Source of the DNA: Pseudobacter ginsenosidimutans
GTDB taxonomy: Bacteria > Bacteroidota > Bacteroidia > Chitinophagales > Chitinophagaceae
Assembly: GCF_007970185.1 (NCBI RefSeq)
Contig: NZ_CP042431.1
Location: 3,844,001-3,908,000, forward strand
DNA: 64,000 nt
Direction of reading: 5' to 3'
Positions 1 to 64,000 of this stretch are shown here, piece after piece. Numbering within the stretch: position 1 is the first letter of the stretch; every line of letters starts with the position of its first letter. Below the pieces are notes generated by a model. That model saw nothing but the letters and a program-made list of their open reading frames with translations. It was not told the DNA's origin and did no database searches. The translations under genes were made by a program, and so were the position numbers.

Positions 1-870
1 CACATCATACATGAGACAATACTGTTCCAGCTCATTGCAGTATTGTATGATGGAATCCTTGTTATGGCTCCAGTATTCGGCGATGCAGAAGAAATCCCTT
101 CCATACACTTCCCGGATATACGGGATGAATTCTTTGAAAAATTTCACGGTGATATGTTTAACAGCATCGAGCCGGAACCCGTCTGCTCCCGTTGTTTCGA
201 TATACCATTTGATCCAGTGTTTGAGCTCTTCCCTGACGAATTCACGATCGAACGCGATGTCTGAGCCCATGAGGTAGTCGAAATTCCCTTTTTCCCCGTC
301 CATCATTTGTTCCCATCCGTCCTGCCCGTTCTGGTGTTCCAGCAGATAGATCTGTAGCTCGTTATCACGGCCCAGGCTAACCGCAGTAAAGGAATCATGG
401 TTCCAGATATAGTTGGAGTATTTTCCTTTTCTTCCCGGGAAGGTGAATTTGGTGAAGGCATCGATACCGATGGATTCAGGATAGATCTCATTGCGGTTCT
501 CAGCATTCACGCGGCGGGCCATGATATGCTCCTGTTCATCCGCCCCCTGTTTGTGATTGAGCACCAGGTCGGCGATGGCCTGGATGCCGGCATCATGGAG
601 GGCTTTGATACATTGAAGATATTGTTCTTTGGTGCCGTACTTGGTGCGAACTGTCCCTTTCTGATCAAATTCGCCCAGATCGAAAAGATCATATACTGCG
701 TATCCCGGTTCTGCTGTACCGTTAGCTGATTTGTAAGCAGGAGGCAGCCAAACATGTGTTACGCCCAGCGATGCCAGGTGGGCTGCCTGTTCCCGGCAAT
801 GGTCCCACAGGGAACCATCATCAGGGTAGTACCAGTGAAAGAACTGGAACAGCGTTGAGTTTTTTTCCAT
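1..870 (-). CDS. Alpha-amylase, GH13 family (3' end cut by window edge)
   Basis: This gene encodes a glycoside hydrolase that cleaves internal alpha-1,4 bonds of starch or glycogen. Translating the minus strand from the ATG at 870 gives 290 residues with no stop, so the C-terminus lies beyond the left edge. Visible GH13 motifs are DLVLNHK (region I), GFRLDAVKHI with the nucleophile Asp (region II) and AEYW with the acid Glu (region III). There is no signal peptide (start MEKNSTLFQFFHWYYPDDGS), so it is probably cytoplasmic and acts on internal glycogen or imported dextrins. The order of motifs resembles the GH13_5 bacterial liquefying amylases (family knowledge). It lies 11 bp downstream of the oxidoreductase gene on the same strand and is probably co-transcribed with it. 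Confidence 0.9.
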   Translation of the reverse strand, partial: MEKNSTLFQFFHWYYPDDGSLWDHCREQAAHLASLGVTHVWLPPAYKSANGTAEPGYAVYDLFDLGEFDQKGTVRTKYGTKEQYLQCIKALHDAGIQAIADLVLNHKQGADEQEHIMARRVNAENRNEIYPESIGIDAFTKFTFPGRKGKYSNYIWNHDSFTAVSLGRDNELQIYLLEHQNGQDGWEQMMDGEKGNFDYLMGSDIAFDREFVREELKHWIKWYIETTGADGFRLDAVKHITVKFFKEFIPYIREVYGRDFFCIAEYWSHNKDSIIQYCNELEQYCLMYDV

Positions 871-881
871 GGCAAACTTTT

Positions 882-1871
882 TTATTCGAATGGATAACGA
901 ATGGAATGCTGGTGTCGGATAGTGTCCATCGTTTCGATGAGGTTGAGACTGAATTCAGGCGACATCTTTTCACTGCTGATCTTTCCCTGCCGGAGGCAAT
1001 CATACACTTCTTCCACTTCAAACTGCAGTCCGCGTCCCTCCCATTGCACCGGCTCTTCACATTTTACACCATGATATTTTTCATAAACAATGGAAGGCGG
1101 CTTTTCGTTCCAGGGATTGGTGATAATGATCTGTCCGCTTGTGCCAGTAATAGTGGCTGTATTGGGTGTTTGCGTGATCAGTGAAGATTCCAGCATGGCA
1201 TATTTATCAGCACCGAATTGCAACAGCATAGCGCAATTTTCGTCGATTCCTTTTTCGGAGCGTTTAATGGAAGAATGGATATTGGTAGGCTTGCCCATCA
1301 GGAGTTGCGACAGGAACACGGGGTAGATGCCGAGATCCAGGAGTGAGCCGCCGCCGAGTGAAGGTTCAAAATAACGACTGCCTTCTTCGCGCGGAGCCAG
1401 GAAGCTGAGTGAAGCATTGATATGCCTGAGCTCACCGATGGCTTCGTTCTGCAGCATCTCCTGTACCATGCCGATACTTGGCAGGAAGCGCGTCCACATT
1501 GCTTCCATGAGAAAAGTGTTGTACTGTTTTGCCGTTTCGAACATTTCGGCTACCTGACGTTTGCTGATGCCCATCGGTTTTTCGCAGAGCACAGGCAACT
1601 TATGTTTCAGACAAACCTGTGCTTCTTCGAAGTGCATCGGGTGCGGTGTGGCGATGTACACTGCATTCACCTGGGAGTGGGCTGCAAACTGTTCCAGATC
1701 GTCAAAGGAATCCGGCGCTTTAAACTTTTCTGCAAACTCGCGGGCAGTGCTCATCTCTCGGCTCAGTACCGCGCTGATACGGTGTTTGGCATTCTTTGCC
1801 AGGTGCAGGTCTTCTGCAAATGCTTCCGCAATATTTCCGGTGCCGATCACACCCCATAAAAATTCATCCAT
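882..1871 (-). CDS. Gfo/Idh/MocA family NAD(P)-dependent oxidoreductase
   Basis: A 329-residue cytoplasmic dehydrogenase of the Gfo/Idh/MocA superfamily, which oxidises or reduces sugars, inositols or dihydrodiols using NAD(P). The N-terminus carries the Rossmann motif GVIGTGNIAEAF (residues 8-19), and CEKPMG near residue 95 is the family's EKP motif, whose lysine is catalytic. Length is normal for the family and the start ATG is the first possible one. The substrate cannot be read from the sequence; the layout is closest to the dihydrodiol dehydrogenase-like branch. It is transcribed leftward into the alpha-amylase gene with an 11 bp gap, which suggests a small carbohydrate operon, and is divergent from the SDR gene. 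Confidence 0.88.
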   Translation of the reverse strand: MDEFLWGVIGTGNIAEAFAEDLHLAKNAKHRISAVLSREMSTAREFAEKFKAPDSFDDLEQFAAHSQVNAVYIATPHPMHFEEAQVCLKHKLPVLCEKPMGISKRQVAEMFETAKQYNTFLMEAMWTRFLPSIGMVQEMLQNEAIGELRHINASLSFLAPREEGSRYFEPSLGGGSLLDLGIYPVFLSQLLMGKPTNIHSSIKRSEKGIDENCAMLLQFGADKYAMLESSLITQTPNTATITGTSGQIIITNPWNEKPPSIVYEKYHGVKCEEPVQWEGRGLQFEVEEVYDCLRQGKISSEKMSPEFSLNLIETMDTIRHQHSIRYPFE

Positions 1872-1985
1872 TCCGTTTTACTGTATTTGTATCGGATGGA
1901 TAATCAACTGTTATACCCTCATTGGCTGTGGAGATTACACCTCAGTAACTGGTACAGGAATTTTACAGGAACAGAAAAATGGAAA

Positions 1986-2825
1986 ATGGCAAAACTGAAA
2001 AAAACACCAGCAAAGCCCAAACAGAAAAAACAGCTGGACCAGATCAATATGATCATCCGGCCCGGGTACCTTGGGTCAGGAAGGCTGAAGGATAAAGTAG
2101 CCATCATTACCGGCGGCGACAGTGGCATCGGGCGTTCCGTAGCTGTGCTCTTTGCCCGTGAAGGAGCCGATGTGGCCATCGCGTACAGGAGCAGTGATAA
2201 GGATGCAAAGGAAACACAGCAACTGGTGGAAGCGGAGCAACGTGAATGTCTATTGCTGAAAGGAGACCTGAGCAAAGAAACATTCGCACGTAAAATGGTG
2301 AAAGATGTATACAGGCATTTCAAGAAGTTATCGATACTCGTGAACAATGCCGGCACTCACGAAGAGGATTATGATTTCCAGAAGATCAGTACCCGGCAGT
2401 TCCAGCACACATTTGATGTGAACATGTATCCTTTCTTTTATTCTTCCCAGGAAGCATTGAAAGTGATGGACAAAGATGGTTGTATCATCAACACTGCATC
2501 GGTAGTGGCTTTCAGGGGCAGTGAACATCTGATCGATTATTCCGCTACCAAGGGCGCCATTGTTTCTTTCACCCGCGCACTGGCGAAGAACCTGGCTGAA
2601 TCGGGTATACGTGTGAATGCCGTGGCACCGGGACCTGTGTGGACTCCGCTCATCTTTGCCAGTTTCACCAAAGCACATGTGAATGATTTTGGAAAGAAAA
2701 CACCGATGGGGCGAGCCGGTTATCCCTATGAGCTGGCCCCTGCATTCCTTTTCCTGGCCTGTGAAGATGCGGCATATATCACAGGGCAGGTGATCCATGT
2801 GAATGGAGGCGAAATTGTGGGATAG
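1986..2825 (+). CDS. SDR family oxidoreductase (general stress protein 39-like)
   Basis: A classical short-chain dehydrogenase/reductase of 279 residues. It shows the cofactor motif TGGDSGIGRS (TGxxxGIG type), the NNAG motif (LVNNAGTH) and the catalytic YxxxK (DYSATK). The lysine-rich N-terminal extension before the Rossmann core (MAKLKKTPAKPKQKK) and the overall layout match the GSP39/YdaD-like group, stress-induced oxidoreductases of unknown substrate. The reading frame is open further upstream to 1887. I place the start at 1986 because that stretch reads as promoter-like divergent intergenic DNA and the protein then has the usual length. It converges with the CHASE3 kinase gene, with only 2 bp between the stops. 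Confidence 0.88.
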   Translation: MAKLKKTPAKPKQKKQLDQINMIIRPGYLGSGRLKDKVAIITGGDSGIGRSVAVLFAREGADVAIAYRSSDKDAKETQQLVEAEQRECLLLKGDLSKETFARKMVKDVYRHFKKLSILVNNAGTHEEDYDFQKISTRQFQHTFDVNMYPFFYSSQEALKVMDKDGCIINTASVVAFRGSEHLIDYSATKGAIVSFTRALAKNLAESGIRVNAVAPGPVWTPLIFASFTKAHVNDFGKKTPMGRAGYPYELAPAFLFLACEDAAYITGQVIHVNGGEIVG

Positions 2826-2827
2826 CC

Positions 2828-4231
2828 CTAGCGGTTAGGAACAGGAAAATACAAATAGAAAACAGCACCCTGGCCTACATATCCCGATGCGGAAACATTC
2901 CCGCCATGATTGATCATGATGCGTTTCACCATCGCGAGGCCAATGCCCTTGCTGTTGAGGAAGAGTTGTTGCGTTTCCAGTTTTTCAAAAATGCCGAAGA
3001 TCTTTTCTGCAAATTCATTACTGAATCCCATCCCATTGTCCACCACGCTGATCTTATAATAAAGAGTGCCTCCGAAAACGGACAGCAGTTTATCACTAAT
3101 GGTTTTGCCCACCGTTTCTTCATGTGTGATGGTGATCACCGGCGGCACATCGCGGCGGGAGAACTTAATGGAATTATCTATCAGTTGCTCAAAGAGGATG
3201 GCCAGTTGCATTGGAATTCCGCGCACTACCGGTAAGGTATTGGCTACTACCAGGCTGGCGTGGTTCATGGTGAGGCGCGCATCCACCTGTTCCGCCACTT
3301 TGAAGAGCACATAGTTGAGGTCCACGTCCACTGCGGCTTCCCGGTTTGAGATCAGGTTGGAGTACTTGGCCATGTCTGCCGTAAGGCCATGCATATGTTC
3401 TGCCGTGGTATTGATCTTTTCCAGCAACATCCTGGTTTCCTCATTCAGATTGCCATTTTGTTTGGTCAGTAAGCGGGTGGTAAAGGTCTGTATCTTACGC
3501 AGTGGCTCCTGCAAATGATGTGAATGTGCATTGGTCAATTGGTCCAGCTCTATATTGGCCCGGTTCAGTGATCCTACCTGGTTCTGCAGTTGCTGCTGAA
3601 AGCTGAGCCTTTTCCGAAGTTCTCTATTGATAAAGAGAAAACTGAGTACAAACACTACAGTGGCAAAAACGAAAATAGCATACAACAGTTTCGGGTTATT
3701 GGCCTGGTAACTGTCTTTCTGAATATTCCTGAACAGCAGCATACTTCTTTCTTCACTTTCTATCTTTCTCAGCACATCGTAATAATCATTCATCAGCACT
3801 TTCGATTGGAGAAGGCGAATATCCTGGCTGCTGTTCTCCCTTAGCGCTGCTTTGTTCACGTTAGTACGCACCTGGTTGAGCCGCTCGGAAACGATGCGCT
3901 TCAGGTTATTGACGTTGATCTGCTGTCTGTTGTTATCATTGGTGAGTGCGCGGAGACTATCGATCAGCGGATTGATCTTCGGTGCGTTGCTCAGTAAAGG
4001 CTCCAGCACAGTTGAGTCGCGCGTGAGGATAAAGCCGCGTTCACTGCTGATGGCATCTTTCATATACGCATCCACGCGACTGAGCAGATATAGTTTTTCA
4101 TATGTATGTTCCACCGCATTGGAATACCGTTGCGTGTTCATCAGCCGCTGGTAAAAGAGAACGGCCAGAACAGTCAGTATCACAAAGGAGAGCAGGAAGG
4201 CGATATATATGTACTGAAATCTGAACTTCAT
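2828..4231 (-). CDS. CHASE3-domain sensor histidine kinase
   Basis: A 467-residue membrane sensor kinase. Residues about 8-28 form a first transmembrane segment. Residues about 40-175 look like an extracytoplasmic CHASE3 four-helix sensor (ISSERGFILT motif), followed by a second TM segment near 185-200. A HisKA dimerisation domain follows near residue 240 and a HATPase domain to the end, with N box DNSIKFS, G1 box DNGMGFS and G2 box GIGLAMVKR. The phospho-acceptor motif reads SHHLQEPLR where relatives have SHDLQEPLR: the His is kept but the following acidic residue is replaced. There is no receiver domain. It is divergent from rpoN; its partner regulator is not obvious, though the NtrC-type regulator at 5896 is the nearest. 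Confidence 0.9.
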   Translation of the reverse strand: MKFRFQYIYIAFLLSFVILTVLAVLFYQRLMNTQRYSNAVEHTYEKLYLLSRVDAYMKDAISSERGFILTRDSTVLEPLLSNAPKINPLIDSLRALTNDNNRQQINVNNLKRIVSERLNQVRTNVNKAALRENSSQDIRLLQSKVLMNDYYDVLRKIESEERSMLLFRNIQKDSYQANNPKLLYAIFVFATVVFVLSFLFINRELRKRLSFQQQLQNQVGSLNRANIELDQLTNAHSHHLQEPLRKIQTFTTRLLTKQNGNLNEETRMLLEKINTTAEHMHGLTADMAKYSNLISNREAAVDVDLNYVLFKVAEQVDARLTMNHASLVVANTLPVVRGIPMQLAILFEQLIDNSIKFSRRDVPPVITITHEETVGKTISDKLLSVFGGTLYYKISVVDNGMGFSNEFAEKIFGIFEKLETQQLFLNSKGIGLAMVKRIMINHGGNVSASGYVGQGAVFYLYFPVPNR

Positions 4232-4421
4232 GGAAGAGATTCCTCGATTTGTGGAAATAATTCTACATCTTCAAGAACCGGGCCGTTTACACGGCTATGA
4301 TCCGGTTGTATTTTAAACCTGTTAAGAATCAGTGTGGTAGCGGAATCAAAAAGAAAATGCATAAAATCAAGTTTTTGGTTTAACCCTTGCATTACTAGTT
4401 GAACACAATTAATCAATTGCC

Positions 4422-5834
4422 ATGATCTATCAACACCTTACTCAGAAACAGCAGGTACGGATACTGCCTCAACAGATCCAGTTGCTGAACCTGTTTCATC
4501 TGAATACGTTGGAGCTGGAACATCGCATACAGCAGGAACTGGAAGAAAATCCCCTGCTGGAGGAAGCACCCGCAGATGATAACAGCCTCAGAGAAGAAAG
4601 CGAAGTTATACAGGATTTTGCAGACTGGGATGAATTTGGTTACGATGATATCCCGGACTACAGGACCGAGTATGCCAATTATTTTACAGGTGAAGCCATT
4701 CCTGACCGGCCTATTGCGCAGGTGGCTGATTTTCGCGAGCACCTGAAAGAGCAATGCAGGCTGCTGCTGATGGAAGAAAAGGATTTTCAGCAGGTCTGCT
4801 ACCTGATCGATTCTCTGAACGAGAACGGCATGCTGGACCAGGAGCTCAGCTCCCTGGCGGAAGACATGAGTTTTAAGTACGGCGAATGGATCGAGGCGCC
4901 GCAACTGGAGCGTTTGCTCAAAGTGATCCAAACACTTGATCCTGCCGGAGTGGGAGCCCGCGATATCCGCGAATGCCTGCTGCTGCAACTGGAACGAAAG
5001 AACACACACCGTCCGGATGTAGCGGCCGCTTTCAAGCTGGTGCATGATCATTTCAATGATCTGAAGAACCGTCAGCTCGACAAGATCATGGAGAGCATAG
5101 GACTGGAAGAAGATGAATTACGGATCGTGCTGGAACTGATCGCGGCATTGCCTTTGCAACCTATTATGGCAGCAACAGAGGAATCCGGTAACAGGAATTA
5201 TATCGTTCCTGATTTCGTGATCGCAGTGGAAGGTGATACCATCGATGTGAGCCTTTCGCGCCAGCGTTCCTCTTCGCTCCATATCAGTCACAGCTGGATG
5301 GAGAACGTAAAGAACCAGTGTGCAAAGGATGATAAGGCGGCAGGACAATACCTCAAGAGTAAGCTGCAGGCCGCAGAATGGTTCATTTCGGCTATCCAGC
5401 AACGTGAAAGCACCATGCTCCGCGTGATGCGCACCATCGTGAAATGGCAATATGAATATTTTAAGGAAGGTGATCCGCTGATGATGAAACCAATGATCCT
5501 GAAGAATATCGCCAGGGAAGTGGGCGTGGATATTTCAACCGTATCCCGCATCACCAGCAACAAATATGCAGCAACGCCTTTCGGTAATATTTTGCTGAAA
5601 GACCTCTTCTCGGAAGGACTGGCCAACGAACAGGGAGAAGTAGTGAGCAACCGGATCATCCAGCACGCACTGGAAGAAGCGATTGCTGCGGAAGACAAGA
5701 AGAGCCCTTTCACCGATCATCAACTGGTGGTGATCCTTGCAAAGAACGGTTACAAGATCGCGAGAAGAACAGTGGCCAAATACCGTGAACTGCTGAGGAT
5801 ACCTACTGCGCAGATGCGCGCCGTTTGGGGATGA
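4422..5834 (+). CDS. rpoN: RNA polymerase sigma-54 factor
   Basis: Sigma-54 (RpoN), 470 residues, directs RNA polymerase to -24/-12 promoters that open only with an AAA+ activator. The N-terminal region I is Gln/Leu-rich (QQVRILPQQIQLLNLFHLNTLELEHRI is its start, residues 10-36), an acidic region II follows (NPLLEEAPADDNS onward), then the core-binding domain. The C-terminal RpoN box is the canonical ARRTVAKYRE at about residues 450-459. Length is typical. A sigma-54 activator gene follows 61 bp downstream on the same strand, so factor and activator are probably expressed together. The 190 bp upstream, shared with the divergent kinase, presumably hold both promoters; I see no clear consensus there. 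Confidence 0.97.
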   Translation: MIYQHLTQKQQVRILPQQIQLLNLFHLNTLELEHRIQQELEENPLLEEAPADDNSLREESEVIQDFADWDEFGYDDIPDYRTEYANYFTGEAIPDRPIAQVADFREHLKEQCRLLLMEEKDFQQVCYLIDSLNENGMLDQELSSLAEDMSFKYGEWIEAPQLERLLKVIQTLDPAGVGARDIRECLLLQLERKNTHRPDVAAAFKLVHDHFNDLKNRQLDKIMESIGLEEDELRIVLELIAALPLQPIMAATEESGNRNYIVPDFVIAVEGDTIDVSLSRQRSSSLHISHSWMENVKNQCAKDDKAAGQYLKSKLQAAEWFISAIQQRESTMLRVMRTIVKWQYEYFKEGDPLMMKPMILKNIAREVGVDISTVSRITSNKYAATPFGNILLKDLFSEGLANEQGEVVSNRIIQHALEEAIAAEDKKSPFTDHQLVVILAKNGYKIARRTVAKYRELLRIPTAQMRAVWG

Positions 5835-5895
5835 TCAGCATAATAACCTTATCAATCGATTCAACGTACATTTATACCATAAAAACCTGCCAGCT

Positions 5896-7365
5896 ATGCC
5901 AAAAGTCTTAGTCATTGATGATGATCGTGATATATGTTTCCTGATGAATAAGTTCCTGACCAAGCATGGTTATGAGACCGTGGAATCCTATTCTGCCAAA
6001 AAAGCCCTTGAGCTGCTGGAAGAGGTGAAGGATATAGACATTGTGCTGTGTGATTACCGGATGGAAGGAATGGATGGAAAGACCATGCTGCTGAAGATCA
6101 AGGAAAAATATCCGTCGATGCCCGTGATCATCATTACAGGCTATAATGATCTCAAAACTGCTGTGGATGTGATGAAGCTTGGCGCGTACGATTATGTGAC
6201 CAAGCCGCTGTTCCCGGAAGAGATCCTCAATACCATCCAGTCCGCCCTGCAGCAGGCCGGTACTGCTCCTGCAGCACCCCCTACCAACGGCGTGCACGAT
6301 GATGTAAAAAAAGAAAAGAAGAAAACGAATGGCAATAACGGCGATTATATTTTCGGTAACAGTCCTGTTTTCCAGCATCTGATAGACCAGATCTCACTGG
6401 TAGGGCCAACCGATTACAGTGTGATCATCTACGGAGAGAGCGGAAGTGGCAAGGAAGCCATTGCACAGGAGATCCATAAGAAGAGCAAACGCGCTGCCTT
6501 TCCCTTTGTGGCCATCGATTGCGGCGCATTAAGCAGGGAGCTGGCCGGTAGTGAACTGTTCGGTCATGAAAAAGGTTCTTTCACCGGCGCTATCAACCAG
6601 AAGCCCGGAAGCTTTGAACTGGCCAACGGAGGCACTATCTTCCTGGATGAGATTGCCAACCTGAGCTATGATATCCAGGTGAGCCTTCTGCGCGTGATTC
6701 AGGAACGGAAGATGAGAAGAGTGGGAGGTACAAAGGATATCCCGCTGGACGTGCGCATTATCATCGCCAGTAATGAAAAGCTCTGGGATGCGGCACAGAA
6801 AGGAAAGTTCAGGGAAGATCTTTTCCACCGGTTCAATGAATTCACCATCGAGCTGCCGCCATTGCGCCAGCGCAAGGATGATATCATGGTGTTCGCCCGT
6901 CATTTCCTGGATAAAGCGAATGAAGGATTGCAGAAAAATGTAAAAGGATTTTCGCCTGAAGTGGAAGAAATTTTCAGGAATTATGTATGGCATGGGAACC
7001 TTAGAGAGCTCCGCAACGTAGTTAAAAGAGCAGCCCTGCTCACCGATGGTGATTTTATCGAGGTGCGCAGCCTGCCTTTCGAGATCAGCAATTACAAGAA
7101 ATTGTTGTTCGAGCATAACAATGAGCAATATGCGGAAGCTGCACAGGTAGCCCCGCCCGTGGTGGTGGAAGAACAAAGGCCGCTACGCCGCGCACCCTTC
7201 GAGAACAGTCTCAAGGAAGCCAGCATCGACCTGGAATATGAACTGATCCTGAAAGCTCTGAAGGAAACCAATTTCAACAAGAGCAAAGCCGCCAAACTTT
7301 TGAATATAGACCGGAAAACGCTGTACAATAAGATCAAACTATATCAGGAATTAAATAATCGTTAG
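5896..7365 (+). CDS. Sigma-54-dependent response regulator, NtrC family
   Basis: A 489-residue activator of sigma-54 promoters. Residues 1-120 are a receiver domain (phospho-acceptor Asp53 in CDYRMEG; the conserved Lys lies in VTKPLF). Residues about 155-385 are the AAA+ domain with Walker A GESGSGKE, the sigma-54-contact loop GSFTGA (a common variant of GAFTGA) and Walker B FLDEIA. Residues about 440-489 are a Fis-type helix-turn-helix (NKSKAAKLLNIDRKTLYNKI). Between rpoN (61 bp upstream) and two soluble kinases (3 and 15 bp gaps downstream), it is very likely the output of that kinase pair. Its targets are not visible; I found no convincing GG-N10-GC promoter in the adjacent intergenic DNA. 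Confidence 0.95.
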   Translation: MPKVLVIDDDRDICFLMNKFLTKHGYETVESYSAKKALELLEEVKDIDIVLCDYRMEGMDGKTMLLKIKEKYPSMPVIIITGYNDLKTAVDVMKLGAYDYVTKPLFPEEILNTIQSALQQAGTAPAAPPTNGVHDDVKKEKKKTNGNNGDYIFGNSPVFQHLIDQISLVGPTDYSVIIYGESGSGKEAIAQEIHKKSKRAAFPFVAIDCGALSRELAGSELFGHEKGSFTGAINQKPGSFELANGGTIFLDEIANLSYDIQVSLLRVIQERKMRRVGGTKDIPLDVRIIIASNEKLWDAAQKGKFREDLFHRFNEFTIELPPLRQRKDDIMVFARHFLDKANEGLQKNVKGFSPEVEEIFRNYVWHGNLRELRNVVKRAALLTDGDFIEVRSLPFEISNYKKLLFEHNNEQYAEAAQVAPPVVVEEQRPLRRAPFENSLKEASIDLEYELILKALKETNFNKSKAAKLLNIDRKTLYNKIKLYQELNNR

Positions 7366-7368
7366 CGG

Positions 7369-8994
7369 ATGAGACGTGAAGAAGCCAATAACAACATCTC
7401 ATATCTGAAAATGGTGACGAATGATAACGAAGAAGGAAAGAATTCCGTGAACCCTGTTGAAGAGGTGAAAAAAGTAAAAGAACTGTACAATGATGTGGAA
7501 GGACTTTTACTCTTCGGTACCTGGCAATGGGATATTCAAACGGATAAAGTCACCTGGTCGGATGGCATGTTCCGGATCATGGGATATGATCAGGAAACAG
7601 CCAGCAATGAGGTAACCGATGATTTCTACCTTGCCCACCTTGAGCCGGGAGATGCAAGGCAGTTCCGGGAGATACGCGCTGCGGCCATTGCAGACAAAAC
7701 TCCTTTCGAATACACTTATCATGTGATCACGCACGATAAGCGTGAGCGTGTGATCACCACCAAGATGAAATTCGAATACGATGAAGCTGGTAACGCAATA
7801 AAAGGGATCGGCATCAACCGCGATGTAACTGAGAAAACACAGCTGCTCCGCGATCTGATGCACTATAAGAAAATGGTGGAACAGAAAGAGGAATTCCTCA
7901 ATCTGGGTACCTGGGAACTGTCGCTCGATACACAACAGATGGTGATGTCGGACGGGATGAGCAGGCTGCTCGGCTACTCCGATGGAATGAGCGGAGCAGG
8001 AATGGACCTCTTCGAATTCTTCCGGTCACATCTTTCCTCGGAAGACGTAAAGAAGACCAATGAAGCCATTCATGAGATCATCGAAAACGGCGAGACCTAT
8101 GTGCGGCAATCATCTATCTTCACTACAGACGGGCAATCCAAAACCATCGAGTCTTTCGGTAAAGTGCAGCTGGATGCACACGGAAAAGCCGTGAAGATAT
8201 TTGGTATCACACATGATGTTACCAAGCTCAAGGAATACGAACAGAAACTCGAGATAAAAGTGGACGAGCTCAACCGCTCCAACCACGAACTGGAAGAGTT
8301 TGCATACGTGGCTTCGCATGACCTGCAGGAGCCACTGCGCAAGATCAGCACATTCGGGGAAAGGCTTCGCAACCGCTGTGGCGACCAGCTTTCAGAGGAA
8401 GGCACCGTTTACCTGAACCGCATGCTGGCTTCTGCCGAGAACATGCGCGTCCTGATAGACAATCTGCTGGACTTCTCCCGCGTTACGCGGATGCAGCATC
8501 CATTTGTGAAAACGGATATCAAAACACTTGTTCAGCAGGTGGTAGATGAGCTAGATCTGAGCATCGAGGATTCGCATGCTTTCATCGATATACAACCAAT
8601 GCCGGACATTGAAGTGAATCCCGTGCAGATAAAACAATTGTTCCGCAACCTGCTTACCAATGCGCTCAAATTCCAGCGCCCCGGTGTGCCGCTGCGTGTC
8701 AGCATCAACAGCAATAAACTGAGCAGGGAGGAAAAAGAAAAAATGAAACTCCGTTCTGCAGGTAACTATTATAAATTTGTGGTGTCAGACAATGGCATCG
8801 GCTTCGAAGAAGTGTATGCAGAAAGGATCTTCCAGCTCTTCCAGCGATTGCATGGAAAAGCCGAATATCCCGGATCAGGCATTGGACTGGCTATCTGCAA
8901 AAGGATTGCAGACAACCATGCAGGCATGATCTCTGCCACCGGCGCTCCTGACAAGGGAGCTGCTTTTACCATCATCCTGCCCGAATCACAATAA
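7369..8994 (+). CDS. Soluble PAS-PAS sensor histidine kinase
   Basis: A 541-residue cytoplasmic kinase. Two PAS domains (about residues 45-160 and 175-290, each containing GTWxWxxxTxxxxxSDGM-like starts and ending in a GITHDVT-type segment) are followed by a short coiled coil, HisKA with the acceptor His in ASHDLQEPLRKI (near residue 315), and a HATPase domain (NALKFQ, DNGIGFEE, GIGLAICKR). No membrane segment is present. Its start overlaps almost directly with the upstream regulator gene (3 bp gap), so translational coupling is likely. An alternative ATG at 7411 would remove 14 residues. Probable cognate regulator: the NtrC-type protein upstream (inference from adjacency). Confidence 0.92.
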   Translation: MRREEANNNISYLKMVTNDNEEGKNSVNPVEEVKKVKELYNDVEGLLLFGTWQWDIQTDKVTWSDGMFRIMGYDQETASNEVTDDFYLAHLEPGDARQFREIRAAAIADKTPFEYTYHVITHDKRERVITTKMKFEYDEAGNAIKGIGINRDVTEKTQLLRDLMHYKKMVEQKEEFLNLGTWELSLDTQQMVMSDGMSRLLGYSDGMSGAGMDLFEFFRSHLSSEDVKKTNEAIHEIIENGETYVRQSSIFTTDGQSKTIESFGKVQLDAHGKAVKIFGITHDVTKLKEYEQKLEIKVDELNRSNHELEEFAYVASHDLQEPLRKISTFGERLRNRCGDQLSEEGTVYLNRMLASAENMRVLIDNLLDFSRVTRMQHPFVKTDIKTLVQQVVDELDLSIEDSHAFIDIQPMPDIEVNPVQIKQLFRNLLTNALKFQRPGVPLRVSINSNKLSREEKEKMKLRSAGNYYKFVVSDNGIGFEEVYAERIFQLFQRLHGKAEYPGSGIGLAICKRIADNHAGMISATGAPDKGAAFTIILPESQ

Positions 8995-9009
8995 ACCCCG
9001 GTCTTATCC

Positions 9010-10458
9010 ATGCTCATTTCCACTGAACCCATACGTATCCTGATCATAGACGATGATGAAGATGATTTTTTTATCACCAGCACACTGGTGAAAGAGATCA
9101 ACGGGAATTTCAAGGTGGACTGGTGCTACAATTACCAACAGGCGATGGACCATATCTGCCATTACAGATATGATCTCTACTTCATAGATTATTATCTCGG
9201 CGCGCGCACAGGCCTCGATCTTTTGAAAGAGGCGCTGCTGCGCAATTGCGAAGCGCCGCTCATTCTTCTCACCGGCAAAGGCAATCACAAGGTAGACATG
9301 GAAGCCATGCTGGCCGGAGCAGCCGACTACCTCGTCAAGAGCGAACTCAATGCAGAAAAACTGGAACGCTGTATCCGCTACTCGCTTGCGAATGCACGGT
9401 CCATGAAAGCGCTTCGCGACAATGAGCTGAAATACCGTAATATCTTCGAGAAATCTAAAGACGCTATATTCCTTGCAGACACTGCGCTGCAATTCCTTAC
9501 CGTTAATCAGGCCACCAACCAGCTATTCAATTATACATCGGAGGAACTGGCCAGCCTCACGCTTTATGATCTCATGCCCAACAAACAGGCTGCTGAATAC
9601 CTGGCCCTGCTGTTGAAGGAAAAAGGAGAAGTGGAAGACCTGGAGCTTGACCTGCTCAACAGTGAAGAAGAAGAACTGCATTGCATTTTCTCCGCTACTT
9701 CCGTTGAACGGCCCGATGGCTCCTTCTATATGCAGGGCATCCTGCACGATATCACCAGTCTCCGTAAGGCAGAAAAGAACCTGGTGATGAGTGAGAAGCT
9801 GGCCGCAACCGGCCGTCTGGCGCGCACACTTGCCCATGAGATCAGGAACCCGCTCACGAATATCCATTTATCGCTTGACCATCTCCGTCATGATGGCCTC
9901 ACAGAGGAACAACTCAGCTACTACCAGATCATCCTCCGCAACACCAAACGAATCGGCGCCATCATCTCCGAATTACTGGATACGGCAAGGCCCACGGACA
10001 TCATCCTGCGCAAAGTGCCATTACAGGATATCATGGACGAAAGCATCACCGCTGCCATGGACCGCATCATGCTGAAACAGATCAAGACCAGTATCAGGTA
10101 CCCCGATGATATCGTGGAAGTGATGGCGGACAAAGAGAAGCTGAAGATCGCCTTCCTGAATATCATCATCAATGCCGTGGAGGCGATGACTGAAGGGGAA
10201 GGAGAGCTGGAGATCAACCTCAGCAGCCAGCCACAGCACTATGAAGTGCGGATCACAGACAATGGCTGTGGCATCTCTCCTGAAAACCTGCAGCGCCTTT
10301 TTGAGCCTTATTTTACTTCCAAACGCAATGGCCTCGGCCTGGGGCTGGCAGCCACCCTCAATATCCTGCAGGCGCACCAGGCAGGCGTGGACGTTCATTC
10401 CACACCCGGCAGCGGCACCATGTTTGTACTTTCTTTCCGTAAGGAAAAAATTGAGTAA
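9010..10458 (+). CDS. REC-PAS hybrid sensor histidine kinase (NtrB-like core)
   Basis: A 482-residue soluble protein with an N-terminal receiver domain (acid pocket IIDDDEDD, phospho-acceptor Asp in FIDYYLG near residue 60, conserved Lys in YLVKS), a PAS domain (about 140-250), HisKA with acceptor His in AHEIRNPLTNI (near residue 273) and a HATPase domain (NAVEAM, DNGCGI, LGLGLA). The AHEIRNPL acceptor and the NAVEAM N box are typical of NtrB-type kinases that pair with NtrC-type sigma-54 activators (family knowledge), which supports a link with the regulator at 5896. An input receiver before the kinase lets it take phosphate signals from another kinase, possibly the PAS-PAS kinase 15 bp upstream. 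The ku gene begins 50 bp downstream. Confidence 0.92.
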   Translation: MLISTEPIRILIIDDDEDDFFITSTLVKEINGNFKVDWCYNYQQAMDHICHYRYDLYFIDYYLGARTGLDLLKEALLRNCEAPLILLTGKGNHKVDMEAMLAGAADYLVKSELNAEKLERCIRYSLANARSMKALRDNELKYRNIFEKSKDAIFLADTALQFLTVNQATNQLFNYTSEELASLTLYDLMPNKQAAEYLALLLKEKGEVEDLELDLLNSEEEELHCIFSATSVERPDGSFYMQGILHDITSLRKAEKNLVMSEKLAATGRLARTLAHEIRNPLTNIHLSLDHLRHDGLTEEQLSYYQIILRNTKRIGAIISELLDTARPTDIILRKVPLQDIMDESITAAMDRIMLKQIKTSIRYPDDIVEVMADKEKLKIAFLNIIINAVEAMTEGEGELEINLSSQPQHYEVRITDNGCGISPENLQRLFEPYFTSKRNGLGLGLAATLNILQAHQAGVDVHSTPGSGTMFVLSFRKEKIE

Positions 10459-10508
10459 ATTACTATACCCCCCAGGCCCGTACCGTAACTCATCTAAAAA
10501 CTACCGGT

Positions 10509-11291
10509 ATGCGTGCAATTTGGTCGGGCGCCATCGGCTTCGGGCTGGTGAACATTCCCGTAAAACTCTACAGCGCTGTCCAGGAAAGCTCTCTGGACCT
10601 GGACATGCTCGATAAGAAAGATCATGCCAATATCAAGTTCCAGCGCATCAACGAAAAAAGTGGAAAAGTGGTCCAGTGGGCCAATATCGTGAAAGCCTAT
10701 AATCTCGACGGGCGCTATGTTGTGCTTGATGATAAGGATTTCGAAAAGGCCATGCCCGAAAAAACAAAGACCATCTCCATTTCCACTTTTGCCGAAGAAT
10801 CCGAGATCGACAGCATGTACTGGGAAACGCCTTATTACATGGAGCCGGACAAATCCGGTGCACGCGCATACGCGCTGCTCTGGGCAGCCCTCAATAAAAG
10901 TGGAAAAGTAGGACTGGGTTCCTTTGTGCTGCGCACCAAAGAAACGATCTGCGTGGTGAAGGCGGAAGATGGGGTGCTGGTGGTGCAAAGGCTTCGTTTC
11001 GAAGAAGAGATCCGGGATCACTCAGAGTTGAATATCCCTGACCTGACTGCGAAATCAGTAAAGCCGGGTGAGCTGAAAATGGCCATGAGCCTGATAGAGC
11101 AGCTATCCGGCCCATTCGATATCTCCGAGTTCAAAGACACTTACTCTGAAAAGCTGATGAAACTGATCAAGGCCAAAGCGAAAGGAAAGAAGATCACCAC
11201 ACCGGCACTCAAAGTGGTGCACTCACGCGCAAGCGATCTGATGAGCCAGTTGAAAGCAAGCCTTGAAACGAAAAAGAAACGCGCTTCCTGA
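10509..11291 (+). CDS. ku: Ku protein (bacterial NHEJ DNA-end binding)
   Basis: Bacterial Ku, 260 residues, forms a homodimeric ring that threads onto double-strand break ends and recruits LigD. The start RAIWSGAIGFGLVNIPVKLY is the signature N-terminus of the family. The Ku core covers roughly residues 1-230, and a short basic tail (KASLETKKKRAS) closes the protein. Length is normal. The gene is 50 bp after the kinase at 9010 and 24 bp before the LigD phosphoesterase gene, all on the plus strand. It heads a four-gene NHEJ operon and may be read through from the rpoN/two-component genes. No clear promoter is visible in the 50 bp gap. Confidence 0.96.
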   Translation: MRAIWSGAIGFGLVNIPVKLYSAVQESSLDLDMLDKKDHANIKFQRINEKSGKVVQWANIVKAYNLDGRYVVLDDKDFEKAMPEKTKTISISTFAEESEIDSMYWETPYYMEPDKSGARAYALLWAALNKSGKVGLGSFVLRTKETICVVKAEDGVLVVQRLRFEEEIRDHSELNIPDLTAKSVKPGELKMAMSLIEQLSGPFDISEFKDTYSEKLMKLIKAKAKGKKITTPALKVVHSRASDLMSQLKASLETKKKRAS

Positions 11292-11315
11292 CAACATTGA
11301 TCAAAATGGAATATC

Positions 11316-12197
11316 ATGCTCAAAGATTATAAGAAGAAAAGGAATTTCAGGAATACGCCCGAACCTGCCGGTAGTAAGCGATCTTCGGGTGATCATCTCC
11401 GTTTTGTAGTGCAACGCCATGATGCCACACGCCTGCACTATGATTTCAGGCTGGAACTGGATGGCGTGCTCAAAAGCTGGGCAGTACCGAAAGGACCGAG
11501 TATGAACCCCGCAGACAAACGGCTGGCCGTGCAGGTGGAAGACCACCCGGTGGATTATATCGATTTTGCCGGTGTGATCCCCGAAGGCAATTATGGCGCA
11601 GGGGTGGTGCAGGTTTGGGACCATGGGAATTATATTCCCGTGAATGCGGAAATAGAACCGATCTCCGAAAAGGAAGCACTGAAATGGTTGAAGAATGGTG
11701 AGATCAAATTCGTGATCCAGGGCAGCAAGCTCAGTGGTGAATTCGTGTTGGTGAGATTGAAACGCGATGAAAAGAACTGGCTTCTCATCAAACACAATGA
11801 TGAGTACGCAGTGAAAACGAAATACGATGCGGAAAAGCTGATCAAGGGAAAATCGAAAAAGGAAATTTTTGCAAAGGGCGCAAAAGGAGAGAAGGTATGG
11901 GAGAGTAACAGAAGCGCAAAGACCACATCCGGCAGGGCAACAGTTTCCCGGAAGGCTGGTTCCGCAAAAAAAACAGCCAAAGCAAAGAAGCCGGTATCAG
12001 GTGTTGCTTCAAAGACAGTGGGCAGTAAGCCCCGGATCTCCTCGGCAAAACCTGCTTCAAGAACTACAAAAGGTTCAAAGACTGTTTCAGTTGTGAAGTC
12101 TGCTGGCCGGAAAACAACGGCCACTGCTGCCAAAGCCTCTTCAAAGTCCGCCCGCAAACCTGTTTCAAAAAAAGCATATGGCACAAAAAAAGCCTGA
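11316..12197 (+). CDS. LigD 3'-phosphoesterase domain protein with H1-like basic tail
   Basis: This 293-residue protein holds the phosphoesterase (PE) part of LigD, which trims 3'-phosphates and ribonucleotides at break ends. The PE fold spans about residues 10-165, with the signature HDATRLHYDFRLE (residues about 35-47) and a second motif VIPEGNYGAG. From about residue 195 the protein turns into a low-complexity Lys/Ala/Ser/Thr tail resembling histone H1 or a LigD interdomain linker. Its stop lies 20 bp inside the ligase gene, in a different frame. Two seven-adenine runs (12167-12173 and 12185-12191) sit in the overlap. Removal of one A in either run would join this frame to the ligase frame with no stop between, so the protein may be one half of a broken or slippage-joined PE-LIG fusion. 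Confidence 0.93.
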   Translation: MLKDYKKKRNFRNTPEPAGSKRSSGDHLRFVVQRHDATRLHYDFRLELDGVLKSWAVPKGPSMNPADKRLAVQVEDHPVDYIDFAGVIPEGNYGAGVVQVWDHGNYIPVNAEIEPISEKEALKWLKNGEIKFVIQGSKLSGEFVLVRLKRDEKNWLLIKHNDEYAVKTKYDAEKLIKGKSKKEIFAKGAKGEKVWESNRSAKTTSGRATVSRKAGSAKKTAKAKKPVSGVASKTVGSKPRISSAKPASRTTKGSKTVSVVKSAGRKTTATAAKASSKSARKPVSKKAYGTKKA

Positions 12198-13398
12198 TAA
12201 GAAAAGTGCAGCAAAGAAAGCGGCCCCTGCAAAAAAAACAGCAGGAGCCGGCAAGCCTGCCGGGAAAGCTTCATCAAAAAAAGCAAGGTCCGGCAAACCT
12301 GTGCCAAAGAATACTGCCACTAAAAAAACGGCTTCCGGTAAAGCTGCTGCAGCAAAAGCATCATTGCCGAAAACCACCGTTCCCAAAGCAGCACCGGTTA
12401 CAGGTGCTATAAAAACTACAACGAAAAAACGGCCTCCTTCTAGAGTCTTCGGCAATGAAGGCCGCAAATACGAGGAATATATTGAGCCGATGCTGGCCAG
12501 TCTTGAAGATCATCCATTCGATAATGATGAATGGATCTTCGAGATGAAATGGGACGGCTATCGCGCCATTGCAGAATGGAAAAAGAAAAAACTGAAATTG
12601 TATTCCCGCAACGGCCTTTCCTTCGTTCAAAAATATCCTCCGGTTGCTGAAGCCATCACAAAGATCAAACATGATTGCGTGCTGGACGGCGAGATCGTTG
12701 TGCTGAACGAAGATGGGCGGCCACGTTTCCAGATGCTCCAGGAATATGAGCAGGACCCCCGCTATCCCATTCACTACTACGTGTTCGATCTGCTCTTCCT
12801 CAATGGCAAAGATGTGCGCGAATTACCATTGCTGAGCCGCAAGGAATTGCTGAAAAAATTATTGAGCTCCTGCAAAGGTGATGTGATTCGCTATTCAGAT
12901 CATGTAATTGGAAGCGGAAAGAAATTTTTCCATCATGTAAAGAAGCTTGACTTTGAAGGCATGATGGCCAAAAAATCAGACAGTGAATACTATTCAGGTA
13001 TCCGTACCCGTGAGTGGCTGAAAATAAAACACCACAATAACCAGGAAGCCGTGATTGCAGGATTCACTGCACCAAGGCGAAGCCGAAAATATTTCGGTGC
13101 ATTGATCCTCGGCGAGTTCAAAGGCCGCAGGCTGCAGTACATCGGGCATACCGGAACGGGTTTTACACACGATAAGCTGAAAGAATTATGGGACCTCATG
13201 CAGCCCCTGATGACGGCCCAGTCGCCATTTGCAGAAAAGATAAAAGTGAACGCACCCGTCTCCTGGATCAGGCCGGAACTTGTTTGTGAAGTAAAGTTCA
13301 CGGAACAGACCAATGAAGGCATTCTCCGTCACCCTGTTTTCCTTGGATTACGGGAAGACAAAGCCGCCACAGCAGTAACGAAAAACAATGACAGATGA
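12178..13398 (+). CDS. ligD: ATP-dependent DNA ligase (LigD ligase domain) with basic N-terminal linker
   Basis: The ligase module of LigD, 406 residues; it seals nicks during end joining by ATP-dependent adenylation. Residues 1-80 are a Lys/Ala/Pro-rich low-complexity segment that continues the style of the preceding protein's tail. The adenylation domain follows, with motif I EMKWDGYR (catalytic Lys near residue 123), DGEIVVL (motif III) and motifs IV/V EGMMAKK and EWLKIK. The OB-fold ends near EGILRHPVFLGLR. The gene overlaps the PE gene by 20 bp and the polymerase gene by 4 bp (ATGA), which implies translational coupling. In most bacteria this domain is part of one long LigD; here it stands alone, but gene order keeps the PE-LIG-POL order found in Pseudomonas-type LigD. 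Confidence 0.94.
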   Translation: MAQKKPDKKSAAKKAAPAKKTAGAGKPAGKASSKKARSGKPVPKNTATKKTASGKAAAAKASLPKTTVPKAAPVTGAIKTTTKKRPPSRVFGNEGRKYEEYIEPMLASLEDHPFDNDEWIFEMKWDGYRAIAEWKKKKLKLYSRNGLSFVQKYPPVAEAITKIKHDCVLDGEIVVLNEDGRPRFQMLQEYEQDPRYPIHYYVFDLLFLNGKDVRELPLLSRKELLKKLLSSCKGDVIRYSDHVIGSGKKFFHHVKKLDFEGMMAKKSDSEYYSGIRTREWLKIKHHNNQEAVIAGFTAPRRSRKYFGALILGEFKGRRLQYIGHTGTGFTHDKLKELWDLMQPLMTAQSPFAEKIKVNAPVSWIRPELVCEVKFTEQTNEGILRHPVFLGLREDKAATAVTKNNDR

Positions 13399-14318
13399 AA
13401 GCAGCAGAAAAAACTGAAGATATCGTACAGGTAGACCGTCACCAGCTGACTATCACCAACGTTAACAAGATCTATTTTCCAAAAGACAAGATCACCAAGG
13501 GAGATGTGATCGCCTATTATGATATGATGGCGCCGGTGATACTTCCTTATCTGAAAGACAGGCCGCTATCGCTCAAACGCAACCCCAATGGGATCACCGA
13601 TAAGGGGTTCTATCATAAGGACGCCGGCGAGAACGCACCAAAATATGTAAAAGTGTACCCTGAATTTTCTCCTTCGTCCAACAAAACAGTGGACTATATC
13701 GTGTGCAACAATAAAGCAACACTGATCTATCTCGCCAATCTCGGTTGCATCGAAATGAATCCCTGGAATTCCACCACACGCAGCGCAGACAAGCCCTCCT
13801 ATATGATTATCGATATCGATCCGTCACCCAAAAATACTTTCGACCAGGTGATCACCGTTGCCCAGGCTGTGCAGGAAGTGATGACCAATGCAGGGGCCAT
13901 CGCTTATCCCAAAACCTCGGGGGCAACGGGTATTCACGTATACATGCCCCTGGGTAACAAATACGATTATGAGATCGTGCGTGAGTTCGGCAGGATCGTG
14001 GCTACAATGGTGAATGAGATGCTGCCCGGCATGACCAGCATCGAACGTTCGCTTAAGAAAAGAGGGAATAAGATCTATATCGATTTTCTGCAAAATTCAA
14101 AAGGACAAACCCTGGCATCGGCTTACAGCCTGCGTCCGCGCGATGGCGCCACGGTATCCACTCCTTTACTATGGAAAGAAGTGAAGGCTGGTCTTCATCC
14201 TTCGCAATTCACGATTCACAATATTCAGAAGAGGGTAAAAAAACTCGGTGATCTATTCTTTATGGTGTTGAAAGAAGGCAACAATCTGAAGACCTGCCTC
14301 AAAAATCTGGGTTACTAA
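13395..14318 (+). CDS. LigD polymerase domain protein (primase-polymerase)
   Basis: The polymerase (POL) module of LigD, an archaeo-eukaryotic primase-like enzyme that fills gaps with ribo- or deoxynucleotides before ligation. The 307 residues cover the domain alone. Visible motifs are the metal-binding DID of IIDIDPS (near residue 140), SGATGIHVYMP (near 175) and the RPRDGATVSTPL segment near the end. The ATG overlaps the ligase stop (ATGA). Its own stop overlaps the stop of the convergent small membrane gene, leaving no room for a terminator between them. It is stand-alone rather than fused to a ligase. With Ku and the two other LigD parts in the same operon, a complete NHEJ toolkit is present. 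Confidence 0.95.
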   Translation: MKAAEKTEDIVQVDRHQLTITNVNKIYFPKDKITKGDVIAYYDMMAPVILPYLKDRPLSLKRNPNGITDKGFYHKDAGENAPKYVKVYPEFSPSSNKTVDYIVCNNKATLIYLANLGCIEMNPWNSTTRSADKPSYMIIDIDPSPKNTFDQVITVAQAVQEVMTNAGAIAYPKTSGATGIHVYMPLGNKYDYEIVREFGRIVATMVNEMLPGMTSIERSLKKRGNKIYIDFLQNSKGQTLASAYSLRPRDGATVSTPLLWKEVKAGLHPSQFTIHNIQKRVKKLGDLFFMVLKEGNNLKTCLKNLGY

Positions 14319-14602
14319 GTAACGATCCTGTTCCTTTTCTGATGCAGGATATAGAACAGTAGTCCTCCCATCACCGGTACAGATATGGTGATGATCAGCC
14401 AGAACATTTTCTGGTAAAAACGAAGGTCGTCCGCAACGATCACATCCCAGATGCTCCATACCCAAACAACGCCCATTACTATCAATCCTGCGTACAAAAT
14501 GTAAATGCCGAAATCATATTGTTTCATCAACATCAACCCGAGCAGGATGATGACTGTTCCTGAAATGCCGATAATTAATCCGGTCTTGTTCAACGTACTC
14601 AT
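14315..14602 (-). CDS. Small membrane protein with PLDc_N-like (phospholipase D N-terminal) segment
   Basis: A 95-residue protein with about three hydrophobic segments (near residues 8-25, 33-52 and 66-88). It resembles the PLDc_N family, a membrane module otherwise found at the start of cardiolipin synthases. There is no catalytic HKD domain, so no enzyme activity is implied. I chose the ATG at 14602 because the protein then begins just before the first membrane helix; the frame is open up to 14662. It converges with the LigD polymerase gene and overlaps its stop codon. Function is unknown. Confidence 0.6.
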   Translation of the reverse strand: MSTLNKTGLIIGISGTVIILLGLMLMKQYDFGIYILYAGLIVMGVVWVWSIWDVIVADDLRFYQKMFWLIITISVPVMGGLLFYILHQKRNRIVT

Positions 14603-14741
14603 ATGTTTCAGTTTTCCATTGATGCGTACCAATGTTATGCCACCCGTGGAACGCTCCTGCACAAGCTGTGGAGGCGTGTCTACAAACGAATACCCTGTTT
14701 TGGAGGCAATAGATTTTTACAGTTAAAGAAAACAGAAGTCT

Positions 14742-14894
14742 ATGAGAAGCATATTGTATATCCTGGCAGTGATCCTGATCATCGGGTGGCTCCTGGGCGT
14801 ATTTGTGTATAGTGCAAAAGGGTTGATACATATTTTGATCGTATTGGCTATTATATCGTTACTGGTGGGGATTATTCGCCGTGGCGATGTGTAG
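14742..14894 (+). CDS. Lmo0937-like 50-residue membrane protein
   Basis: A 50-residue protein found by reading the plus strand from the ATG at 14742. It is almost entirely hydrophobic (ILYILAVILIIGWLLGVFV near the start, then a second helix around ILIVLAIISLLVGII) and ends in RRGDV. Two short helices joined by a YSAKGLIH loop match the Lmo0937/DUF5670 family, common in Bacteroidota beside stress genes; its function is unknown. A clean intrinsic terminator follows 33 bp after the stop, which supports a real transcription unit. It is divergent from the PLDc_N-like gene. Confidence 0.62.
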   Translation: MRSILYILAVILIIGWLLGVFVYSAKGLIHILIVLAIISLLVGIIRRGDV

Positions 14895-14927
14895 AGTGGG
14901 GCTCCGGAGTTATTCAAAAGTAATTGA

Positions 14928-14957
14928 AGCGGGTGGGATGCCCGCTTTATTTTTTTA
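14928..14957 (+). terminator. Intrinsic terminator of the small membrane gene
   Basis: A six-pair G/C-rich stem (AGCGGG at 14928-14933 with CCCGCT at 14941-14946, seven-base loop) is followed directly by a T-rich run, TTATTTTTTTATT. This is a classical rho-independent terminator for the 50-residue gene. Confidence 0.85.
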
Positions 14958-14970
14958 TTCTATAATCTGG

Positions 14971-15126
14971 AGCCTGGAGCCGGGTATGGTCAGGGGCGGC
15001 TGTAAAACATACCAACGCTTTTGAATTTTTGGTCCGCTGTGGAGGGAGAGATGGGGCAATGGAATGCAATGGAGCTTCTTCGCTTATGTTTTGAAGGCCG
15101 CCCCTGACCATACCCGGCTCCAGGCT
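14971..15126. repeat. Perfect 30-nt inverted repeat (pair A)
   Basis: Bases 14971-15000 are the exact reverse complement of 15097-15126 (30 of 30). The 96-nt spacer contains the left arm of pair B. Transcribed, the region would form a long hairpin. Exact conservation of both arms in otherwise degenerate DNA suggests a recent or selected element. Confidence 0.9.
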
Positions 15127-15588
15127 TTCCCCGATATTTCAACAATCAAATAAATAGCTGCGCAAACCGCTTCATACTTTTGAAGCCCCCGGAGCTTTGA
15201 AGAAGGAAGATGGAGGTGAGAGCGCATCTGTATTTATGAAAAGAAATGGAAAAGTGTGATTATGGAATTATGAAATCATATAATCATAGAATTGTGGAAT
15301 ATAGGGAAGACGGGAGCCAGTATCCTGTTTACCACTAACAGAATTATGTAAGTGCTAAATAAAAGTCTTTCGTGCAATAGAATGCGGTTGTCCGGGGTAG
15401 TTATATTTATTCGGAGGGATGCACTCTTTCCCCCTCTCCAATCAAAGTTTCTACAGCTTTCTTTTTTGCGTTTATGGAGTTGCATTTTGGCGGGAATGTC
15501 AAAGGGAGGGAGGTGGTATTGGTCGGCCTATGAAATATAAGCGAAGAAGGTCCATTGCATTCCATTGCCCCATCTCTCCCTCCACAGC
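15036..15588. repeat. 51-nt inverted repeat (pair B), arms about 450 nt apart
   Basis: Bases 15036-15086 match the reverse complement of 15538-15588 at 50 of 51 positions. The left arm lies inside the loop of pair A, so the two repeats are interlocked. The arms share the purine-rich GGAGGGAGAGATGGGG core. No coding frame runs across the arms. Confidence 0.9.
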
Positions 15589-15653
15589 TGACCTATCATT
15601 CATAAGCGCCGGTTTATTTCATCCGCCGCCATACCATCTCCCTCCCTTTTGAC
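15498..15653. repeat. Imperfect 22-nt inverted repeat (pair C)
   Basis: Bases 15498-15519 match the reverse complement of 15631-15653 with one mismatch and one single-base gap. It encloses the right arm of pair B and shares the GGGAGGGAG motif, so all three pairs look like members of one repeat family. Confidence 0.8.
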
Positions 15654-15737
15654 AAACACAATGAATTAACACAAAAAAAGAGAGCTGGTAGAAACCAGCC
15701 CCCATCAGTCCAATGTGCCTTAAATGAAACTCGTTGG

Positions 15738-16319
15738 TTATTTTTTCAGCCTTGAATTCAGGGCCATCAATTTGTCGTGGTGCATACGGATCTTCGGTAA
15801 TACTGTATTGATCCAGTTCTTGACGTCTGCATCGGTTACAGTTCCGAGTGCTGCCTCATAATCGCTGATTGTTTTCTGATGTTTGTTCATCAGTTTGTCT
15901 GTCCAATCCTTGTCGAATGAGGAGGGTTTTTCATCTGTCAGTTTCTGCAGGTCCTGTTTGGTATCATCCGTTACATCGGCCGGGATGCTGATGCTCTTGT
16001 TGGAGGCCAGCACTTTGAGGTCGTTCAATGCAGCGGTGTGATCATCATACAGGGTTTTTGCAATCTCCTTGATGTCTTTATTTGTCGATTTTTGTTGAGC
16101 CAGTTCTGCGAGCCTGATTTCGGTAAGGTTACCATTGGCGGCATCTACTACAAACTGTGCATTGTGCTCAGAGGAGTCCGTCTTGAATTTTGCATCGTTC
16201 TTGTCTTCCGCTACTTCCTTGCTTTCTTCAGGCTTTTGGTCGGCATTGTTGTTACAACCAACTGCGAAGGAGGCTGCAACCAGGGAAAAGATGGTGATTC
16301 TGTTGATCAGTGTTTGCAT
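15738..16319 (-). CDS. DUF4142 lipoprotein (ferritin-like four-helix bundle)
   Basis: A 193-residue predicted lipoprotein: signal peptide at residues 1-21 with lipobox FAVGC and lipidated Cys22. A charged linker is followed by a DUF4142 domain (about residues 55-190), a ferritin-like helical bundle with the typical segment AELAQQKSTNKDIKEIAKTL and a His in DDHTAAL. DUF4142 proteins are exported stress proteins of unknown activity, often induced in stationary phase (family knowledge). It lies 39 bp downstream of the PA2169-type gene on the same strand and is probably co-transcribed. Confidence 0.88.
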   Translation of the reverse strand: MQTLINRITIFSLVAASFAVGCNNNADQKPEESKEVAEDKNDAKFKTDSSEHNAQFVVDAANGNLTEIRLAELAQQKSTNKDIKEIAKTLYDDHTAALNDLKVLASNKSISIPADVTDDTKQDLQKLTDEKPSSFDKDWTDKLMNKHQKTISDYEAALGTVTDADVKNWINTVLPKIRMHHDKLMALNSRLKK

Positions 16320-16358
16320 ACGATTTGTTTTGTTTTTTATTTTCAGGAACGGGCCGGT

Positions 16359-16826
16359 TTACATGGCGGCCTGCATGTCCCTGTATCTTTTGATCAGGTC
16401 ATGTGATGCTTTGAGTGCGCTTTTCTGTTTCAGTACAAGTTGCCTGATATCTGCTCCGGCTGTGCCTTCGTCTTCAAGTGCCTGCTGATAGGCTTTCTGA
16501 GCGGCGTCTTCACCAAATTCGCAGGCTGCGAGCACCGAGTGCCTGTCTTTTCCTGAGAAGGTGGCTTTCACGTCCATCCAGGCGCGATAGATCTTGCCGG
16601 ATGCAGTGGTGGCGTCTTCTACAGGTTCACCGCCTGCTTTCTTCACTTCCAGTACCAGTTCAGATTTATGCTGACGGCTTTCATCGGCCATTCTGCGAAA
16701 CACACTCTTCAGGTCGTCGTCTGCATCTTTGGTTTCCTTGATGGCTTTTTCGTAACCATTGATACGATCATTGTTAATACGGATGAGATCGTTCAATACA
16801 CTTACCATATCCTCATTATGTTGCAT
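16359..16826 (-). CDS. PA2169-family four-helix-bundle protein (DUF2383)
   Basis: A 155-residue soluble helical protein. The pattern LNDLIRINNDRINGYEKAIK, then ESRQHKSEL and a late GEDAAQKAYQQAL segment are those of the PA2169/DUF2383 family, a ferritin-like fold of unknown function seen in stress regulons. I start at the ATG at 16826 rather than the earlier open frame (to 16880) because the upstream residues are not family-like. It is divergent from the Hsp20 gene. A six-pair hairpin at 16921-16940 lies in the shared promoter region and could be an operator. Confidence 0.8.
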   Translation of the reverse strand: MQHNEDMVSVLNDLIRINNDRINGYEKAIKETKDADDDLKSVFRRMADESRQHKSELVLEVKKAGGEPVEDATTASGKIYRAWMDVKATFSGKDRHSVLAACEFGEDAAQKAYQQALEDEGTAGADIRQLVLKQKSALKASHDLIKRYRDMQAAM

Positions 16827-17017
16827 AGTGATAGTTTTAAAGTGATGAATTTGGAAATAAGGTCTAAAAAACGATACCATTCCTTTTTTCCTGTGCCGGC
16901 ATGCGTTATTTGTAGAAGTCCCACCACGATACTATGGTGGAAATGCTGATAAACAGGGGCTGACGCTGGCATAAGAATTACATACATATTATCAGGCTTA
17001 TCCATGCCTTTACACGT

Positions 17018-17581
17018 ATGACTGAAATGAAATGCCTTCTGGCAGTGGTTATTTCTGTTGCGTTCCTGCATGTAATGGGATGTAAACCTGCGCCTGTGAA
17101 GCCTTCGGAGGGAACTTTTCAAATCATTCCAGCTATGAAAGAAGTAATCAATATCAAACCGCCTGAACATGCATACGTGAAAACATTCTATGGGATGTTC
17201 TCCGACCTGGACCATCTGGAAGATGAGCACCAGACAGACAGGAAGAGCCCCTGTGCTCCCGCCACTAATATTTACGAAACGGATTCCACTTACTTCATTG
17301 ATATGGCATTGCCGGGATATCAGCGACAGGATATTCAACTGAAGCGTGAAGATGATCTGATAACCGTTTGTGCTGAAACACATACCGTGCGTCATAAGAA
17401 ACTGCAGCGTTTCTTTCGCCAGGAATTCCTTGCAGGCAGCTTTACCAGGTCTTTCCTGTTACCCGATGATGCTGGCGAAGCCATAGCGAAATTTGCAGAC
17501 GGTGTGCTCTGTATACAACTCGATAAAAACAGACAATGGATGGCCGCGCCTACTGTGGTGCAAGCCATCACTATTCAGTAA
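17018..17581 (+). CDS. Hsp20/alpha-crystallin family protein with possible lipoprotein signal
   Basis: A small heat-shock-like chaperone. The alpha-crystallin domain covers about residues 85-180: PATNIYETDSTYFIDMALPGY begins beta-strand 2 onward, and the conserved tail motif is FADGVLCIQL (A-x-x-x-G-V-L type). In the full frame (187 residues) the N-terminus reads as a lipoprotein signal: basic start, hydrophobic core, HVMGC at residues 18-22. If real, this chaperone would be periplasmic or lipid-anchored, which is unusual for Hsp20. An alternative ATG at 17135 gives a 148-residue cytoplasmic form of usual Hsp20 length, and the sequence alone does not decide between them. The DUF6496 gene follows 16 bp downstream. 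Confidence 0.82.
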   Translation: MTEMKCLLAVVISVAFLHVMGCKPAPVKPSEGTFQIIPAMKEVINIKPPEHAYVKTFYGMFSDLDHLEDEHQTDRKSPCAPATNIYETDSTYFIDMALPGYQRQDIQLKREDDLITVCAETHTVRHKKLQRFFRQEFLAGSFTRSFLLPDDAGEAIAKFADGVLCIQLDKNRQWMAAPTVVQAITIQ

Positions 17582-17597
17582 CCCAAAAAAGACACAG

Positions 17598-17960
17598 ATG
17601 CCCAGATATTCAAAAGGTGCTTCCAAATCTGTAGAAAGCGCTATGAGAAGAAAGAAAAAAGGAACACTGCGCTCAGGCCCGGGAGGTAAAGGTGGAAAAG
17701 TGAAAAGCCGTGAACAGGCTATTGCCATCGGTTTGTCTGAAGCGAGAGAGAAAGGCGCTAAAGTGCCCAAAAAGAAAAGTGCCGGTAAAACCGCCACTAA
17801 GAAATCTGCCAGTAAGAAATCAGCTTCCAAAAAATCGGCTCCAAAGAAAGCTGCTTCCAGGAAGACTGCCACAAGGAAGAGTGCCGTGAGGAAATCCGCT
17901 ACACGTAAAAAAGCAGCTCCGCGGAAAAAAGCCGCCACCAGGAAAAAAAGCAGTATGTAG
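17598..17960 (+). CDS. DUF6496 protein with histone H1-like tail
   Basis: A 120-residue highly basic protein. The N-terminal part (about residues 1-55: MPRYSKGASKSVESAMRRKK, then SGPGGKGGKVKSREQAIAIG) matches the DUF6496 family. From about residue 58 to the end it is a repetitive KKSA/RKTA/RKKA tail like histone H1 or bacterial HctB-type proteins, so DNA or RNA compaction is a fair inference but not shown. The ATG at 17598 is chosen because the earlier open frame overlaps the Hsp20 gene in another frame. It is probably co-transcribed with the Hsp20 gene. Confidence 0.85.
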   Translation: MPRYSKGASKSVESAMRRKKKGTLRSGPGGKGGKVKSREQAIAIGLSEAREKGAKVPKKKSAGKTATKKSASKKSASKKSAPKKAASRKTATRKSAVRKSATRKKAAPRKKAATRKKSSM

Positions 17961-18072
17961 AATTATCATAACAGTACCAGCCTTCACATATGTATTTGTA
18001 TTAGCTATGAAAACAAATGGAAGCTGTTCGTATCTCCACAGAAAAACGGGATGTACAACAGCTTCCTTCTTT

Positions 18073-19140
18073 TTATGCATGTAATTTTTTTAGGATGGTC
18101 ATCATTACCTTCTCTTCATCTTTTTCCCGCTGCATCTTTACCAGGTATCTTTTCAATGAGTCTTCTTCATACATCCTGATCACACCGGGATGCACATAAT
18201 ACTTTCTGCAAACAGCCCTCGTATTACCCAGAAGTGCACTCACTTTGTCGAGCGCTTCAAGTACATTCTTTTTCCTTTCATTCATTGAAGCGGCGTCCCC
18301 GAAGGATTTGATCGTTCGCAGCATATTGAGGGTGCCCGCCCAGGTGCGGAAATCCTTGGAGGTGAAGTCGCCGCCTGTGGCATTGCGGATATAGTTGTTC
18401 ACCATGCCTGAGTCGATGCTTTTGTGATTGCCTTCTGCATCGAAATACTGGAACAGTTCCTTGCCTGGAATGTCTTTACATGCCTGAACGATCTCCGCCA
18501 GTCTCTTGTTGCGGACACTGATCTTGTGCAGGATCCCTTTCTTGCCTTTGAAAGTGAATTGAATACTGGAACCGTTCACTTTTACATGATTGTCTTTCAT
18601 GGTAGTGAGCCCATAGGAACCGTACAGTTTTTCATAATCGCTGCTGCCGATCCGGATATAGGTTTTTTCCATAAGGTTGATCACAGTAGCGATCACTTTC
18701 TCTTCTGTGAGCTCCGGCTTCGCCATATCTTTCTGTACCTGTTTTCTCAGGAAGGGCAGTACTTTGCCGAAAGCCGGGAGGCGATGGAACTTGGTTTCAT
18801 TGCGCCAGGCCGCCCACTGTGAATGATAGCGGTATTGTTTGCGATTGGCAATGTCTTTCCCTGTTGCCTGCAGGTGACCATTCTCTTTGGGACAGATCCA
18901 GACTTCGCTCCAGGCGGGCGGAATAGCAAGCCGATGGATCCTGTTTAGGATGGATTTTTCAGTGACGCGTTTTTCATTGTATATGAACGTGAAGCCTTTT
19001 CCTGCTTTTTTGCGCCGGATGCCGGGAATAGAATCTTCCACGTATACGAGGGATACTTTTTCTGCACTGGACTGGTAATCACGGTGCAGTTCCAGCAGTT
19101 CTTTGTCAGACAGATCAACGGCTGTTATTTCTTGCTGCAT
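18073..19140 (-). CDS. DNA topoisomerase IB (eukaryotic/poxvirus type)
   Basis: Type IB topoisomerase, which relaxes supercoils through a 3'-phosphotyrosyl nick. The motif SIPGIRRKKAGKGF opens the conserved region. Catalytic residues visible are an Arg in YRYHSQW, a Lys in GLTTMKDNH, an Arg in DFRTWAGT, and the Tyr (second of the pair) in CRKYYVHPGV, nine residues after an Asn as in Deinococcus TopIB. The ATG at 19140 gives 355 residues. In-frame alternatives at 19197 and 19215 exist but overlap the upstream iron permease gene by up to 100 bp. With 19140 the overlap is 26 bp and the genes are probably coupled. Bacterial TopIB is sporadic and often sits in stress clusters. Confidence 0.92.
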   Translation of the reverse strand: MQQEITAVDLSDKELLELHRDYQSSAEKVSLVYVEDSIPGIRRKKAGKGFTFIYNEKRVTEKSILNRIHRLAIPPAWSEVWICPKENGHLQATGKDIANRKQYRYHSQWAAWRNETKFHRLPAFGKVLPFLRKQVQKDMAKPELTEEKVIATVINLMEKTYIRIGSSDYEKLYGSYGLTTMKDNHVKVNGSSIQFTFKGKKGILHKISVRNKRLAEIVQACKDIPGKELFQYFDAEGNHKSIDSGMVNNYIRNATGGDFTSKDFRTWAGTLNMLRTIKSFGDAASMNERKKNVLEALDKVSALLGNTRAVCRKYYVHPGVIRMYEEDSLKRYLVKMQREKDEEKVMMTILKKLHA

Positions 19141-19612
19141 CTCCTGGATTTTTGCTGATATCTTTTGATTTCTTCTGGTGGTTTTCCTCTGCTTCATCGA
19201 TACTGTGTGTTGCATGCAGATCAACTTCCTTCCCAGCCAGCTTGGAGAGTCGGATATAGAATTTCTTGATCACAGCCAGCTCTTCTTCCGTGAGGTCTTC
19301 AATGTCTACCAAACGGTTGCTGGCGTGTGCATGACTGGCGATAAGCTCATTCAACTTGAGCTGGATGGCCAGTGTATCCCGGTTCTGCGATTGCTGTATC
19401 ACAAACACCATCAGGAAGGTAATGATGGTAGTGCCTGTATTGATCACCAGTTGCCAGGTATCTGAATAATTGAACACTGGTCCCAAAATGGCCCAGCACA
19501 CTACTACCAGGGCGGCACAGATGAATGCAACGGGCCTTCCGGCAGCTTTGGTAACAGCAGTTGATATGCGGGTGAACAGTTTTGAAGGACTGTTCTTTTT
19601 CTTCTTTTTCAT
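19115..19612 (-). CDS. Low-affinity iron permease family membrane protein
   Basis: A 165-residue protein of the low-affinity iron permease family (PF04120-like). Two membrane helices lie near residues 27-48 and 55-78, followed by the family signature QQSQNRDTLAIQLKLNELI (residues about 80-98). A charged C-terminus (EELAVIKKF..., KSKDISKNPG) follows. The bacterial members have not been shown to carry iron, so transport is only an assumption. The ATG at 19612 has a GGG six bases upstream; an earlier ATG at 19636 adds eight residues. The 3' end overlaps the topoisomerase gene by 26 bp. Confidence 0.85.
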   Translation of the reverse strand: MKKKKKNSPSKLFTRISTAVTKAAGRPVAFICAALVVVCWAILGPVFNYSDTWQLVINTGTTIITFLMVFVIQQSQNRDTLAIQLKLNELIASHAHASNRLVDIEDLTEEELAVIKKFYIRLSKLAGKEVDLHATHSIDEAEENHQKKSKDISKNPGDAARNNSR

Positions 19613-19708
19613 TTTTGCCCTTTTTTGTATACACATAAAAAAGTCAGACCACGTATGGTCTGACTGACTTCAAAAACCCTAAACCTATAGTACAGAGCAT
19701 TAATGCAT

Positions 19709-20359
19709 TTACTCTTCTTCTTCCTGTCCGGCTTCGTAGTTCACGTTGTTCTCTGCAATGCTGGTCAGTAATTCATCGCAGGCTTTCTCTTCTTCCAGCG
19801 TCTGGTGCAGGAGGGAGGCCACTTCTTCCATGCCGAAAGTGCGTGCCAGTTTGGTGAGGCAACCATAGCTGGCGATCTCATAGTGTTCCACTTTTTGAGA
19901 AGCCATGATGATGCCTACGTCGCGGGTAAGTGAACCGGCTTCTGTTTCTTCTACGATAGAATCAGCTTCCTTTTTCAGTCCATCCATCGCTTCACATTTC
20001 TTCGATTGTGCGCGTTTGCCCAGTATTTCAAAAACCTGTTCCAGTCTTTCAACATGCGTTTCTGTTTCTGCATGGTGTTCCATAATGGCATTCCTCAATT
20101 CTTCTGTGGTAGCGGCTTTGGCCATTTTGGGCAATGCTTTGGTCAATAATTTCTCTGCATAGTAAATGTCTTTCAGCTGGTCCGTGAATAGTTTGTCCAG
20201 CATTTCATCCATGCCGCCTTCGACTACATCTGACTGTGAGCGACCCCTGGAAGCTGCGCCGGGCCTGGATTTTCCGTTCTGTGATGATTTGTTTGCTGTG
20301 GTTTGTTTAGCTCTTCCATTGGAAGATGTTGTACTGCGTGAGTTCTTTTTCTTTTCCAT
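19709..20359 (-). CDS. DUF892 ferritin-like protein (YciE/YciF family)
   Basis: A 216-residue protein with a basic Ser/Lys/Gly-rich N-terminus (residues 1-55) and a DUF892 ferritin-like domain (about 58-210). The DUF892 signature is clear: LFTDQLKDIYYAEKLLTKAL, later HHAETETHVERLEQVF and KVEHYEIASYG, with Glu and His at metal-ligand positions. Relatives in enterobacteria (YciE, YciF) are induced by osmotic and general stress; some bind iron or manganese. The frame is open upstream to 20467, but that extension runs through a terminator hairpin, so I start at the ATG at 20359. A TPP riboswitch and terminator precede it on the same strand, which is unexpected for such a gene. Confidence 0.88.
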   Translation of the reverse strand: MEKKKNSRSTTSSNGRAKQTTANKSSQNGKSRPGAASRGRSQSDVVEGGMDEMLDKLFTDQLKDIYYAEKLLTKALPKMAKAATTEELRNAIMEHHAETETHVERLEQVFEILGKRAQSKKCEAMDGLKKEADSIVEETEAGSLTRDVGIIMASQKVEHYEIASYGCLTKLARTFGMEEVASLLHQTLEEEKACDELLTSIAENNVNYEAGQEEEE

Positions 20360-20432
20360 GACTGCTATTTGAAAGATGTGAATAATAAGAAGTAATGTAG
20401 TAAGGATAAAAACAATGCCAGCAGGATGCAAG

Positions 20433-20458
20433 AAAAAAGCCTCCGCGTTAACGGAGGC
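20433..20458 (-). terminator. Intrinsic terminator following the TPP riboswitch
   Basis: On the minus strand a perfect seven-pair stem GCCTCCG / CGGAGGC with loop TTAACG (20439-20458) runs straight into six Ts (20433-20438). It begins 12 nt after the 3' arm of the riboswitch closing stem and 74 nt before the DUF892 ATG. That is the place expected for a TPP-controlled transcription terminator. Confidence 0.85.
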
Positions 20459-20470
20459 TCTGTACATATT

Positions 20471-20570
20471 TTCTCTTTGTGTTTTTCCTTCGCTGGCATT
20501 ATCCAGATCAGGTTCTCAGGTTTATTCTCAGATCACTTCTTTCGTTGTGAACACCCTGTATTAAAGAGAA
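20471..20570 (-). promoter_or_regulatory. TPP riboswitch (thi-box aptamer), no thiamine gene adjacent
   Basis: Read on the minus strand, the region contains the hallmark TPP aptamer blocks in order: AGGGTGTTC near the 5' side, TCTGAGAATAAACC, then GAACCTGATCTGG and ATAATGCCAGCGAAGGAAA. An eight-pair outer stem (TTCTCTTT with AAAGAGAA, 20563-20570 with 20471-20478) closes it. These blocks are the most conserved part of the family (established knowledge). The next gene on this strand is the DUF892 ferritin-like gene, after an intrinsic terminator. No thiC, thiamine transporter or other thiamine gene lies in the window, so the switch is an orphan here or controls a stress gene. Confidence 0.93.
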
Positions 20571-20807
20571 ATTATGCTTGTATGAAGATTACATAAAATC
20601 CAGTACCAGGGCTGGTTGCGGACTTAAATCGATGCTATTGTTTATGTTACGTTTTTAGTGGATTGTTGACTGTAGATTAATGTCTACGAACAGGTGTGCA
20701 TAACTGTCACAATGACTTTTCTGCGGATGGATTTATCAGCGATGATTGAACTGGTTCATTGAGTTCTTCCCCATTTGTAAACAGGTATTCCACATAAAAA
20801 CAGCTTT

Positions 20808-20839
20808 TTTGGGCTGCCGAAATCCGGGCATACCTTTTG
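20808..20839 (+). promoter_or_regulatory. Candidate Bacteroidota promoter of the split-barrel gene
   Basis: TTTG at 20808-20811, then 19 bases, then TACCTTTTG at 20831-20839. This fits the Bacteroidota primary-sigma pattern (TTTG, about 19 bases, TAnnTTTG) apart from one extra T. It lies 26 bp before the ATG at 20866. Confidence 0.5.
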
Positions 20840-20865
20840 AAAAGTATATTACTAAAGGAACGGTT

Positions 20866-21372
20866 ATGGTAAGCGAAATACAACAACTGGATTTTCTCCG
20901 TGATCGCATCCATGAGATACGGAGTGCATTATTTGCCAACACAAGCAATGAGGCTTTCAAACTGCCTACCTGTATTATTTCCGCCCTTAATATCGACAAT
21001 GAAGGGAATGTATGCTTTTTCATTCACAGACCGGATCTGTACATGGAAGAGTATGATATGGAATTCCCTGCAAAGCTTGATTTCTACAGGAAGGGAAAGC
21101 CGTTCTTCCTGAAGATCTCCGGCCAGGCGCAGATCATTATCGATAAGGAGGAGATGCTGAACTATATCGGCCTGCCAGGCAACGTGGATCTGCCTTCTCT
21201 TTCAAAACTATTGCTGGTGAAAGTAAAAGTGGAACATGCTGAATACTTTGAAGCGAGGCACAAACAGAGCTGGCAGTTGAAGGACTGGTGGAATCAAATG
21301 TGGCATTTCTTCAGCAGAGCTAAATCCCAGCCACGTCCTCAGCATGCTTTAAACCTGCGGCCCGCGGCATAA
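20866..21372 (+). CDS. Pyridoxamine 5'-phosphate oxidase-like flavin split-barrel protein
   Basis: A 168-residue soluble protein. The core (about residues 8-120) has the pattern of FMN-binding split barrels of the general-stress-protein-26 kind: LPTCIISALNIDNEGNVCFF, then a short loop and GKPFFLKISGQAQII. The C-terminal 40 residues are Trp/Gln/Arg-rich and not family-like. The start at 20866 is preceded by AAAGGA at good spacing, one of the better ribosome sites in the window. The enzyme's substrate cannot be inferred; flavin or F420 binding is likely but unproven. Confidence 0.65.
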   Translation: MVSEIQQLDFLRDRIHEIRSALFANTSNEAFKLPTCIISALNIDNEGNVCFFIHRPDLYMEEYDMEFPAKLDFYRKGKPFFLKISGQAQIIIDKEEMLNYIGLPGNVDLPSLSKLLLVKVKVEHAEYFEARHKQSWQLKDWWNQMWHFFSRAKSQPRPQHALNLRPAA

Positions 21373-21393
21373 TTCTACTCAATTATATTTCCC

Positions 21394-21552
21394 CTGTAGG
21401 GAAGCCGCAACCCAATGAATTGCCAGTATGGCAACACGCTCCAGGACTTTGGCAGCGAGGGCTACCATACTGCCGGATTGACAAAGAACATCCGCAGGTT
21501 TCATCTGATTTTAATTCCGAATTCAGCCCGGAGGCAACTCCGGGCATTTTAT
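21394..21552 (+). ncRNA. Candidate structured small RNA with own terminator
   Basis: Between the split-barrel gene and the AsmA-like gene there is no ORF with family support but several complementary blocks. CAGTATGG (21423-21430) can pair with CCATACTG, CAAT with ATTG outside it, and GAAGCC with GGTTTC outside that, giving one long interrupted hairpin. A TATATTTC box (21386-21393) could be a -7 element. A perfect eight-pair terminator (GCCCGGAG, GCAA loop, CTCCGGGC, 21526-21545) followed by ATTTTATT ends it. A long bulged hairpin with its own terminator resembles 6S RNA, but I cannot confirm that without a covariance search. The terminator may alternatively serve the upstream gene. Confidence 0.35.
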
Positions 21553-21570
21553 TAGTATTACCTGTTACAT

Positions 21571-23211
21571 ATGATCTCCAAAAAAATCCTCATCATCGTT
21601 GTATCCCTCCTTACCCTCACCGGTGTTGCCTTTTTGGTATGGAGCATTTACAAGAAGCAGTTCCTCCGGTCTAAAGTAACAGAAGCTGTAGCCGGGGAAT
21701 CGCAGGGTATCTATTCCATCGCATTCGGTAAACTGGATCTCGACGAAGTGAATGGCAATCTCTCCGTTACCGATCTTCAATTACGGCCGGATACAGTCAG
21801 GTATAACGAGCTGGCACAAACGGACAATGCCCCGGGCATCGTGGCCCACCTGTCTGTACCTTCACTGAAAGTAACAGGTGTAAAAACGCCCAAAGCGCTT
21901 TTGAACAAGGAGATCGAAGGCAGGAAAGTATTGATAGAAAATCCTCAGATAGAATTATACTTCACCAATAAAGGGAAAGATTCGCTGCAACGCGTTCCTG
22001 ATAAGGAGCTCTACGAGCAATTGCTGGGCAGGCTCTCCAGGATTGCCATCGATACGGTATCTATCGTGAATGCAACAGTTGTTACCCGCAATCTTTCAGA
22101 TGGAAGGAAGCTGATGCAATTCGACAGTGTGCAGATCGATCTCTTCAAAGTGGCGGTAGACAGCATTCACAGCAAAGACACCACGCGCTTACTCTTTGCC
22201 GAGAATGCCAGCCTGCTTTGCCGGAAGATCAGTTGGAAAGACAAACGCGGATTGTACGAATTCATTATTTCAGAAGTGGATTTCAATACACGTGGTCAGC
22301 GAATGGATATTGCGCGGATAGCCATCAACCCTTTATTGCCAGAAGCCAAATTCCTTCAGCAGTTCAAATATGCGAACGACCGCTTTGACATAGAGATGAA
22401 GAATATCCGCATGGTGAACCTCAGCCTGCCTTTGCTGATGAAGCAATCGATCGCTGCTGATTCCATGATCGTTGGGCAGAGTCATTTCAAAATATACCGT
22501 GATATATCCTATCCCCACGATGGCCGCAACAGGCTGGAGCATTTGCCGCACCAGGATCTCATGCACCTCGATGTGCCGCTGGCCATCAAAGAAGCCAGCT
22601 TCCCTTCCAGCTTCATCGAGTACAAGGAAAGGAATAGCCAGAGCGAGCAAAGTGGAAAAGTGCAATTCTATAACGTCAGTGTGCGCATCTCCAACCTCAC
22701 CAACGATACGGCCATCCTGAAATCATCGCCCATTTGCAAACTCCGGTTTAACGCAAGGTTCCTGAACAAGGCGTCCATCGAAACCACAATCAGTTTTTAC
22801 CCGCTCGACCCCAAAGGTAAATTCACCATTCAGGGAACACTCGGTTCAATGCCGGCCAGTGCCGTGAACCAGCTCACCGTTCCCATGGGACTGGCAAGAA
22901 TAGAAAAGGGCACAATCCGCAAACTGACATTCTCCTTCACCGGTAACGATTACCGGGCAGACGGACCCGTCACCATCCTCTACGATGATCTTGCTGTAAC
23001 CCTCCTGAAAAAAGATGAAGAAGACAAAACCCTCGACAAGAAAAAACTCGCCAGCCTCATGGCTAAGATCGTGATCAAGAAAGCCAATCCCGGCAAAGAC
23101 GGCGAAGTCCGCACTGCCCGGGTCCATTTTGAGCGGGACACCAAACGTTCATTTTTCCATCTCCTCTGGAAATCCATTTTCACCGGCGTAAAAGAAAATG
23201 TTGGAATGTAG
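21571..23211 (+). CDS. AsmA-like single-span envelope protein
   Basis: A 546-residue protein with one N-terminal membrane helix (about residues 5-25) and a long beta-rich remainder. Features are repeated short strands and phrases such as GIYSIAFGKLDLDEVNGNLS and a C-terminal GTIRKLTFSFTGNDYRADGPV, then LLKKDEEDKTLDKKKLASLM. This is the style of AsmA/DUF748-type proteins that span the periplasm and may move lipids between membranes. I cannot assign it to a named family with certainty. It converges with tamL, whose partner TamB belongs to the same AsmA-like superfamily. Confidence 0.6.
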   Translation: MISKKILIIVVSLLTLTGVAFLVWSIYKKQFLRSKVTEAVAGESQGIYSIAFGKLDLDEVNGNLSVTDLQLRPDTVRYNELAQTDNAPGIVAHLSVPSLKVTGVKTPKALLNKEIEGRKVLIENPQIELYFTNKGKDSLQRVPDKELYEQLLGRLSRIAIDTVSIVNATVVTRNLSDGRKLMQFDSVQIDLFKVAVDSIHSKDTTRLLFAENASLLCRKISWKDKRGLYEFIISEVDFNTRGQRMDIARIAINPLLPEAKFLQQFKYANDRFDIEMKNIRMVNLSLPLLMKQSIAADSMIVGQSHFKIYRDISYPHDGRNRLEHLPHQDLMHLDVPLAIKEASFPSSFIEYKERNSQSEQSGKVQFYNVSVRISNLTNDTAILKSSPICKLRFNARFLNKASIETTISFYPLDPKGKFTIQGTLGSMPASAVNQLTVPMGLARIEKGTIRKLTFSFTGNDYRADGPVTILYDDLAVTLLKKDEEDKTLDKKKLASLMAKIVIKKANPGKDGEVRTARVHFERDTKRSFFHLLWKSIFTGVKENVGM

Positions 23212-23309
23212 AATTCCAGTAACATGGAATAACCAGTAATGTAGAAATACAGAAGTATGGAAATACAGAAATGAAATGATGCATTCTCTGCGGCCATCAA
23301 TTTTTAGAT

Positions 23310-23435
23310 ATATACCTTCCGGGCCTCAGAAACGTAAGCGAAACAGCTCATCTCAGCGCCACCGCCTGATCCAACGAACAAAAGCCCCAAAAATATCCTC
23401 CCGCGCCGGTTCGTTTCTCAGCCCGCGAGGTATAC
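23310..23435. repeat. Imperfect inverted repeat between convergent genes
   Basis: Bases 23310-23334 resemble the reverse complement of 23412-23435 (about 21 of 25, with small gaps), separated by 77 nt. It sits in the 250-bp space between the convergent AsmA-like and tamL genes. Just before it, 23213-23275 is an AT-rich run of degenerate GTAGAAT/ATGGAAT units like those near 15250. The structure could act as a two-way terminator or be a decayed mobile element. Confidence 0.6.
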
Positions 23436-23460
23436 TCCAAAAATTGCAGACAGCAAAAAA

Positions 23461-25800
23461 CTAGAATGGATAACCTATTGCAATATTATAGATGAGATTT
23501 TCTCTTCTCCACGCCCCATTACCAAATTGTATCTGATCTATCACCCATCTTTCCTTTTCCGGATACCATGGCTTGCGCAGCGGGAAAGCCACATCGAGGC
23601 GGAGAATAAGGATGCTCACGTCCACACGCAGGCCGATACCGGCTCCTACAGCCAATTCCTTGAACCAGTCCTTCGAGATGGCGGCGCCAGGCTTATTGGG
23701 ATTATCCCGGTACAACCAGATATTACCTGCATCAATAAACGCAGCTGCATGGAAGATGCTGTAGATCTTTGTTCTGAATTCTGTATTCAATTCCAGTTTT
23801 ATATCGCCGCTCTGATCTGCGATGAGTGAATCATTCCCGATATAAGTCCCGGGTCCGAGTGCCCGTGTGCGGAAGGCGCGGAGACTATTGTTGCCGCCGA
23901 TGAAGAATTGTTTTACATAAGGCAGTTCCCTGGAATTGCCATAAGGATAGCCAACGCCAAGGATGACCCGGTTGGCCCAGGTGGAATTATCGCCTGCACG
24001 GCGGTATACGCGGAAATCACCTTCGGCTTTCAGGAACTGTGAGAATTCTTTGCCGAAGATCTTCGATGGATTGGAGGGATTGCCTCCTCCTTTGATGAGT
24101 CCGGCAAGATTACCACCGAGATCAACTGTACCGCTGAAGTAAAGGGCATTGATATTCCTTCCTCCTTCAGCCAGCCCATTGTATGTCCAGTTATAATTCG
24201 ATCCAAGGATGAATTGCTTTTCAATCACTTTTCTCAGGTTCGCGTTGGTGTCGGCTGCTGCTGCATATTCCGCGCTGACGGAAACCGGCTGAACATAGTT
24301 GACTGCGATAGGATTGAAAGTATGTTCTTTTTTCAGCGATTCTTTCCAGGAATAACCGTAGGAAGCGCGGAAAGAATTCATTGTATACAGTTTCTGTTTA
24401 TTGAGGATATCGTAAGCCAGTGTGACGGTTGTTTTGGGAACGAAGCCGCCTTTCTTGTTGATCTGTACAAATGGAATGAGGAACCTGGGGAACGACATGC
24501 TGGCTTCCAGGCCTGCCCGGTATACATTGTATCCTTTTTGTGCAGCGCTGTACTGCACTTCAGCACCACCGGAGGCGCTCACAGTGAAGAGCTCGCCGGC
24601 GCGGAAAGTATTGCGGTTGCGCCAGGCAAGTGTGAGCTGCCCACCAGCCAGGTTATTGGACTTGGTGGTACCGGTCACTTCCATTCGCAAAGATTTTTTC
24701 GGATAGGGGGTAAGGTAATAGAAGGCATTCAGTTGTGAGAATGGACCATCGGCCACTTCGAAACGGTTCTTCACAAACTTGAACACGCCCATTGTTACCA
24801 GCCTGTTGAGTGAAAGGTTATGGTCTGTACGATTGTATACATCGCCCTGATCAAATTGCATCGACTGCAGGAAGAGCTTCGGTTTGTATCTTTTCTGCCG
24901 GTCGTACACATAGAAGCCATTGTAGAAAACAGCATTCTTCTTACTGGTATCATCACCCGCCACATTCAGACGGTAGTTGGTATAGAGATAAATATCCTTG
25001 ATGGTATAGAGTTCTTTTGCGTTTTGGGGTGTAGCCTGTTTGAGCGTTACGAAGAGGTTTACCTTATGATCGCCGATGGTACTGTCTGCGTCTATCAGCA
25101 GGAAGTCCGGGCTGAAAAAGTAGAAGCCGTTCTCTTTCAGAACGCCATCGATGCGGGTGCGTTCATCCTTGATCATTTCCAGGTTGAAGGGACGGCCGGG
25201 TTGCAACAGGCTCCTGGGTGCTGTGCTGAGAATGGAACTGCCGATAAAGGAACTGGAGTCCACTTCAAATGCCACTTTATTGATGGTGTACTGCGGTGCT
25301 GCATTAACAGTGTAGGTCACCCGGGCTTTGCGGCGTTTCACAACGGTGTCTGCCGTTACGGTGCTGCGGAAATAGCCGCGGTTGTCGAGCGTATTGGCGA
25401 GGATCTCGGCATTCCTGGTCATGCTCACACTGCTGAGCACTACCGGCGCTTCCCCGAATTTGTATTTCAGCCTGCCGCGTAGGCCGGTCTCTTTTTTGGG
25501 ATTGCCTGCCAGGTTGTAAGCAAGGAGACGGATGCGCATGCCGAGCATTTTTCGGTTGGGCCGCGGGCGGGTGAGCGCTTCAAGATCGGATGTCAATACT
25601 TTTCTTTCCTTCCTGTTCACGGTGGGGCCGTCCACTTTTACAGTAGCGCCGAGGTACAGGCTTTCACCTGCGGGCAAATACTTTGTATTGCTGCAGCTCG
25701 CCATTCCGGTTACCAGCGTAACAATGGCCAGGGCCTGTATGAATGATCTATTGTTCACCTGGTTGATTGTTCTTTTGTTGTTCCTGTTCTGCTTTTTCAC
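23461..25800 (-). CDS. tamL: TamL: lipoprotein BamA/TamA-family outer membrane protein
   Basis: A 779-residue Omp85-family protein. Residues 1-35 form a signal with lipobox TGMASC, so the mature protein is lipid-anchored at Cys36, the trait that separates Bacteroidota TamL from proteobacterial TamA. POTRA-like modules (about residues 40-400, for example VTYTVNAAPQYTINKVAFEV) precede a C-terminal 16-strand barrel. The barrel includes the conserved FFIGGNNSLRAFRTRALGPG region and an end strand finishing in aromatic YPF. It presumably inserts outer-membrane proteins together with TamB. Its start lies 53 bp inside the 3' end of tamB, so the pair is translationally linked. Confidence 0.92.
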   Translation of the reverse strand: MKKQNRNNKRTINQVNNRSFIQALAIVTLVTGMASCSNTKYLPAGESLYLGATVKVDGPTVNRKERKVLTSDLEALTRPRPNRKMLGMRIRLLAYNLAGNPKKETGLRGRLKYKFGEAPVVLSSVSMTRNAEILANTLDNRGYFRSTVTADTVVKRRKARVTYTVNAAPQYTINKVAFEVDSSSFIGSSILSTAPRSLLQPGRPFNLEMIKDERTRIDGVLKENGFYFFSPDFLLIDADSTIGDHKVNLFVTLKQATPQNAKELYTIKDIYLYTNYRLNVAGDDTSKKNAVFYNGFYVYDRQKRYKPKLFLQSMQFDQGDVYNRTDHNLSLNRLVTMGVFKFVKNRFEVADGPFSQLNAFYYLTPYPKKSLRMEVTGTTKSNNLAGGQLTLAWRNRNTFRAGELFTVSASGGAEVQYSAAQKGYNVYRAGLEASMSFPRFLIPFVQINKKGGFVPKTTVTLAYDILNKQKLYTMNSFRASYGYSWKESLKKEHTFNPIAVNYVQPVSVSAEYAAAADTNANLRKVIEKQFILGSNYNWTYNGLAEGGRNINALYFSGTVDLGGNLAGLIKGGGNPSNPSKIFGKEFSQFLKAEGDFRVYRRAGDNSTWANRVILGVGYPYGNSRELPYVKQFFIGGNNSLRAFRTRALGPGTYIGNDSLIADQSGDIKLELNTEFRTKIYSIFHAAAFIDAGNIWLYRDNPNKPGAAISKDWFKELAVGAGIGLRVDVSILILRLDVAFPLRKPWYPEKERWVIDQIQFGNGAWRRENLIYNIAIGYPF

Positions 25801-28800
25801 GGGCTTCCTTCAATCTTTCTTCTCTTTCTTTTTCCACTTTTTCTTCATTGGCTTTCCTGCGGGCTTCGCGCTGCAGTCTCAATCTTTCTTTTTCCTTTTT
25901 CGATCTGAATATCTGGCGGAACTGGTTATAATCGAGTGTGACCACAAAGCCTACACCTGTTTCAATGATATAGCCTTCGAGGATGCCTTCATATTCATTC
26001 TTGCGATAGGCGCGGAGGGCATACCGGCCATCGCGGCTCAGTTTATAATCGAGTTGCACATTCTCTGCCAGGTTGGTGGCTTCGCGGTTGGCATTGGGGT
26101 TTTCCAATGCGAAATTGCTGCCAACGGTAACGGTCAGCCGATCATTGAGCAGGTTCTTGCTCACGGCTACATTGAGGTCTGTTCTGTTCCGTTTTTCACC
26201 GGTGGTATAATCTTCTGAAGACTCAAGATCGAAATTGATATCAACGCCTTCGATGAGGTTGGAGGCAAGCGAGTTCAGTTGCTCGGAGAGCAGCTTGCTC
26301 ACGCTCTGGCGGGCGAAACCTTCAGCCGTCATGGCGCTGTTGCCGGTGGAGAAAGGATTGTCGCCGATGAAATGGTTGAGCAGGAGCAGTGCAAACACCT
26401 GCTTGTTGAGTTCGGAAGGCTCCTGCCGCAGTTGCTCCAGCCTGGTATTGGAGGCGGTGATGATCTCCTTGTCCACATTGTAATTCTTATCATCCGGTAA
26501 CCTGATATCGAATTTGAGATTGGGTTTGAGCAGTTCACCGGTCATGATCAGGTGCACTTCGAATGGAAGTCGCTGCCGGTAAGTATTGCGTTTGGTATCT
26601 GTTTCGGAACTGAGTTGTTTTTCAACCAGGTCGATGGGCGCTGTGTTGGCAATGTAAATGGCAGTGAGGTCAACAGTTGCGCTGGTGGGATCGCCCTGCC
26701 AGGTGATACGGCTTCCTTTCTGGATATTGAATTTTCGTTTGAGAAAGTTCACGCTGAGATCGTAGCTGCCTTCATTGAGCTCGTAGGTGCCGGTCATGGT
26801 GATCTTGCCGCTGGGGTCGATGGCGGTATTGAGATTGGCTTCGCCTTTCACTTTCAGCAGGTCGCCATTGGCTTCATCGATGATGAGATTGAATGTAGCG
26901 TTCTTATCTACCGTTACATTCACGTTCACATCAAAATCGCGGATGGCGGCGGTATTGAGACTGTCGAATCCGGCATTGGCGAAGAGCGTGTCCTGCTCCA
27001 TATTATCGCGGTCCACAAAGCGAACGATTCCCTGCCTGTCCTGCATTGCGGGATCATCCTGTGGCAGGATCACGGTGAGCTCAGTTTTCTCGTTTACCTT
27101 GAGTGTGCCGTCTACCACGGGGTGCAGATCGGTGCCGGTGATATTGAGACGACTATTGAAGAACAGCCTGCCATAGTAAAGATCATTGTCTTTTTTGGTA
27201 GTGCTCAGCGCCTGGAAATTATCGGCGTTGAATTTGAGGTCGAAGCGGTATTGCGTAAAGTCTTTCGTAAACACCTGTCCATCCAGTGTGGCTTTGTTGT
27301 TCACGGAATCGGTAATAGTGAAATTATCGAAAAGGATACCATCGCTGTTCATCACGATCTTCTGCAGATCGATATTCACAAAACTGTTCATGATGGCGGG
27401 CATGGTGCGCACTTTATTGAACTGCAGCTGGCCATCTATTTTCGGTGCACTGGTAGTGCCGCTTACATCAAATCCACCGGTAACGGTGCCGGAGGAATTG
27501 CGCAGGTTGCCGAATGTGAGGCCATCGATTGATTTCATTTGCAGGGTGCGGAGGTCCAGCCTTGCTTTGAAACTGCCGTCAGCGCCGGGATTGATAAGGT
27601 AATTTCCTTTCAGGTTTACATCATTACCCTGACCAGTAAGCGTAATATCTGCTTCGTAATTGTTTTGCTGCGGATTGCTCACCAGTACCTTGAGGTCGCC
27701 GAGTGTGTCTTTGTTCACGCTGGCATTGTTGATGGTGAGGTCACCCACAAAGGTCATGTCTTTGGTGAGGTTGTGTAATGTTACCTTTCCATTCAGCTCT
27801 CCGTCTGCGATGGCAGTATCAGGTTTGATGAAACTGAGCAGGGTGCCGATGCGGAACTTCGAGAAACTTACGTCCAGCGGCTGGCCGGCCTGGTCCTGCA
27901 GCGTGGCGATCTGCAGGCTTTGTCCGTTCTGGCTGAGGTTGAAATTCTCTGCAATGATATTATTGGTATCGATGATGATCTTGTTGCCTGCCGTGATATT
28001 CCATTTTTCTTTATTCAACAGCAGTGAATCCGGTTTGAGCGAGAACTGGTAGCTGTTATTGGGCAGCAGTGCAAACAAGCCTTCGATATGGTAATTGGTG
28101 GTATCGCCTTTGTCACGCGTATTGACTGCGAAGTCGATATTGTTATTGGCGAGGTCGGCATCCAGGTTGGTGTTGTAGATGGCAAGGGTGTTACCCATAT
28201 TGAATTTGCTCAGGCTGCTGCGCACCTGCAGTGCATTATTCCTGTTTTCAGCTGTGATCACCAGCCCCTGCACCTGGTTGGCGCCATAGGTAACAGCCGG
28301 CGCAGTGAAACGCGCTTGTATATTACCGTTACCGGAGAAATGTCCATCGAGCTGAACTGTATCAAGTTGTTTGAGATCGGGCGCCAGTATCTTCCATTGA
28401 TTGAAATTGGCGATGCTGGCCGCGATGCGGAAATCATAACTGGTATCCAGGCTCACCGAGTCCGGAATGATATCGAAATAAGGATCGATGGTTTTCTGGA
28501 AGATCTTTCCTGTTTCCGTGAGTTTGAACCTGCCATACATCTTTGCATTGATGAGCGAGCTGTTGAGCGCAATCACCTGGCCGGTATCGGTTACGGCGGC
28601 AGCAAGACTGATGGTATCGATGGAGAATCGAGTGGCGCTGTCTACCAATAATGATCTGGTCACGTAGAGATTGCCATCGAGACTGTCGGGATTAACGGAG
28701 CGGAAGTGGCCACTGAGATTGCCGCGATAGATGATATTCCTGTCGGTCAGGTTGAGGCCGGCGGGTTTAAGACTATCGATCATCAAATTGAATTTGATGG

Positions 28801-30898
28801 CGGGCCATTCTCCGGCGAGGCTGCCATCGGCATCCAGATTGAAATGGATGGGCTCATTTTGAATTCCTGCCAGTACTTTGAATTGCTGCTGGTCCATACC
28901 TGCATCGATGGTGAAGTTGCGATATACATAACCTTTGTATCCTGCGCTGTCTACAATGCCTTTGATCATCGCTACCATTGTTTTCGGATTCCTGCCGGAA
29001 CCTTCAGCAGTGAAGTGTAATGTCACTTTGCCGAGATCGGGTTGTTTCAGCAGCTCCTGCAGGTTCAATGACCTGGTGGTAACTACCACATCGTATTTCA
29101 GTTTGTTCTCATCATCCGGGTGCTGGATAGTTCCTTTCACAGTGGCATCACCGGAAGAAGTTTGCAGTTTAAGATCGGTAAGCATGTTGGCGTAGCTGCC
29201 ATTGAAACTGCCGCTGAGTTGCATATTGGCGGGCAGTTTGATATTGTCCGGCAATGTCTTTGGCGGCAGGATGCCGAGGATGTCTTTATCACTGCTGCTG
29301 ATATTGCGGATATTGAGGTTGGCCTGGAGCTTTTTGATATCGGGCAGCCCTTTGATGGTGCCACTGAGGTCTGCATTGGTATTGCTGAGACCTTTGATCT
29401 TCAGTGCATCGATTTTCAGATTATTGACGGCACCGTTCAGTTTGCCGCTGAGATACCAGGTGGCATTGGGGGTAGTGAAGCCGGGAGTGGTGCTCAGCAT
29501 GGGAGCGAATGTGAGTACATCGCGCACGAGAACGCGGCTGTCTCTAACGTCCATGCTCAGCTTCATTTTACCGATGTCTTTACTTAACGCGCCGATGGAA
29601 TCATATTGAATGGCGATATCCCTCTCCACCCTGGTGCCGGGTGTTTCCAGCAGCAGGTCTTTCAGGTAGGCCTGATGGTTAGTATAGGCGAAGCTGGTGC
29701 GGAGTTGATTCAGTCTAAAATCCTTTTCCGTAAAACTTCCTTTGGTAATGGTGCCGGCGATGGAATCTGTGTGATAATAAACATCACGTGCGTTGAAGAT
29801 GAAGTTCCGCACGTCAAGGTGCATATAATCCATGCCCTGTTTGGTGCGCGGGCTTTGATCGTTATCGAATTTGATATTGTTATTGTTCAGGTCCAGGTCC
29901 TGCACGGCAAAGACCCAATCGCTTTGTGATACCGCTTCAGCTTCCTGCTTTGTTTCCTTCGTTACCACTTTGGCCTGTTCTGTTTTCCCCAGCCGCAGGG
30001 CTGCGGTGGTTTCCAGCAACTGCAGTTTGCCGAGTTCGATGCGTTGTTTGGCAAGATCGATCTTTTCCGCATCCACATTGAGCTTGCCCAGGCGGAGAAG
30101 AGCGTAAAGCGCCGATACGTCATTGCCGTAATCCAGGTTACAGTTCTCGAGCATAACTTTTCTTACATCTATATCGAAAGCAGGAGGCGTTTGTGCATCG
30201 GCGATATCTTCAGCCTCCGGTTCCGCTTCCAGCAAAGCCTTACGCTGGTGGATCTTTGCGTCCAGCCCTTTCAGGATTACCAACGGTACTGCATACCTGC
30301 TTTTGGAAGGATCGAACGTTTTGATGTTGGTTTCCAGCTGTGAGAAGTACACCTGCATATCGTTACCACTGACGGCATCCACAAATCTGGCGCGGATATC
30401 TTCCAGCATGATATGGTTGAGTGAGAACTTCATGCCGGATGTATCTGTAGTTGGAGGCTGCGGCTCCTTAGATGCGAAGGCATCCACGATGAACTGGAAA
30501 TTGAAGATGGTATCAGGCAGATTGCGGTTGATATTGGCCGTTACCTGCTTCAGGTAGATCTCGTTCACGGATACTTCACTGCTGAGCAGCTTCCACATAT
30601 TGATATTCACACGGAGTTGTCCGGTATACAGGAGTGTATCTTTCTGCTGGTCTTCTATGTACACTTTTTCCAGCAATACGGAAGAAGGGAACCGGATGAA
30701 GAGCCTGTCTATCTCTACTTTTGTATTGAGTTTTTTGGAAAGCCAGCTGGTGGCTTTTCCCTTTGCCCAGTTCTGAACAGGTTCTATCTGGATCAGCACG
30801 ATAAGGATGAGCAATACACCCAACAGTATCAGGATCGTTTTCAGAACGATCCTTCCAATCTTCTTCGTCCAGTAAAATACAGGTTTGGGTGAATTCAC
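25748..30898 (-). CDS. tamB: TamB: translocation and assembly module inner-membrane protein
   Basis: A very large 1716-residue envelope protein. A single helix at about residues 15-38 anchors it in the inner membrane. The rest is a long beta-taco of repeated short strands (AsmA/TamB superfamily) that bridges the periplasm. The C-terminal DUF490 domain is recognisable (VDLTAIYIANTAPIDLVE, then QVFALLLLNHFIGDNPFS and LDYKLSRDGRYALRAYRK). It ends in a charged coiled-coil tail rich in Lys/Glu/Arg (residues about 1650-1716), which is not part of the proteobacterial protein. It partners with TamL in outer-membrane assembly and possibly phospholipid transport. tamL overlaps its 3' end. Confidence 0.92.
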   Translation of the reverse strand: MNSPKPVFYWTKKIGRIVLKTILILLGVLLILIVLIQIEPVQNWAKGKATSWLSKKLNTKVEIDRLFIRFPSSVLLEKVYIEDQQKDTLLYTGQLRVNINMWKLLSSEVSVNEIYLKQVTANINRNLPDTIFNFQFIVDAFASKEPQPPTTDTSGMKFSLNHIMLEDIRARFVDAVSGNDMQVYFSQLETNIKTFDPSKSRYAVPLVILKGLDAKIHQRKALLEAEPEAEDIADAQTPPAFDIDVRKVMLENCNLDYGNDVSALYALLRLGKLNVDAEKIDLAKQRIELGKLQLLETTAALRLGKTEQAKVVTKETKQEAEAVSQSDWVFAVQDLDLNNNNIKFDNDQSPRTKQGMDYMHLDVRNFIFNARDVYYHTDSIAGTITKGSFTEKDFRLNQLRTSFAYTNHQAYLKDLLLETPGTRVERDIAIQYDSIGALSKDIGKMKLSMDVRDSRVLVRDVLTFAPMLSTTPGFTTPNATWYLSGKLNGAVNNLKIDALKIKGLSNTNADLSGTIKGLPDIKKLQANLNIRNISSSDKDILGILPPKTLPDNIKLPANMQLSGSFNGSYANMLTDLKLQTSSGDATVKGTIQHPDDENKLKYDVVVTTRSLNLQELLKQPDLGKVTLHFTAEGSGRNPKTMVAMIKGIVDSAGYKGYVYRNFTIDAGMDQQQFKVLAGIQNEPIHFNLDADGSLAGEWPAIKFNLMIDSLKPAGLNLTDRNIIYRGNLSGHFRSVNPDSLDGNLYVTRSLLVDSATRFSIDTISLAAAVTDTGQVIALNSSLINAKMYGRFKLTETGKIFQKTIDPYFDIIPDSVSLDTSYDFRIAASIANFNQWKILAPDLKQLDTVQLDGHFSGNGNIQARFTAPAVTYGANQVQGLVITAENRNNALQVRSSLSKFNMGNTLAIYNTNLDADLANNNIDFAVNTRDKGDTTNYHIEGLFALLPNNSYQFSLKPDSLLLNKEKWNITAGNKIIIDTNNIIAENFNLSQNGQSLQIATLQDQAGQPLDVSFSKFRIGTLLSFIKPDTAIADGELNGKVTLHNLTKDMTFVGDLTINNASVNKDTLGDLKVLVSNPQQNNYEADITLTGQGNDVNLKGNYLINPGADGSFKARLDLRTLQMKSIDGLTFGNLRNSSGTVTGGFDVSGTTSAPKIDGQLQFNKVRTMPAIMNSFVNIDLQKIVMNSDGILFDNFTITDSVNNKATLDGQVFTKDFTQYRFDLKFNADNFQALSTTKKDNDLYYGRLFFNSRLNITGTDLHPVVDGTLKVNEKTELTVILPQDDPAMQDRQGIVRFVDRDNMEQDTLFANAGFDSLNTAAIRDFDVNVNVTVDKNATFNLIIDEANGDLLKVKGEANLNTAIDPSGKITMTGTYELNEGSYDLSVNFLKRKFNIQKGSRITWQGDPTSATVDLTAIYIANTAPIDLVEKQLSSETDTKRNTYRQRLPFEVHLIMTGELLKPNLKFDIRLPDDKNYNVDKEIITASNTRLEQLRQEPSELNKQVFALLLLNHFIGDNPFSTGNSAMTAEGFARQSVSKLLSEQLNSLASNLIEGVDINFDLESSEDYTTGEKRNRTDLNVAVSKNLLNDRLTVTVGSNFALENPNANREATNLAENVQLDYKLSRDGRYALRAYRKNEYEGILEGYIIETGVGFVVTLDYNQFRQIFRSKKEKERLRLQREARRKANEEKVEKEREERLKEAREKAEQEQQKNNQPGEQ

Positions 30899-31018
30899 AA
30901 ATTACTCGTATTGTATGCTTTAATGATTCAAAAACTGAACCGTTGTATTCAATACAAACAGCATTCTAGCAGTTGGCGGCAGAGGGGTGATGGAAAACCG
31001 TGGAGTTTATGCTACAAT

Positions 31019-32140
31019 CTACGGAATCTTTCCATAAATCTTCTGAGTAAGAAGATAATAGGGCCAGAGGCCATGATGAATAAAGATGCGGTTGCCACTG
31101 TCGGGATACTTTTCAAGATATTCCGCATCGGGCTGTAAAACGATGGGAACGCCGGCTCTTGTGAAATTCATATTGGGGGCATAGGCCGGTTCCTTGAATT
31201 GTGGCAGGGCCTTCTTCACCTGTTTGCCGATATCTTTACCAAGATATTTGGTGAACACACGCTGGCCTTTATTGCTTTTGCGGTTCATGCGGCCGTATAC
31301 GCGTTTGAGATAGAGGCGAACGATGAAACTCTGTTTCTTCAATTGCTTCTCAACATCGGTAAAAGGATTGAGGTTATTGAAATCCCTCAGTGTTTGCAGG
31401 GAGAAAGGCGTTTCAGGCACCCAGTCCAGCGCGTTCACTACCGTATATCCCCAACCGTTACGGGTGATATAGTCATAATCATAACCATAATAAAGATTAC
31501 CGGGTTTGGGCGCAGCGCCATTGTAGCTTTTGAATACAAGGTCCTTCGGGAGCCTGCCTGCTTCCTGCTCATAATGCAGGTAGGAGCGGGTAAGGAAGGC
31601 GATGGCGCCTCCCTGGCTATGACCGGTAACGATCACCTGTTTCGTATGATACTGACTGTTATATTCCCTGATCTTTGCTACCATCTCCGGGGCCATGGTG
31701 GCCAGGCCGATGGTCCAGCCCACATGCACAGTGGCTTTGGCATCTGCTGCCAGTTTATAACCGAAAATGGTGCTGTCGTTCAATTGGAGACTGCCTTCGG
31801 CCGGGATCATGGCGGCGTAGAAGTTGGTGACCCAACTGATGGGCTTGCGGGTAGTGCCGCGGATACTGATCACGAGGGTGGACCTGGAGGCATTGGTCCA
31901 GAGTTCCCAGCGATTGTCCAGCGGACCTTCCTTTGAGCGGAATTCCATTTTGAATTGCTCAGGCGCGGGAAAACTGGCGCTGGTCGCGGAATCTACCTGC
32001 CTGGCCGTGATCCTTAACAGCTCGAGGTATTCATCTGCATCGAAGCCCGGGCGGAGTTCCTGGGCAATGGAGGAGTTGATGCAAACAAGTACCGAAAAGA
32101 GCAGGAAACCTGCCCGCAATTGTTGGGCGTACCATTTCAT
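31019..32140 (-). CDS. Secreted class 3 lipase family alpha/beta hydrolase
   Basis: A 373-residue hydrolase with an N-terminal signal peptide (about residues 1-26, ending near NSSIAQ). The lipase elbow GHSQGGA puts the nucleophile Ser near residue 171. A candidate Asp lies in DWVPETPF and a His in FIHHGLWPYY near the C-terminus, in the order of the class 3 (fungal-type) lipases. It could act on triglycerides or other esters; the substrate is not visible. It stands alone, about 120 bp after tamB's start region and on the same strand. Confidence 0.85.
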   Translation of the reverse strand: MKWYAQQLRAGFLLFSVLVCINSSIAQELRPGFDADEYLELLRITARQVDSATSASFPAPEQFKMEFRSKEGPLDNRWELWTNASRSTLVISIRGTTRKPISWVTNFYAAMIPAEGSLQLNDSTIFGYKLAADAKATVHVGWTIGLATMAPEMVAKIREYNSQYHTKQVIVTGHSQGGAIAFLTRSYLHYEQEAGRLPKDLVFKSYNGAAPKPGNLYYGYDYDYITRNGWGYTVVNALDWVPETPFSLQTLRDFNNLNPFTDVEKQLKKQSFIVRLYLKRVYGRMNRKSNKGQRVFTKYLGKDIGKQVKKALPQFKEPAYAPNMNFTRAGVPIVLQPDAEYLEKYPDSGNRIFIHHGLWPYYLLTQKIYGKIP

Positions 32141-32229
32141 GAACGTGGAAATTTTAATTATAGGTCTGTATAACTAAAATACCCTAAAAAAATGAAATAG
32201 TGTTCAGGTTTCCAGCGCATTCAATGTTA

Positions 32230-32409
32230 TTATTTCCTTTTATGCGGCTGTTTGTTACTGTGAGGTTTCTGGTTATGGGTAATGTCGTCACCCTTGAAGT
32301 CCTGCTCCTCATTTTTGCGGCTGTCGAGATTGTCTTTATTCTCGGGCCTTTGCACAGATGGATTGGCCTGTTTCGGTTGTGGCTGTTGCTTTGTTGTATT
32401 CGTTTTCAT
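32230..32409 (-). CDS. Small hydrophilic protein, 59 residues
   Basis: An ORF of 59 codons read on the minus strand from the ATG at 32409. The product is rich in Lys, Gln, Asn, Pro and Asp (start MKTNTTKQQPQPKQ, end NKQPHKRK), with no hydrophobic segment, and is probably disordered. It resembles the short, charged, unannotated proteins common in Bacteroidota genomes, but no family can be named. The rest of the 490-bp gap between the lipase gene and the large kinase holds only small hairpins, such as CCTGGTGCCAGG near 32440. Confidence 0.45.
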   Translation of the reverse strand: MKTNTTKQQPQPKQANPSVQRPENKDNLDSRKNEEQDFKGDDITHNQKPHSNKQPHKRK

Positions 32410-32632
32410 AGCTTTTATGTTTAAGTATTTATCATAAAACCTGGTGCCAGGGTTCAGCTTTTGTAGAATTTAATTCCCAAATAGTGGAATATGCTTCGCA
32501 GCGTCAATAAATAAATTCAAGTTCTTTTCCGGCCCATGAGCCATAGGCCGGCACTTCAGCTGAAACGTGATTCTGGCATGGTTTTCACCGCCATTACATA
32601 ATCGAAAATTGATTGCTAACAAACCTAAAGCT

Positions 32633-35600
32633 ATGGCCCGGCCGAAAAAAGCTGCAGTCCGCAAAGCGGCTGTAATTGAAAAACCTGTCCTGCGTTCCCC
32701 GAAAAAACCTTCCGGTAAAAAGATCAGTTCCTCCAACGGAACAAAACTGGCGAATGAAAGTCTCGACCATGCCGCATTACTGAAAGTACTAACGGCAGTG
32801 CGCAACGGAGATTTCACCATGCGCATGAGCAATGGCGTTTCCGGCCTCGATAAAAAGATCTGTAATACCCTCAATGAGATCATATCCCTCAATGAAAAGA
32901 TGATGTTCGAGTTCACCCGCGCCGGCAGTACAATCGGTAAGCAGGGAAAGCTCACGCAGCGCATCGAATTACCCAACGCAAAAGGCAGCTGGCGTGCCGG
33001 CATGGAAAGCCTGAATCTTCTCATCTCCGACCTGGTAACGCCCACCATCGAGATCGCGCATGTGATCAGCTCCGTGGCCAAAGGCGATCTCATGCAACGC
33101 ATGCCACTGGAGATCGGCGGTTATGCATTGAAGGGAGAGTTCGCCCGCATCGCCAATGAAGTGAACGATATGGTGGACCAGCTCAACCTCTTCTCCATGG
33201 AAGTGACCCGCGTGGCCCTGGAAGTGGGAACAGAAGGAAAACTTGGCGGACAGGCGCAGGTGAAAGGAGTGGCCGGCACCTGGAAAGACCTGACCAACTC
33301 AGTAAATAAAATGGCGAGTAATCTTACCTCGCAGGTGCGGAACATCGCGGAAGTGACCACGGCTGTAGCGAAGGGTGACCTTAGCCGTAAGATCACCGTT
33401 GATGTGCGTGGTGAGATCCTTGAACTGAAGAATACCATCAACACGATGGTGGACCAGCTCAATGCCTTCGGCTCAGAAGTAACGCGCGTGGCGCGTGAAG
33501 TGGGCTCGGAAGGAAAGCTCGGCGGACAGGCCGATGTACCGGGAGTGGCCGGTACCTGGAAAGATCTCACCGATAACGTGAACAAGATGGCAAGCAACCT
33601 CACTTCGCAGGTGCGGAACATTGCCGAAGTAACTACGGCTGTGGCTAACGGTGACCTTAGCCGGAAAATTGGCGTGGATGTAAAAGGCGAGATCCTGGAG
33701 CTCAAGAATACGATCAATACTATGGTGGACCAGCTCCGCGGCTTCGCATCAGAAGTTACGCGTGTGGCGCGTGAGGTAGGAACGGAAGGAAAGCTTGGGG
33801 GCCAGGCGAATGTGCCAGGCGTTGCCGGTACCTGGAAGGATCTTACCGATTCCGTGAACCAGATGGCCGGCAATCTCACAGCCCAGGTGCGTAATATCGC
33901 TGAAGTGGCCATCGCCGTGGCGAATGGTGATATGAGCAAGAAGATCACGGTGGACGTTCGCGGAGAGATCCTGCAATTGAAAGAAACACTCAATACTATG
34001 GTGGACCAGCTCCGCGCCTTCGCTTCCGAAGTAACACGCGTGGCGCGCGAAGTAGGTACCGATGGAAAACTTGGTGGACAGGCATTCGTGCCGGGTGTGG
34101 CTGGTACCTGGAAAGATCTTACGGACTCCGTGAACTCCATGACAGGTAACCTCACCGCACAGGTGCGGAATATCGCAGAAGTGACCAAGGCGGTGGCTTC
34201 CGGCGACTTGTCTAAGACCGTTGCCATCGATGTGAAAGGTGAGATCCTCGATCTGAAAAATACCATCAACACCATGGTGGAACAGCTCAACTCATTTGCG
34301 TTTGAGGTTACCCGTGTGGCCCGCGAAGTGGGAACGGAAGGTAAACTTGGTGGACAGGCCGAAGTACGTGGTGTTGGCGGAACCTGGAAAGATCTTACAG
34401 ACTCTGTGAACATGATGGCGAGCAACCTTACCAACCAGGTGCGGGGCATCGCCAAAGTGGTGACCTCAGTTGCCAATGGTAACCTCAAACAAAAACTCGC
34501 CATCGTTTCACGCGGTGAAGTGGCGCAGCTTATAGATACAATCAATGAAATGATCGATACGCTCGCCACCTTCGCAGACCAGGTTACCAACGTGGCGAAG
34601 GAAGTTGGTGTGGAAGGAAGACTTGGCGGCCAGGCCTCTGTGCCCGGTGCATCCGGTATCTGGAAAAACCTCACTGAGAACGTGAACCAGTTGGCGCAGA
34701 ACCTCACCACACAGGTACGTTCCATCTCGGAAGTGGCATCGGCCGTAACCAAAGGTGACCTTACAAGGACCATCCGTGTGGAAGCGAAAGGTGAAGTGGA
34801 ATCTCTGAAAGATACCATCAACCAGATGATCAGCAATCTCCGTGAAACCACGCAACGTAACCAGGACCAGGACTGGCTCAAATCCAACCTCGCACAGTTC
34901 GGTCAAATGCTGCAGGGACAACGCGATCTGAAAACAGTGGCGCAACGTATCCTCTCCGAACTGGCGCAGGTAGTGCAGGCGCATTACGGAGCTTTCTATA
35001 TTCTCAAACAGGATGAAGAGACCGATGAGTTTCGCCTGCATCTTTTTGCAGCATACGGTTATAAATCCGATAAGAATATCCCTACAGAATTTGGTATCGG
35101 CGAAGGACTGGTGGGGCAGGTGGCTTTCGAAAAAGAAAGGATCATCCTCAGCAATGTACCTGCCAATTATATCAAGATCAGCTCCGCACTCGGTAAAACA
35201 AGACCGGCAAACCTGATCATCCTTCCTGCATTGTTCGAGAACAACGTGAAGGCCGTGATAGAACTGGCTTCATTGGAAACTTTCAGCTCAACGCACCTGG
35301 ACTTCTTAAGTCAGCTTACAGAAAGTATTGGTATCGTATTGAACACCATTGAAGCCAACTCCAGAACGGAGGAACTGCTGATGCAATCGCAATCACTGGC
35401 AGGCGAGCTGAAGATCCAGCAGGAAGAGTTGAGAAGAACGAATGATGAGCTCCAGGATAAAGCCCTGTTGCTGGTAAAACAGAAGAATGAAGTGGAAGCA
35501 AAGAACAGGGAAGTGGAAGAAGCGAGATTGTCGCTCGAAGAGAAAGCGGAACAGCTGGCGCTCACTTCTAAATACAAATCCGAGTTCCTTGCCAATATGA

Positions 35601-37669
35601 GCCATGAGCTCCGCACGCCGCTGAACTCTCTGCTCATCCTTGCACAGCAATTGTATGAGAACGTGGAAGGCAACCTGAGCGAGAAACAGATCCGCTACGC
35701 CAAAACCATTCACTCCTGTGGTGATGACCTGATCCAGCTCATCAATGATATCCTCGATCTGTCCAAGATCGAATCCGGTTTTATCACTGCCAATATTTCT
35801 CCTGTCCGTTTTGCAGAGATCGCGGCATTTGTGGAAACCACTTTCAAACCTATTTCGGAAGCCAGGCATCTGCGCTTCCTCATCGAAACAGATACGCAGC
35901 TGCCGGAATTCATGGAAACCGATCTGCAGCGCCTCAACCAGATCCTAAAGAACCTGCTCTCCAATTCCTTCAAGTTTACGGAGAAGGGTGAAGTGAAATT
36001 GAGGATCTATGAAGCCAAACGAAACTGGAAGACAGGTAATAATTTCCGGCTTGACAATGCAGGCAGGGTAGTGGCCTTCGCCATCAGCGATACCGGTATC
36101 GGAATTCCACCGGAGAAACAGAATATCATCTTCGAAGCCTTCCAGCAGGCCGAAGGCTCTACCAGCCGGAAGTATGGAGGCACCGGGTTGGGATTGAGTA
36201 TCAGTCGAGGTCTGGCCGAATTGCTCGGAGGCACCATCGAACTGGAAAGCGAAGTGAGCCGAGGTTCCACTTTTACACTTTTTCTGCCGGTACATAATGT
36301 GGAAGGAATAGTTGTGAAAGAAACCCCTGACTTCTCCACCGAATATCCGTTACAGTTAGTGCCTGAAAAAAGCAGGATCGACGCCTTGTTCAATACTATC
36401 AGCGCCATTCCCGATACTACAGACAATAACAATCTCGCCATCATCAATGAAATGATCAATGATGCGGGAGACGACAGGAACCATATCCAGCCCAGCGATA
36501 AAGTGGTGCTGGTAGTGGAAGATGATCTCCGTTTTGGAAAGATCATCATCGAAAAGGCGCATGAGTTCGGCCTCAAAGCCATTGTGGCTACCAACTACCT
36601 GGAAGTGTTCGAATTCCTGAACCGCTTCCTGCCCATCGCCATCACCCTCGATGTGAAACTGCCCGATACCAGCGGCTGGAAAGTGCTGGACCTGTTACGC
36701 AATGATCTCAACTATCGTCATATCCCCATCCATCTCGTATCGGGGGAAGAGAACAAACAACTCGCCCTGAAGCGCGGCGCACGCAGCTTCCTGCTGAAGC
36801 CACTCGACAATGATGTGCTGAATGATCTCTTCAACGATATCATCCATTATCACAACAAGAGCATGCGCAGTATCCTGGTGGTGGAAGACAATGAACTCGA
36901 TTCTTCACAGATCGTGAAGATGCTGGAAAGCGATAACCTGCAGGTGAGGATCGCTGCTACGGCCAATGATGCTATCGGTCAGATCAGGCAACAGGTATAT
37001 GATTGCATCATCCTCGATTATTCGCTGCCCGATATGGCGGGAATGGACCTGGTGAACAAAGTGCAGGAGATCAAGCACCGCAACACTCCGATGATCATCT
37101 ACTCGGCAAAGGATTTCAGCAACAAGGAAATGAACCAGCTGAACACCGCCACCAGCGCCGTGTTGACGAAAGGAGTGGATTCGCTGGAACACCTGCTGGA
37201 AGAAACCGTATCGCACCTGCACATCAATCATAAAGACCTGCTCCCTGAAAAACGAAGGGTGATCGAACATGTTCGCCTCAAAGAAGACATTCTAACGGGC
37301 AAGCATATCCTGGTAGTGGACGATGATGTGCGGAACCTTTTTGCCCTCACTACTGTGTTTGAACGGTACAATATCAACGTGATCACAGCAGAGAGTGGAA
37401 AAGATGCGATCCAGGCAATCAGGAATGAACAACCGAAAATAGATATGGTATTGATGGATATCATGATGCCGGAAATGGATGGTTATGAAACCATGCAGAA
37501 GATCAGGAGGGAGCACAAGAACAACACGCTTCCCATCATCGCTGTTACGGCGAAAGCCATGAAGGGCGACCGGCAGAAATGTATCGAAGCAGGCGCTTCC
37601 GACTATATCACCAAGCCACTGAAAATGGACCAGCTGCTGAGCCTGATGCGTGTGTGGTTTTATAAATAA
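32633..37669 (+). CDS. Soluble poly-HAMP hybrid histidine kinase with three receivers
   Basis: A 1678-residue cytoplasmic hybrid kinase resembling fungal group III (Nik1-like) kinases. A basic N-terminus ([12 protein letters not shown], residues 1-45) leads into a tandem array of alternating HAMP modules (about residues 45-745; repeated [18 protein letters not shown] and [17 protein letters not shown] units every 92 residues). A GAF domain (about 770-920), a long coiled coil, HisKA (acceptor His in [12 protein letters not shown] near 995) and HATPase ([18 protein letters not shown]) follow. Three receiver domains then cover about 1290-1678, the last with [12 protein letters not shown] and ITKPLK. 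No membrane helix is present. In fungi such proteins sense osmotic stress; here the signal is unknown. The REC-kinase at 37693 begins 23 bp downstream. Confidence 0.94.
33226..34881 (+). repeat. Six tandem 276-bp coding repeats (HAMP array)
   Basis: The motif encoding G(T/S)(E/D)GKLGGQA recurs at about 33226, 33502, 33778, 34054, 34330 and 34606, an exact 276-bp period (92 codons, two HAMP modules each). Copies two to five are the most alike; the last is the most diverged. The array explains a long open antisense frame here. Confidence 0.88.
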
Positions 37670-37692
37670 TTCAGACTTACCAAAGAAGCTAC

Positions 37693-38940
37693 ATGCAATC
37701 GAAAATATTATTAGTAGACGATAGGGAGGACTCACTTTTTTCAATGGAAACCATTCTCGAACCTGATGGTTACCAGTTTGTGAAGGCAGGCTCCGGAAGG
37801 CAGGCGCTGAAGATCCTGCTGAACGAGCATGATTTCGCGCTCATCCTGATGGATGTGAAGATGCCCAACCTGAACGGCTTTGAAACAGCCGCACTGATCT
37901 ACGAACGCGATAAACTGCGCCATATTCCCATCATCTTCATCACAGCCAACAACTATGGAGAGGAGAATGTGTTCAAAGGTTATCGGACCGGCGCCGTGGA
38001 TTATATCTACAAGCCCGTGAACCCTGCGCTGCTGCGCGCTAAGGTGGCAGTGTTTGTTGACCTCTACCGGAAGAACTACCAGCTGCTGGCGCAGGAACAG
38101 AAACTGAAAGCCATCAACAGGAGCCTGGAGATAGAGATCAATGAAAGACGTGCTTCGGAAGAAATGGTGAAGCAGCTCAACCAGCAACTGATGCAGAATA
38201 TACACCTGCTGGAAACGGCCAATCGCGAACTGGATCGATTCGCGTTCATGGCCTCTCATGATCTGCAGGAACCCCTGCGCAAGATCCGGACCTTCGGCGA
38301 TCTGCTGACCATGAAATATAAAGATGCGCTCGACAATGAAGCGAAGGGCTATATCGGCCGCATCCAGAATGCAGCCGAGCGCATGCAAACACTGATAAAA
38401 GATATCCTCGCCTTCTCCCGCGTGAGTGATGAAAAAGATAATTTTGTTCGCAGCGATCTCAACCAGATCCTGCAGGAAGTGCTTACTGACCTCGATGGAA
38501 CTGTGCAGGAAAAGCAGGCCACCATCACCATCGAGCCATTACCCGTCATCGATGTGAATCCCGGACTTATCCGCCCATTATTCTTCAATCTGATCGGCAA
38601 TGCCCTCAAGTATTGCAAAAAAGATGTGCTACCGGTGATCACTATACGAAATATCAGGCAGCTGGCGGATGTACCCAGACCGGAGTATTGCCGGATCTCT
38701 GTAGAAGACAATGGCATTGGTTTTGATCAATCATATGCCGAGCAGGTATTCGATATGTTCAGGCGTCTGCATGTGAACAAAGATTATGAAGGCACCGGCA
38801 TCGGCCTGGCGCTCTGCAAGAAAATAGTGGAAAAACACCATGGATTCATCAGCGCCGAAAGTCAACCAAATGTAGGCTCCGTATTCACCATCACCTTACC
38901 AGTGGAGCAGAAGAATCTTCAACCATTAATACTTCGTTAG
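37693..38940 (+). CDS. REC-histidine kinase (soluble)
   Basis: A 415-residue protein with an N-terminal receiver domain (LVDDREDS, acceptor Asp in ILMDVKMPN near residue 55, conserved Lys in YIYKPVN), a coiled-coil linker (about 125-180), HisKA with acceptor His in ASHDLQEPLRKI (near residue 192) and HATPase (NALKYCKK, DNGIGFDQ, GIGLALCKK). No membrane helix. Only 23 bp separate it from the large poly-HAMP kinase, whose receivers or kinase core may pass phosphate to this receiver. The kinase module is the same sub-type as in the proteins at 7369 and 2828. Two GC-rich hairpins with T-runs directly after the stop act as its terminator. Confidence 0.92.
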   Translation: MQSKILLVDDREDSLFSMETILEPDGYQFVKAGSGRQALKILLNEHDFALILMDVKMPNLNGFETAALIYERDKLRHIPIIFITANNYGEENVFKGYRTGAVDYIYKPVNPALLRAKVAVFVDLYRKNYQLLAQEQKLKAINRSLEIEINERRASEEMVKQLNQQLMQNIHLLETANRELDRFAFMASHDLQEPLRKIRTFGDLLTMKYKDALDNEAKGYIGRIQNAAERMQTLIKDILAFSRVSDEKDNFVRSDLNQILQEVLTDLDGTVQEKQATITIEPLPVIDVNPGLIRPLFFNLIGNALKYCKKDVLPVITIRNIRQLADVPRPEYCRISVEDNGIGFDQSYAEQVFDMFRRLHVNKDYEGTGIGLALCKKIVEKHHGFISAESQPNVGSVFTITLPVEQKNLQPLILR

Positions 38941-39177
38941 TGTGCCGCCAGTCGCTCGCCTCCCGGCGAGTGACCTTTTTAGTTCGCCTCCGGCGAACGT
39001 TTTTCTCTATTACCGTTTATATAGAATAATTGCCAACACTATAGTTGTTCGGGGAGTTGAAAGTCGCATCAATTAAAAAACTGCTAACTTGCCGGGGCAA
39101 CAGGAGGCCCGTCGCCGGAGGCGACGCAATATAAGTCACTCGCCGGGAGGCGGGCGACAGGGCACACTCCGAGGAAA
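38939..39177. repeat. REP/REPIN-like cluster of four palindromes
   Basis: Four GC-rich palindromes lie in mirror order. A long type at 38949-38974 (core CTCGCCTCCCGGCGAG) and a short type at 38982-38998 (GTTCGCC TCC GGCGAAC) are followed by a short type at 39110-39126 (CGTCGCC GGA GGCGACG) and a long type at 39135-39160 in opposite orientation. The outer flanks also match (AGTGTGCC at 38939 and its complement near 39170). The left pair is followed by T-runs and can terminate the kinase transcript. The same long element occurs exactly at 54720-54745. Confidence 0.85.
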
Positions 39178-39211
39178 TCCCTATTGATTACTAAACAAAC
39201 AGTTCTTCAGG

Positions 39212-41737
39212 ATGATTAGCTCTCCAAGCCTGAAACCCTGGCTCTGCACGGCTTTGCTGCTTTCCACCGGAATAATGGTGATGGCGCAAAGACCCGGAAA
39301 GAATGGCGCAAACGCAGATACCACAGGCAAACCCCCAGCCATGCCGGCGATGGCAAAATCCGGACCGAAACCTTATAGTGAAGTTGTTACAGCAAAAGCC
39401 CAAACTGAAAAAGGGCTGTTCCTGGTGCATAAGATAGACGACAAGTATCTCCTGGAGATCCCGGGATCCATGCTCAACAGGGATTATCTCTTCACCACCC
39501 GCATTGCAAAAGCGGGCGCCGATCTGCGCAGCTCCAACTCCATGTCGGGCTATGCCGGTGATGCCGTTAATTTCAATGTGATCAGCTTTCAAAAAGGGCC
39601 AAATAATAAACTCTTCCTGCTGAAGAAAAGTTTCTCCGAGTTCTCTGCCGATTCCACGCGCGATATGTATATAGCTGTTACCCGTTCCAATGTACAGCCC
39701 ATTGCGGCCAGCTTCGATATCAAAGCGGATGGTTCAGAGTCCAATGGCATCGTGATCGATTTTACAGATTATATCGCAGGCGATAATGATGTACTGCATT
39801 TCGATGGCGACCAGAAAAAAGCCTGGAAACTCGGCGGCCTGCAGGCAGACAAATCTTATATCGCAGGCGTCAGCTCATTCCCGCTCAATACAAATATCAG
39901 GACAGTAAAAACTTATACGCGTGCCGGTGAAAGTGCATCGGGTACAGCTACGCTGGAGCTCACAACCAGTATCGTAGTGCTTCCCGAAGTGCCGATGCAG
40001 CCCCGGTATTTCGATCCGCGTGTAGGTTATTTCGCAGTAGGCTATACTGATTTCGATCATAACCCGCAAGGCATCAAACAACTGGTGCTGGCCAAACGCT
40101 GGAGACTGGAACCGAAACCTGAAGATGTAGAGCGCTACAAAAAAGGCGAACTGGTAGAGCCTCAAAAACCTATTACCATCTTTATCGATCCGGCCACACC
40201 AAAGAAATGGGTCCCTTATTTGATCCAGGGTGTGAACGACTGGCAGGCAGCCTTCGAAAAAGCCGGTTTTAAAAATGCGATCGTTGCGAAAGCTGCACCC
40301 ACGCCGGAAGAAGACCCCAGCTGGAGTATGGACGATGCCCGCAATTCAGTGATCGTATACAAACCCAGCTCTGTGGCCAATGCCAGCGGCCCCAGCACTG
40401 CCGATCCCCGGTCAGGTGAGATCCTGGAAACGCATATCAACTGGTATCATAACGTAATGGAGCTGCTCCGTAACTGGTACATGGTGCAGGCCGCAGCCGT
40501 TGACCCCCGCGCCAGGAAAGTAAAGTTCGATGATGAACTGATGGGACAGCTGATCCGCTTCGTTTCTTCTCACGAGGTAGGACATACGCTTGGGCTCCGT
40601 CATAATTTCGGATCCAGTTCCACTGTGCCCGTTGAAAACCTCCGTAATAAAAAATGGGTGGAAGAGAACGGACATACACCCAGTATCATGGACTATGCCC
40701 GTTTCAATTATGTAGCGCAGCCGGAAGATAATATTTCCGAAAAAGGGATCTTCCCCCGCATCGGTGATTACGATAAATGGGCTATCGAGTGGGGCTACAA
40801 ATGGACAAATGGAAAACTGGAAGAAGAAACAGCCATGCTGAGTAAGCTTACAACAGAGAAGCAAAGCAACAAACGACTCTGGTTCGGAACCGAAACCAAC
40901 AGGGATGATCCCAGATCACAGAATGAAGACCTGGGAGATAATGCCATGATCGCCGGTAACTACGGCATCAAAAACCTGCAACGCATCCTGCCCGAACTGC
41001 CCAAATGGACTACCACTCCCAATGAAGGATATGCGAACCTTTCTGCTATGTACAACCAGGTAGCAGGTCAGTTCGGACGTTATATTGGTCATGTGGTGAA
41101 GAATGTAGGTGGAATAATGGAAACGCCTAAAATGGTAGAACAGGCCGGGCCTGTATATGAGCGTGTGCCCAAAGAGCGCCAGCAGGCCGCCATGGAATGG
41201 TTGAAGAAACAATTGTTCACCACACCAAACTGGCTGCTCAATAAAGAGATCACAGGCAAGGCCGGGATCGATGGCGTTAAGCTGGTGGGAAGACTGCAGG
41301 ACCAGGCAATGAACAAATTGTTCGATGGCCGTCTGATCGACAAACTGATCACGGCTGAAGCTGAAGGTGGCACTGCTTACACTGCCACGGAATTCATCAA
41401 TGATCTGAAGAATATTGTTTGGGCTGAAGTGTCAACGCGCAAGCCCATCGATGTATATCGCCGCAATTTGCAAAAGGATTATATCATTCGTGTAGAGCGC
41501 ATCTTCAATCCCGTTCAAACCCGCTCGGGTTCCAGCGCGGTGAGCGCCCTGGCTTCTGCATTCGGATTGCCGGCGCCCATCAATGAAACCGGCGATGCAT
41601 ATTCCATCTACAGGGCGAGTATGAGAGCTTTGCGTGCAGAGATCAAAGCCGCATTGCCCGCCATTACGGATAGGCTTACCCGTTATCACCTGGAAGATAT
41701 GGCGGAGAGACTTGGAAAAATGCTCGATCCTAAATAG
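39212..41737 (+). CDS. Zinc-dependent metalloprotease (metzincin-like, DUF5117/DUF5118 type)
   Basis: An 841-residue exported protein with an N-terminal signal (hydrophobic residues about 10-24, ending near MVMAQ). N-terminal DUF5118/DUF5117-like regions cover about residues 50-290. The catalytic zinc site is HEVGHTLGLRHN (HExxHxxGxxH, near residue 454), and SIMDYARFNY about 35 residues later can supply the metzincin Met-turn. The family is common in Bacteroidota; its substrates are unknown. The gene has an own intrinsic terminator 23 bp after the stop and lies between REP-like palindromes on both sides. Confidence 0.9.
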   Translation: MISSPSLKPWLCTALLLSTGIMVMAQRPGKNGANADTTGKPPAMPAMAKSGPKPYSEVVTAKAQTEKGLFLVHKIDDKYLLEIPGSMLNRDYLFTTRIAKAGADLRSSNSMSGYAGDAVNFNVISFQKGPNNKLFLLKKSFSEFSADSTRDMYIAVTRSNVQPIAASFDIKADGSESNGIVIDFTDYIAGDNDVLHFDGDQKKAWKLGGLQADKSYIAGVSSFPLNTNIRTVKTYTRAGESASGTATLELTTSIVVLPEVPMQPRYFDPRVGYFAVGYTDFDHNPQGIKQLVLAKRWRLEPKPEDVERYKKGELVEPQKPITIFIDPATPKKWVPYLIQGVNDWQAAFEKAGFKNAIVAKAAPTPEEDPSWSMDDARNSVIVYKPSSVANASGPSTADPRSGEILETHINWYHNVMELLRNWYMVQAAAVDPRARKVKFDDELMGQLIRFVSSHEVGHTLGLRHNFGSSSTVPVENLRNKKWVEENGHTPSIMDYARFNYVAQPEDNISEKGIFPRIGDYDKWAIEWGYKWTNGKLEEETAMLSKLTTEKQSNKRLWFGTETNRDDPRSQNEDLGDNAMIAGNYGIKNLQRILPELPKWTTTPNEGYANLSAMYNQVAGQFGRYIGHVVKNVGGIMETPKMVEQAGPVYERVPKERQQAAMEWLKKQLFTTPNWLLNKEITGKAGIDGVKLVGRLQDQAMNKLFDGRLIDKLITAEAEGGTAYTATEFINDLKNIVWAEVSTRKPIDVYRRNLQKDYIIRVERIFNPVQTRSGSSAVSALASAFGLPAPINETGDAYSIYRASMRALRAEIKAALPAITDRLTRYHLEDMAERLGKMLDPK

Positions 41738-41759
41738 AATAATGTAATTAATATCAGGG

Positions 41760-41786
41760 GGGCTGACAAAATTTGTCGGCCCTTTT
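41760..41786 (+). terminator. Intrinsic terminator of the metalloprotease gene
   Basis: An eleven-pair stem (GGGCTGACAAA at 41760-41770 with TTTGTCGGCCC at 41772-41782, one G-T pair) is followed by TTTT. It lies 23 bp after the stop codon. Confidence 0.85.
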
Positions 41787-41838
41787 GCGTTATCGGTGAG
41801 CAGTTGCTCGCGCACCTATGAGTGCCGGTTATTTACCC

Positions 41839-41853
41839 GCCTCCGGCGAGCGC
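41839..41853. repeat. Short REP-like palindrome
   Basis: CGCCTCCGGCGAGCG shares its CGCCTCCGGCG core with the short palindromes at 38982 and 39110. It lies just after the 3' end of the NUDIX gene and downstream of the protease terminator, so the protease gene has REP-like sequence on both sides. Confidence 0.55.
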
Positions 41854-41861
41854 TCCGGATC

Positions 41862-42332
41862 TTATTGGGAAAGTTGTTGTTTCAGCATATTCGCCACCAC
41901 TTTATCGATGGGCAGCGTAACACTGTCTGCGGAGAATTTGTCAAGACTGATATAGCGGAATGTTTCCGTTTCGCCACGCTCTTTGTAAATGGCCATCTGC
42001 GCATCATCGAATTCAAATTCTGTACTGCGGATAGGGACTTTGATAGGCTCCAGCGCTTCCACGAAATAATAGATGGAAATGATCTGATCCTCTGGCTTGA
42101 AGGCGCTCATCTGGAAAAAGTCGGTAGTATAAAGATGATCGGTTACCCGCACTTCAAGATCCATTTCCTCTTTGAATTCGCGTTTGAGACAATCGCGTGT
42201 TCCTTCTCCGAATTCCAGTCCGCCTCCCGGGAATTTTGTATAGAACTTACCGCGGATCAGTTCATCGGCTACCAATATATCGCGTTCCGGTGTCAGCAGG
42301 ATACCGTAGACTCTTACATTGAATTGTGCCAT
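41862..42332 (-). CDS. NUDIX hydrolase
   Basis: A 156-residue pyrophosphohydrolase of the NUDIX family. The NUDIX box is at about residues 37-58: GLEFGEGTRDCLKREFKEEM, with the metal-binding REFKEE present but Met in place of the usual Gly/Thr after EE. The substrate (a nucleoside diphosphate linked to something else) cannot be told. It lies 3 bp after the CorA-like gene on the same strand, so the two are co-transcribed. Confidence 0.88.
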   Translation of the reverse strand: MAQFNVRVYGILLTPERDILVADELIRGKFYTKFPGGGLEFGEGTRDCLKREFKEEMDLEVRVTDHLYTTDFFQMSAFKPEDQIISIYYFVEALEPIKVPIRSTEFEFDDAQMAIYKERGETETFRYISLDKFSADSVTLPIDKVVANMLKQQLSQ

Positions 42333-42335
42333 ACG

Positions 42336-43274
42336 CTAGAATAGTTTTTTCTTCAGGAAGAAGTAGCCGATCACCAGGGAGATCATTAACGAAAGCCCTA
42401 CAGGAATGTAAAAGGCAAATGGTGAATTGGCATATGGGATCGGTACGTTCATACCATAGATACTGGCTACAAGTACCGGAACAGTAAGTACGATGGTGAT
42501 CACAGCCAGTCTTTTCAATACCTGGTTCTGATTATTGGCAATGATGCTGGCGAAAGCATCGAGCGTGGAGCTGAGGATATTGGTGTAGATATTCGCCATT
42601 TCAAGGGCCTGTGAATTATCTACTATCAGGTCCGCCATGAATTCTTTCTCGGTTTCGTTCAGTCCGAGGAAATTGGTCCGTTCCAGTTTCATCAGCAGCA
42701 TTTCATTGGAGCGGAGGGCTGTAACGAAATACACCATGCTTTTCTGGATTCGCATCAATTGCAGGAGCTCTTCGTTCCTGTTGGCGGCGTAGAGTTTTTG
42801 TTCCAGGAGATTCCTGCGCTGGTTGATCTCTTTCAGATGCTCCATATAAGTCTGGATGATCTTTTCGAAGATCTTCAGCACCATCATCTTCCGGTTATCC
42901 GGATGACGGTTCTGGAAAGTGTGCAGGAATTTTTTGATAGCGCCGTTCTCGAATGAGTTAACGGTCACGATCTGGTTGTGCGTAAGGATGATACTGATAG
43001 GGATGGTGATATAGAACGCATCACTTTCGTTGAAAGAGTTGTTCTCCGTGGGCGTTTTGATCACGATCAGCTTCACATTGTCGGCTTCTTCGAAACGCGT
43101 TCTTTCATCGATATCAAGGGAGTCCGTCAGGAAGTCGAGTGGAATATCAAGTCCTTCGGCCAGATCGGAGAATTCCTCCTGTTTCAGTGGCGGCAGAATA
43201 TTGACCCATGCACCGTTTTCGGCCCTGTCTATCGCTACCGTCTGGTGATTGATATTTTTGAAATATTGTATCAT
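42336..43274 (-). CDS. corA: CorA-family magnesium/divalent-cation transporter
   Basis: A 312-residue CorA-type channel. A large cytoplasmic alpha/beta and helical domain (residues 1-250) precedes two C-terminal membrane helices. The selectivity motif GMN (IYGMNVPIPYANS) lies between them, and the tail ends in basic KKKLF as in the family. It mediates Mg2+ (or Co2+/Ni2+) movement across the inner membrane as a homopentamer. The NUDIX gene follows 3 bp downstream. No M-box-like riboswitch is visible in the short upstream region. Confidence 0.93.
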   Translation of the reverse strand: MIQYFKNINHQTVAIDRAENGAWVNILPPLKQEEFSDLAEGLDIPLDFLTDSLDIDERTRFEEADNVKLIVIKTPTENNSFNESDAFYITIPISIILTHNQIVTVNSFENGAIKKFLHTFQNRHPDNRKMMVLKIFEKIIQTYMEHLKEINQRRNLLEQKLYAANRNEELLQLMRIQKSMVYFVTALRSNEMLLMKLERTNFLGLNETEKEFMADLIVDNSQALEMANIYTNILSSTLDAFASIIANNQNQVLKRLAVITIVLTVPVLVASIYGMNVPIPYANSPFAFYIPVGLSLMISLVIGYFFLKKKLF

Positions 43275-43442
43275 CGGCGGCGCAAAGGTAATATGGCTTT
43301 TTGAATAGCAATTTTATTTTTTGTTATCGCCTGGTTAGGCGGGAATGGGGTGGAAATCAGGGAAAAGGGGCGGAAAATTGGGAAATTCAGAAAGCAGCGG
43401 AAAGCGGGAATCCGGCTCTCCGCCGCTTTGCGGAAGTAGGGA

Positions 43443-43721
43443 TCATACCGGTTCTGCCGTAGTAGGATCGATCACCCGGTAGATCCTGTTGATCACATTG
43501 GCGGGGAAACCGCCTTTGGAGGCATGCAGCCTGATCATTTCCTCATCGGGCGCATTGTAAATGCAATAGATCTTATCTCCGCCTACATAGCTCTGCACCC
43601 ATTGAATGGAAGGACCGAGCTCGTTCAATACAGCACATGATTGCTGTGAAATGGCCTGCAACTGCTCCTGCGAAAGCTGGCCTGCTCCGGGAATTTCCCG
43701 TTCGATGACGAATTTTGGCAT
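43443..43721 (-). CDS. DUF4242 domain protein
   Basis: A 92-residue soluble protein that consists of a DUF4242 domain (KFVIEREIPGAGQLSQEQLQ at the start, then IQWVQSYVGGDKIYCIY). It belongs to the ferredoxin-like 'nickel-binding/DUF4242' group of unknown function. The ATG at 43721 gives the usual family length; upstream codons overlap the promoter of the divergent DUF1415 gene. Confidence 0.8.
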   Translation of the reverse strand: MPKFVIEREIPGAGQLSQEQLQAISQQSCAVLNELGPSIQWVQSYVGGDKIYCIYNAPDEEMIRLHASKGGFPANVINRIYRVIDPTTAEPV

Positions 43722-43873
43722 AATGAGCGTTTTAAGGTTAAGAATGGAAAGAGGAAAAATGGAATGGGCAGGATTGTTCTTAGAGGATATTACTGAGGAT
43801 GAGGACTTGTAATTTACGAAAATTAATTGGGATCGATGTTTGCCCTTGCCGCAGGCAACGTAGCTTTGCGGCC

Positions 43874-44428
43874 ATGAATGCGTCAGCACAACTCAATGCG
43901 GAAATTATTGAACGTACCCGGAAATGGATCATGGAAGTGGTGATCAAATGTAATTTTTGTCCATTTGCCGCCAGGGAAGTGAAACGCGATAGCATCCGCT
44001 ATTCCGTAATACCAGACCTGACGCAGAAAGATGCATTGACAGCTTTGCTGGAAGAATGCAAAATGATGGATTCCGATGAACAGATCGAGACCACCCTGCT
44101 CATTTTTTCAGAAGGTTTCAAAAGTTTCAGGGAATACCTGCAACTGGTGGAGAAGGCGGAATCTCTGGTTCGCAAGAATGGTTATGAGGGCATTTACCAG
44201 ATCGCCAGTTTTCATCCTGATTATTTTTTCGCCGGTGCTCCGATTGATGATGCTGCCAACTTTACTAACAGGAGCATCTACCCGATGTTACATATCCTGC
44301 GAGAGGCCAGTGTTGAAAAAGTACTGGAACGTTATCCTGAACCTGAAAGGATCCCCGAAGCCAATATGCGCTTCGCACGCGAAAAAGGAGCGGCCTACAT
44401 GAAGATACTGCGCGATTCCTGCCTTTGA
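43874..44428 (+). CDS. DUF1415 family protein
   Basis: A 184-residue cytoplasmic protein of the DUF1415 family. It has the conserved opening RTRKWIMEVVIKCNFCPFA and later IASFHPDYFFAG and NRSIYPMLHILRE, with Cys and His residues that might bind a metal. Function is unknown. The ATG at 43874 was chosen because the family begins just there; the open frame extends 75 bp upstream without family-like residues. Confidence 0.85.
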   Translation: MNASAQLNAEIIERTRKWIMEVVIKCNFCPFAAREVKRDSIRYSVIPDLTQKDALTALLEECKMMDSDEQIETTLLIFSEGFKSFREYLQLVEKAESLVRKNGYEGIYQIASFHPDYFFAGAPIDDAANFTNRSIYPMLHILREASVEKVLERYPEPERIPEANMRFAREKGAAYMKILRDSCL

Positions 44429-44451
44429 TCCATCTTACAAAAATACCGGCA

Positions 44452-44483
44452 TAAAAAAAACCGCTCCCCGACATCAGGAGCGG
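44452..44483 (-). terminator. Intrinsic terminator of the beta-helix gene
   Basis: On the minus strand a perfect seven-pair stem (CCGCTCC at 44461-44467 with GGAGCGG at 44477-44483, nine-base loop) runs into eight Ts. It lies 32 bp after the beta-helix gene's stop. Confidence 0.88.
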
Positions 44484-44515
44484 CTGCATATACAAAAACC
44501 CGATCCGGTTTAGTA

Positions 44516-47500
44516 TTATTTTTTGATCACCTGCACGCTGTGTTTCCAGAATCCGCCGCGGCCCAATGTTATAAAGTATGTGCCTGAAGGCAGATGGGCG
44601 ATATTCAACTCCGCGTTATTCCATCCTTTGCGGAACTGGAATTTTTGTTGCTGTAATGACTTCCCTTCCAGATTGCTCACATTGATGTACCAGTTATCTG
44701 CAATACCGATCAGCAGTTTCAATGTTAGTGGCCCTGGTGTTGGATTAGGCCAGGCTTTCACGCTGATGATGCTGCTGAAATCACCGCAGGTACCGAGTGT
44801 CACTACTTTTGAAGTAGCTCCGATACAGCCGTTGTTATCTGTGTACTGGTAATGGACCGTTTGTTTTCCGGTTGCAGGTATTTCCAGGTTCCAGACATTG
44901 TTGCTGATGCCGGGGCCGGAGAATTGTCCACCTGCAGGCGTGGCGTTGAGGTTGAGCAATGTATTATCGATACAGATCTTATCATCGATCAGAATAGTGG
45001 GTTTGATTGCTGTGTTGATGCTGAACCTGGCAGCATCGGAAACTACAGTTGTGCCTGGTGCGCTTATTCTGCACCGATAGTAACCGATTGTGTTCACGGA
45101 AGATAAAGTACTGCTCATTGCTCCGTTGACCGTTTGCCAGTTATTGCCGTTTTCGCTTTTTTCCCATTGGTATTGCAGGTTGACCAGTGGAGAAGGGGCG
45201 TCTGCTGTAACCGAGAAGGATCCTGCGTTTCCTGCACAGAGGGCAAGATCCTGCGGTTCTTGTTGAAGGTTTACCACCGCTCCCGTTACCGTCAGCATTC
45301 CGTTGTTGGGTTTCAATACATAGTTGGTTGCGGAACCGCCGCTGAGGGTAACGGGATAATCGCCCGGTGAACTGCCTGGCAGGGCAGTAGTGGCGATGGC
45401 TGGTGGAATGATATCGGCAGGACTTTCACCGGCAATGAATCCACTGTATTGGATCGTCAATGCCGGATTTGCTTCCCCGTAAGGTCGCTGATAATTGCCT
45501 GCTTCCAGGAAAAGGTCTTTGGGAGTAATGGTCAATGAAGCTGGTGTGAAATTGATCGTGTAATTATTCCCGGCGCTCAGTGAGCCCTGATTGATGGTAT
45601 AAACGCCTACATCCTCACCGGCAGTTCTATCCGCTGCACCGGAAATATTATCATTCCCTACAAGGCCGTTTGAACTGTAATTCAGGGCAGGGTCATCTTC
45701 GCCATATATTTTCGATTGTGCGTTACCGGTAATGGCAAGTGTTTTTGGAACGATAGTGAGATCCGCTGTGATGAAATCGATCTGGTAATCTGGGCCTGCA
45801 TCGATCGATCCTGCAAGGATCGGGTAGGCGCCAACGTTATTGCCAGCCATTCTTGATAATGCGCCTGTAATGGCATCGGAGCCGATCAGTCCATTTGAGC
45901 TGTAGTTCAATACCGGTTCTGCATCTCCGTACGTGATCTGGGCGGGACTGGCTTCAATGGTAAGCGTTTTGGGATTGACGGTGAGTACGAATGTCTGGTC
46001 TGTGGCAGGGTAATAACTGATATCACCTGCCTGGCTGACAGTGATGGTGGTGCTGCCTGCCTTATTGATCCTGATCTTCGTTTTGTTGCCATCTGCTGCG
46101 TCCTGGAAAATTTCCGCTACGCTGGAATTGGAAGAGATGAATTGCAGCGGCATACCCGAAGTAGTAGTGGAAGAAGGCTCGAAAGCCGCATCGCCATAGG
46201 TTTTTGAGAGATCGGAAGCTGTGATGGTCTGATTCATCCTGTTGAATTCAAAAGCGCCGATGTCAATGCTTGCTCCATATATTCTGGGATTGCCTGCCAT
46301 ATCCAGGTCTGCTGCACTGCCACCTGCATCCAGGTATGCCTGCATGTTCCCCGTGTTGTAAGCAGCACCAATGGGTTGCGGGACCATGTTGTCGAATAGC
46401 ATATCATTACTTTGTTCCTGCCAGTTCCCTCCAATGGGAAATGTAGGATTGCTTACAAACTCAAGGATGGATTCATTGGCTACAGTGTTGTTAGTGGTCC
46501 TGATCAGGGTAGTGCTTGATCCTGTTGGTGGCAATGAAGACAGGATCATGCTGTTCTGAATGTCCAGTTGATAGGAGGTGGTGATGGAGTTGTCTGAAAA
46601 AATCGCGCTACTGACAGCATTCGAAGTAAAATTACTTACCATCGTGCAGTTGACGATCTTACAATTGTTGTTAAAATGATGCAGGGCAGCGCCTTTCTCC
46701 TGGCTGAAATTGTTGGTGAATACGCAGTTGAGGACGGTCAGCTTACCATAACTGGATGAAATTCCTCCGCCTCTTGATAGTGCATGGTTGAGATGAAACT
46801 TCGAATTCTTCAATATTATATTACCCTGGACAATCAATACAGGGCTGGAAGTGGTTTTATTATTCCTGATAGTAAGGTTGTTGAGTTGCAAACCGGTATT
46901 GCTGTTCAGACTGGAAGCCTGGATAGCTGATTCAGTTGCGCCGGTAATAGTAACTCCATCGATGGTAACAGCACTGATGGTGCCTGATTGGATTTTTACC
47001 ACATTGAGAACATTTTCTCCCGTATTGCTGATGACGGGCATGTGAGACTGGTAAACGGTTACGTCATCATTATTGTAGTCCCCGCTCAGGATGGTTTCAT
47101 TATCATTTGTTTTGAAACTTCGTTCAGTTATTGACTGTTCATTGCCGGCAAAGCCGCCATATACTTTTATATTATTCCGGATCCAGAAAGTATTGTTCCT
47201 GTCTTTCGGTTGTAAGGTGGAGAGATTGCCATCCCGGTAAAGGGGATAGTAAGTTCCTTTAGCGATCCAGATCTCTTTGATGGTCCATGTTAAAATAGCT
47301 GCTACTAGTGGATGTGCTGCTTCGTCCAGTGCATTGTCCCAGGAAGAGCCATTGCCTGTACCTCCTTTTTTAACATATACTACACCGTTAGGATCTGGAT
47401 GTACCGGAACTCCATAATATTCAGTAGCGCCAATATCGATGGTGCCGTTGCCGTTGATGGTAAACAATCTCATCTGGCCACGTCCGTCGCGGGTATTGGC

Positions 47501-48583
47501 ATTCAGGCCGGAGTAGTAGCTGTTATCCCCTTTGTCTATCACAGGGCTGGTACTGACTATGGGTCTGTAATCGCCACCAACGAAAGGCGCTTCATTCGGC
47601 GGTCTCCACGAAGCGAATTTCGGATCTGTATCACCGATATTGTTATTTGCGGGATCAGGTCCGGAACCCTGTACCAGGCTGTTTTTGATATTGCTGCCAT
47701 TGCCGGGAACAATAATATCATCAGCAAGGTTGTTCCAGATGATAGAGTTGCGAATCGGGATGGAAGTGTTTCCATAAAAGAAATAACCGGTATTCTGGAG
47801 CCCGGCATTGCAGGCAATGGTGCAGTTGATCAGTCCCTGGCCGGCGTATTCATCGATTATGTATATTCCTCCACCATAGTCAGCCTGATTTCCAGCCATG
47901 ACACAATTGACCAGGGTAGTATTGGATTTATTCAAAAACACTGCGCCACCGAAGTAGGCAGTATTCCCCAGGAACACGCAGTTCTCTACTTTGGGAGAGG
48001 ATTCGGACACGAACAGGCCGCCACCAGTTGTGCCTTCAGTAGTATACCCATTATAGGTTGGCCTGAGCGATGAACGTGCATTTCCTTCCTGAATATAGAA
48101 CCCATTTAATTCGGCCGTACCAACGTCACCAACAGATACCACCACATGCATGCAGTTGTCGAATCGTTTCGTTGGGTCGTACTGGTTACCATCCAGCGTT
48201 GTAGGGTAACCTGCAATATTCCGTTGATCGATACTGGTTTCAGTTCCCTGGAAACCTCCGTAGAGTTTTACATCTTTTACCATCAGGAAAGCCATGAAAG
48301 TGTAGTACTGGGAATTGGTAGTGCCGAAGGCAAGATCATCAGCCCTGTATAAGGGAAGGTAATTACCGTATGCCACCCAGATCTGTCTGATGGCAGTATT
48401 GGTTTTGGCATCCACCAGTGCATCGGCCAGTTCACCTCTTGCATTGGCCCAGCTGCTGCCATTGCCGTTACTGCCTTTTTTCACATATACGATACCGTTG
48501 CCGTCCGGTACGGTCTGGGCTGCTGCAAAAATGGAAAAGAATAAGAATGTAATAAAGAAGAGAAGGGGTAGTGTTCTATTCAT
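44516..48583 (-). CDS. T9SS-secreted parallel beta-helix protein with MBG domains
   Basis: A 1355-residue exported protein. A signal peptide (residues 1-22, ending near FAAAQ) is followed by two related right-handed beta-helix units (about 25-390 and 395-780), each beginning with VYVKKG(S/G)xGNGSSW. Three to four MBG-type domains follow (about 785-1135; repeated ITYGDAEPVLNYSSNGL and KIYGEDDPALNYSSNGL). Next is an Ig-like region (about 1140-1265) and a T9SS type A sorting domain (about 1270-1355: KAWPNPTPGPLTLKL, then LPSGTYFITL). Such proteins are exported to the surface or medium; the beta-helix could bind or cleave polysaccharide, but no lyase catalytic residues are evident. It is preceded by a TPR-HTH regulator gene on the same strand. 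Confidence 0.85.
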   Translation of the reverse strand: MNRTLPLLFFITFLFFSIFAAAQTVPDGNGIVYVKKGSNGNGSSWANARGELADALVDAKTNTAIRQIWVAYGNYLPLYRADDLAFGTTNSQYYTFMAFLMVKDVKLYGGFQGTETSIDQRNIAGYPTTLDGNQYDPTKRFDNCMHVVVSVGDVGTAELNGFYIQEGNARSSLRPTYNGYTTEGTTGGGLFVSESSPKVENCVFLGNTAYFGGAVFLNKSNTTLVNCVMAGNQADYGGGIYIIDEYAGQGLINCTIACNAGLQNTGYFFYGNTSIPIRNSIIWNNLADDIIVPGNGSNIKNSLVQGSGPDPANNNIGDTDPKFASWRPPNEAPFVGGDYRPIVSTSPVIDKGDNSYYSGLNANTRDGRGQMRLFTINGNGTIDIGATEYYGVPVHPDPNGVVYVKKGGTGNGSSWDNALDEAAHPLVAAILTWTIKEIWIAKGTYYPLYRDGNLSTLQPKDRNNTFWIRNNIKVYGGFAGNEQSITERSFKTNDNETILSGDYNNDDVTVYQSHMPVISNTGENVLNVVKIQSGTISAVTIDGVTITGATESAIQASSLNSNTGLQLNNLTIRNNKTTSSPVLIVQGNIILKNSKFHLNHALSRGGGISSSYGKLTVLNCVFTNNFSQEKGAALHHFNNNCKIVNCTMVSNFTSNAVSSAIFSDNSITTSYQLDIQNSMILSSLPPTGSSTTLIRTTNNTVANESILEFVSNPTFPIGGNWQEQSNDMLFDNMVPQPIGAAYNTGNMQAYLDAGGSAADLDMAGNPRIYGASIDIGAFEFNRMNQTITASDLSKTYGDAAFEPSSTTTSGMPLQFISSNSSVAEIFQDAADGNKTKIRINKAGSTTITVSQAGDISYYPATDQTFVLTVNPKTLTIEASPAQITYGDAEPVLNYSSNGLIGSDAITGALSRMAGNNVGAYPILAGSIDAGPDYQIDFITADLTIVPKTLAITGNAQSKIYGEDDPALNYSSNGLVGNDNISGAADRTAGEDVGVYTINQGSLSAGNNYTINFTPASLTITPKDLFLEAGNYQRPYGEANPALTIQYSGFIAGESPADIIPPAIATTALPGSSPGDYPVTLSGGSATNYVLKPNNGMLTVTGAVVNLQQEPQDLALCAGNAGSFSVTADAPSPLVNLQYQWEKSENGNNWQTVNGAMSSTLSSVNTIGYYRCRISAPGTTVVSDAARFSINTAIKPTILIDDKICIDNTLLNLNATPAGGQFSGPGISNNVWNLEIPATGKQTVHYQYTDNNGCIGATSKVVTLGTCGDFSSIISVKAWPNPTPGPLTLKLLIGIADNWYINVSNLEGKSLQQQKFQFRKGWNNAELNIAHLPSGTYFITLGRGGFWKHSVQVIKK

Positions 48584-48732
48584 GACGGGTCAGTTTGATC
48601 AAACAGGTAATGGATTCAATGGTGTTCCGGATGGCCGGAACCTGTTCGGTCAAAAGTACAGGAGCGGAATACTGAGAGGAAAGATGAGGGGCGGACAAAA
48701 GCCGGACAAATAATAAATCCCTTGACTGTTAG

Positions 48733-50496
48733 TTACTTAATGGAGGAGATGAATTCTTCCAGGTTGATATCGGTAGCGAGGTTCATGCTTTGGCGGAGCC
48801 TTCTTTTTCCGCGGCTCACACTGTCTTTGCTGATGCCCAGGCAGGCTGCGGCCTGTGCATTATCGAAATTGAGTTTGATGAGAGCGGCCAGTCTTTCCTG
48901 CGCAGGCGTCAGGTCTTTGACTGTTTCGCGGAGGCCGGGGAAGAAACCGGGATATGCTTTGATGAAGTCGTTCTTGAAATTGACCCAGTCCTCTTCTGTC
49001 AGTAGAACTGAAGGAAAAAGTTCCACCGGGTTGGTTTGTACGGATTGGGAGATTTGATGTTGCAGCGCTTCTATCTCTTCGTTCTTTTCATTGATCCGGC
49101 TTTTGAACTGTTCCAGTTTTGTTCTGGCTTCGGCTTCTTTCTGTTGTACCTGCCGGATCTTTTTCTGGTGTAACGCTGCTCTTCTTTTATGCCAGGTGCT
49201 GATCCGGTACCAGCTGAAGGCTGCGATGATCACCAGCATAGCAATGGCGGCTACCAGCAGTTTCTTCATACCTCTTTCAGACTGCATGTCAGATTCCGCC
49301 TTTTCCAGTGATTCCTGGAGTTGTTCATAATCCAGTTTGGCGCGGGCAGCATTGAGCTGGCTGCGGTTGATGAGGGCCGCCAGGCTATCGTTCACCAGGT
49401 GAAATTGGCCGAAATAATAATAAGAGCTATCTGGTTGTTGCAGGTCGCGGAACAGCTGGCTCAGTCCCTGGGCTGCATCGGCGATTGCCTGTTTTTCATG
49501 GGTGCGTGTGCTCCAGTTAAAAGCCTGTCTCCATTGAGCGAGGGCATTGGGAAAGTTTTTCTGCTGATAACTGATACCGGCAAGATCGTTGAGAAAGCAG
49601 GCGGCATTGGCAGTATCTCCATAGTTAAGGCTGGCCTGCACGGCATGTTGCAGCAGGGGGGCGGCTGTTGCAAATTTTTGTTTCCCTGTTTCGATCCTGC
49701 CGAGATAACCGTCTGTAAGTCCCATCCAGAGAGAGTTCCAGCGGGGGAGTGTTTCCGGATGTGCCGGATCCTGTTCAGCGATCAGCCGCTTGATCTCCTG
49801 GTAATACCAGGCAGCGCTGTCTTTTTTTCCTGTTTTATTGTAGGCCGAACCGATGATATCGGCAAGGAAGATGCGATCATACCGACTCACTTCAGGGAGT
49901 TTTTTCAGTGCGTCAATGCATTTCAGTCCATACTTCACGGATTGCGCATAATCACGGGTGAGATAAAGTGAACGTGCAACGGAGAAATAAGTCCAGCAGA
50001 TCTTCGGGAAATATTGCTGACCGATCTGCTCCTGCATGTCAAGAGACCGGAGATTGTACAACAGTGATTGTTCCAGGTCTGGCAGGCGGAGGCTCAGTTC
50101 TCCGAAAAGCGCATAGAGCTCGGCGTTCAGTTGTTTATCCTTCAGTGGCCAGGCCAGCCTGATGGCTTCCAGTGTTTGCTGATGATGGCGACGGATGGCA
50201 TCTTTTTGATCCGCCTGTGTTTCCATGGACCAGAGCGCCTTGTACATGATCAGGCGGATGAAGAGCCGGGGCGATTGTTCAACACTGATCTGCTTGTCCA
50301 GTTCCCGGACCAGGTTGAAATACCTGGCGGAATCCTTATGAAGGCTGAGGTCATCAAAGAGTGTGGCTGCTTTCTCTGTTTGGCCAATATCATTGATGGA
50401 CCAGATCTTCAGGTAATCCGATAGTTGTAATGTTTGCGCATGCGCCTGAAAAAAAGGAAAAATCAATAAAAGGAAGATGAATAAAGTACGGCTCAT
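48733..50496 (-). CDS. TPR-repeat membrane protein with C-terminal HTH (regulator)
   Basis: A 587-residue protein. A signal peptide or anchor (residues 1-20) precedes tetratricopeptide-type helical repeats (about 30-400), so the sensor part is probably periplasmic. One membrane helix (about 411-430) follows, then a cytoplasmic coiled coil (about 435-490). The C-terminal helix-turn-helix (LTPAQERLAALIKLNFDNAQAAACLGISKDSVSRGKRRLR region, about 545-580) resembles the LuxR/sigma-4 class. The layout is that of one-piece transmembrane regulators frequent in Bacteroidota, with no kinase. It lies between two secreted-protein genes and may regulate one or both (inference). Confidence 0.8.
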   Translation of the reverse strand: MSRTLFIFLLLIFPFFQAHAQTLQLSDYLKIWSINDIGQTEKAATLFDDLSLHKDSARYFNLVRELDKQISVEQSPRLFIRLIMYKALWSMETQADQKDAIRRHHQQTLEAIRLAWPLKDKQLNAELYALFGELSLRLPDLEQSLLYNLRSLDMQEQIGQQYFPKICWTYFSVARSLYLTRDYAQSVKYGLKCIDALKKLPEVSRYDRIFLADIIGSAYNKTGKKDSAAWYYQEIKRLIAEQDPAHPETLPRWNSLWMGLTDGYLGRIETGKQKFATAAPLLQHAVQASLNYGDTANAACFLNDLAGISYQQKNFPNALAQWRQAFNWSTRTHEKQAIADAAQGLSQLFRDLQQPDSSYYYFGQFHLVNDSLAALINRSQLNAARAKLDYEQLQESLEKAESDMQSERGMKKLLVAAIAMLVIIAAFSWYRISTWHKRRAALHQKKIRQVQQKEAEARTKLEQFKSRINEKNEEIEALQHQISQSVQTNPVELFPSVLLTEEDWVNFKNDFIKAYPGFFPGLRETVKDLTPAQERLAALIKLNFDNAQAAACLGISKDSVSRGKRRLRQSMNLATDINLEEFISSIK

Positions 50497-50557
50497 AGAT
50501 CAGCAAATCACCGGGCTTGGGTAATGAATATGGCTACTAAATTAACATATTGCGCAT

Positions 50558-50589
50558 GAAAAAGCGCAGCCTGTGGAAAGCGCTGCGCT
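50558..50589 (-). terminator. Intrinsic terminator of the GH16 gene
   Basis: On the minus strand an eight-pair stem (AGCGCAGC and GCTGCGCT, at 50563-50570 and 50582-50589) is followed by TTTTTC. It ends the GH16 transcript 22 bp after its stop and separates it from the TPR-HTH gene. Confidence 0.85.
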
Positions 50590-50610
50590 GAATGAACAAT
50601 TCCTGATCTG

Positions 50611-53600
50611 TTATTGCCGGACCACTCTCAGGGATTGCTGCCCGGAAGGCCCCTGGAATAATAACAGATAAATGCCGGAAACAAAATGACTGATATCTTT
50701 TGTAATCGTTCGCTGGCCCGGCGCAACCGGCCATGTTGCTACCAGTCGCCCACTCATGTCGAACACTTTAATATCCCGGTACACTGTGTTGCCTGTACTG
50801 ATTATGATATTGCCTGTGGCCGGATTGGGAGAAACGGCCAGCCGGTTTTCCCGGATGCTTATTTCCCTTGTACTGTTTTGCTGTACAGTCAGCATCCCGG
50901 AATTTGTGCAGTTATCGATCAGGAACCAGTTGAATTTGGGATTACCCGATATCACATGGATGCCTGTGTAAGTCAGTGCAGGTAATGTAATGGTATCCGT
51001 GATCGTTTGCCAGGCGCCGTTTGTTGAAGGAATGGATTTGATACCGAAATTAAAAGTACTATGCCCTATTTTGAAGGAGGCGGGTGCTGTTGTCAAAACG
51101 CGGAAACTGATGCGATATAATCCGGCAGACGGAACATTCAAAGTATTGTACGCGAACCAATGCCCGGGTACAAGACCTGTGAAATTTTTTCCGCCACCTG
51201 CATCTGTACAGGCTTCCAGCGATGGACCTGAATGGCGGAAAGCGCAGCTCTCCGCTTCGTGATGCTGGGTGAACGCACAGGAAAGTTGCACTAATGCTGT
51301 ATCACTGAATGCCTGCCAGTCTGCAATCACCTGGTAGTTGCCGGGCAGGGCATTGGCGGAAAGCAGGCCAGTTGAATCTATCGTATTGCCGTTCCCGTTA
51401 ACTGACCAGTTGATGCCGGGCAATTGAATGGGTTGATCGTTTGCATCGTATCCCGTTGCTGTGAACTGACGACCTTCTCCAACCAGCATGGCCACAGTAT
51501 CGGGCAACAGTTCAAGCCGCACAGCAGGCGGGGCGGATGCACAGTTGTCTATCGTGAACCAGTTGAACCGGAAAGAACCTGAAGCTGCGTGAATGCCTGT
51601 GTACGACAAAGCGGGAAGCGTTACAGTGTCTGAAATGGTTTGCCAGTTTCCCCCGGTGGATGGCACCTGGATGATACGGAAAGTAAAAGCGCCATGCCCG
51701 ATCCTGATGCTGGCCGGAGCTGTGGTGGAAATGCGCAGGCGGATATTGTATCTGCCTGCTGAAGGCACTTTCAGGTTGTTATAAGCAAACCATTTGCCGG
51801 AACTAACGCCATCGAAATGCTGGCTGCCGCTGCTGTCGTCCGTAGCAACCGGTGTGAGGCCGGGAGCGCGCGCCGAGGACGATTCTGCTTCATAAAGGTT
51901 ATTTACCGTACATGTATAACCGAGTTCCAGGTCAAGTGTGCCGGTAACTCCTCCTGAGCTGGCGCCAACAAGAAAACTGCCGGGTATATTACCTGCCGTA
52001 AACAATCCCGTTTGGGTAATACTGTTTTGTGATCCGGTGGAAGTCCAGGTGATGGTGCCCGTTAGTGGCACCTGTGTATTGTACTGATCAAATCCCTTTG
52101 CTGTGAATTGTTGTGACGCGCCCAGGGGGACTATGATTGTATCCGGCACAATGCTGATCCGGGACAGGACCGGCGTGCCTGATACATTCACAATGGCCAG
52201 GCCGCTCAATGTACCTGAACTGGCGCTTACCGTAAATATGCCTGCTGAATCGGATGAGAACAATCCATTGCTGGTTACCAGTGCGCCTGCACCACTGGTA
52301 CTCCAGGTTGCAGCGGGTGAAAGCATGATGTAATTTGAATCTGCATCATAGCCGATGGCCGTTAACTGAACATTGCCTCCGGTAAATATCCGGGCGCTAT
52401 CCGGTTGAATGGCAACTGCGGCTACTGCATGATCACCCGCTGGCACCACCTGCAGCCAGTTGAAATTCCAGCCAGCCGAATGTGAATGGATCCTGATGGT
52501 TTTTGGGCCCGGTCCCAATATGATCGGAGCTGAAGTGACCGTCATCCATTGCTGCCATCCGCCGCTGGGTGGAAGCGTTACAGAGCCCAGCGCGGTAGTG
52601 TCGTTATAAATGGAAAATTTGGAAGCTGTACTAACGGCAACCCTGAAGCGCAAACGGTAAGCCGCGTTATCCGGTACATCGATATCGTATTCAAACCAGG
52701 TGCCATTGCCGATATAACTCATATTCAGTACTCCACTGGTATCTGCTGTAGTTTCGGTACGCCCGCCATTCGAATTGTCGAAGTTCTCCGCTTCTATCCG
52801 GGCAGGTACAGGCTTATAATTGACAGGCCGCACATTGATATTGGTGCTGCCCTGTACGGTGAACGTATCCACATTGGCAATGGCCGTGATCACACCGGAG
52901 CTATTGATGGTGGCCAATCCTGATGCATCGATCGTATTGCCATTTCCTGAAATGCTCCAGGACGGTGTTATGCCGGTCATCACATGCCCGTTCTGATCCA
53001 ATACTTTTGCTGTGAATATTTGTGTTTTTCCCGGCAGCACGGAAATGTCTGCAGGTGAAATGGAAATTGAATCGGGATAAGGTGTGCCGAGCCCTTTCTG
53101 GGAAATGCGCACATAGTCCACCAGCATACTGTCGGGCCAGTCTGCATCAACGATCGTTCCTCCCATTCCACCACCCATGGCGATATTCAGGATCACATAG
53201 AATGGCTTGTCAAAAGGCCAGTCCTTCCAGTCGGTATGCGGATTTACATAGGTGTAAAAGCCGACGCCATCGTGTGTGAAACGTAATGAGTCAGGGCTCC
53301 ATTCTACTCCGTAAACATGATAGGCAGTATCGAGGTCGGGGAGTATCTGGTTGCCTCCGAGGTTTCCTCCATTTGTCCAGTTCTTGTTTTCCGTGTGAAC
53401 GGCGCACATGGCCTTTCCGAAATTATTGCCTACATGTTCCAGTATATCTATTTCGCCGCTTTTTGGCCAGTTACCATAAGCGTTTGTGGTCGGCATCAGC
53501 CAGAATGCAGGCCAGGAGCCTCTTGCGCGGGGTAGTTTTGCGCGCATTTCAGCTTTGCCATAAAGGAATTCCATTTTTCCGAGTGAGATCACACGTGCGG

Positions 53601-54669
53601 AGGAATATGGTGCAGCAGGATCGCCTGTAGGATAATTCTTCTTTCCTGTGATCACCAGGCTGCCATTGCGGACCCGTGCATTATCATATGATGAATCGGT
53701 ATACACCTGTTGTTCACTGTTGATCCATCCTTTTGGACGAGGATCGGTTGTCCATTTTGCGGGGTTGGGCTGACCTTCATAATCGAACTCATCATTATAG
53801 ATCATCGTCCATTCGGGATTGCCATCAAACACCACAGACCCCTTTGCAGTGTAGCTAACTGCTTTTGGGTTTTGAAGTGCAGCAGAGTCAACCGTCAGGC
53901 GGAGCGTTGTAGTGGAATAATTAGCGGAAGAGTTGCCGCTGAGCAGGATGTTCACTGTGCTGTCGTTCTGTCTTAGGATATTGCTGACCGTTATACCCGG
54001 CGGTAATATGGAGGTGTGCCAGTGGGAAGGGATGATCACAGGTTTGAATCTATCGCCTGTGATTTTTACTTCGATATTTGTCCCGTTCTCATTACCCATG
54101 GGGATATGCTGGCTGGTGAGCCGGATGCTGGTGGGATTCGGCGCTTCGATATGATCGAAGTAAAGAATGCCATTCGCTTTTTTCCCATCGATAAACTGAA
54201 TAGTGATCCGGTTGAGATCAGTACGATGATTGATGCCGGTAAATGTGAACTCCACTTCTTCCCATTGGTTCAGATTTTGGATCCGGTATGTTTTGAAAAC
54301 GGCCTGTGTGTAATCACTGCCGGGTTGCAGCTTGAACAACACTTCTTCCCGTACATTGCTGTATACGCGCATCCGGAAAGTGGCGCCGGCGGAAAGATCG
54401 AGCGGTGCAGGCAGGCTGCAGCTGGCAGCCATATAGGGAGAGCAGCTGGTGTCTTTCGTGAATTTTGCCACATGTGAACTGGAGTTCACCCCAGATGGTG
54501 CAGGATTGGCTGCATTGAAGATGACGGAACCAGTGGCATTGGCGCCGGCATTGTAGATCCAGTTACCGGAGCCCGGGCCATTGCCCTCCATATCATCGAT
54601 AAGGATGTATTGAGCATGGCTGCTGCTCCATGCAATGGTGCACAGGAGCAGTATGAGTAGATTTTTCAT
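50611..54669 (-). CDS. GH16 endo-beta-glucanase, multi-modular, T9SS-secreted
   Basis: A 1352-residue exported enzyme: signal peptide (1-19), an N-terminal carbohydrate-binding-like domain (about 22-180), and a GH16 catalytic domain (about 285-525) with the active site GEIDILEH (ExDxxE, near residue 405) and WPAFWLMP before it. Ig-like/BIG2 repeats follow. There are three CBM6-like modules: about 625-750 (ARIEAENFDNS), about 930-1050 (LYEAESSSARA) and about 1140-1265 (HHEAESCAFRH). A T9SS sorting domain (about 1275-1352: VSPNPATGNIII) ends it. GH16 enzymes with this ExDxxE form usually cut beta-1,3 or mixed-linkage glucans such as laminarin or fungal wall glucan; the exact substrate is inferred. 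It belongs to the SusCD locus upstream. Confidence 0.93.
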   Translation of the reverse strand: MKNLLILLLCTIAWSSSHAQYILIDDMEGNGPGSGNWIYNAGANATGSVIFNAANPAPSGVNSSSHVAKFTKDTSCSPYMAASCSLPAPLDLSAGATFRMRVYSNVREEVLFKLQPGSDYTQAVFKTYRIQNLNQWEEVEFTFTGINHRTDLNRITIQFIDGKKANGILYFDHIEAPNPTSIRLTSQHIPMGNENGTNIEVKITGDRFKPVIIPSHWHTSILPPGITVSNILRQNDSTVNILLSGNSSANYSTTTLRLTVDSAALQNPKAVSYTAKGSVVFDGNPEWTMIYNDEFDYEGQPNPAKWTTDPRPKGWINSEQQVYTDSSYDNARVRNGSLVITGKKNYPTGDPAAPYSSARVISLGKMEFLYGKAEMRAKLPRARGSWPAFWLMPTTNAYGNWPKSGEIDILEHVGNNFGKAMCAVHTENKNWTNGGNLGGNQILPDLDTAYHVYGVEWSPDSLRFTHDGVGFYTYVNPHTDWKDWPFDKPFYVILNIAMGGGMGGTIVDADWPDSMLVDYVRISQKGLGTPYPDSISISPADISVLPGKTQIFTAKVLDQNGHVMTGITPSWSISGNGNTIDASGLATINSSGVITAIANVDTFTVQGSTNINVRPVNYKPVPARIEAENFDNSNGGRTETTADTSGVLNMSYIGNGTWFEYDIDVPDNAAYRLRFRVAVSTASKFSIYNDTTALGSVTLPPSGGWQQWMTVTSAPIILGPGPKTIRIHSHSAGWNFNWLQVVPAGDHAVAAVAIQPDSARIFTGGNVQLTAIGYDADSNYIMLSPAATWSTSGAGALVTSNGLFSSDSAGIFTVSASSGTLSGLAIVNVSGTPVLSRISIVPDTIIVPLGASQQFTAKGFDQYNTQVPLTGTITWTSTGSQNSITQTGLFTAGNIPGSFLVGASSGGVTGTLDLELGYTCTVNNLYEAESSSARAPGLTPVATDDSSGSQHFDGVSSGKWFAYNNLKVPSAGRYNIRLRISTTAPASIRIGHGAFTFRIIQVPSTGGNWQTISDTVTLPALSYTGIHAASGSFRFNWFTIDNCASAPPAVRLELLPDTVAMLVGEGRQFTATGYDANDQPIQLPGINWSVNGNGNTIDSTGLLSANALPGNYQVIADWQAFSDTALVQLSCAFTQHHEAESCAFRHSGPSLEACTDAGGGKNFTGLVPGHWFAYNTLNVPSAGLYRISFRVLTTAPASFKIGHSTFNFGIKSIPSTNGAWQTITDTITLPALTYTGIHVISGNPKFNWFLIDNCTNSGMLTVQQNSTREISIRENRLAVSPNPATGNIIISTGNTVYRDIKVFDMSGRLVATWPVAPGQRTITKDISHFVSGIYLLLFQGPSGQQSLRVVRQ

Positions 54670-54715
54670 ATAGCAGGCAGGTTTAGTTAGATAAATGATT
54701 CAAAGAACGGAGTTG

Positions 54716-54747
54716 GACAGTCACTCGCCGGGAGGCGAGCGACTGTC
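54716..54747. repeat. REP-like palindrome, exact copy of the 38949 element
   Basis: Bases 54720-54745 are the exact reverse complement of 38949-38974 (26 of 26). The hairpin extends to 54716-54747 (GACAGTC with GACTGTC outside CTCGCC/GGCGAG). It lies in the 96-bp gap between the FAD oxidoreductase and GH16 genes. Confidence 0.85.
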
Positions 54748-54765
54748 AAATTCAGTGTATAATAG

Positions 54766-56757
54766 CTACATAGGGATCAGCAGTACTGCGTCGGCAAACA
54801 CGAGACCATTGGCTCCGTTGTTGGAGATTTCTATGTAAACAGGCTGTTCTTTTTCCAGCCGGTGTTTACCCAGGCTGATCCATTCACCGGAAGTTTGTCC
54901 TTCCACGGTAATGTCTGCAGCTTTGATATCGATGTGTTTGGTGACGGCGCCATCGAACAAACTAACAGGTATAACCGAAGAAATACCTGACAGTTTTGGG
55001 ATATAGGTGTACACCTGGTAATCGCCGGATTGCGTCAGCTGTGGAAGAAAACGGATCGATTTTGGCTCCTTGCCTTTACTGCTGTCTATCAGCATGGATT
55101 GACCATAGGAACCTCTTTTGTGATGGCTCCAGCTGCCTGTTTGCTGAACATGCGCGGTATCGTCGTTATCAACAACCAGCTCTGGTGTTCTTCCATTCAT
55201 CAAAGGATCTTTCGCCAGCAATGATTGAATGGCTTTTGCATCAACCTGCTGCACAGTGGTCTTTTCTTTGATAGCGAGTGTTGCTGCAATAGCTGCGGAC
55301 TGGCCCAGTACCATGAACACAGGCTCCATGCGTATGGAGCCATAGGCGATATGGCTGGCAGACAAACAAACAGGAACCAGCAGGTTTGTACATTCCGATG
55401 CTTTGGGAATAATGGAACGGTAGGAAATAGGATAGGGGCCAAATCCACCGATCTCCACATTGCCTTCATTCTTCACCATACCGTTCACCACTATACGCTG
55501 ACAGTTATGCGAATCCATGGTGTAGGCAGCCAGGCCGATAGTGTCTTCCACAATCTCCCTGCCTTCGCAGTTGTGCTGCGTCATTACATAGGCGCCGATC
55601 ATGCGGCGCGCTTCCCGAACATAGAGTTGTGGTGACCAGTGATTGTTTTCAATGTACTCGTCTTTTGGATATCCCCATTGCAGCATTTGTTTGCGCAGGT
55701 GTTCGGGCATACGCTCATCATGTCCGATAAAATAGAGTAATCCCTTTGTGTAATCTTCATGCTCTTTCCAGATCTTTTTACGGGTGGCGTAATCGGCTTC
55801 GGGATAGTTATGGTTCATGCCGATCATATCCGTTGAAATGGGACCGTTATTATTGATATCGGTCTTGTTGTTGGGCATCAGATCAAATTTCAGGAAACCC
55901 CAGAGATCGCCGGGAACTTTGTGTTTGAGGTAACGAAGCAGGAGCTCGTAACGGGCCGGGTCATAATTATCAGGTTGAGTGATGGGCACCAGATTGGCCG
56001 GATCCCTGCTAAGACAGATCCTGAAATTATAGGCCTGTACTTTTTTGTCGCCGCTTCCCTGTGCAGCAAGACTGCCATCACTTACTCCCCAGATCAGTCC
56101 GCTGCTGCTGTTGCCGGGGATCTTGTAGGGATCGATGCCATCGGGGAACTGATGGCCTTCCAGTACCTGCACGCCATTGTATGTTTCTTTGTACAAGCTG
56201 TTGTCCTCACGTCCTACTGTATACGAAATACCAGCCTTTGCCATGAGATCCCCCTCATAGGAGCAGTCGAGGAACATGGAAGCATCGATCTTTTTCGGGT
56301 GGCCGCCGGCAACAGAATCGACAGTGATGGAGATGATTTTCCCATCTGCTTTTTCCACTGCAGAAAGTTGATGACCATAGATCACCTGCACTTTTGCATC
56401 GCTGATCAGATCTTTCAGGATATTCTCTGCAACATGCGGCTCAAATATCCATTGTTCCAGTTTTCCATAATGTTTGCCAACACGGCGGTAGAAGTCGAGA
56501 GCAAGACCGCTGATCGCGTATTTGTTGCCGATATCTGTATAGCCAAGTCCACCGGAAGTAAGGCCACCGAGACGATGGCCGGGCTCTATCAGCAATACAT
56601 TCATGTTCATCTTTGCTGCGGTATAGGCGGCCATCACGCCCGCCGCATTCCCGCCATAGATGCAGATATCGGTCTTTGTTTGATTGGTGTTGTTCTCACA
56701 ACCTGCCAGGCAGACGATGCCTGACAGGAAAAGAAATAACCCTCTGAAATATTTCAT
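54766..56757 (-). CDS. FAD-dependent oxidoreductase lipoprotein with golvesin-like C-terminal domain
   Basis: A 663-residue predicted lipoprotein (lipobox CLAGC, Cys20). Residues about 30-530 form an FAD-dependent oxidoreductase of the FAD_oxidored family, with dinucleotide motif IYGGNAAGVMAAYTAAKM and the following HRLGGLTSGGLGYTD. The C-terminal part (about 535-663) is beta-rich with GSYGQSMLIDS and GDYQVYTYIPK, typical of the golvesin/xanthan-lyase C-terminal carbohydrate-binding fold. Members occur in Bacteroidota polysaccharide loci, but their substrates are poorly known. It lies 37 bp after susD and is presumably in the same operon. Confidence 0.88.
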   Translation of the reverse strand: MKYFRGLFLFLSGIVCLAGCENNTNQTKTDICIYGGNAAGVMAAYTAAKMNMNVLLIEPGHRLGGLTSGGLGYTDIGNKYAISGLALDFYRRVGKHYGKLEQWIFEPHVAENILKDLISDAKVQVIYGHQLSAVEKADGKIISITVDSVAGGHPKKIDASMFLDCSYEGDLMAKAGISYTVGREDNSLYKETYNGVQVLEGHQFPDGIDPYKIPGNSSSGLIWGVSDGSLAAQGSGDKKVQAYNFRICLSRDPANLVPITQPDNYDPARYELLLRYLKHKVPGDLWGFLKFDLMPNNKTDINNNGPISTDMIGMNHNYPEADYATRKKIWKEHEDYTKGLLYFIGHDERMPEHLRKQMLQWGYPKDEYIENNHWSPQLYVREARRMIGAYVMTQHNCEGREIVEDTIGLAAYTMDSHNCQRIVVNGMVKNEGNVEIGGFGPYPISYRSIIPKASECTNLLVPVCLSASHIAYGSIRMEPVFMVLGQSAAIAATLAIKEKTTVQQVDAKAIQSLLAKDPLMNGRTPELVVDNDDTAHVQQTGSWSHHKRGSYGQSMLIDSSKGKEPKSIRFLPQLTQSGDYQVYTYIPKLSGISSVIPVSLFDGAVTKHIDIKAADITVEGQTSGEWISLGKHRLEKEQPVYIEISNNGANGLVFADAVLLIPM

Positions 56758-56794
56758 AATCCAGTTCCATTAAGATTGAGAAAATCGAAGCGGC

Positions 56795-58252
56795 TTAGTA
56801 CCCGGGATTCTGATCACGGGTAGGGTCAAGCGCTGTATTGCCATTGAATTCGCGCGGAGGGATCGGCCAGAGCATATGCTTATCTGCCACTGTAAGTCCT
56901 TCCACTTCCTGGATCACTTCTTTTACTAATCCAAGTCGTTTCAGATCGAACCAGTGTTTGCCTTCTCCGATCGATTCATAGCCGTGCTCCAGCACTACGC
57001 GCCGTACAAAGGCATCGAGTGATGCAAAATCACCAACAGCAAGATCTACGGACGGATCTGGCGTATTGGCGGGCTTGCCGTAAGCACGGCGGCGGACCAT
57101 GTTCAGTTTTTCTACCGCATCGGCAGTCACTGCGTTATTGGATACTGCTTCAGCTTCGGCATAGAAAAGTAAAAGATCGGAATATTTATAAAGCGGGTAA
57201 TCATTATTGGCCGCTGCCTGAACGGTTGCCTGGCGGTCACTGAATTTTTTACAGAGAACAGTAGTTTTCTGTGGCACACCTACATCGGATGGATACCAGT
57301 TGAAATAATAACGCAGATCGGCCCTGTCCCAGTTTTTCAGAAAAGGGTTCAGGGAATCGCTGTAAATGGTGGCAAAACCTCCTGGCGGGAAATGGGTGGT
57401 TTTGGAGGCATGCAGGTAAGCAAGGTATTGGTACCCCTGTCCGGATACTTTGGAGGAGTATTTGAAATACAGGATCTCTTCCGATGTATTATTGGCATCA
57501 CGTCCGTACAATTGTTCAAAGTCAGCACCCACTGAAACCGGCACCAGGGAATATTTTTTCGATTCTATCACTTCATTGGCTGCACGGCGGGCGAGATCAT
57601 ATTTTTTCAGTGTGAGCGCCACTTCTGCCAGGGTTGTCTTTGCAGCCCATTTGGTGGCAGCGCCTACCAGGCGTGGATTATCAGGAAGATATTGTTCGGC
57701 AAACAACAGGTCAGATTCGATCAGTTCATATATTTTGTCCGCACTGGTTTTGGGAACATTGATGGAATCGAGATTGTTTTCCGTATGCAATGGAATACCG
57801 GCCCAGTTCCTTACCAGGTGAAAGTAATAGAGCGCGCGCAGGAACCTGGCTTCTCCGATATATTTGTTCTTGTCTGCTTCCGTAACAAGTGTTGCGAGCG
57901 GCGCTTTCTTAATGATGAGATTGGCATTGCGAACACCTTTATAAAAATTGTTCCAGGTATCGGTAATACGGCCAACATTATTATTGTCGAGCCCCTGGTA
58001 AGTATTCATAGGCGCAAAGCTGCCACGGCCGTACATGTATTCGGTATTGATCTCATGTTGAATGGTATAGAAGCCACCAAAAGTGGAGAGGTAGCGAACC
58101 GTTTCATAAATGGCATTCAGCCCGGATTCGATCTCTACGTTGGTGGTGTAAAAATTTTCCTCGGCCATCGCCTGGGGGCGCTCGTCGAGCCATTTGGAGC
58201 AGGAGGCCAGCAGGAAAAGGCTGAGCCCGGCAGTTATCAGGAATGATTTCAT
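56795..58252 (-). CDS. susD: SusD/RagB family nutrient-binding outer membrane lipoprotein
   Basis: A 485-residue surface lipoprotein that caps the SusC transporter and captures glycans. The lipobox is LLASC (Cys18), followed by the SusD opening KWLDERPQ and ENFYTT. TPR-like helices and the C-terminal RagB motif (GEGKHWFDLKRLG, then LWPIPPREFNGN and NPGY) are complete. Length is standard. It lies 27 bp after susC. Confidence 0.95.
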   Translation of the reverse strand: MKSFLITAGLSLFLLASCSKWLDERPQAMAEENFYTTNVEIESGLNAIYETVRYLSTFGGFYTIQHEINTEYMYGRGSFAPMNTYQGLDNNNVGRITDTWNNFYKGVRNANLIIKKAPLATLVTEADKNKYIGEARFLRALYYFHLVRNWAGIPLHTENNLDSINVPKTSADKIYELIESDLLFAEQYLPDNPRLVGAATKWAAKTTLAEVALTLKKYDLARRAANEVIESKKYSLVPVSVGADFEQLYGRDANNTSEEILYFKYSSKVSGQGYQYLAYLHASKTTHFPPGGFATIYSDSLNPFLKNWDRADLRYYFNWYPSDVGVPQKTTVLCKKFSDRQATVQAAANNDYPLYKYSDLLLFYAEAEAVSNNAVTADAVEKLNMVRRRAYGKPANTPDPSVDLAVGDFASLDAFVRRVVLEHGYESIGEGKHWFDLKRLGLVKEVIQEVEGLTVADKHMLWPIPPREFNGNTALDPTRDQNPGY

Positions 58253-58279
58253 ATATGCAAAGTTTTTCGATGATTAGTT

Positions 58280-61200
58280 TTAGAATCCGCAACGAATACC
58301 AACAGTGAATGACTTGCTGTTGGGATAAACAGTATAGTCCAGACCCTGCTGAATGGAATCGGCAGCTCCATAAGCATTCACTTCCGGATCATAACCGGAG
58401 TAATTGGTGATCACTATCATGTTCTGTGCGCTCACATATAATTGAGCGGATTTTACAGCCTTTGTGCCGAGTTTTGCAACAGGAATATTGTAAGCCAGTT
58501 GAATGTTCTTGAACTTCAGGTAAGATCCGTCTTCCACAAATCTTGTCGAGAAATTTGCAGTGATCTTGCTGGATGGCCTGGGGTATTTGGCATTGGTGTT
58601 TTCCGCTGTCCAGTGATTGGTATACACTTCCTCTGGTTGGTTCAGGCTCCATCCCATATCCAGTGTGCTGGCCTTGTTGAGATTGAACAGGTCATTGCCC
58701 TGTGATCCCTGGATGAACACTGTGAGCTCAAAGCCTTTGAATTTTGTAACGGAGCTCAGACCGTAAATGAAATCAGGATTGGGATCACCAATCACGCTGC
58801 GGTCAAGGTTATTGATGGACTTATCGCCATTCTTGTCCTGGTATTTGATATTCCCGGTTTCTGTATATCCTTCTTCTATGTAGCCATAGAAAGCGTACAG
58901 GGGAAGACCTTCGCGCAGCAGGTTCACATAGTCATTGATATTGCCTGTGAAAACATTGGGGCCAGCGATATCCTGACCTTTGTACAATTTTTCCACCTTA
59001 TTCCTGTTGAACGAGATATTGCCAGCGAGGTCCCATTTCCAGTCAGCGTTGTTGACCACCGTTGCATCTATTCCCAGTTCCACTCCCTTGTTGCTGATCT
59101 CGCCAATATTCTCCAATGAGGTTTCGTATCCGAATGATGTGGGCAACTGAACTTTGTTCAGGAGGTATTTGGTTTGCTTCTGATAATAATCGGCTGTAAA
59201 GCGGATCTTGTTTTTGAACAGGGCGAGTTCGAGGCCGAGGTCCAGTTGGTCTGTAACCTCCCATCTCAGTTTACTGGCATATTCCGGACGGGGAGCATAA
59301 CCGATAAAGAGGTCATTGCCAAATATGGTATTGTATGGTTGCAGGATATTGAGCGTCTGGTAAGATTTGATGGAAGTATTACCGGTGCGGCCATAAGATG
59401 CGCGCAGCTTCAGGTCGGATACTGCATGCAGGTTCTCCATGAATTTTTCGTTCGATGCCCTCCAGGCAATAGCAGCAGAGGGGAAATTGGCCCAGCGGTT
59501 TTCTTTGGAGTAGGCCGAAAATCCATCACGACGGAAACTTAATGTAAACAGGTAGCGGTTATCGAACCCGTAATTGATCCGGCCTACATAAGAAAGCAGA
59601 ACTGATTTTGAATAGGTGGATGTAGGTAATCCGGGTACGGCTGCTGATTGGATGCTTCCGGTGAATACTTCGTTACTCAGGAAATCAAGTGCATTGCCTG
59701 AGCCCATGCTGGTACTTTTATCTGCCTGCGCCATTATTCCACCCACCACATCGAGACTGTGTACTCCGCCGAAAACATTTTTATAGTTCAGGATATTTTC
59801 ATTGAGCAGGCTGGTGAACTGGTTGGTGTTCACGTTGGCATTGCCCGCAGAGTTCAGGCCATAGGGGTCTCTGTTCCGGAAATTGTCGTTGCGCGTATTG
59901 TTGTTGATAATATTTCCTGAAACGCGCAGTGAAAGATTCCTGGCAGGGTTGACCTGCAGATTCACATTCGCTACGATATCGTCTGACTGGAATCGGTTGG
60001 TAACTTCATTTCTGATGGCAATCGGGTTAACGATGGCATTGGAGATGATCGGGTATACGTCGGTCAGCCGTACATATTTTCCATCTGCAGTGTAGGGCCC
60101 TACTGTGGGCGGAGCGAAGAGCATTGCGCCGAACATATCACTGCCACGGTTACCCGTTTGCGAGTTCTGCAAACTTCTGTCTGACCTGGTATAGACCGCT
60201 GTAAATGCTACCGTGGCCGCTTTGCTGATATCGTGTTTGATATTTGCTCTTAAAGAATAACGGTTATAATCTGAATTGGGGATGATGCCCTCCTGCTGGA
60301 AAGCGCCACCAGACAGGAAGAAACTTGTTTTTTCAGAACCACCGCTGACACTCACATTGCTGTTGTACATGGGCGCCTTGCGTAAAAGAAGGTCCTGCCA
60401 GTCTGTACCTTTTACATTGCGTAAAGAATCAACCTGATTTTGTGTAAAGAAAGGAGCAAGCCCATCGTTTACTGCCCGTTCGTTGTAAAGGGACGCATAT
60501 TGAAACGGAGAGAGCAGTTTCAGCTTTTTGGTGATCGACTGAGTGCTGTATCCCAGATGGAGATTTACTTTTGTAGGCTGGTTCTTTTTTCCTGAACGGG
60601 TGGTAATCAGTACTACGCCACTGCCGCCCCTCGATCCGTACATTGCCGTGGAAGAGGCATCTTTCAGTATCTCCACTGATTCAACATCCTCAGTCTGGAG
60701 ATAAGTGGGGCTGCTGGGCAGACCATCGATGATGTATAGTGGTTCATTTCCTCCAAGGATGGAATTGGCGCCACGGATGCGGACGCTGATAGGGCTGCCG
60801 GGAGTGCCGTTGTTTTGAATAACCCTCACACCGGTTGCCCGGCCACTCAATGCCTGGATCACATTGGTAGTGGGGTAGGAGCTGATATCACTTCCTTTGA
60901 TCTGCGAAACGGAACCAGTAAGATCAGTCTTCTTAACACGGCCATAGGCGATCACAACAATATCTTTCTCTTCATTCTCTGCTGCAGTGAGCACTACATT
61001 GATAATGGTATTGTTCCTGTCCACCACAATTTCCTTCGATTCATATCCAACGAAAGAGATCACGAGAGTAGCGCCGGGATTCGCATCAAGCGAGAATGTT
61101 CCATCTGCGCCGGCATTGGTTCCCTGGTTGGTGTTCCTGATCATGATGGTGGCGCCTGGTAATGGCTGGCCTGACTCATTTACTACCCGGCCTTTGATGG

Positions 61201-61615
61201 GGATGAATGCAGGAATTATTTCCAGCAAGGAGTCCCTTACCGGTTTCGGTGTTTCTTTCGACTTCACCACTATGATCGAACCTACAATAGACCAGGTGAA
61301 TGGCTGATTCCTGAAACATTCTTCCAGCACTTCTTTCAATGGCCGGTTGCGGGAACGGACAGTTACCTTTTCTCCTTTTTCGATCAGCGACTGGTCGAAA
61401 AAGAAAACATAATCGCTTTGCTTTTCGATAATGTTGAAAACCCGGCCGAGCGGGGCTTTCTCAACATTCACTGTTATGGTCTGGCCGAATCCTTCGGCCC
61501 AGGCCTGCAGGCTGAACAATAACAGTAGTACTGCAGTTAGTTTCATAATGAGCAGCGTTTTAGCAATCGGTCTCCAACAGAGACGCATGGGTTTGCAATC
61601 AGGGCATAATAGCAT
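58280..61615 (-). CDS. susC: SusC/RagA TonB-dependent transporter with STN signalling domain
   Basis: A 1111-residue outer-membrane glycan importer. A long N-terminus (residues 1-45) holds the signal peptide. It is followed by an STN domain (about 47-112), a carboxypeptidase-regulatory-like barrel extension (about 135-220), the plug (about 225-335, with VIAYGRVKKTDLTGSVS) and a 22-strand barrel ending in GIRCGF. The STN domain marks it as a transducer that talks to FecR. The first ATG is at 61615; 61588 and 61546 are possible internal starts, the last giving a conventional signal MKLTAVLLLLFSLQAWA. Two palindromes (61646-61667, 61701-61729) lie between fecR and this gene. Confidence 0.95.
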   Translation of the reverse strand: MLLCPDCKPMRLCWRPIAKTLLIMKLTAVLLLLFSLQAWAEGFGQTITVNVEKAPLGRVFNIIEKQSDYVFFFDQSLIEKGEKVTVRSRNRPLKEVLEECFRNQPFTWSIVGSIIVVKSKETPKPVRDSLLEIIPAFIPIKGRVVNESGQPLPGATIMIRNTNQGTNAGADGTFSLDANPGATLVISFVGYESKEIVVDRNNTIINVVLTAAENEEKDIVVIAYGRVKKTDLTGSVSQIKGSDISSYPTTNVIQALSGRATGVRVIQNNGTPGSPISVRIRGANSILGGNEPLYIIDGLPSSPTYLQTEDVESVEILKDASSTAMYGSRGGSGVVLITTRSGKKNQPTKVNLHLGYSTQSITKKLKLLSPFQYASLYNERAVNDGLAPFFTQNQVDSLRNVKGTDWQDLLLRKAPMYNSNVSVSGGSEKTSFFLSGGAFQQEGIIPNSDYNRYSLRANIKHDISKAATVAFTAVYTRSDRSLQNSQTGNRGSDMFGAMLFAPPTVGPYTADGKYVRLTDVYPIISNAIVNPIAIRNEVTNRFQSDDIVANVNLQVNPARNLSLRVSGNIINNNTRNDNFRNRDPYGLNSAGNANVNTNQFTSLLNENILNYKNVFGGVHSLDVVGGIMAQADKSTSMGSGNALDFLSNEVFTGSIQSAAVPGLPTSTYSKSVLLSYVGRINYGFDNRYLFTLSFRRDGFSAYSKENRWANFPSAAIAWRASNEKFMENLHAVSDLKLRASYGRTGNTSIKSYQTLNILQPYNTIFGNDLFIGYAPRPEYASKLRWEVTDQLDLGLELALFKNKIRFTADYYQKQTKYLLNKVQLPTSFGYETSLENIGEISNKGVELGIDATVVNNADWKWDLAGNISFNRNKVEKLYKGQDIAGPNVFTGNINDYVNLLREGLPLYAFYGYIEEGYTETGNIKYQDKNGDKSINNLDRSVIGDPNPDFIYGLSSVTKFKGFELTVFIQGSQGNDLFNLNKASTLDMGWSLNQPEEVYTNHWTAENTNAKYPRPSSKITANFSTRFVEDGSYLKFKNIQLAYNIPVAKLGTKAVKSAQLYVSAQNMIVITNYSGYDPEVNAYGAADSIQQGLDYTVYPNSKSFTVGIRCGF

Positions 61616-61645
61616 ACCTTTAAGTTGTATTTACATTAACAATAT

Positions 61646-61667
61646 CTCTCCCGGAATTCCGGGAGAG
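61646..61667. promoter_or_regulatory. 22-bp perfect palindrome ahead of susC
   Basis: CTCTCCCGGAATTCCGGGAG plus AG (61646-61667) is its own reverse complement over all 22 bases and ends 31 bp before the susC start. It may be a protein-binding operator or a 5' leader hairpin. There is no T-run after it on the minus strand, so a terminator is less likely. Confidence 0.5.
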
Positions 61668-61700
61668 CTCTGGCAAAGAGACTTGTTATGGATACGTTTT

Positions 61701-61729
61701 AAGCCGGCAGTGCTCCAACACTCCGGCTT
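61701..61729. terminator. Hairpin between fecR and susC
   Basis: A strong stem (AAGCCGG at 61701-61707 with CCGGCTT at 61723-61729, plus inner CAGTG/CACT pairs) lies 6 bp past the fecR stop. On the minus strand only TTAAAA follows, so termination of fecR would be partial; on the plus strand it is followed by TTAGTTTTT. Confidence 0.45.
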
Positions 61730-61734
61730 AGTTT

Positions 61735-62901
61735 TTAACGGTCCAGTATCGTTAGTTTATTTCCATCCAATTTTGTATACACTTTACTAAACTCCAGTAC
61801 TTGCAATACTTCCTGGAGATCGCTTTTCCTGGGTATCTTTCCCCCGAATTTCTTATCAGGCACTTTTCCTTCGTACACCACATTTACATTGTACCAGCGT
61901 TCTATCTGGCGCATCAGCACCGGCAGGCTGGTATGATTGGTGATGAAGAGACCGTTCTTCCAGGCAATGGCTTCTTCAGTATCTATATTGCTCAGAAGCC
62001 TGAGTCCAGTCTGATCGCTTGACTGCGTCTGTTGCCCCGGTTTCAGATTCACGGACTGCTGACGATGCTCAACATTTACTGCACCCTCCAAAAGCGTAAC
62101 AGCTTTTGAAGTTTCATTTTCATATGCCATGATATTGAATTGAGTGCCGAGAACATTTACCTGCATGTCATTTACTTTAACACGGAATGGTTTCTGTGCA
62201 TCTTTCGCTATTTCGAAATAGGCTTCGCCCGTTAACTCAACTATCCTTTCTTTTCCGGGGAATGAAGTGGGGAAATGAAGAGAGGAGCCCGCATTCATCC
62301 AAACCCTGCTGCCATCGGCCAGCTGCAGTTGGTATTGTGCGCCCCTCGGTGTTTTCAGGGTATTGTAAACTACAGGGGCACCGGCATTTTTCGATGCATA
62401 AATTACCTGGCCATTGATCCCGGTGATCTGCGCATTACCCTGTGCAGGGATATTATTGGTGTTGCTGCCCTCCAGATGAATAGTGCTGCCATCAGCCAGC
62501 ACAAGGATCGCTTTGTCGTCTCCCGGCGCAATGCGTACGGGTGTTACAGGCGTTGCGGCAATGATTTTTTCGGGCTTGTCTTTTGAAAGTGCCAGGTACA
62601 GTGCAGTAGCGGAGAGAAGAATGGCCAATGATGCAGCAATGCCGAAAGCCATTCGTTTCTTACGCATCCTTTCCCGTATTTGTACCTGTTGATTGCGCGC
62701 CTCGACTCCGGCAAGCAAAGCCTCGGTCTTACTTTCTTCAAAAAAAGTTGAAGTGACAGGGACCTTATCCCAAAGCTCATCTATCAATGATACAGCTTCG
62801 GAATCGTTGAGCAGTTGTTCAAGTTCAGCCAGTTCTGCGGCACTGGCTGTGCCTTCATTGAAACGTTCCAGTATAAACTTAAGGCGATTCTTTTTATCCA
62901 T
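61735..62901 (-). CDS. FecR family anti-sigma factor
   Basis: A 388-residue inner-membrane regulator. A cytoplasmic N-terminal segment (about residues 1-84) that holds the sigma factor is followed by one membrane helix (about 86-103, FGIAASLAILLSATALYLAL). A periplasmic FecR domain (about 180-275, for example RGAQYQLQLADGSRVWMNAGS) and a C-terminal DUF4974 region (SLPVLMRQIERWYNVNVVYEG) complete it. It presumably keeps the ECF sigma factor inactive until the STN domain of SusC signals substrate. It lies 107 bp after the sigma gene. Confidence 0.94.
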   Translation of the reverse strand: MDKKNRLKFILERFNEGTASAAELAELEQLLNDSEAVSLIDELWDKVPVTSTFFEESKTEALLAGVEARNQQVQIRERMRKKRMAFGIAASLAILLSATALYLALSKDKPEKIIAATPVTPVRIAPGDDKAILVLADGSTIHLEGSNTNNIPAQGNAQITGINGQVIYASKNAGAPVVYNTLKTPRGAQYQLQLADGSRVWMNAGSSLHFPTSFPGKERIVELTGEAYFEIAKDAQKPFRVKVNDMQVNVLGTQFNIMAYENETSKAVTLLEGAVNVEHRQQSVNLKPGQQTQSSDQTGLRLLSNIDTEEAIAWKNGLFITNHTSLPVLMRQIERWYNVNVVYEGKVPDKKFGGKIPRKSDLQEVLQVLEFSKVYTKLDGNKLTILDR

Positions 62902-63008
62902 ACAAATTCAACGGTGATCGGACCGTTCTGCAGGGAAGACACAGTTTTTTTCGGAAAGGGGGTATTGGAGCAGGAAAATATTTTCAAATTATTTCAGCGG
63001 AGAGTGGT

Positions 63009-63593
63009 TCAGTAGAAAAACCTGCTGAACAAAAAGATAAAAAGCGGGAGGTGGGTATTCACATATTTCCGGATGGAACTTGTAGCGATCTGCAGGTATG
63101 ATTTTACAGTTTCCCGTGATAAATTAAGTTCTTTGGCGATCTCAACATATTTAAGTCGCTGGTAACGGCTGAGGATAAACACTTTTTTCTGCTGGGGCGG
63201 GAGTTGACTGATTGCCTTGTGAATTAATTGTAACCTATCCTCAGTGGTAAGTTCAGCATCCGGTGAAAGGTTCAACTGCTGCTTTTCCCAGTTCAACTGT
63301 TCAGTGCGTTCCCGCACCATTTTCCTGAGAACATTGAGTGCATGATTTTTGGAAACAGTAAAAAGCCAATGCTGGAAATTCTGCACTTCAGGAAGCTGGG
63401 CACGTTTTTCCCATACTTTGCAGAATATATCCTGGATATTCTCTTCGGCGAAAGTTCTTGAGGAAGTGAGCTGATAAAGATAGATACCAAGCCGGTGATG
63501 GTAAGCATGGAACAAGGCGGCGAAAGCTTTCTGGTCGCCTTCAGCTACCCGCAATAACAGGTCGGCTTCATTATGAGAATGTGGTGCAAGCAA
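63009..63593 (-). CDS. ECF RNA polymerase sigma factor (FecI-like)
   Basis: A 194-residue ECF sigma-70 factor. Region 2 begins at LLLRVAEGDQKAFAALFHAY and includes ENIQDIFCKVWEKR. Region 4 is a helix-turn-helix around LPPQQKKVFILSRYQRLKYVEIAKELNLSRETVKSYL. It would drive susC and following genes once released from FecR. In this frame a stop lies directly upstream and the only usable initiator before region 2 is the TTG at 63593; an ATG at 63604 is in another frame. Either a TTG start or a sequence error is possible. Confidence 0.92.
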   Translation of the reverse strand: MLAPHSHNEADLLLRVAEGDQKAFAALFHAYHHRLGIYLYQLTSSRTFAEENIQDIFCKVWEKRAQLPEVQNFQHWLFTVSKNHALNVLRKMVRERTEQLNWEKQQLNLSPDAELTTEDRLQLIHKAISQLPPQQKKVFILSRYQRLKYVEIAKELNLSRETVKSYLQIATSSIRKYVNTHLPLFIFLFSRFFY

Positions 63594-63692
63594 TGGTCAG
63601 ACATAAACAGTTATACGCAATTTAAGGGTTTTGGATGAAAACTGCTCCAAACATCAGCGGGTCCTGAACTAACTTGCTGACTTCCGGAGCAG

Positions 63693-63727
63693 AAAAAAAA
63701 TATCCGGGTACTCCGGATATTTTTTTA
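63693..63727. terminator. Bidirectional intrinsic terminator
   Basis: A long stem (ATATCCGG with CCGGATAT, five-base loop, 63700-63720) is flanked by eight As on the left and seven Ts on the right, so it works on both strands. It ends the dapF transcript (minus) 19 bp after its stop. Confidence 0.88.
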
Positions 63728-63745
63728 CATAATATAAAGATATGA

Positions 63746-64000
63746 TCAGGAAGCGTCCGGCACACTGATGGTGCCTGCGAAAACCCTTTCGGCGGGGCCG
63801 CAGAGCCAGACGTTCTCAAAAGTATCGTCGTCCACCCTGTCGTATTCCACGGTGAGCCTGCCACCTTTGGTGTGAACGGTTACATCGTTGAAGCCGCGTT
63901 CGTTGTGGTAACATACGAGTGCAGCAGCGGTAACGCCCGTGCCACAGGAATAGGTTTCGTCTTCCACACCGCGTTCGTAGGTGCGAACAGTGATCTCGTC
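63746..64000 (-). CDS. dapF: Diaminopimelate epimerase, C-terminal part (cut by window edge)
   Basis: The last 84 residues of DapF, which converts LL- to meso-diaminopimelate for lysine and peptidoglycan synthesis. The signature around the catalytic Cys is present: VRTYERGVEDETYSCGTGVT. The closing motif NVWLCGPAERVFAG follows near the end. The N-terminal half, with the other catalytic Cys, lies beyond the right edge. It is transcribed leftward and ends at a strong terminator. Confidence 0.95.
   Translation of the reverse strand, partial: DEITVRTYERGVEDETYSCGTGVTAAALVCYHNERGFNDVTVHTKGGRLTVEYDRVDDDTFENVWLCGPAERVFAGTISVPDAS

Follow-up and report, generated by a model that had tools for sequence, protein, structure and literature searches.

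The window, by which we mean the whole stretch of DNA analysed here, comprises 64,000 nucleotides of Pseudobacter ginsenosidimutans. On its minus strand a thiamine pyrophosphate (TPP) aptamer is closed by a long stem, P1, and directly followed by an intrinsic terminator, behind which lie a gene for a DUF892 ferritin-like protein, an iron permease gene (PF04120) and a topoisomerase IB gene (PF01028). An earlier note on this DNA had described the aptamer, its closing stem and terminator, the order of the three genes and the lack of a thiamine gene among them, and on all of these points the covariance, folding and Pfam analyses agree with it. The features on which the following argument draws are listed here in window coordinates:

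4422..5834, plus strand: second gene for RpoN (sigma-54; PF00309, PF04963, PF04552), one of two RpoN matches in the genome (G000)
5896..7365, plus strand: gene for an NtrC-type sigma-54 activator with a receiver domain (PF00072, PF00158, PF02954)
19709..20359, minus strand: DUF892 ferritin-like gene (PF05974, E 2e-54)
20405..20420, minus strand: another promoter-like box, TGGCATTGTTTTTATC, downstream of the terminator; 61 nt separate it from the DUF892 ATG
20433..20461, minus strand: intrinsic terminator predicted by folding, a GCCTCCG/CGGAGGC hairpin and a T run (about 20438-20433)
20433..20581, minus strand: proposed free-standing RNA of about 149 nt, from the predicted start to the end of the terminator T run
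20465..20478, minus strand: 3' strand of P1, AAAGAGAAAATATG, partner of the 5' strand
20468..20568, minus strand: TPP aptamer, matching RF00059 over model positions 1-105 of 105
20563..20576, minus strand: 5' strand of P1, CATAATTTCTCTTT, forming 13 pairs with the 3' strand with one A-A mismatch
20594..20608, minus strand: promoter-like box, TGGTACTGGATTTTA, with the sigma-54 -24/-12 spacing (TGGYAY-N5-TT); the likely start site is the A at about 20581

The aptamer shows the P1-P5 architecture and aligns with the RF00059 model over its full length, scoring 54.2 bits (E 4.4e-10 in a 371-base search); the inner part of P1, beside the junction, is unpaired in this alignment. As the gathering score of RF00059 is 54.3, the window aptamer is 0.1 bit short of it, and for this reason an Rfam scan of the window with gathering cut-offs returned zero matches. 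Regarding the expectation of the earlier note that an Rfam covariance search would recover the aptamer, the full-length match thus stands and the gathering score was missed. We read the shortfall as a matter of threshold, since 13 of 19 scanned loci of other genera pass. The element is also larger than first reported, the outer part of P1 extending to 20576 and 20465. Folding of positions 20425-20580 gave -45.7 kcal/mol (z -4.5), with none of 200 shuffles as stable, and the last 40 bases at the 3' end of the unit, folded alone, gave -18.0 kcal/mol. R1, a covariance model of the whole unit built from five sequences with the window copy among them, matches the window over its full length (20435-20577, minus strand). 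A Phe_leader match across P1 and the terminator reached 39 bits against a cut-off of 55 and was taken as chance. Four TPP matches are found in the genome in total; the other three, judged by recognition of the sequences, presumably precede thiamine synthesis genes, an outer-membrane receptor and a PnuT-like transporter.

Folding separates the window terminator from the terminators of ordinary TPP riboswitches. For all five ordinary thi-operon switches compared from the genus, folding pairs the terminator arm with an upstream strand (0.89-0.92), namely the P1/P4 strand shortly before the hairpin completes, which is the classical antiterminator. For the 5' arm of the window terminator, by contrast, the chance of pairing upstream is 0.00, and it shows no pairing with the aptamer; the corresponding values are 0.02 in G004 and 0.27 in G002. 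At the lengths tried, the lowest-energy folds of the five genus copies are all free of such antiterminator pairing. The same pair-probability test, which is folding only and covers 52 of the 57 free-standing copies described below, with G001 and G003 outside it, gave a median of 0.23 and values of at least 0.5 in 10 copies. Uncoupling of the terminator from the aptamer is hence predicted clearly for the window and as a mere tendency for the family. The position of the terminator is more uniform: by script, it directly follows the aptamer in 53 of the 57 free-standing copies and in 55 of all 66 matches tested, but in none of the 40 ordinary TPPs, five of which have a terminator further on. For one locus, L018, the script picked another, weak hairpin.

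Within the genus, the unit is kept in five of six genomes. It is missing from G005, in which the large protein encoded near the unit has a weak and distant match only (E 3.0e-5, 19% identity). All five copies share a divergent upstream Pyrid_ox-like gene, and in the regions compared no intact downstream gene is common to them. DUF892, permease and topoisomerase IB lie downstream in G000 and G002, topoisomerase IB is missing in G001 and G004, and in G003 DUF892 is gone, leaving a short ORF that resembles the ends of the permease, with topoisomerase IB after it. G003 encodes a DUF892 homologue of 64% identity elsewhere (C1:1475621), near none of its three TPP matches. From P1 onward the G000 unit agrees with that of G003 at 100 of 129 aligned positions, upstream of it at only 148 of 266. 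The RF00059 scores of the four other copies, 51.1 (G003), 53.1 (G001), 53.3 (G002) and 54.2 bits (G004), are all under the gathering score. An exact unit pattern, scanned against contigs in a search that may exclude records very near the window genome, matched in Pseudoflavitalea rhizosphaerae, Pseudoflavitalea sp. G-6-1-2 and one Chitinophagaceae bin only.

Several further observations concern these loci. An open frame starts at an ATG in the 3' strand of P1 (20467-20357, minus strand). In G000 and G002 it reads across the terminator and joins DUF892 in the same frame, in G004 and G003 it ends shortly upstream of the following ORF, and in G001 it has only 5 codons before a stop. A terminator-like hairpin, GTCAGACCA..TGGTCTGACTTTTTTAT, lies between DUF892 and the iron permease (19635-19668, minus strand); it is kept in G000, G001, G002 and G004 and altered in G003. 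DUF892 of G004 (L016) is split where an A run is one base short, either through a real frameshift or through an assembly error. Four TPP matches of the genus lie directly before the ATG of a PnuT-like transporter (L004, L038, L039, L040) and have a stretch inserted in the aptamer; as they score only 39.6-46.7 bits, default scans would miss such switches. Five ordinary TPP switches (L001, L027, L028, L031, L032) have a terminator followed by a methyltransferase-like gene, which in G005 is in turn followed by what we take, by sequence recognition, to be a ThiE-like gene.

The unit is by no means confined to the genus. When R1 was run on 394 genomes from the family, it matched somewhere in 234, and many of these matches are ordinary TPP switches. 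From the matches listed, we read 60 regions outside the genus with higher-scoring full-length matches and sorted their 61 matches by eye; scripts applied afterwards upheld this sorting. Nine matches were set aside as ordinary, and at least 52 free-standing copies were retained, from 47 genomes of 26 other genera; together with the genus this makes at least 57 copies in 52 genomes and 27 genera. Aptamer, long covarying P1 and directly adjoining terminator are the anatomy common to the 52 copies. The 3 kb downstream of them hold 169 ORFs, not one of which is a homologue (E 1e-5) of the 42 proteins behind ordinary TPP switches, while such a homologue accompanies eight of the nine set-aside matches (all except L211). 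Relatives were where the earlier note would have looked for thiamine genes behind the unit, and by this measure 0 of 52 copies have one. The comparison throughout is with 40 ordinary switches, of which 25 come from the 30 loci L041-L070 and 15 from the 16 of the genus, short loci being excluded. Thirty of the highest-scoring TPPs outside the genus presumably precede a TonB receptor (13), ThiC (10), ThiM (5) or ThiD (1), one contig ending early; these names, like PnuT and ThiE, are assumed from recognition of the sequences rather than from a family scan.

To assess the conservation of the structure, 55 of the 57 copies were aligned to the model, with 94.5% of cells pairing. Of 37 pairs, 33 change on both sides, and these include every pair of the long P1 (13) and of the terminator (7). 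The covariation score is 0.557; shuffles gave 0.177 and sliding no more than 0.151. Fitting the alignment to the structure favours these figures. All 55 copies contain CUGAGA, and 50 of them the P4/L5 pattern. The P1 sequence itself differs in other genera. Two genomes hold several units: G230 (L158) has two free-standing ones 5 kb apart (5808-5932 and 10963-11085), near DUF892- and DUF2383-like genes, and G057 has three. A second model, applied to 395 genomes from the class, recovered a few units from other families that have both box and terminator (L218, L219, L221, L222), along with a similar unit without the box (L217); the other 24 of the 29 class loci read look ordinary. In L221 and L222 an ORF on the same strand lies further downstream.

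The promoter-like box is located outside the region from which R1 was built. The six-base box [TC]GG[CT]A[CT] lies 18-61 nt upstream of 50 of the 57 free-standing copies, as compared with one of 40 ordinary switches (L001, at 59 nt) and two of the nine set-aside TPPs; with N5-TT included, the counts are 44 of 57, 0 of 40 and one of nine. TAnnTTTG, the usual Bacteroidota promoter element according to the excerpts of the work cited (PMC7366714), is distributed the other way, occurring in one of 57 free-standing, 16 of 40 ordinary and six of nine set-aside cases. The window box reads TGGTAC at the -24 position. A logo of 50 aligned boxes has GG in 50 of 50, A in 50 of 50 and C in 49 of 50, with TT at +11/+12 in 49 and 45 boxes at fixed spacing and an A at +27, just ahead of P1, in 38. 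A TGGCAY -24 element with a -12 element at fixed spacing, as is characteristic of sigma-54 sites, is thus found across the 50 boxes; the spacing is that of sigma-54 sites, and the excerpted Salmonella sigma-54 table includes TGGCATGATTTTTTCATT at glnH (PMC3844500). The usual GC at -12 is mostly missing from the 50 boxes, which read TT-N-N-A (+13: T30 A10 G8 C2; +14: C20 T12 A11 G7), and we therefore call the box sigma-54-like only. Seven of the 57 free-standing copies lack it. Counts beyond the window come from extracted regions around the loci; in the 64 kb window the degenerate pattern matches 15 times, mostly away from gene starts, so that single boxes, in particular those of Ku and Hsp20 mentioned below, can be chance. 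Pairing of a CUGGCAYU outside the aptamer with P5, considered by eye, was dropped, the promoter-like box being the better explanation.

RpoN is encoded in each of the 52 genomes searched, whether or not they have the unit, and its presence consequently does not discriminate; the NtrC-type activator was identified in the window itself. The second RpoN gene lies 11-24 kb from the unit in G000, G001, G003, G004 and G122 only, the G122 unit (L184) being one without a box. Elsewhere it is far off or on another contig, and in G391, G303 and G058 it is more than 280 kb away on the same contig. The window has a plus-strand run at 4422-14318 that comprises the second rpoN, the NtrC-type activator, two PAS histidine kinases, Ku, a LigD phosphoesterase and an ATP-dependent ligase, as well as a further ORF that we take, by recognition, to be LigD-like. 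This run looks like a sigma-54-linked DNA-repair and stress island.

The box also connects the unit to stress genes. The box before DUF892 is kept in G004 and G002 and missing in G001, so that three of the four genus genomes with DUF892 at this place have it, and further boxes in the window precede DUF2383 (16879, minus strand), Hsp20 (16967, plus strand) and Ku (10413, plus strand). Across the family, 10 of 27 DUF892 genes have a box nearby, whereas among control genes it is 5 of 99 (p 6e-5); the 27 come from 30 loci, and their stretches vary in length while those of the controls are 370 bases. Neighbours of 30 units (118 of 120 proteins, long ones left out) include DUF892 (5), KGG (4), DUF4142 (3), Usp (3), mechanosensitive channels (3) and DUF2383 (2), as compared with fewer than two of each in 113 of 116 proteins, again without the long ones, from 30 other stretches of the same genomes. 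No thiamine family is among the 25 listed of the 111 Pfam families in these 118 neighbour proteins. Adjacent TPP and DUF892 pairs outside the genus were, by eye, not found among the matches listed. The DUF892 gene is likely a separate member of the same regulon as the RNA.

Box, predicted start, aptamer and terminator, recurring across 27 genera while the neighbours change, are at the level of sequence the anatomy of an independent RNA gene, and we are confident that the element would be a free-standing transcription unit rather than a leader of DUF892. Judging by the conserved box, transcription would begin a few bases ahead of P1, with RNA polymerase probably relying on sigma-54 (RpoN) and an NtrC-type activator. 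A complete TPP aptamer with a long P1 would then be transcribed, and sequence and folding point to a stop at the hairpin directly after it. As the aptamer core is conserved, predicted binding of TPP is very likely. As folding gives no pairing between aptamer and terminator for the window, the effect of TPP would fall on the shape, stability or pairing surface of the completed RNA and not on termination. The product would be a small regulatory RNA made under stress alongside DUF892, DUF2383 and other stress genes and acting on its targets in a TPP-dependent manner. For TPP-dependent action in trans taken by itself we see an even chance, and a trans-acting stress RNA is our best guess; the statement as a whole, of a free-standing, probably sigma-54-driven, predicted TPP-binding RNA of a stress regulon with TPP-dependent action, we regard as moderately probable. 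The earlier note had left three readings side by side, and it is the last of them, a role of the terminated RNA itself, that the sequence comparison supports.

The RNA might instead serve as a store or buffer of TPP or as a protein-binding decoy, in the manner of Rli55 and EutX, rather than act by base pairing. We looked for a target or seed and found none: across the copies no common unpaired stretch is evident by eye outside the aptamer core, as such a role would allow, and a pyrimidine-rich P1 was dropped as a seed candidate, the bias not being significant (mean 0.67 vs 0.61, p 0.11). A store would need a very high copy number. Although there are precedents for decoys in the excerpts of the work cited (PMC8383071), we consider this reading unlikely.

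The first reading of the earlier note, that TPP governs the stress gene, corresponds to an ordinary cis riboswitch recruited to a stress operon and terminating transcription of DUF892 and the following genes prematurely. It would account for aptamer, terminator and gene standing in line, with DUF892 sequence after the unit in four of five genus copies, for the DUF892 gene of G001 having no box of its own, and for the possible antiterminator pairing in 10 of 52 copies. It fits poorly with a window terminator for which no antiterminator is predicted, with the box after the terminator in G000, G002 and G004, with G003, where the unit outlives DUF892, and with the different or oppositely oriented neighbours of the family copies. 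On these grounds, that is, the gene's own box, G003, the uncoupled terminator and the neighbours, DUF892 was rejected as the main regulated gene, G001 excepted: there the DUF892 box is missing and the T run of the terminator is weak, so that read-through into DUF892 stays possible. For the locus at large, a cis switch is quite improbable.

To much the same small degree we credit a ligand-tuned attenuator for whatever gene lies downstream, which would do without a classical antiterminator and work via the kinetics of P1 or via a ribosome at the ATG in P1. An ATG at the end of P1 is found in five of five genus copies, with the frame open through the terminator in G000, G002, G003 and G004, and the nearest downstream ORF is on the same strand in 30 of 52 copies, some within 35 nt. 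However, that ORF is on the opposite strand in the other 22, for which a leader model gives no explanation, and the P1 sequence is not the same in other genera. A leader peptide from this ATG was dropped because the frame is so short in G001 and because the differences between G000 and G004 are, by eye, mostly amino-acid changing.

A disused riboswitch of a thiamine gene that was lost or moved, the remaining reading of the earlier note, is very improbable: the stretch after the aptamer does resemble by eye the corresponding stretch of the pnuT-type switch of the genus, a switch likewise followed by an ATG, but the spread over 27 genera with mostly different neighbours, the conserved core with compensatory changes over 55 copies, and the conserved box and terminator make decay unlikely.

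Compared with known systems, the free-standing unit shares the aptamer fold and conserved core with the TPP riboswitch (THI element, RF00059) and is unlike ordinary TPP riboswitches in having no thiamine gene behind it, a long outer P1, another promoter type and, in the window, a terminator without a predicted antiterminator. GlmY and GlmZ are not known to us to bind TPP. They are nevertheless akin to the unit as small RNA genes with sigma-54 sites, glmY and glmZ being entered in the excerpted Salmonella sigma-54 table with TGGCAC -24/-12 sites (PMC3844500); they differ in the TGC at -12, which is missing from most boxes here. The anatomy of the unit, known here from sequence alone, fits an SreA- or SroA-like trans RNA. 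SroA of Salmonella and E. coli is described, in the excerpts of the sources, as a short THI-box RNA of about 100 nt for which a role in trans, apart from its riboswitch function, was proposed (PMC3511261), and an sroA mutant as having a small fitness phenotype (PMC2698986); unlike the units here, which have no thiamine gene behind them, it sits in the leader of the tbpA/thiBPQ operon. Other riboswitch RNAs reported to act in trans are SreA and SreB (SAM) and Rli55 and EutX (cobalamin), of which SreA is, unlike our unit, the terminated leader of a downstream gene, while Rli55 and EutX sequester EutV (excerpts of PMC8383071). In the free-standing unit we recognised, to our knowledge of such parts, nothing of the EutV-binding type. 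For Bacteroides thetaiotaomicron, the excerpted source gives three TPP riboswitches, leaders of thiamine- or transport-related genes (PMC7366714). A handful of high-scoring aptamers without a cognate gene behind them were noted by Barrick and Breaker (2007; PMC2258182, in excerpt), who suggested that these may be either antisense RNAs acting in trans or recently orphaned; no anatomy was given for these, whereas here a conserved family has a promoter-like box and a terminator. Among the papers listed on orphan and stand-alone riboswitches, TPP riboswitches and Bacteroidetes RpoN, we recognised no published description of a free-standing TPP-aptamer RNA family.

The aptamer of a riboswitch is ordinarily taken to be the leader of the gene that follows, and annotation that gives free-standing TPP matches to that gene would mislead. 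With the free-standing units described here, the question of Barrick and Breaker, whether such an aptamer is a trans RNA or a recent orphan, can be put to a direct test. The units also suggest that a separate regulatory RNA may have taken over the TPP-sensing part. Tentatively, and with slightly less than even confidence, we propose a Bacteroidota RNA family in which a TPP aptamer would be the sensory half of a trans-acting stress RNA, made by sigma-54 with an NtrC-type activator and ending at an uncoupled terminator, so that the level of the cofactor would be read after synthesis and not during transcription. If this is true, cofactor sensing would have moved into a separate regulatory RNA, with a very widespread aptamer class standing alone, and thiamine status would be linked to the sigma-54 stress response.
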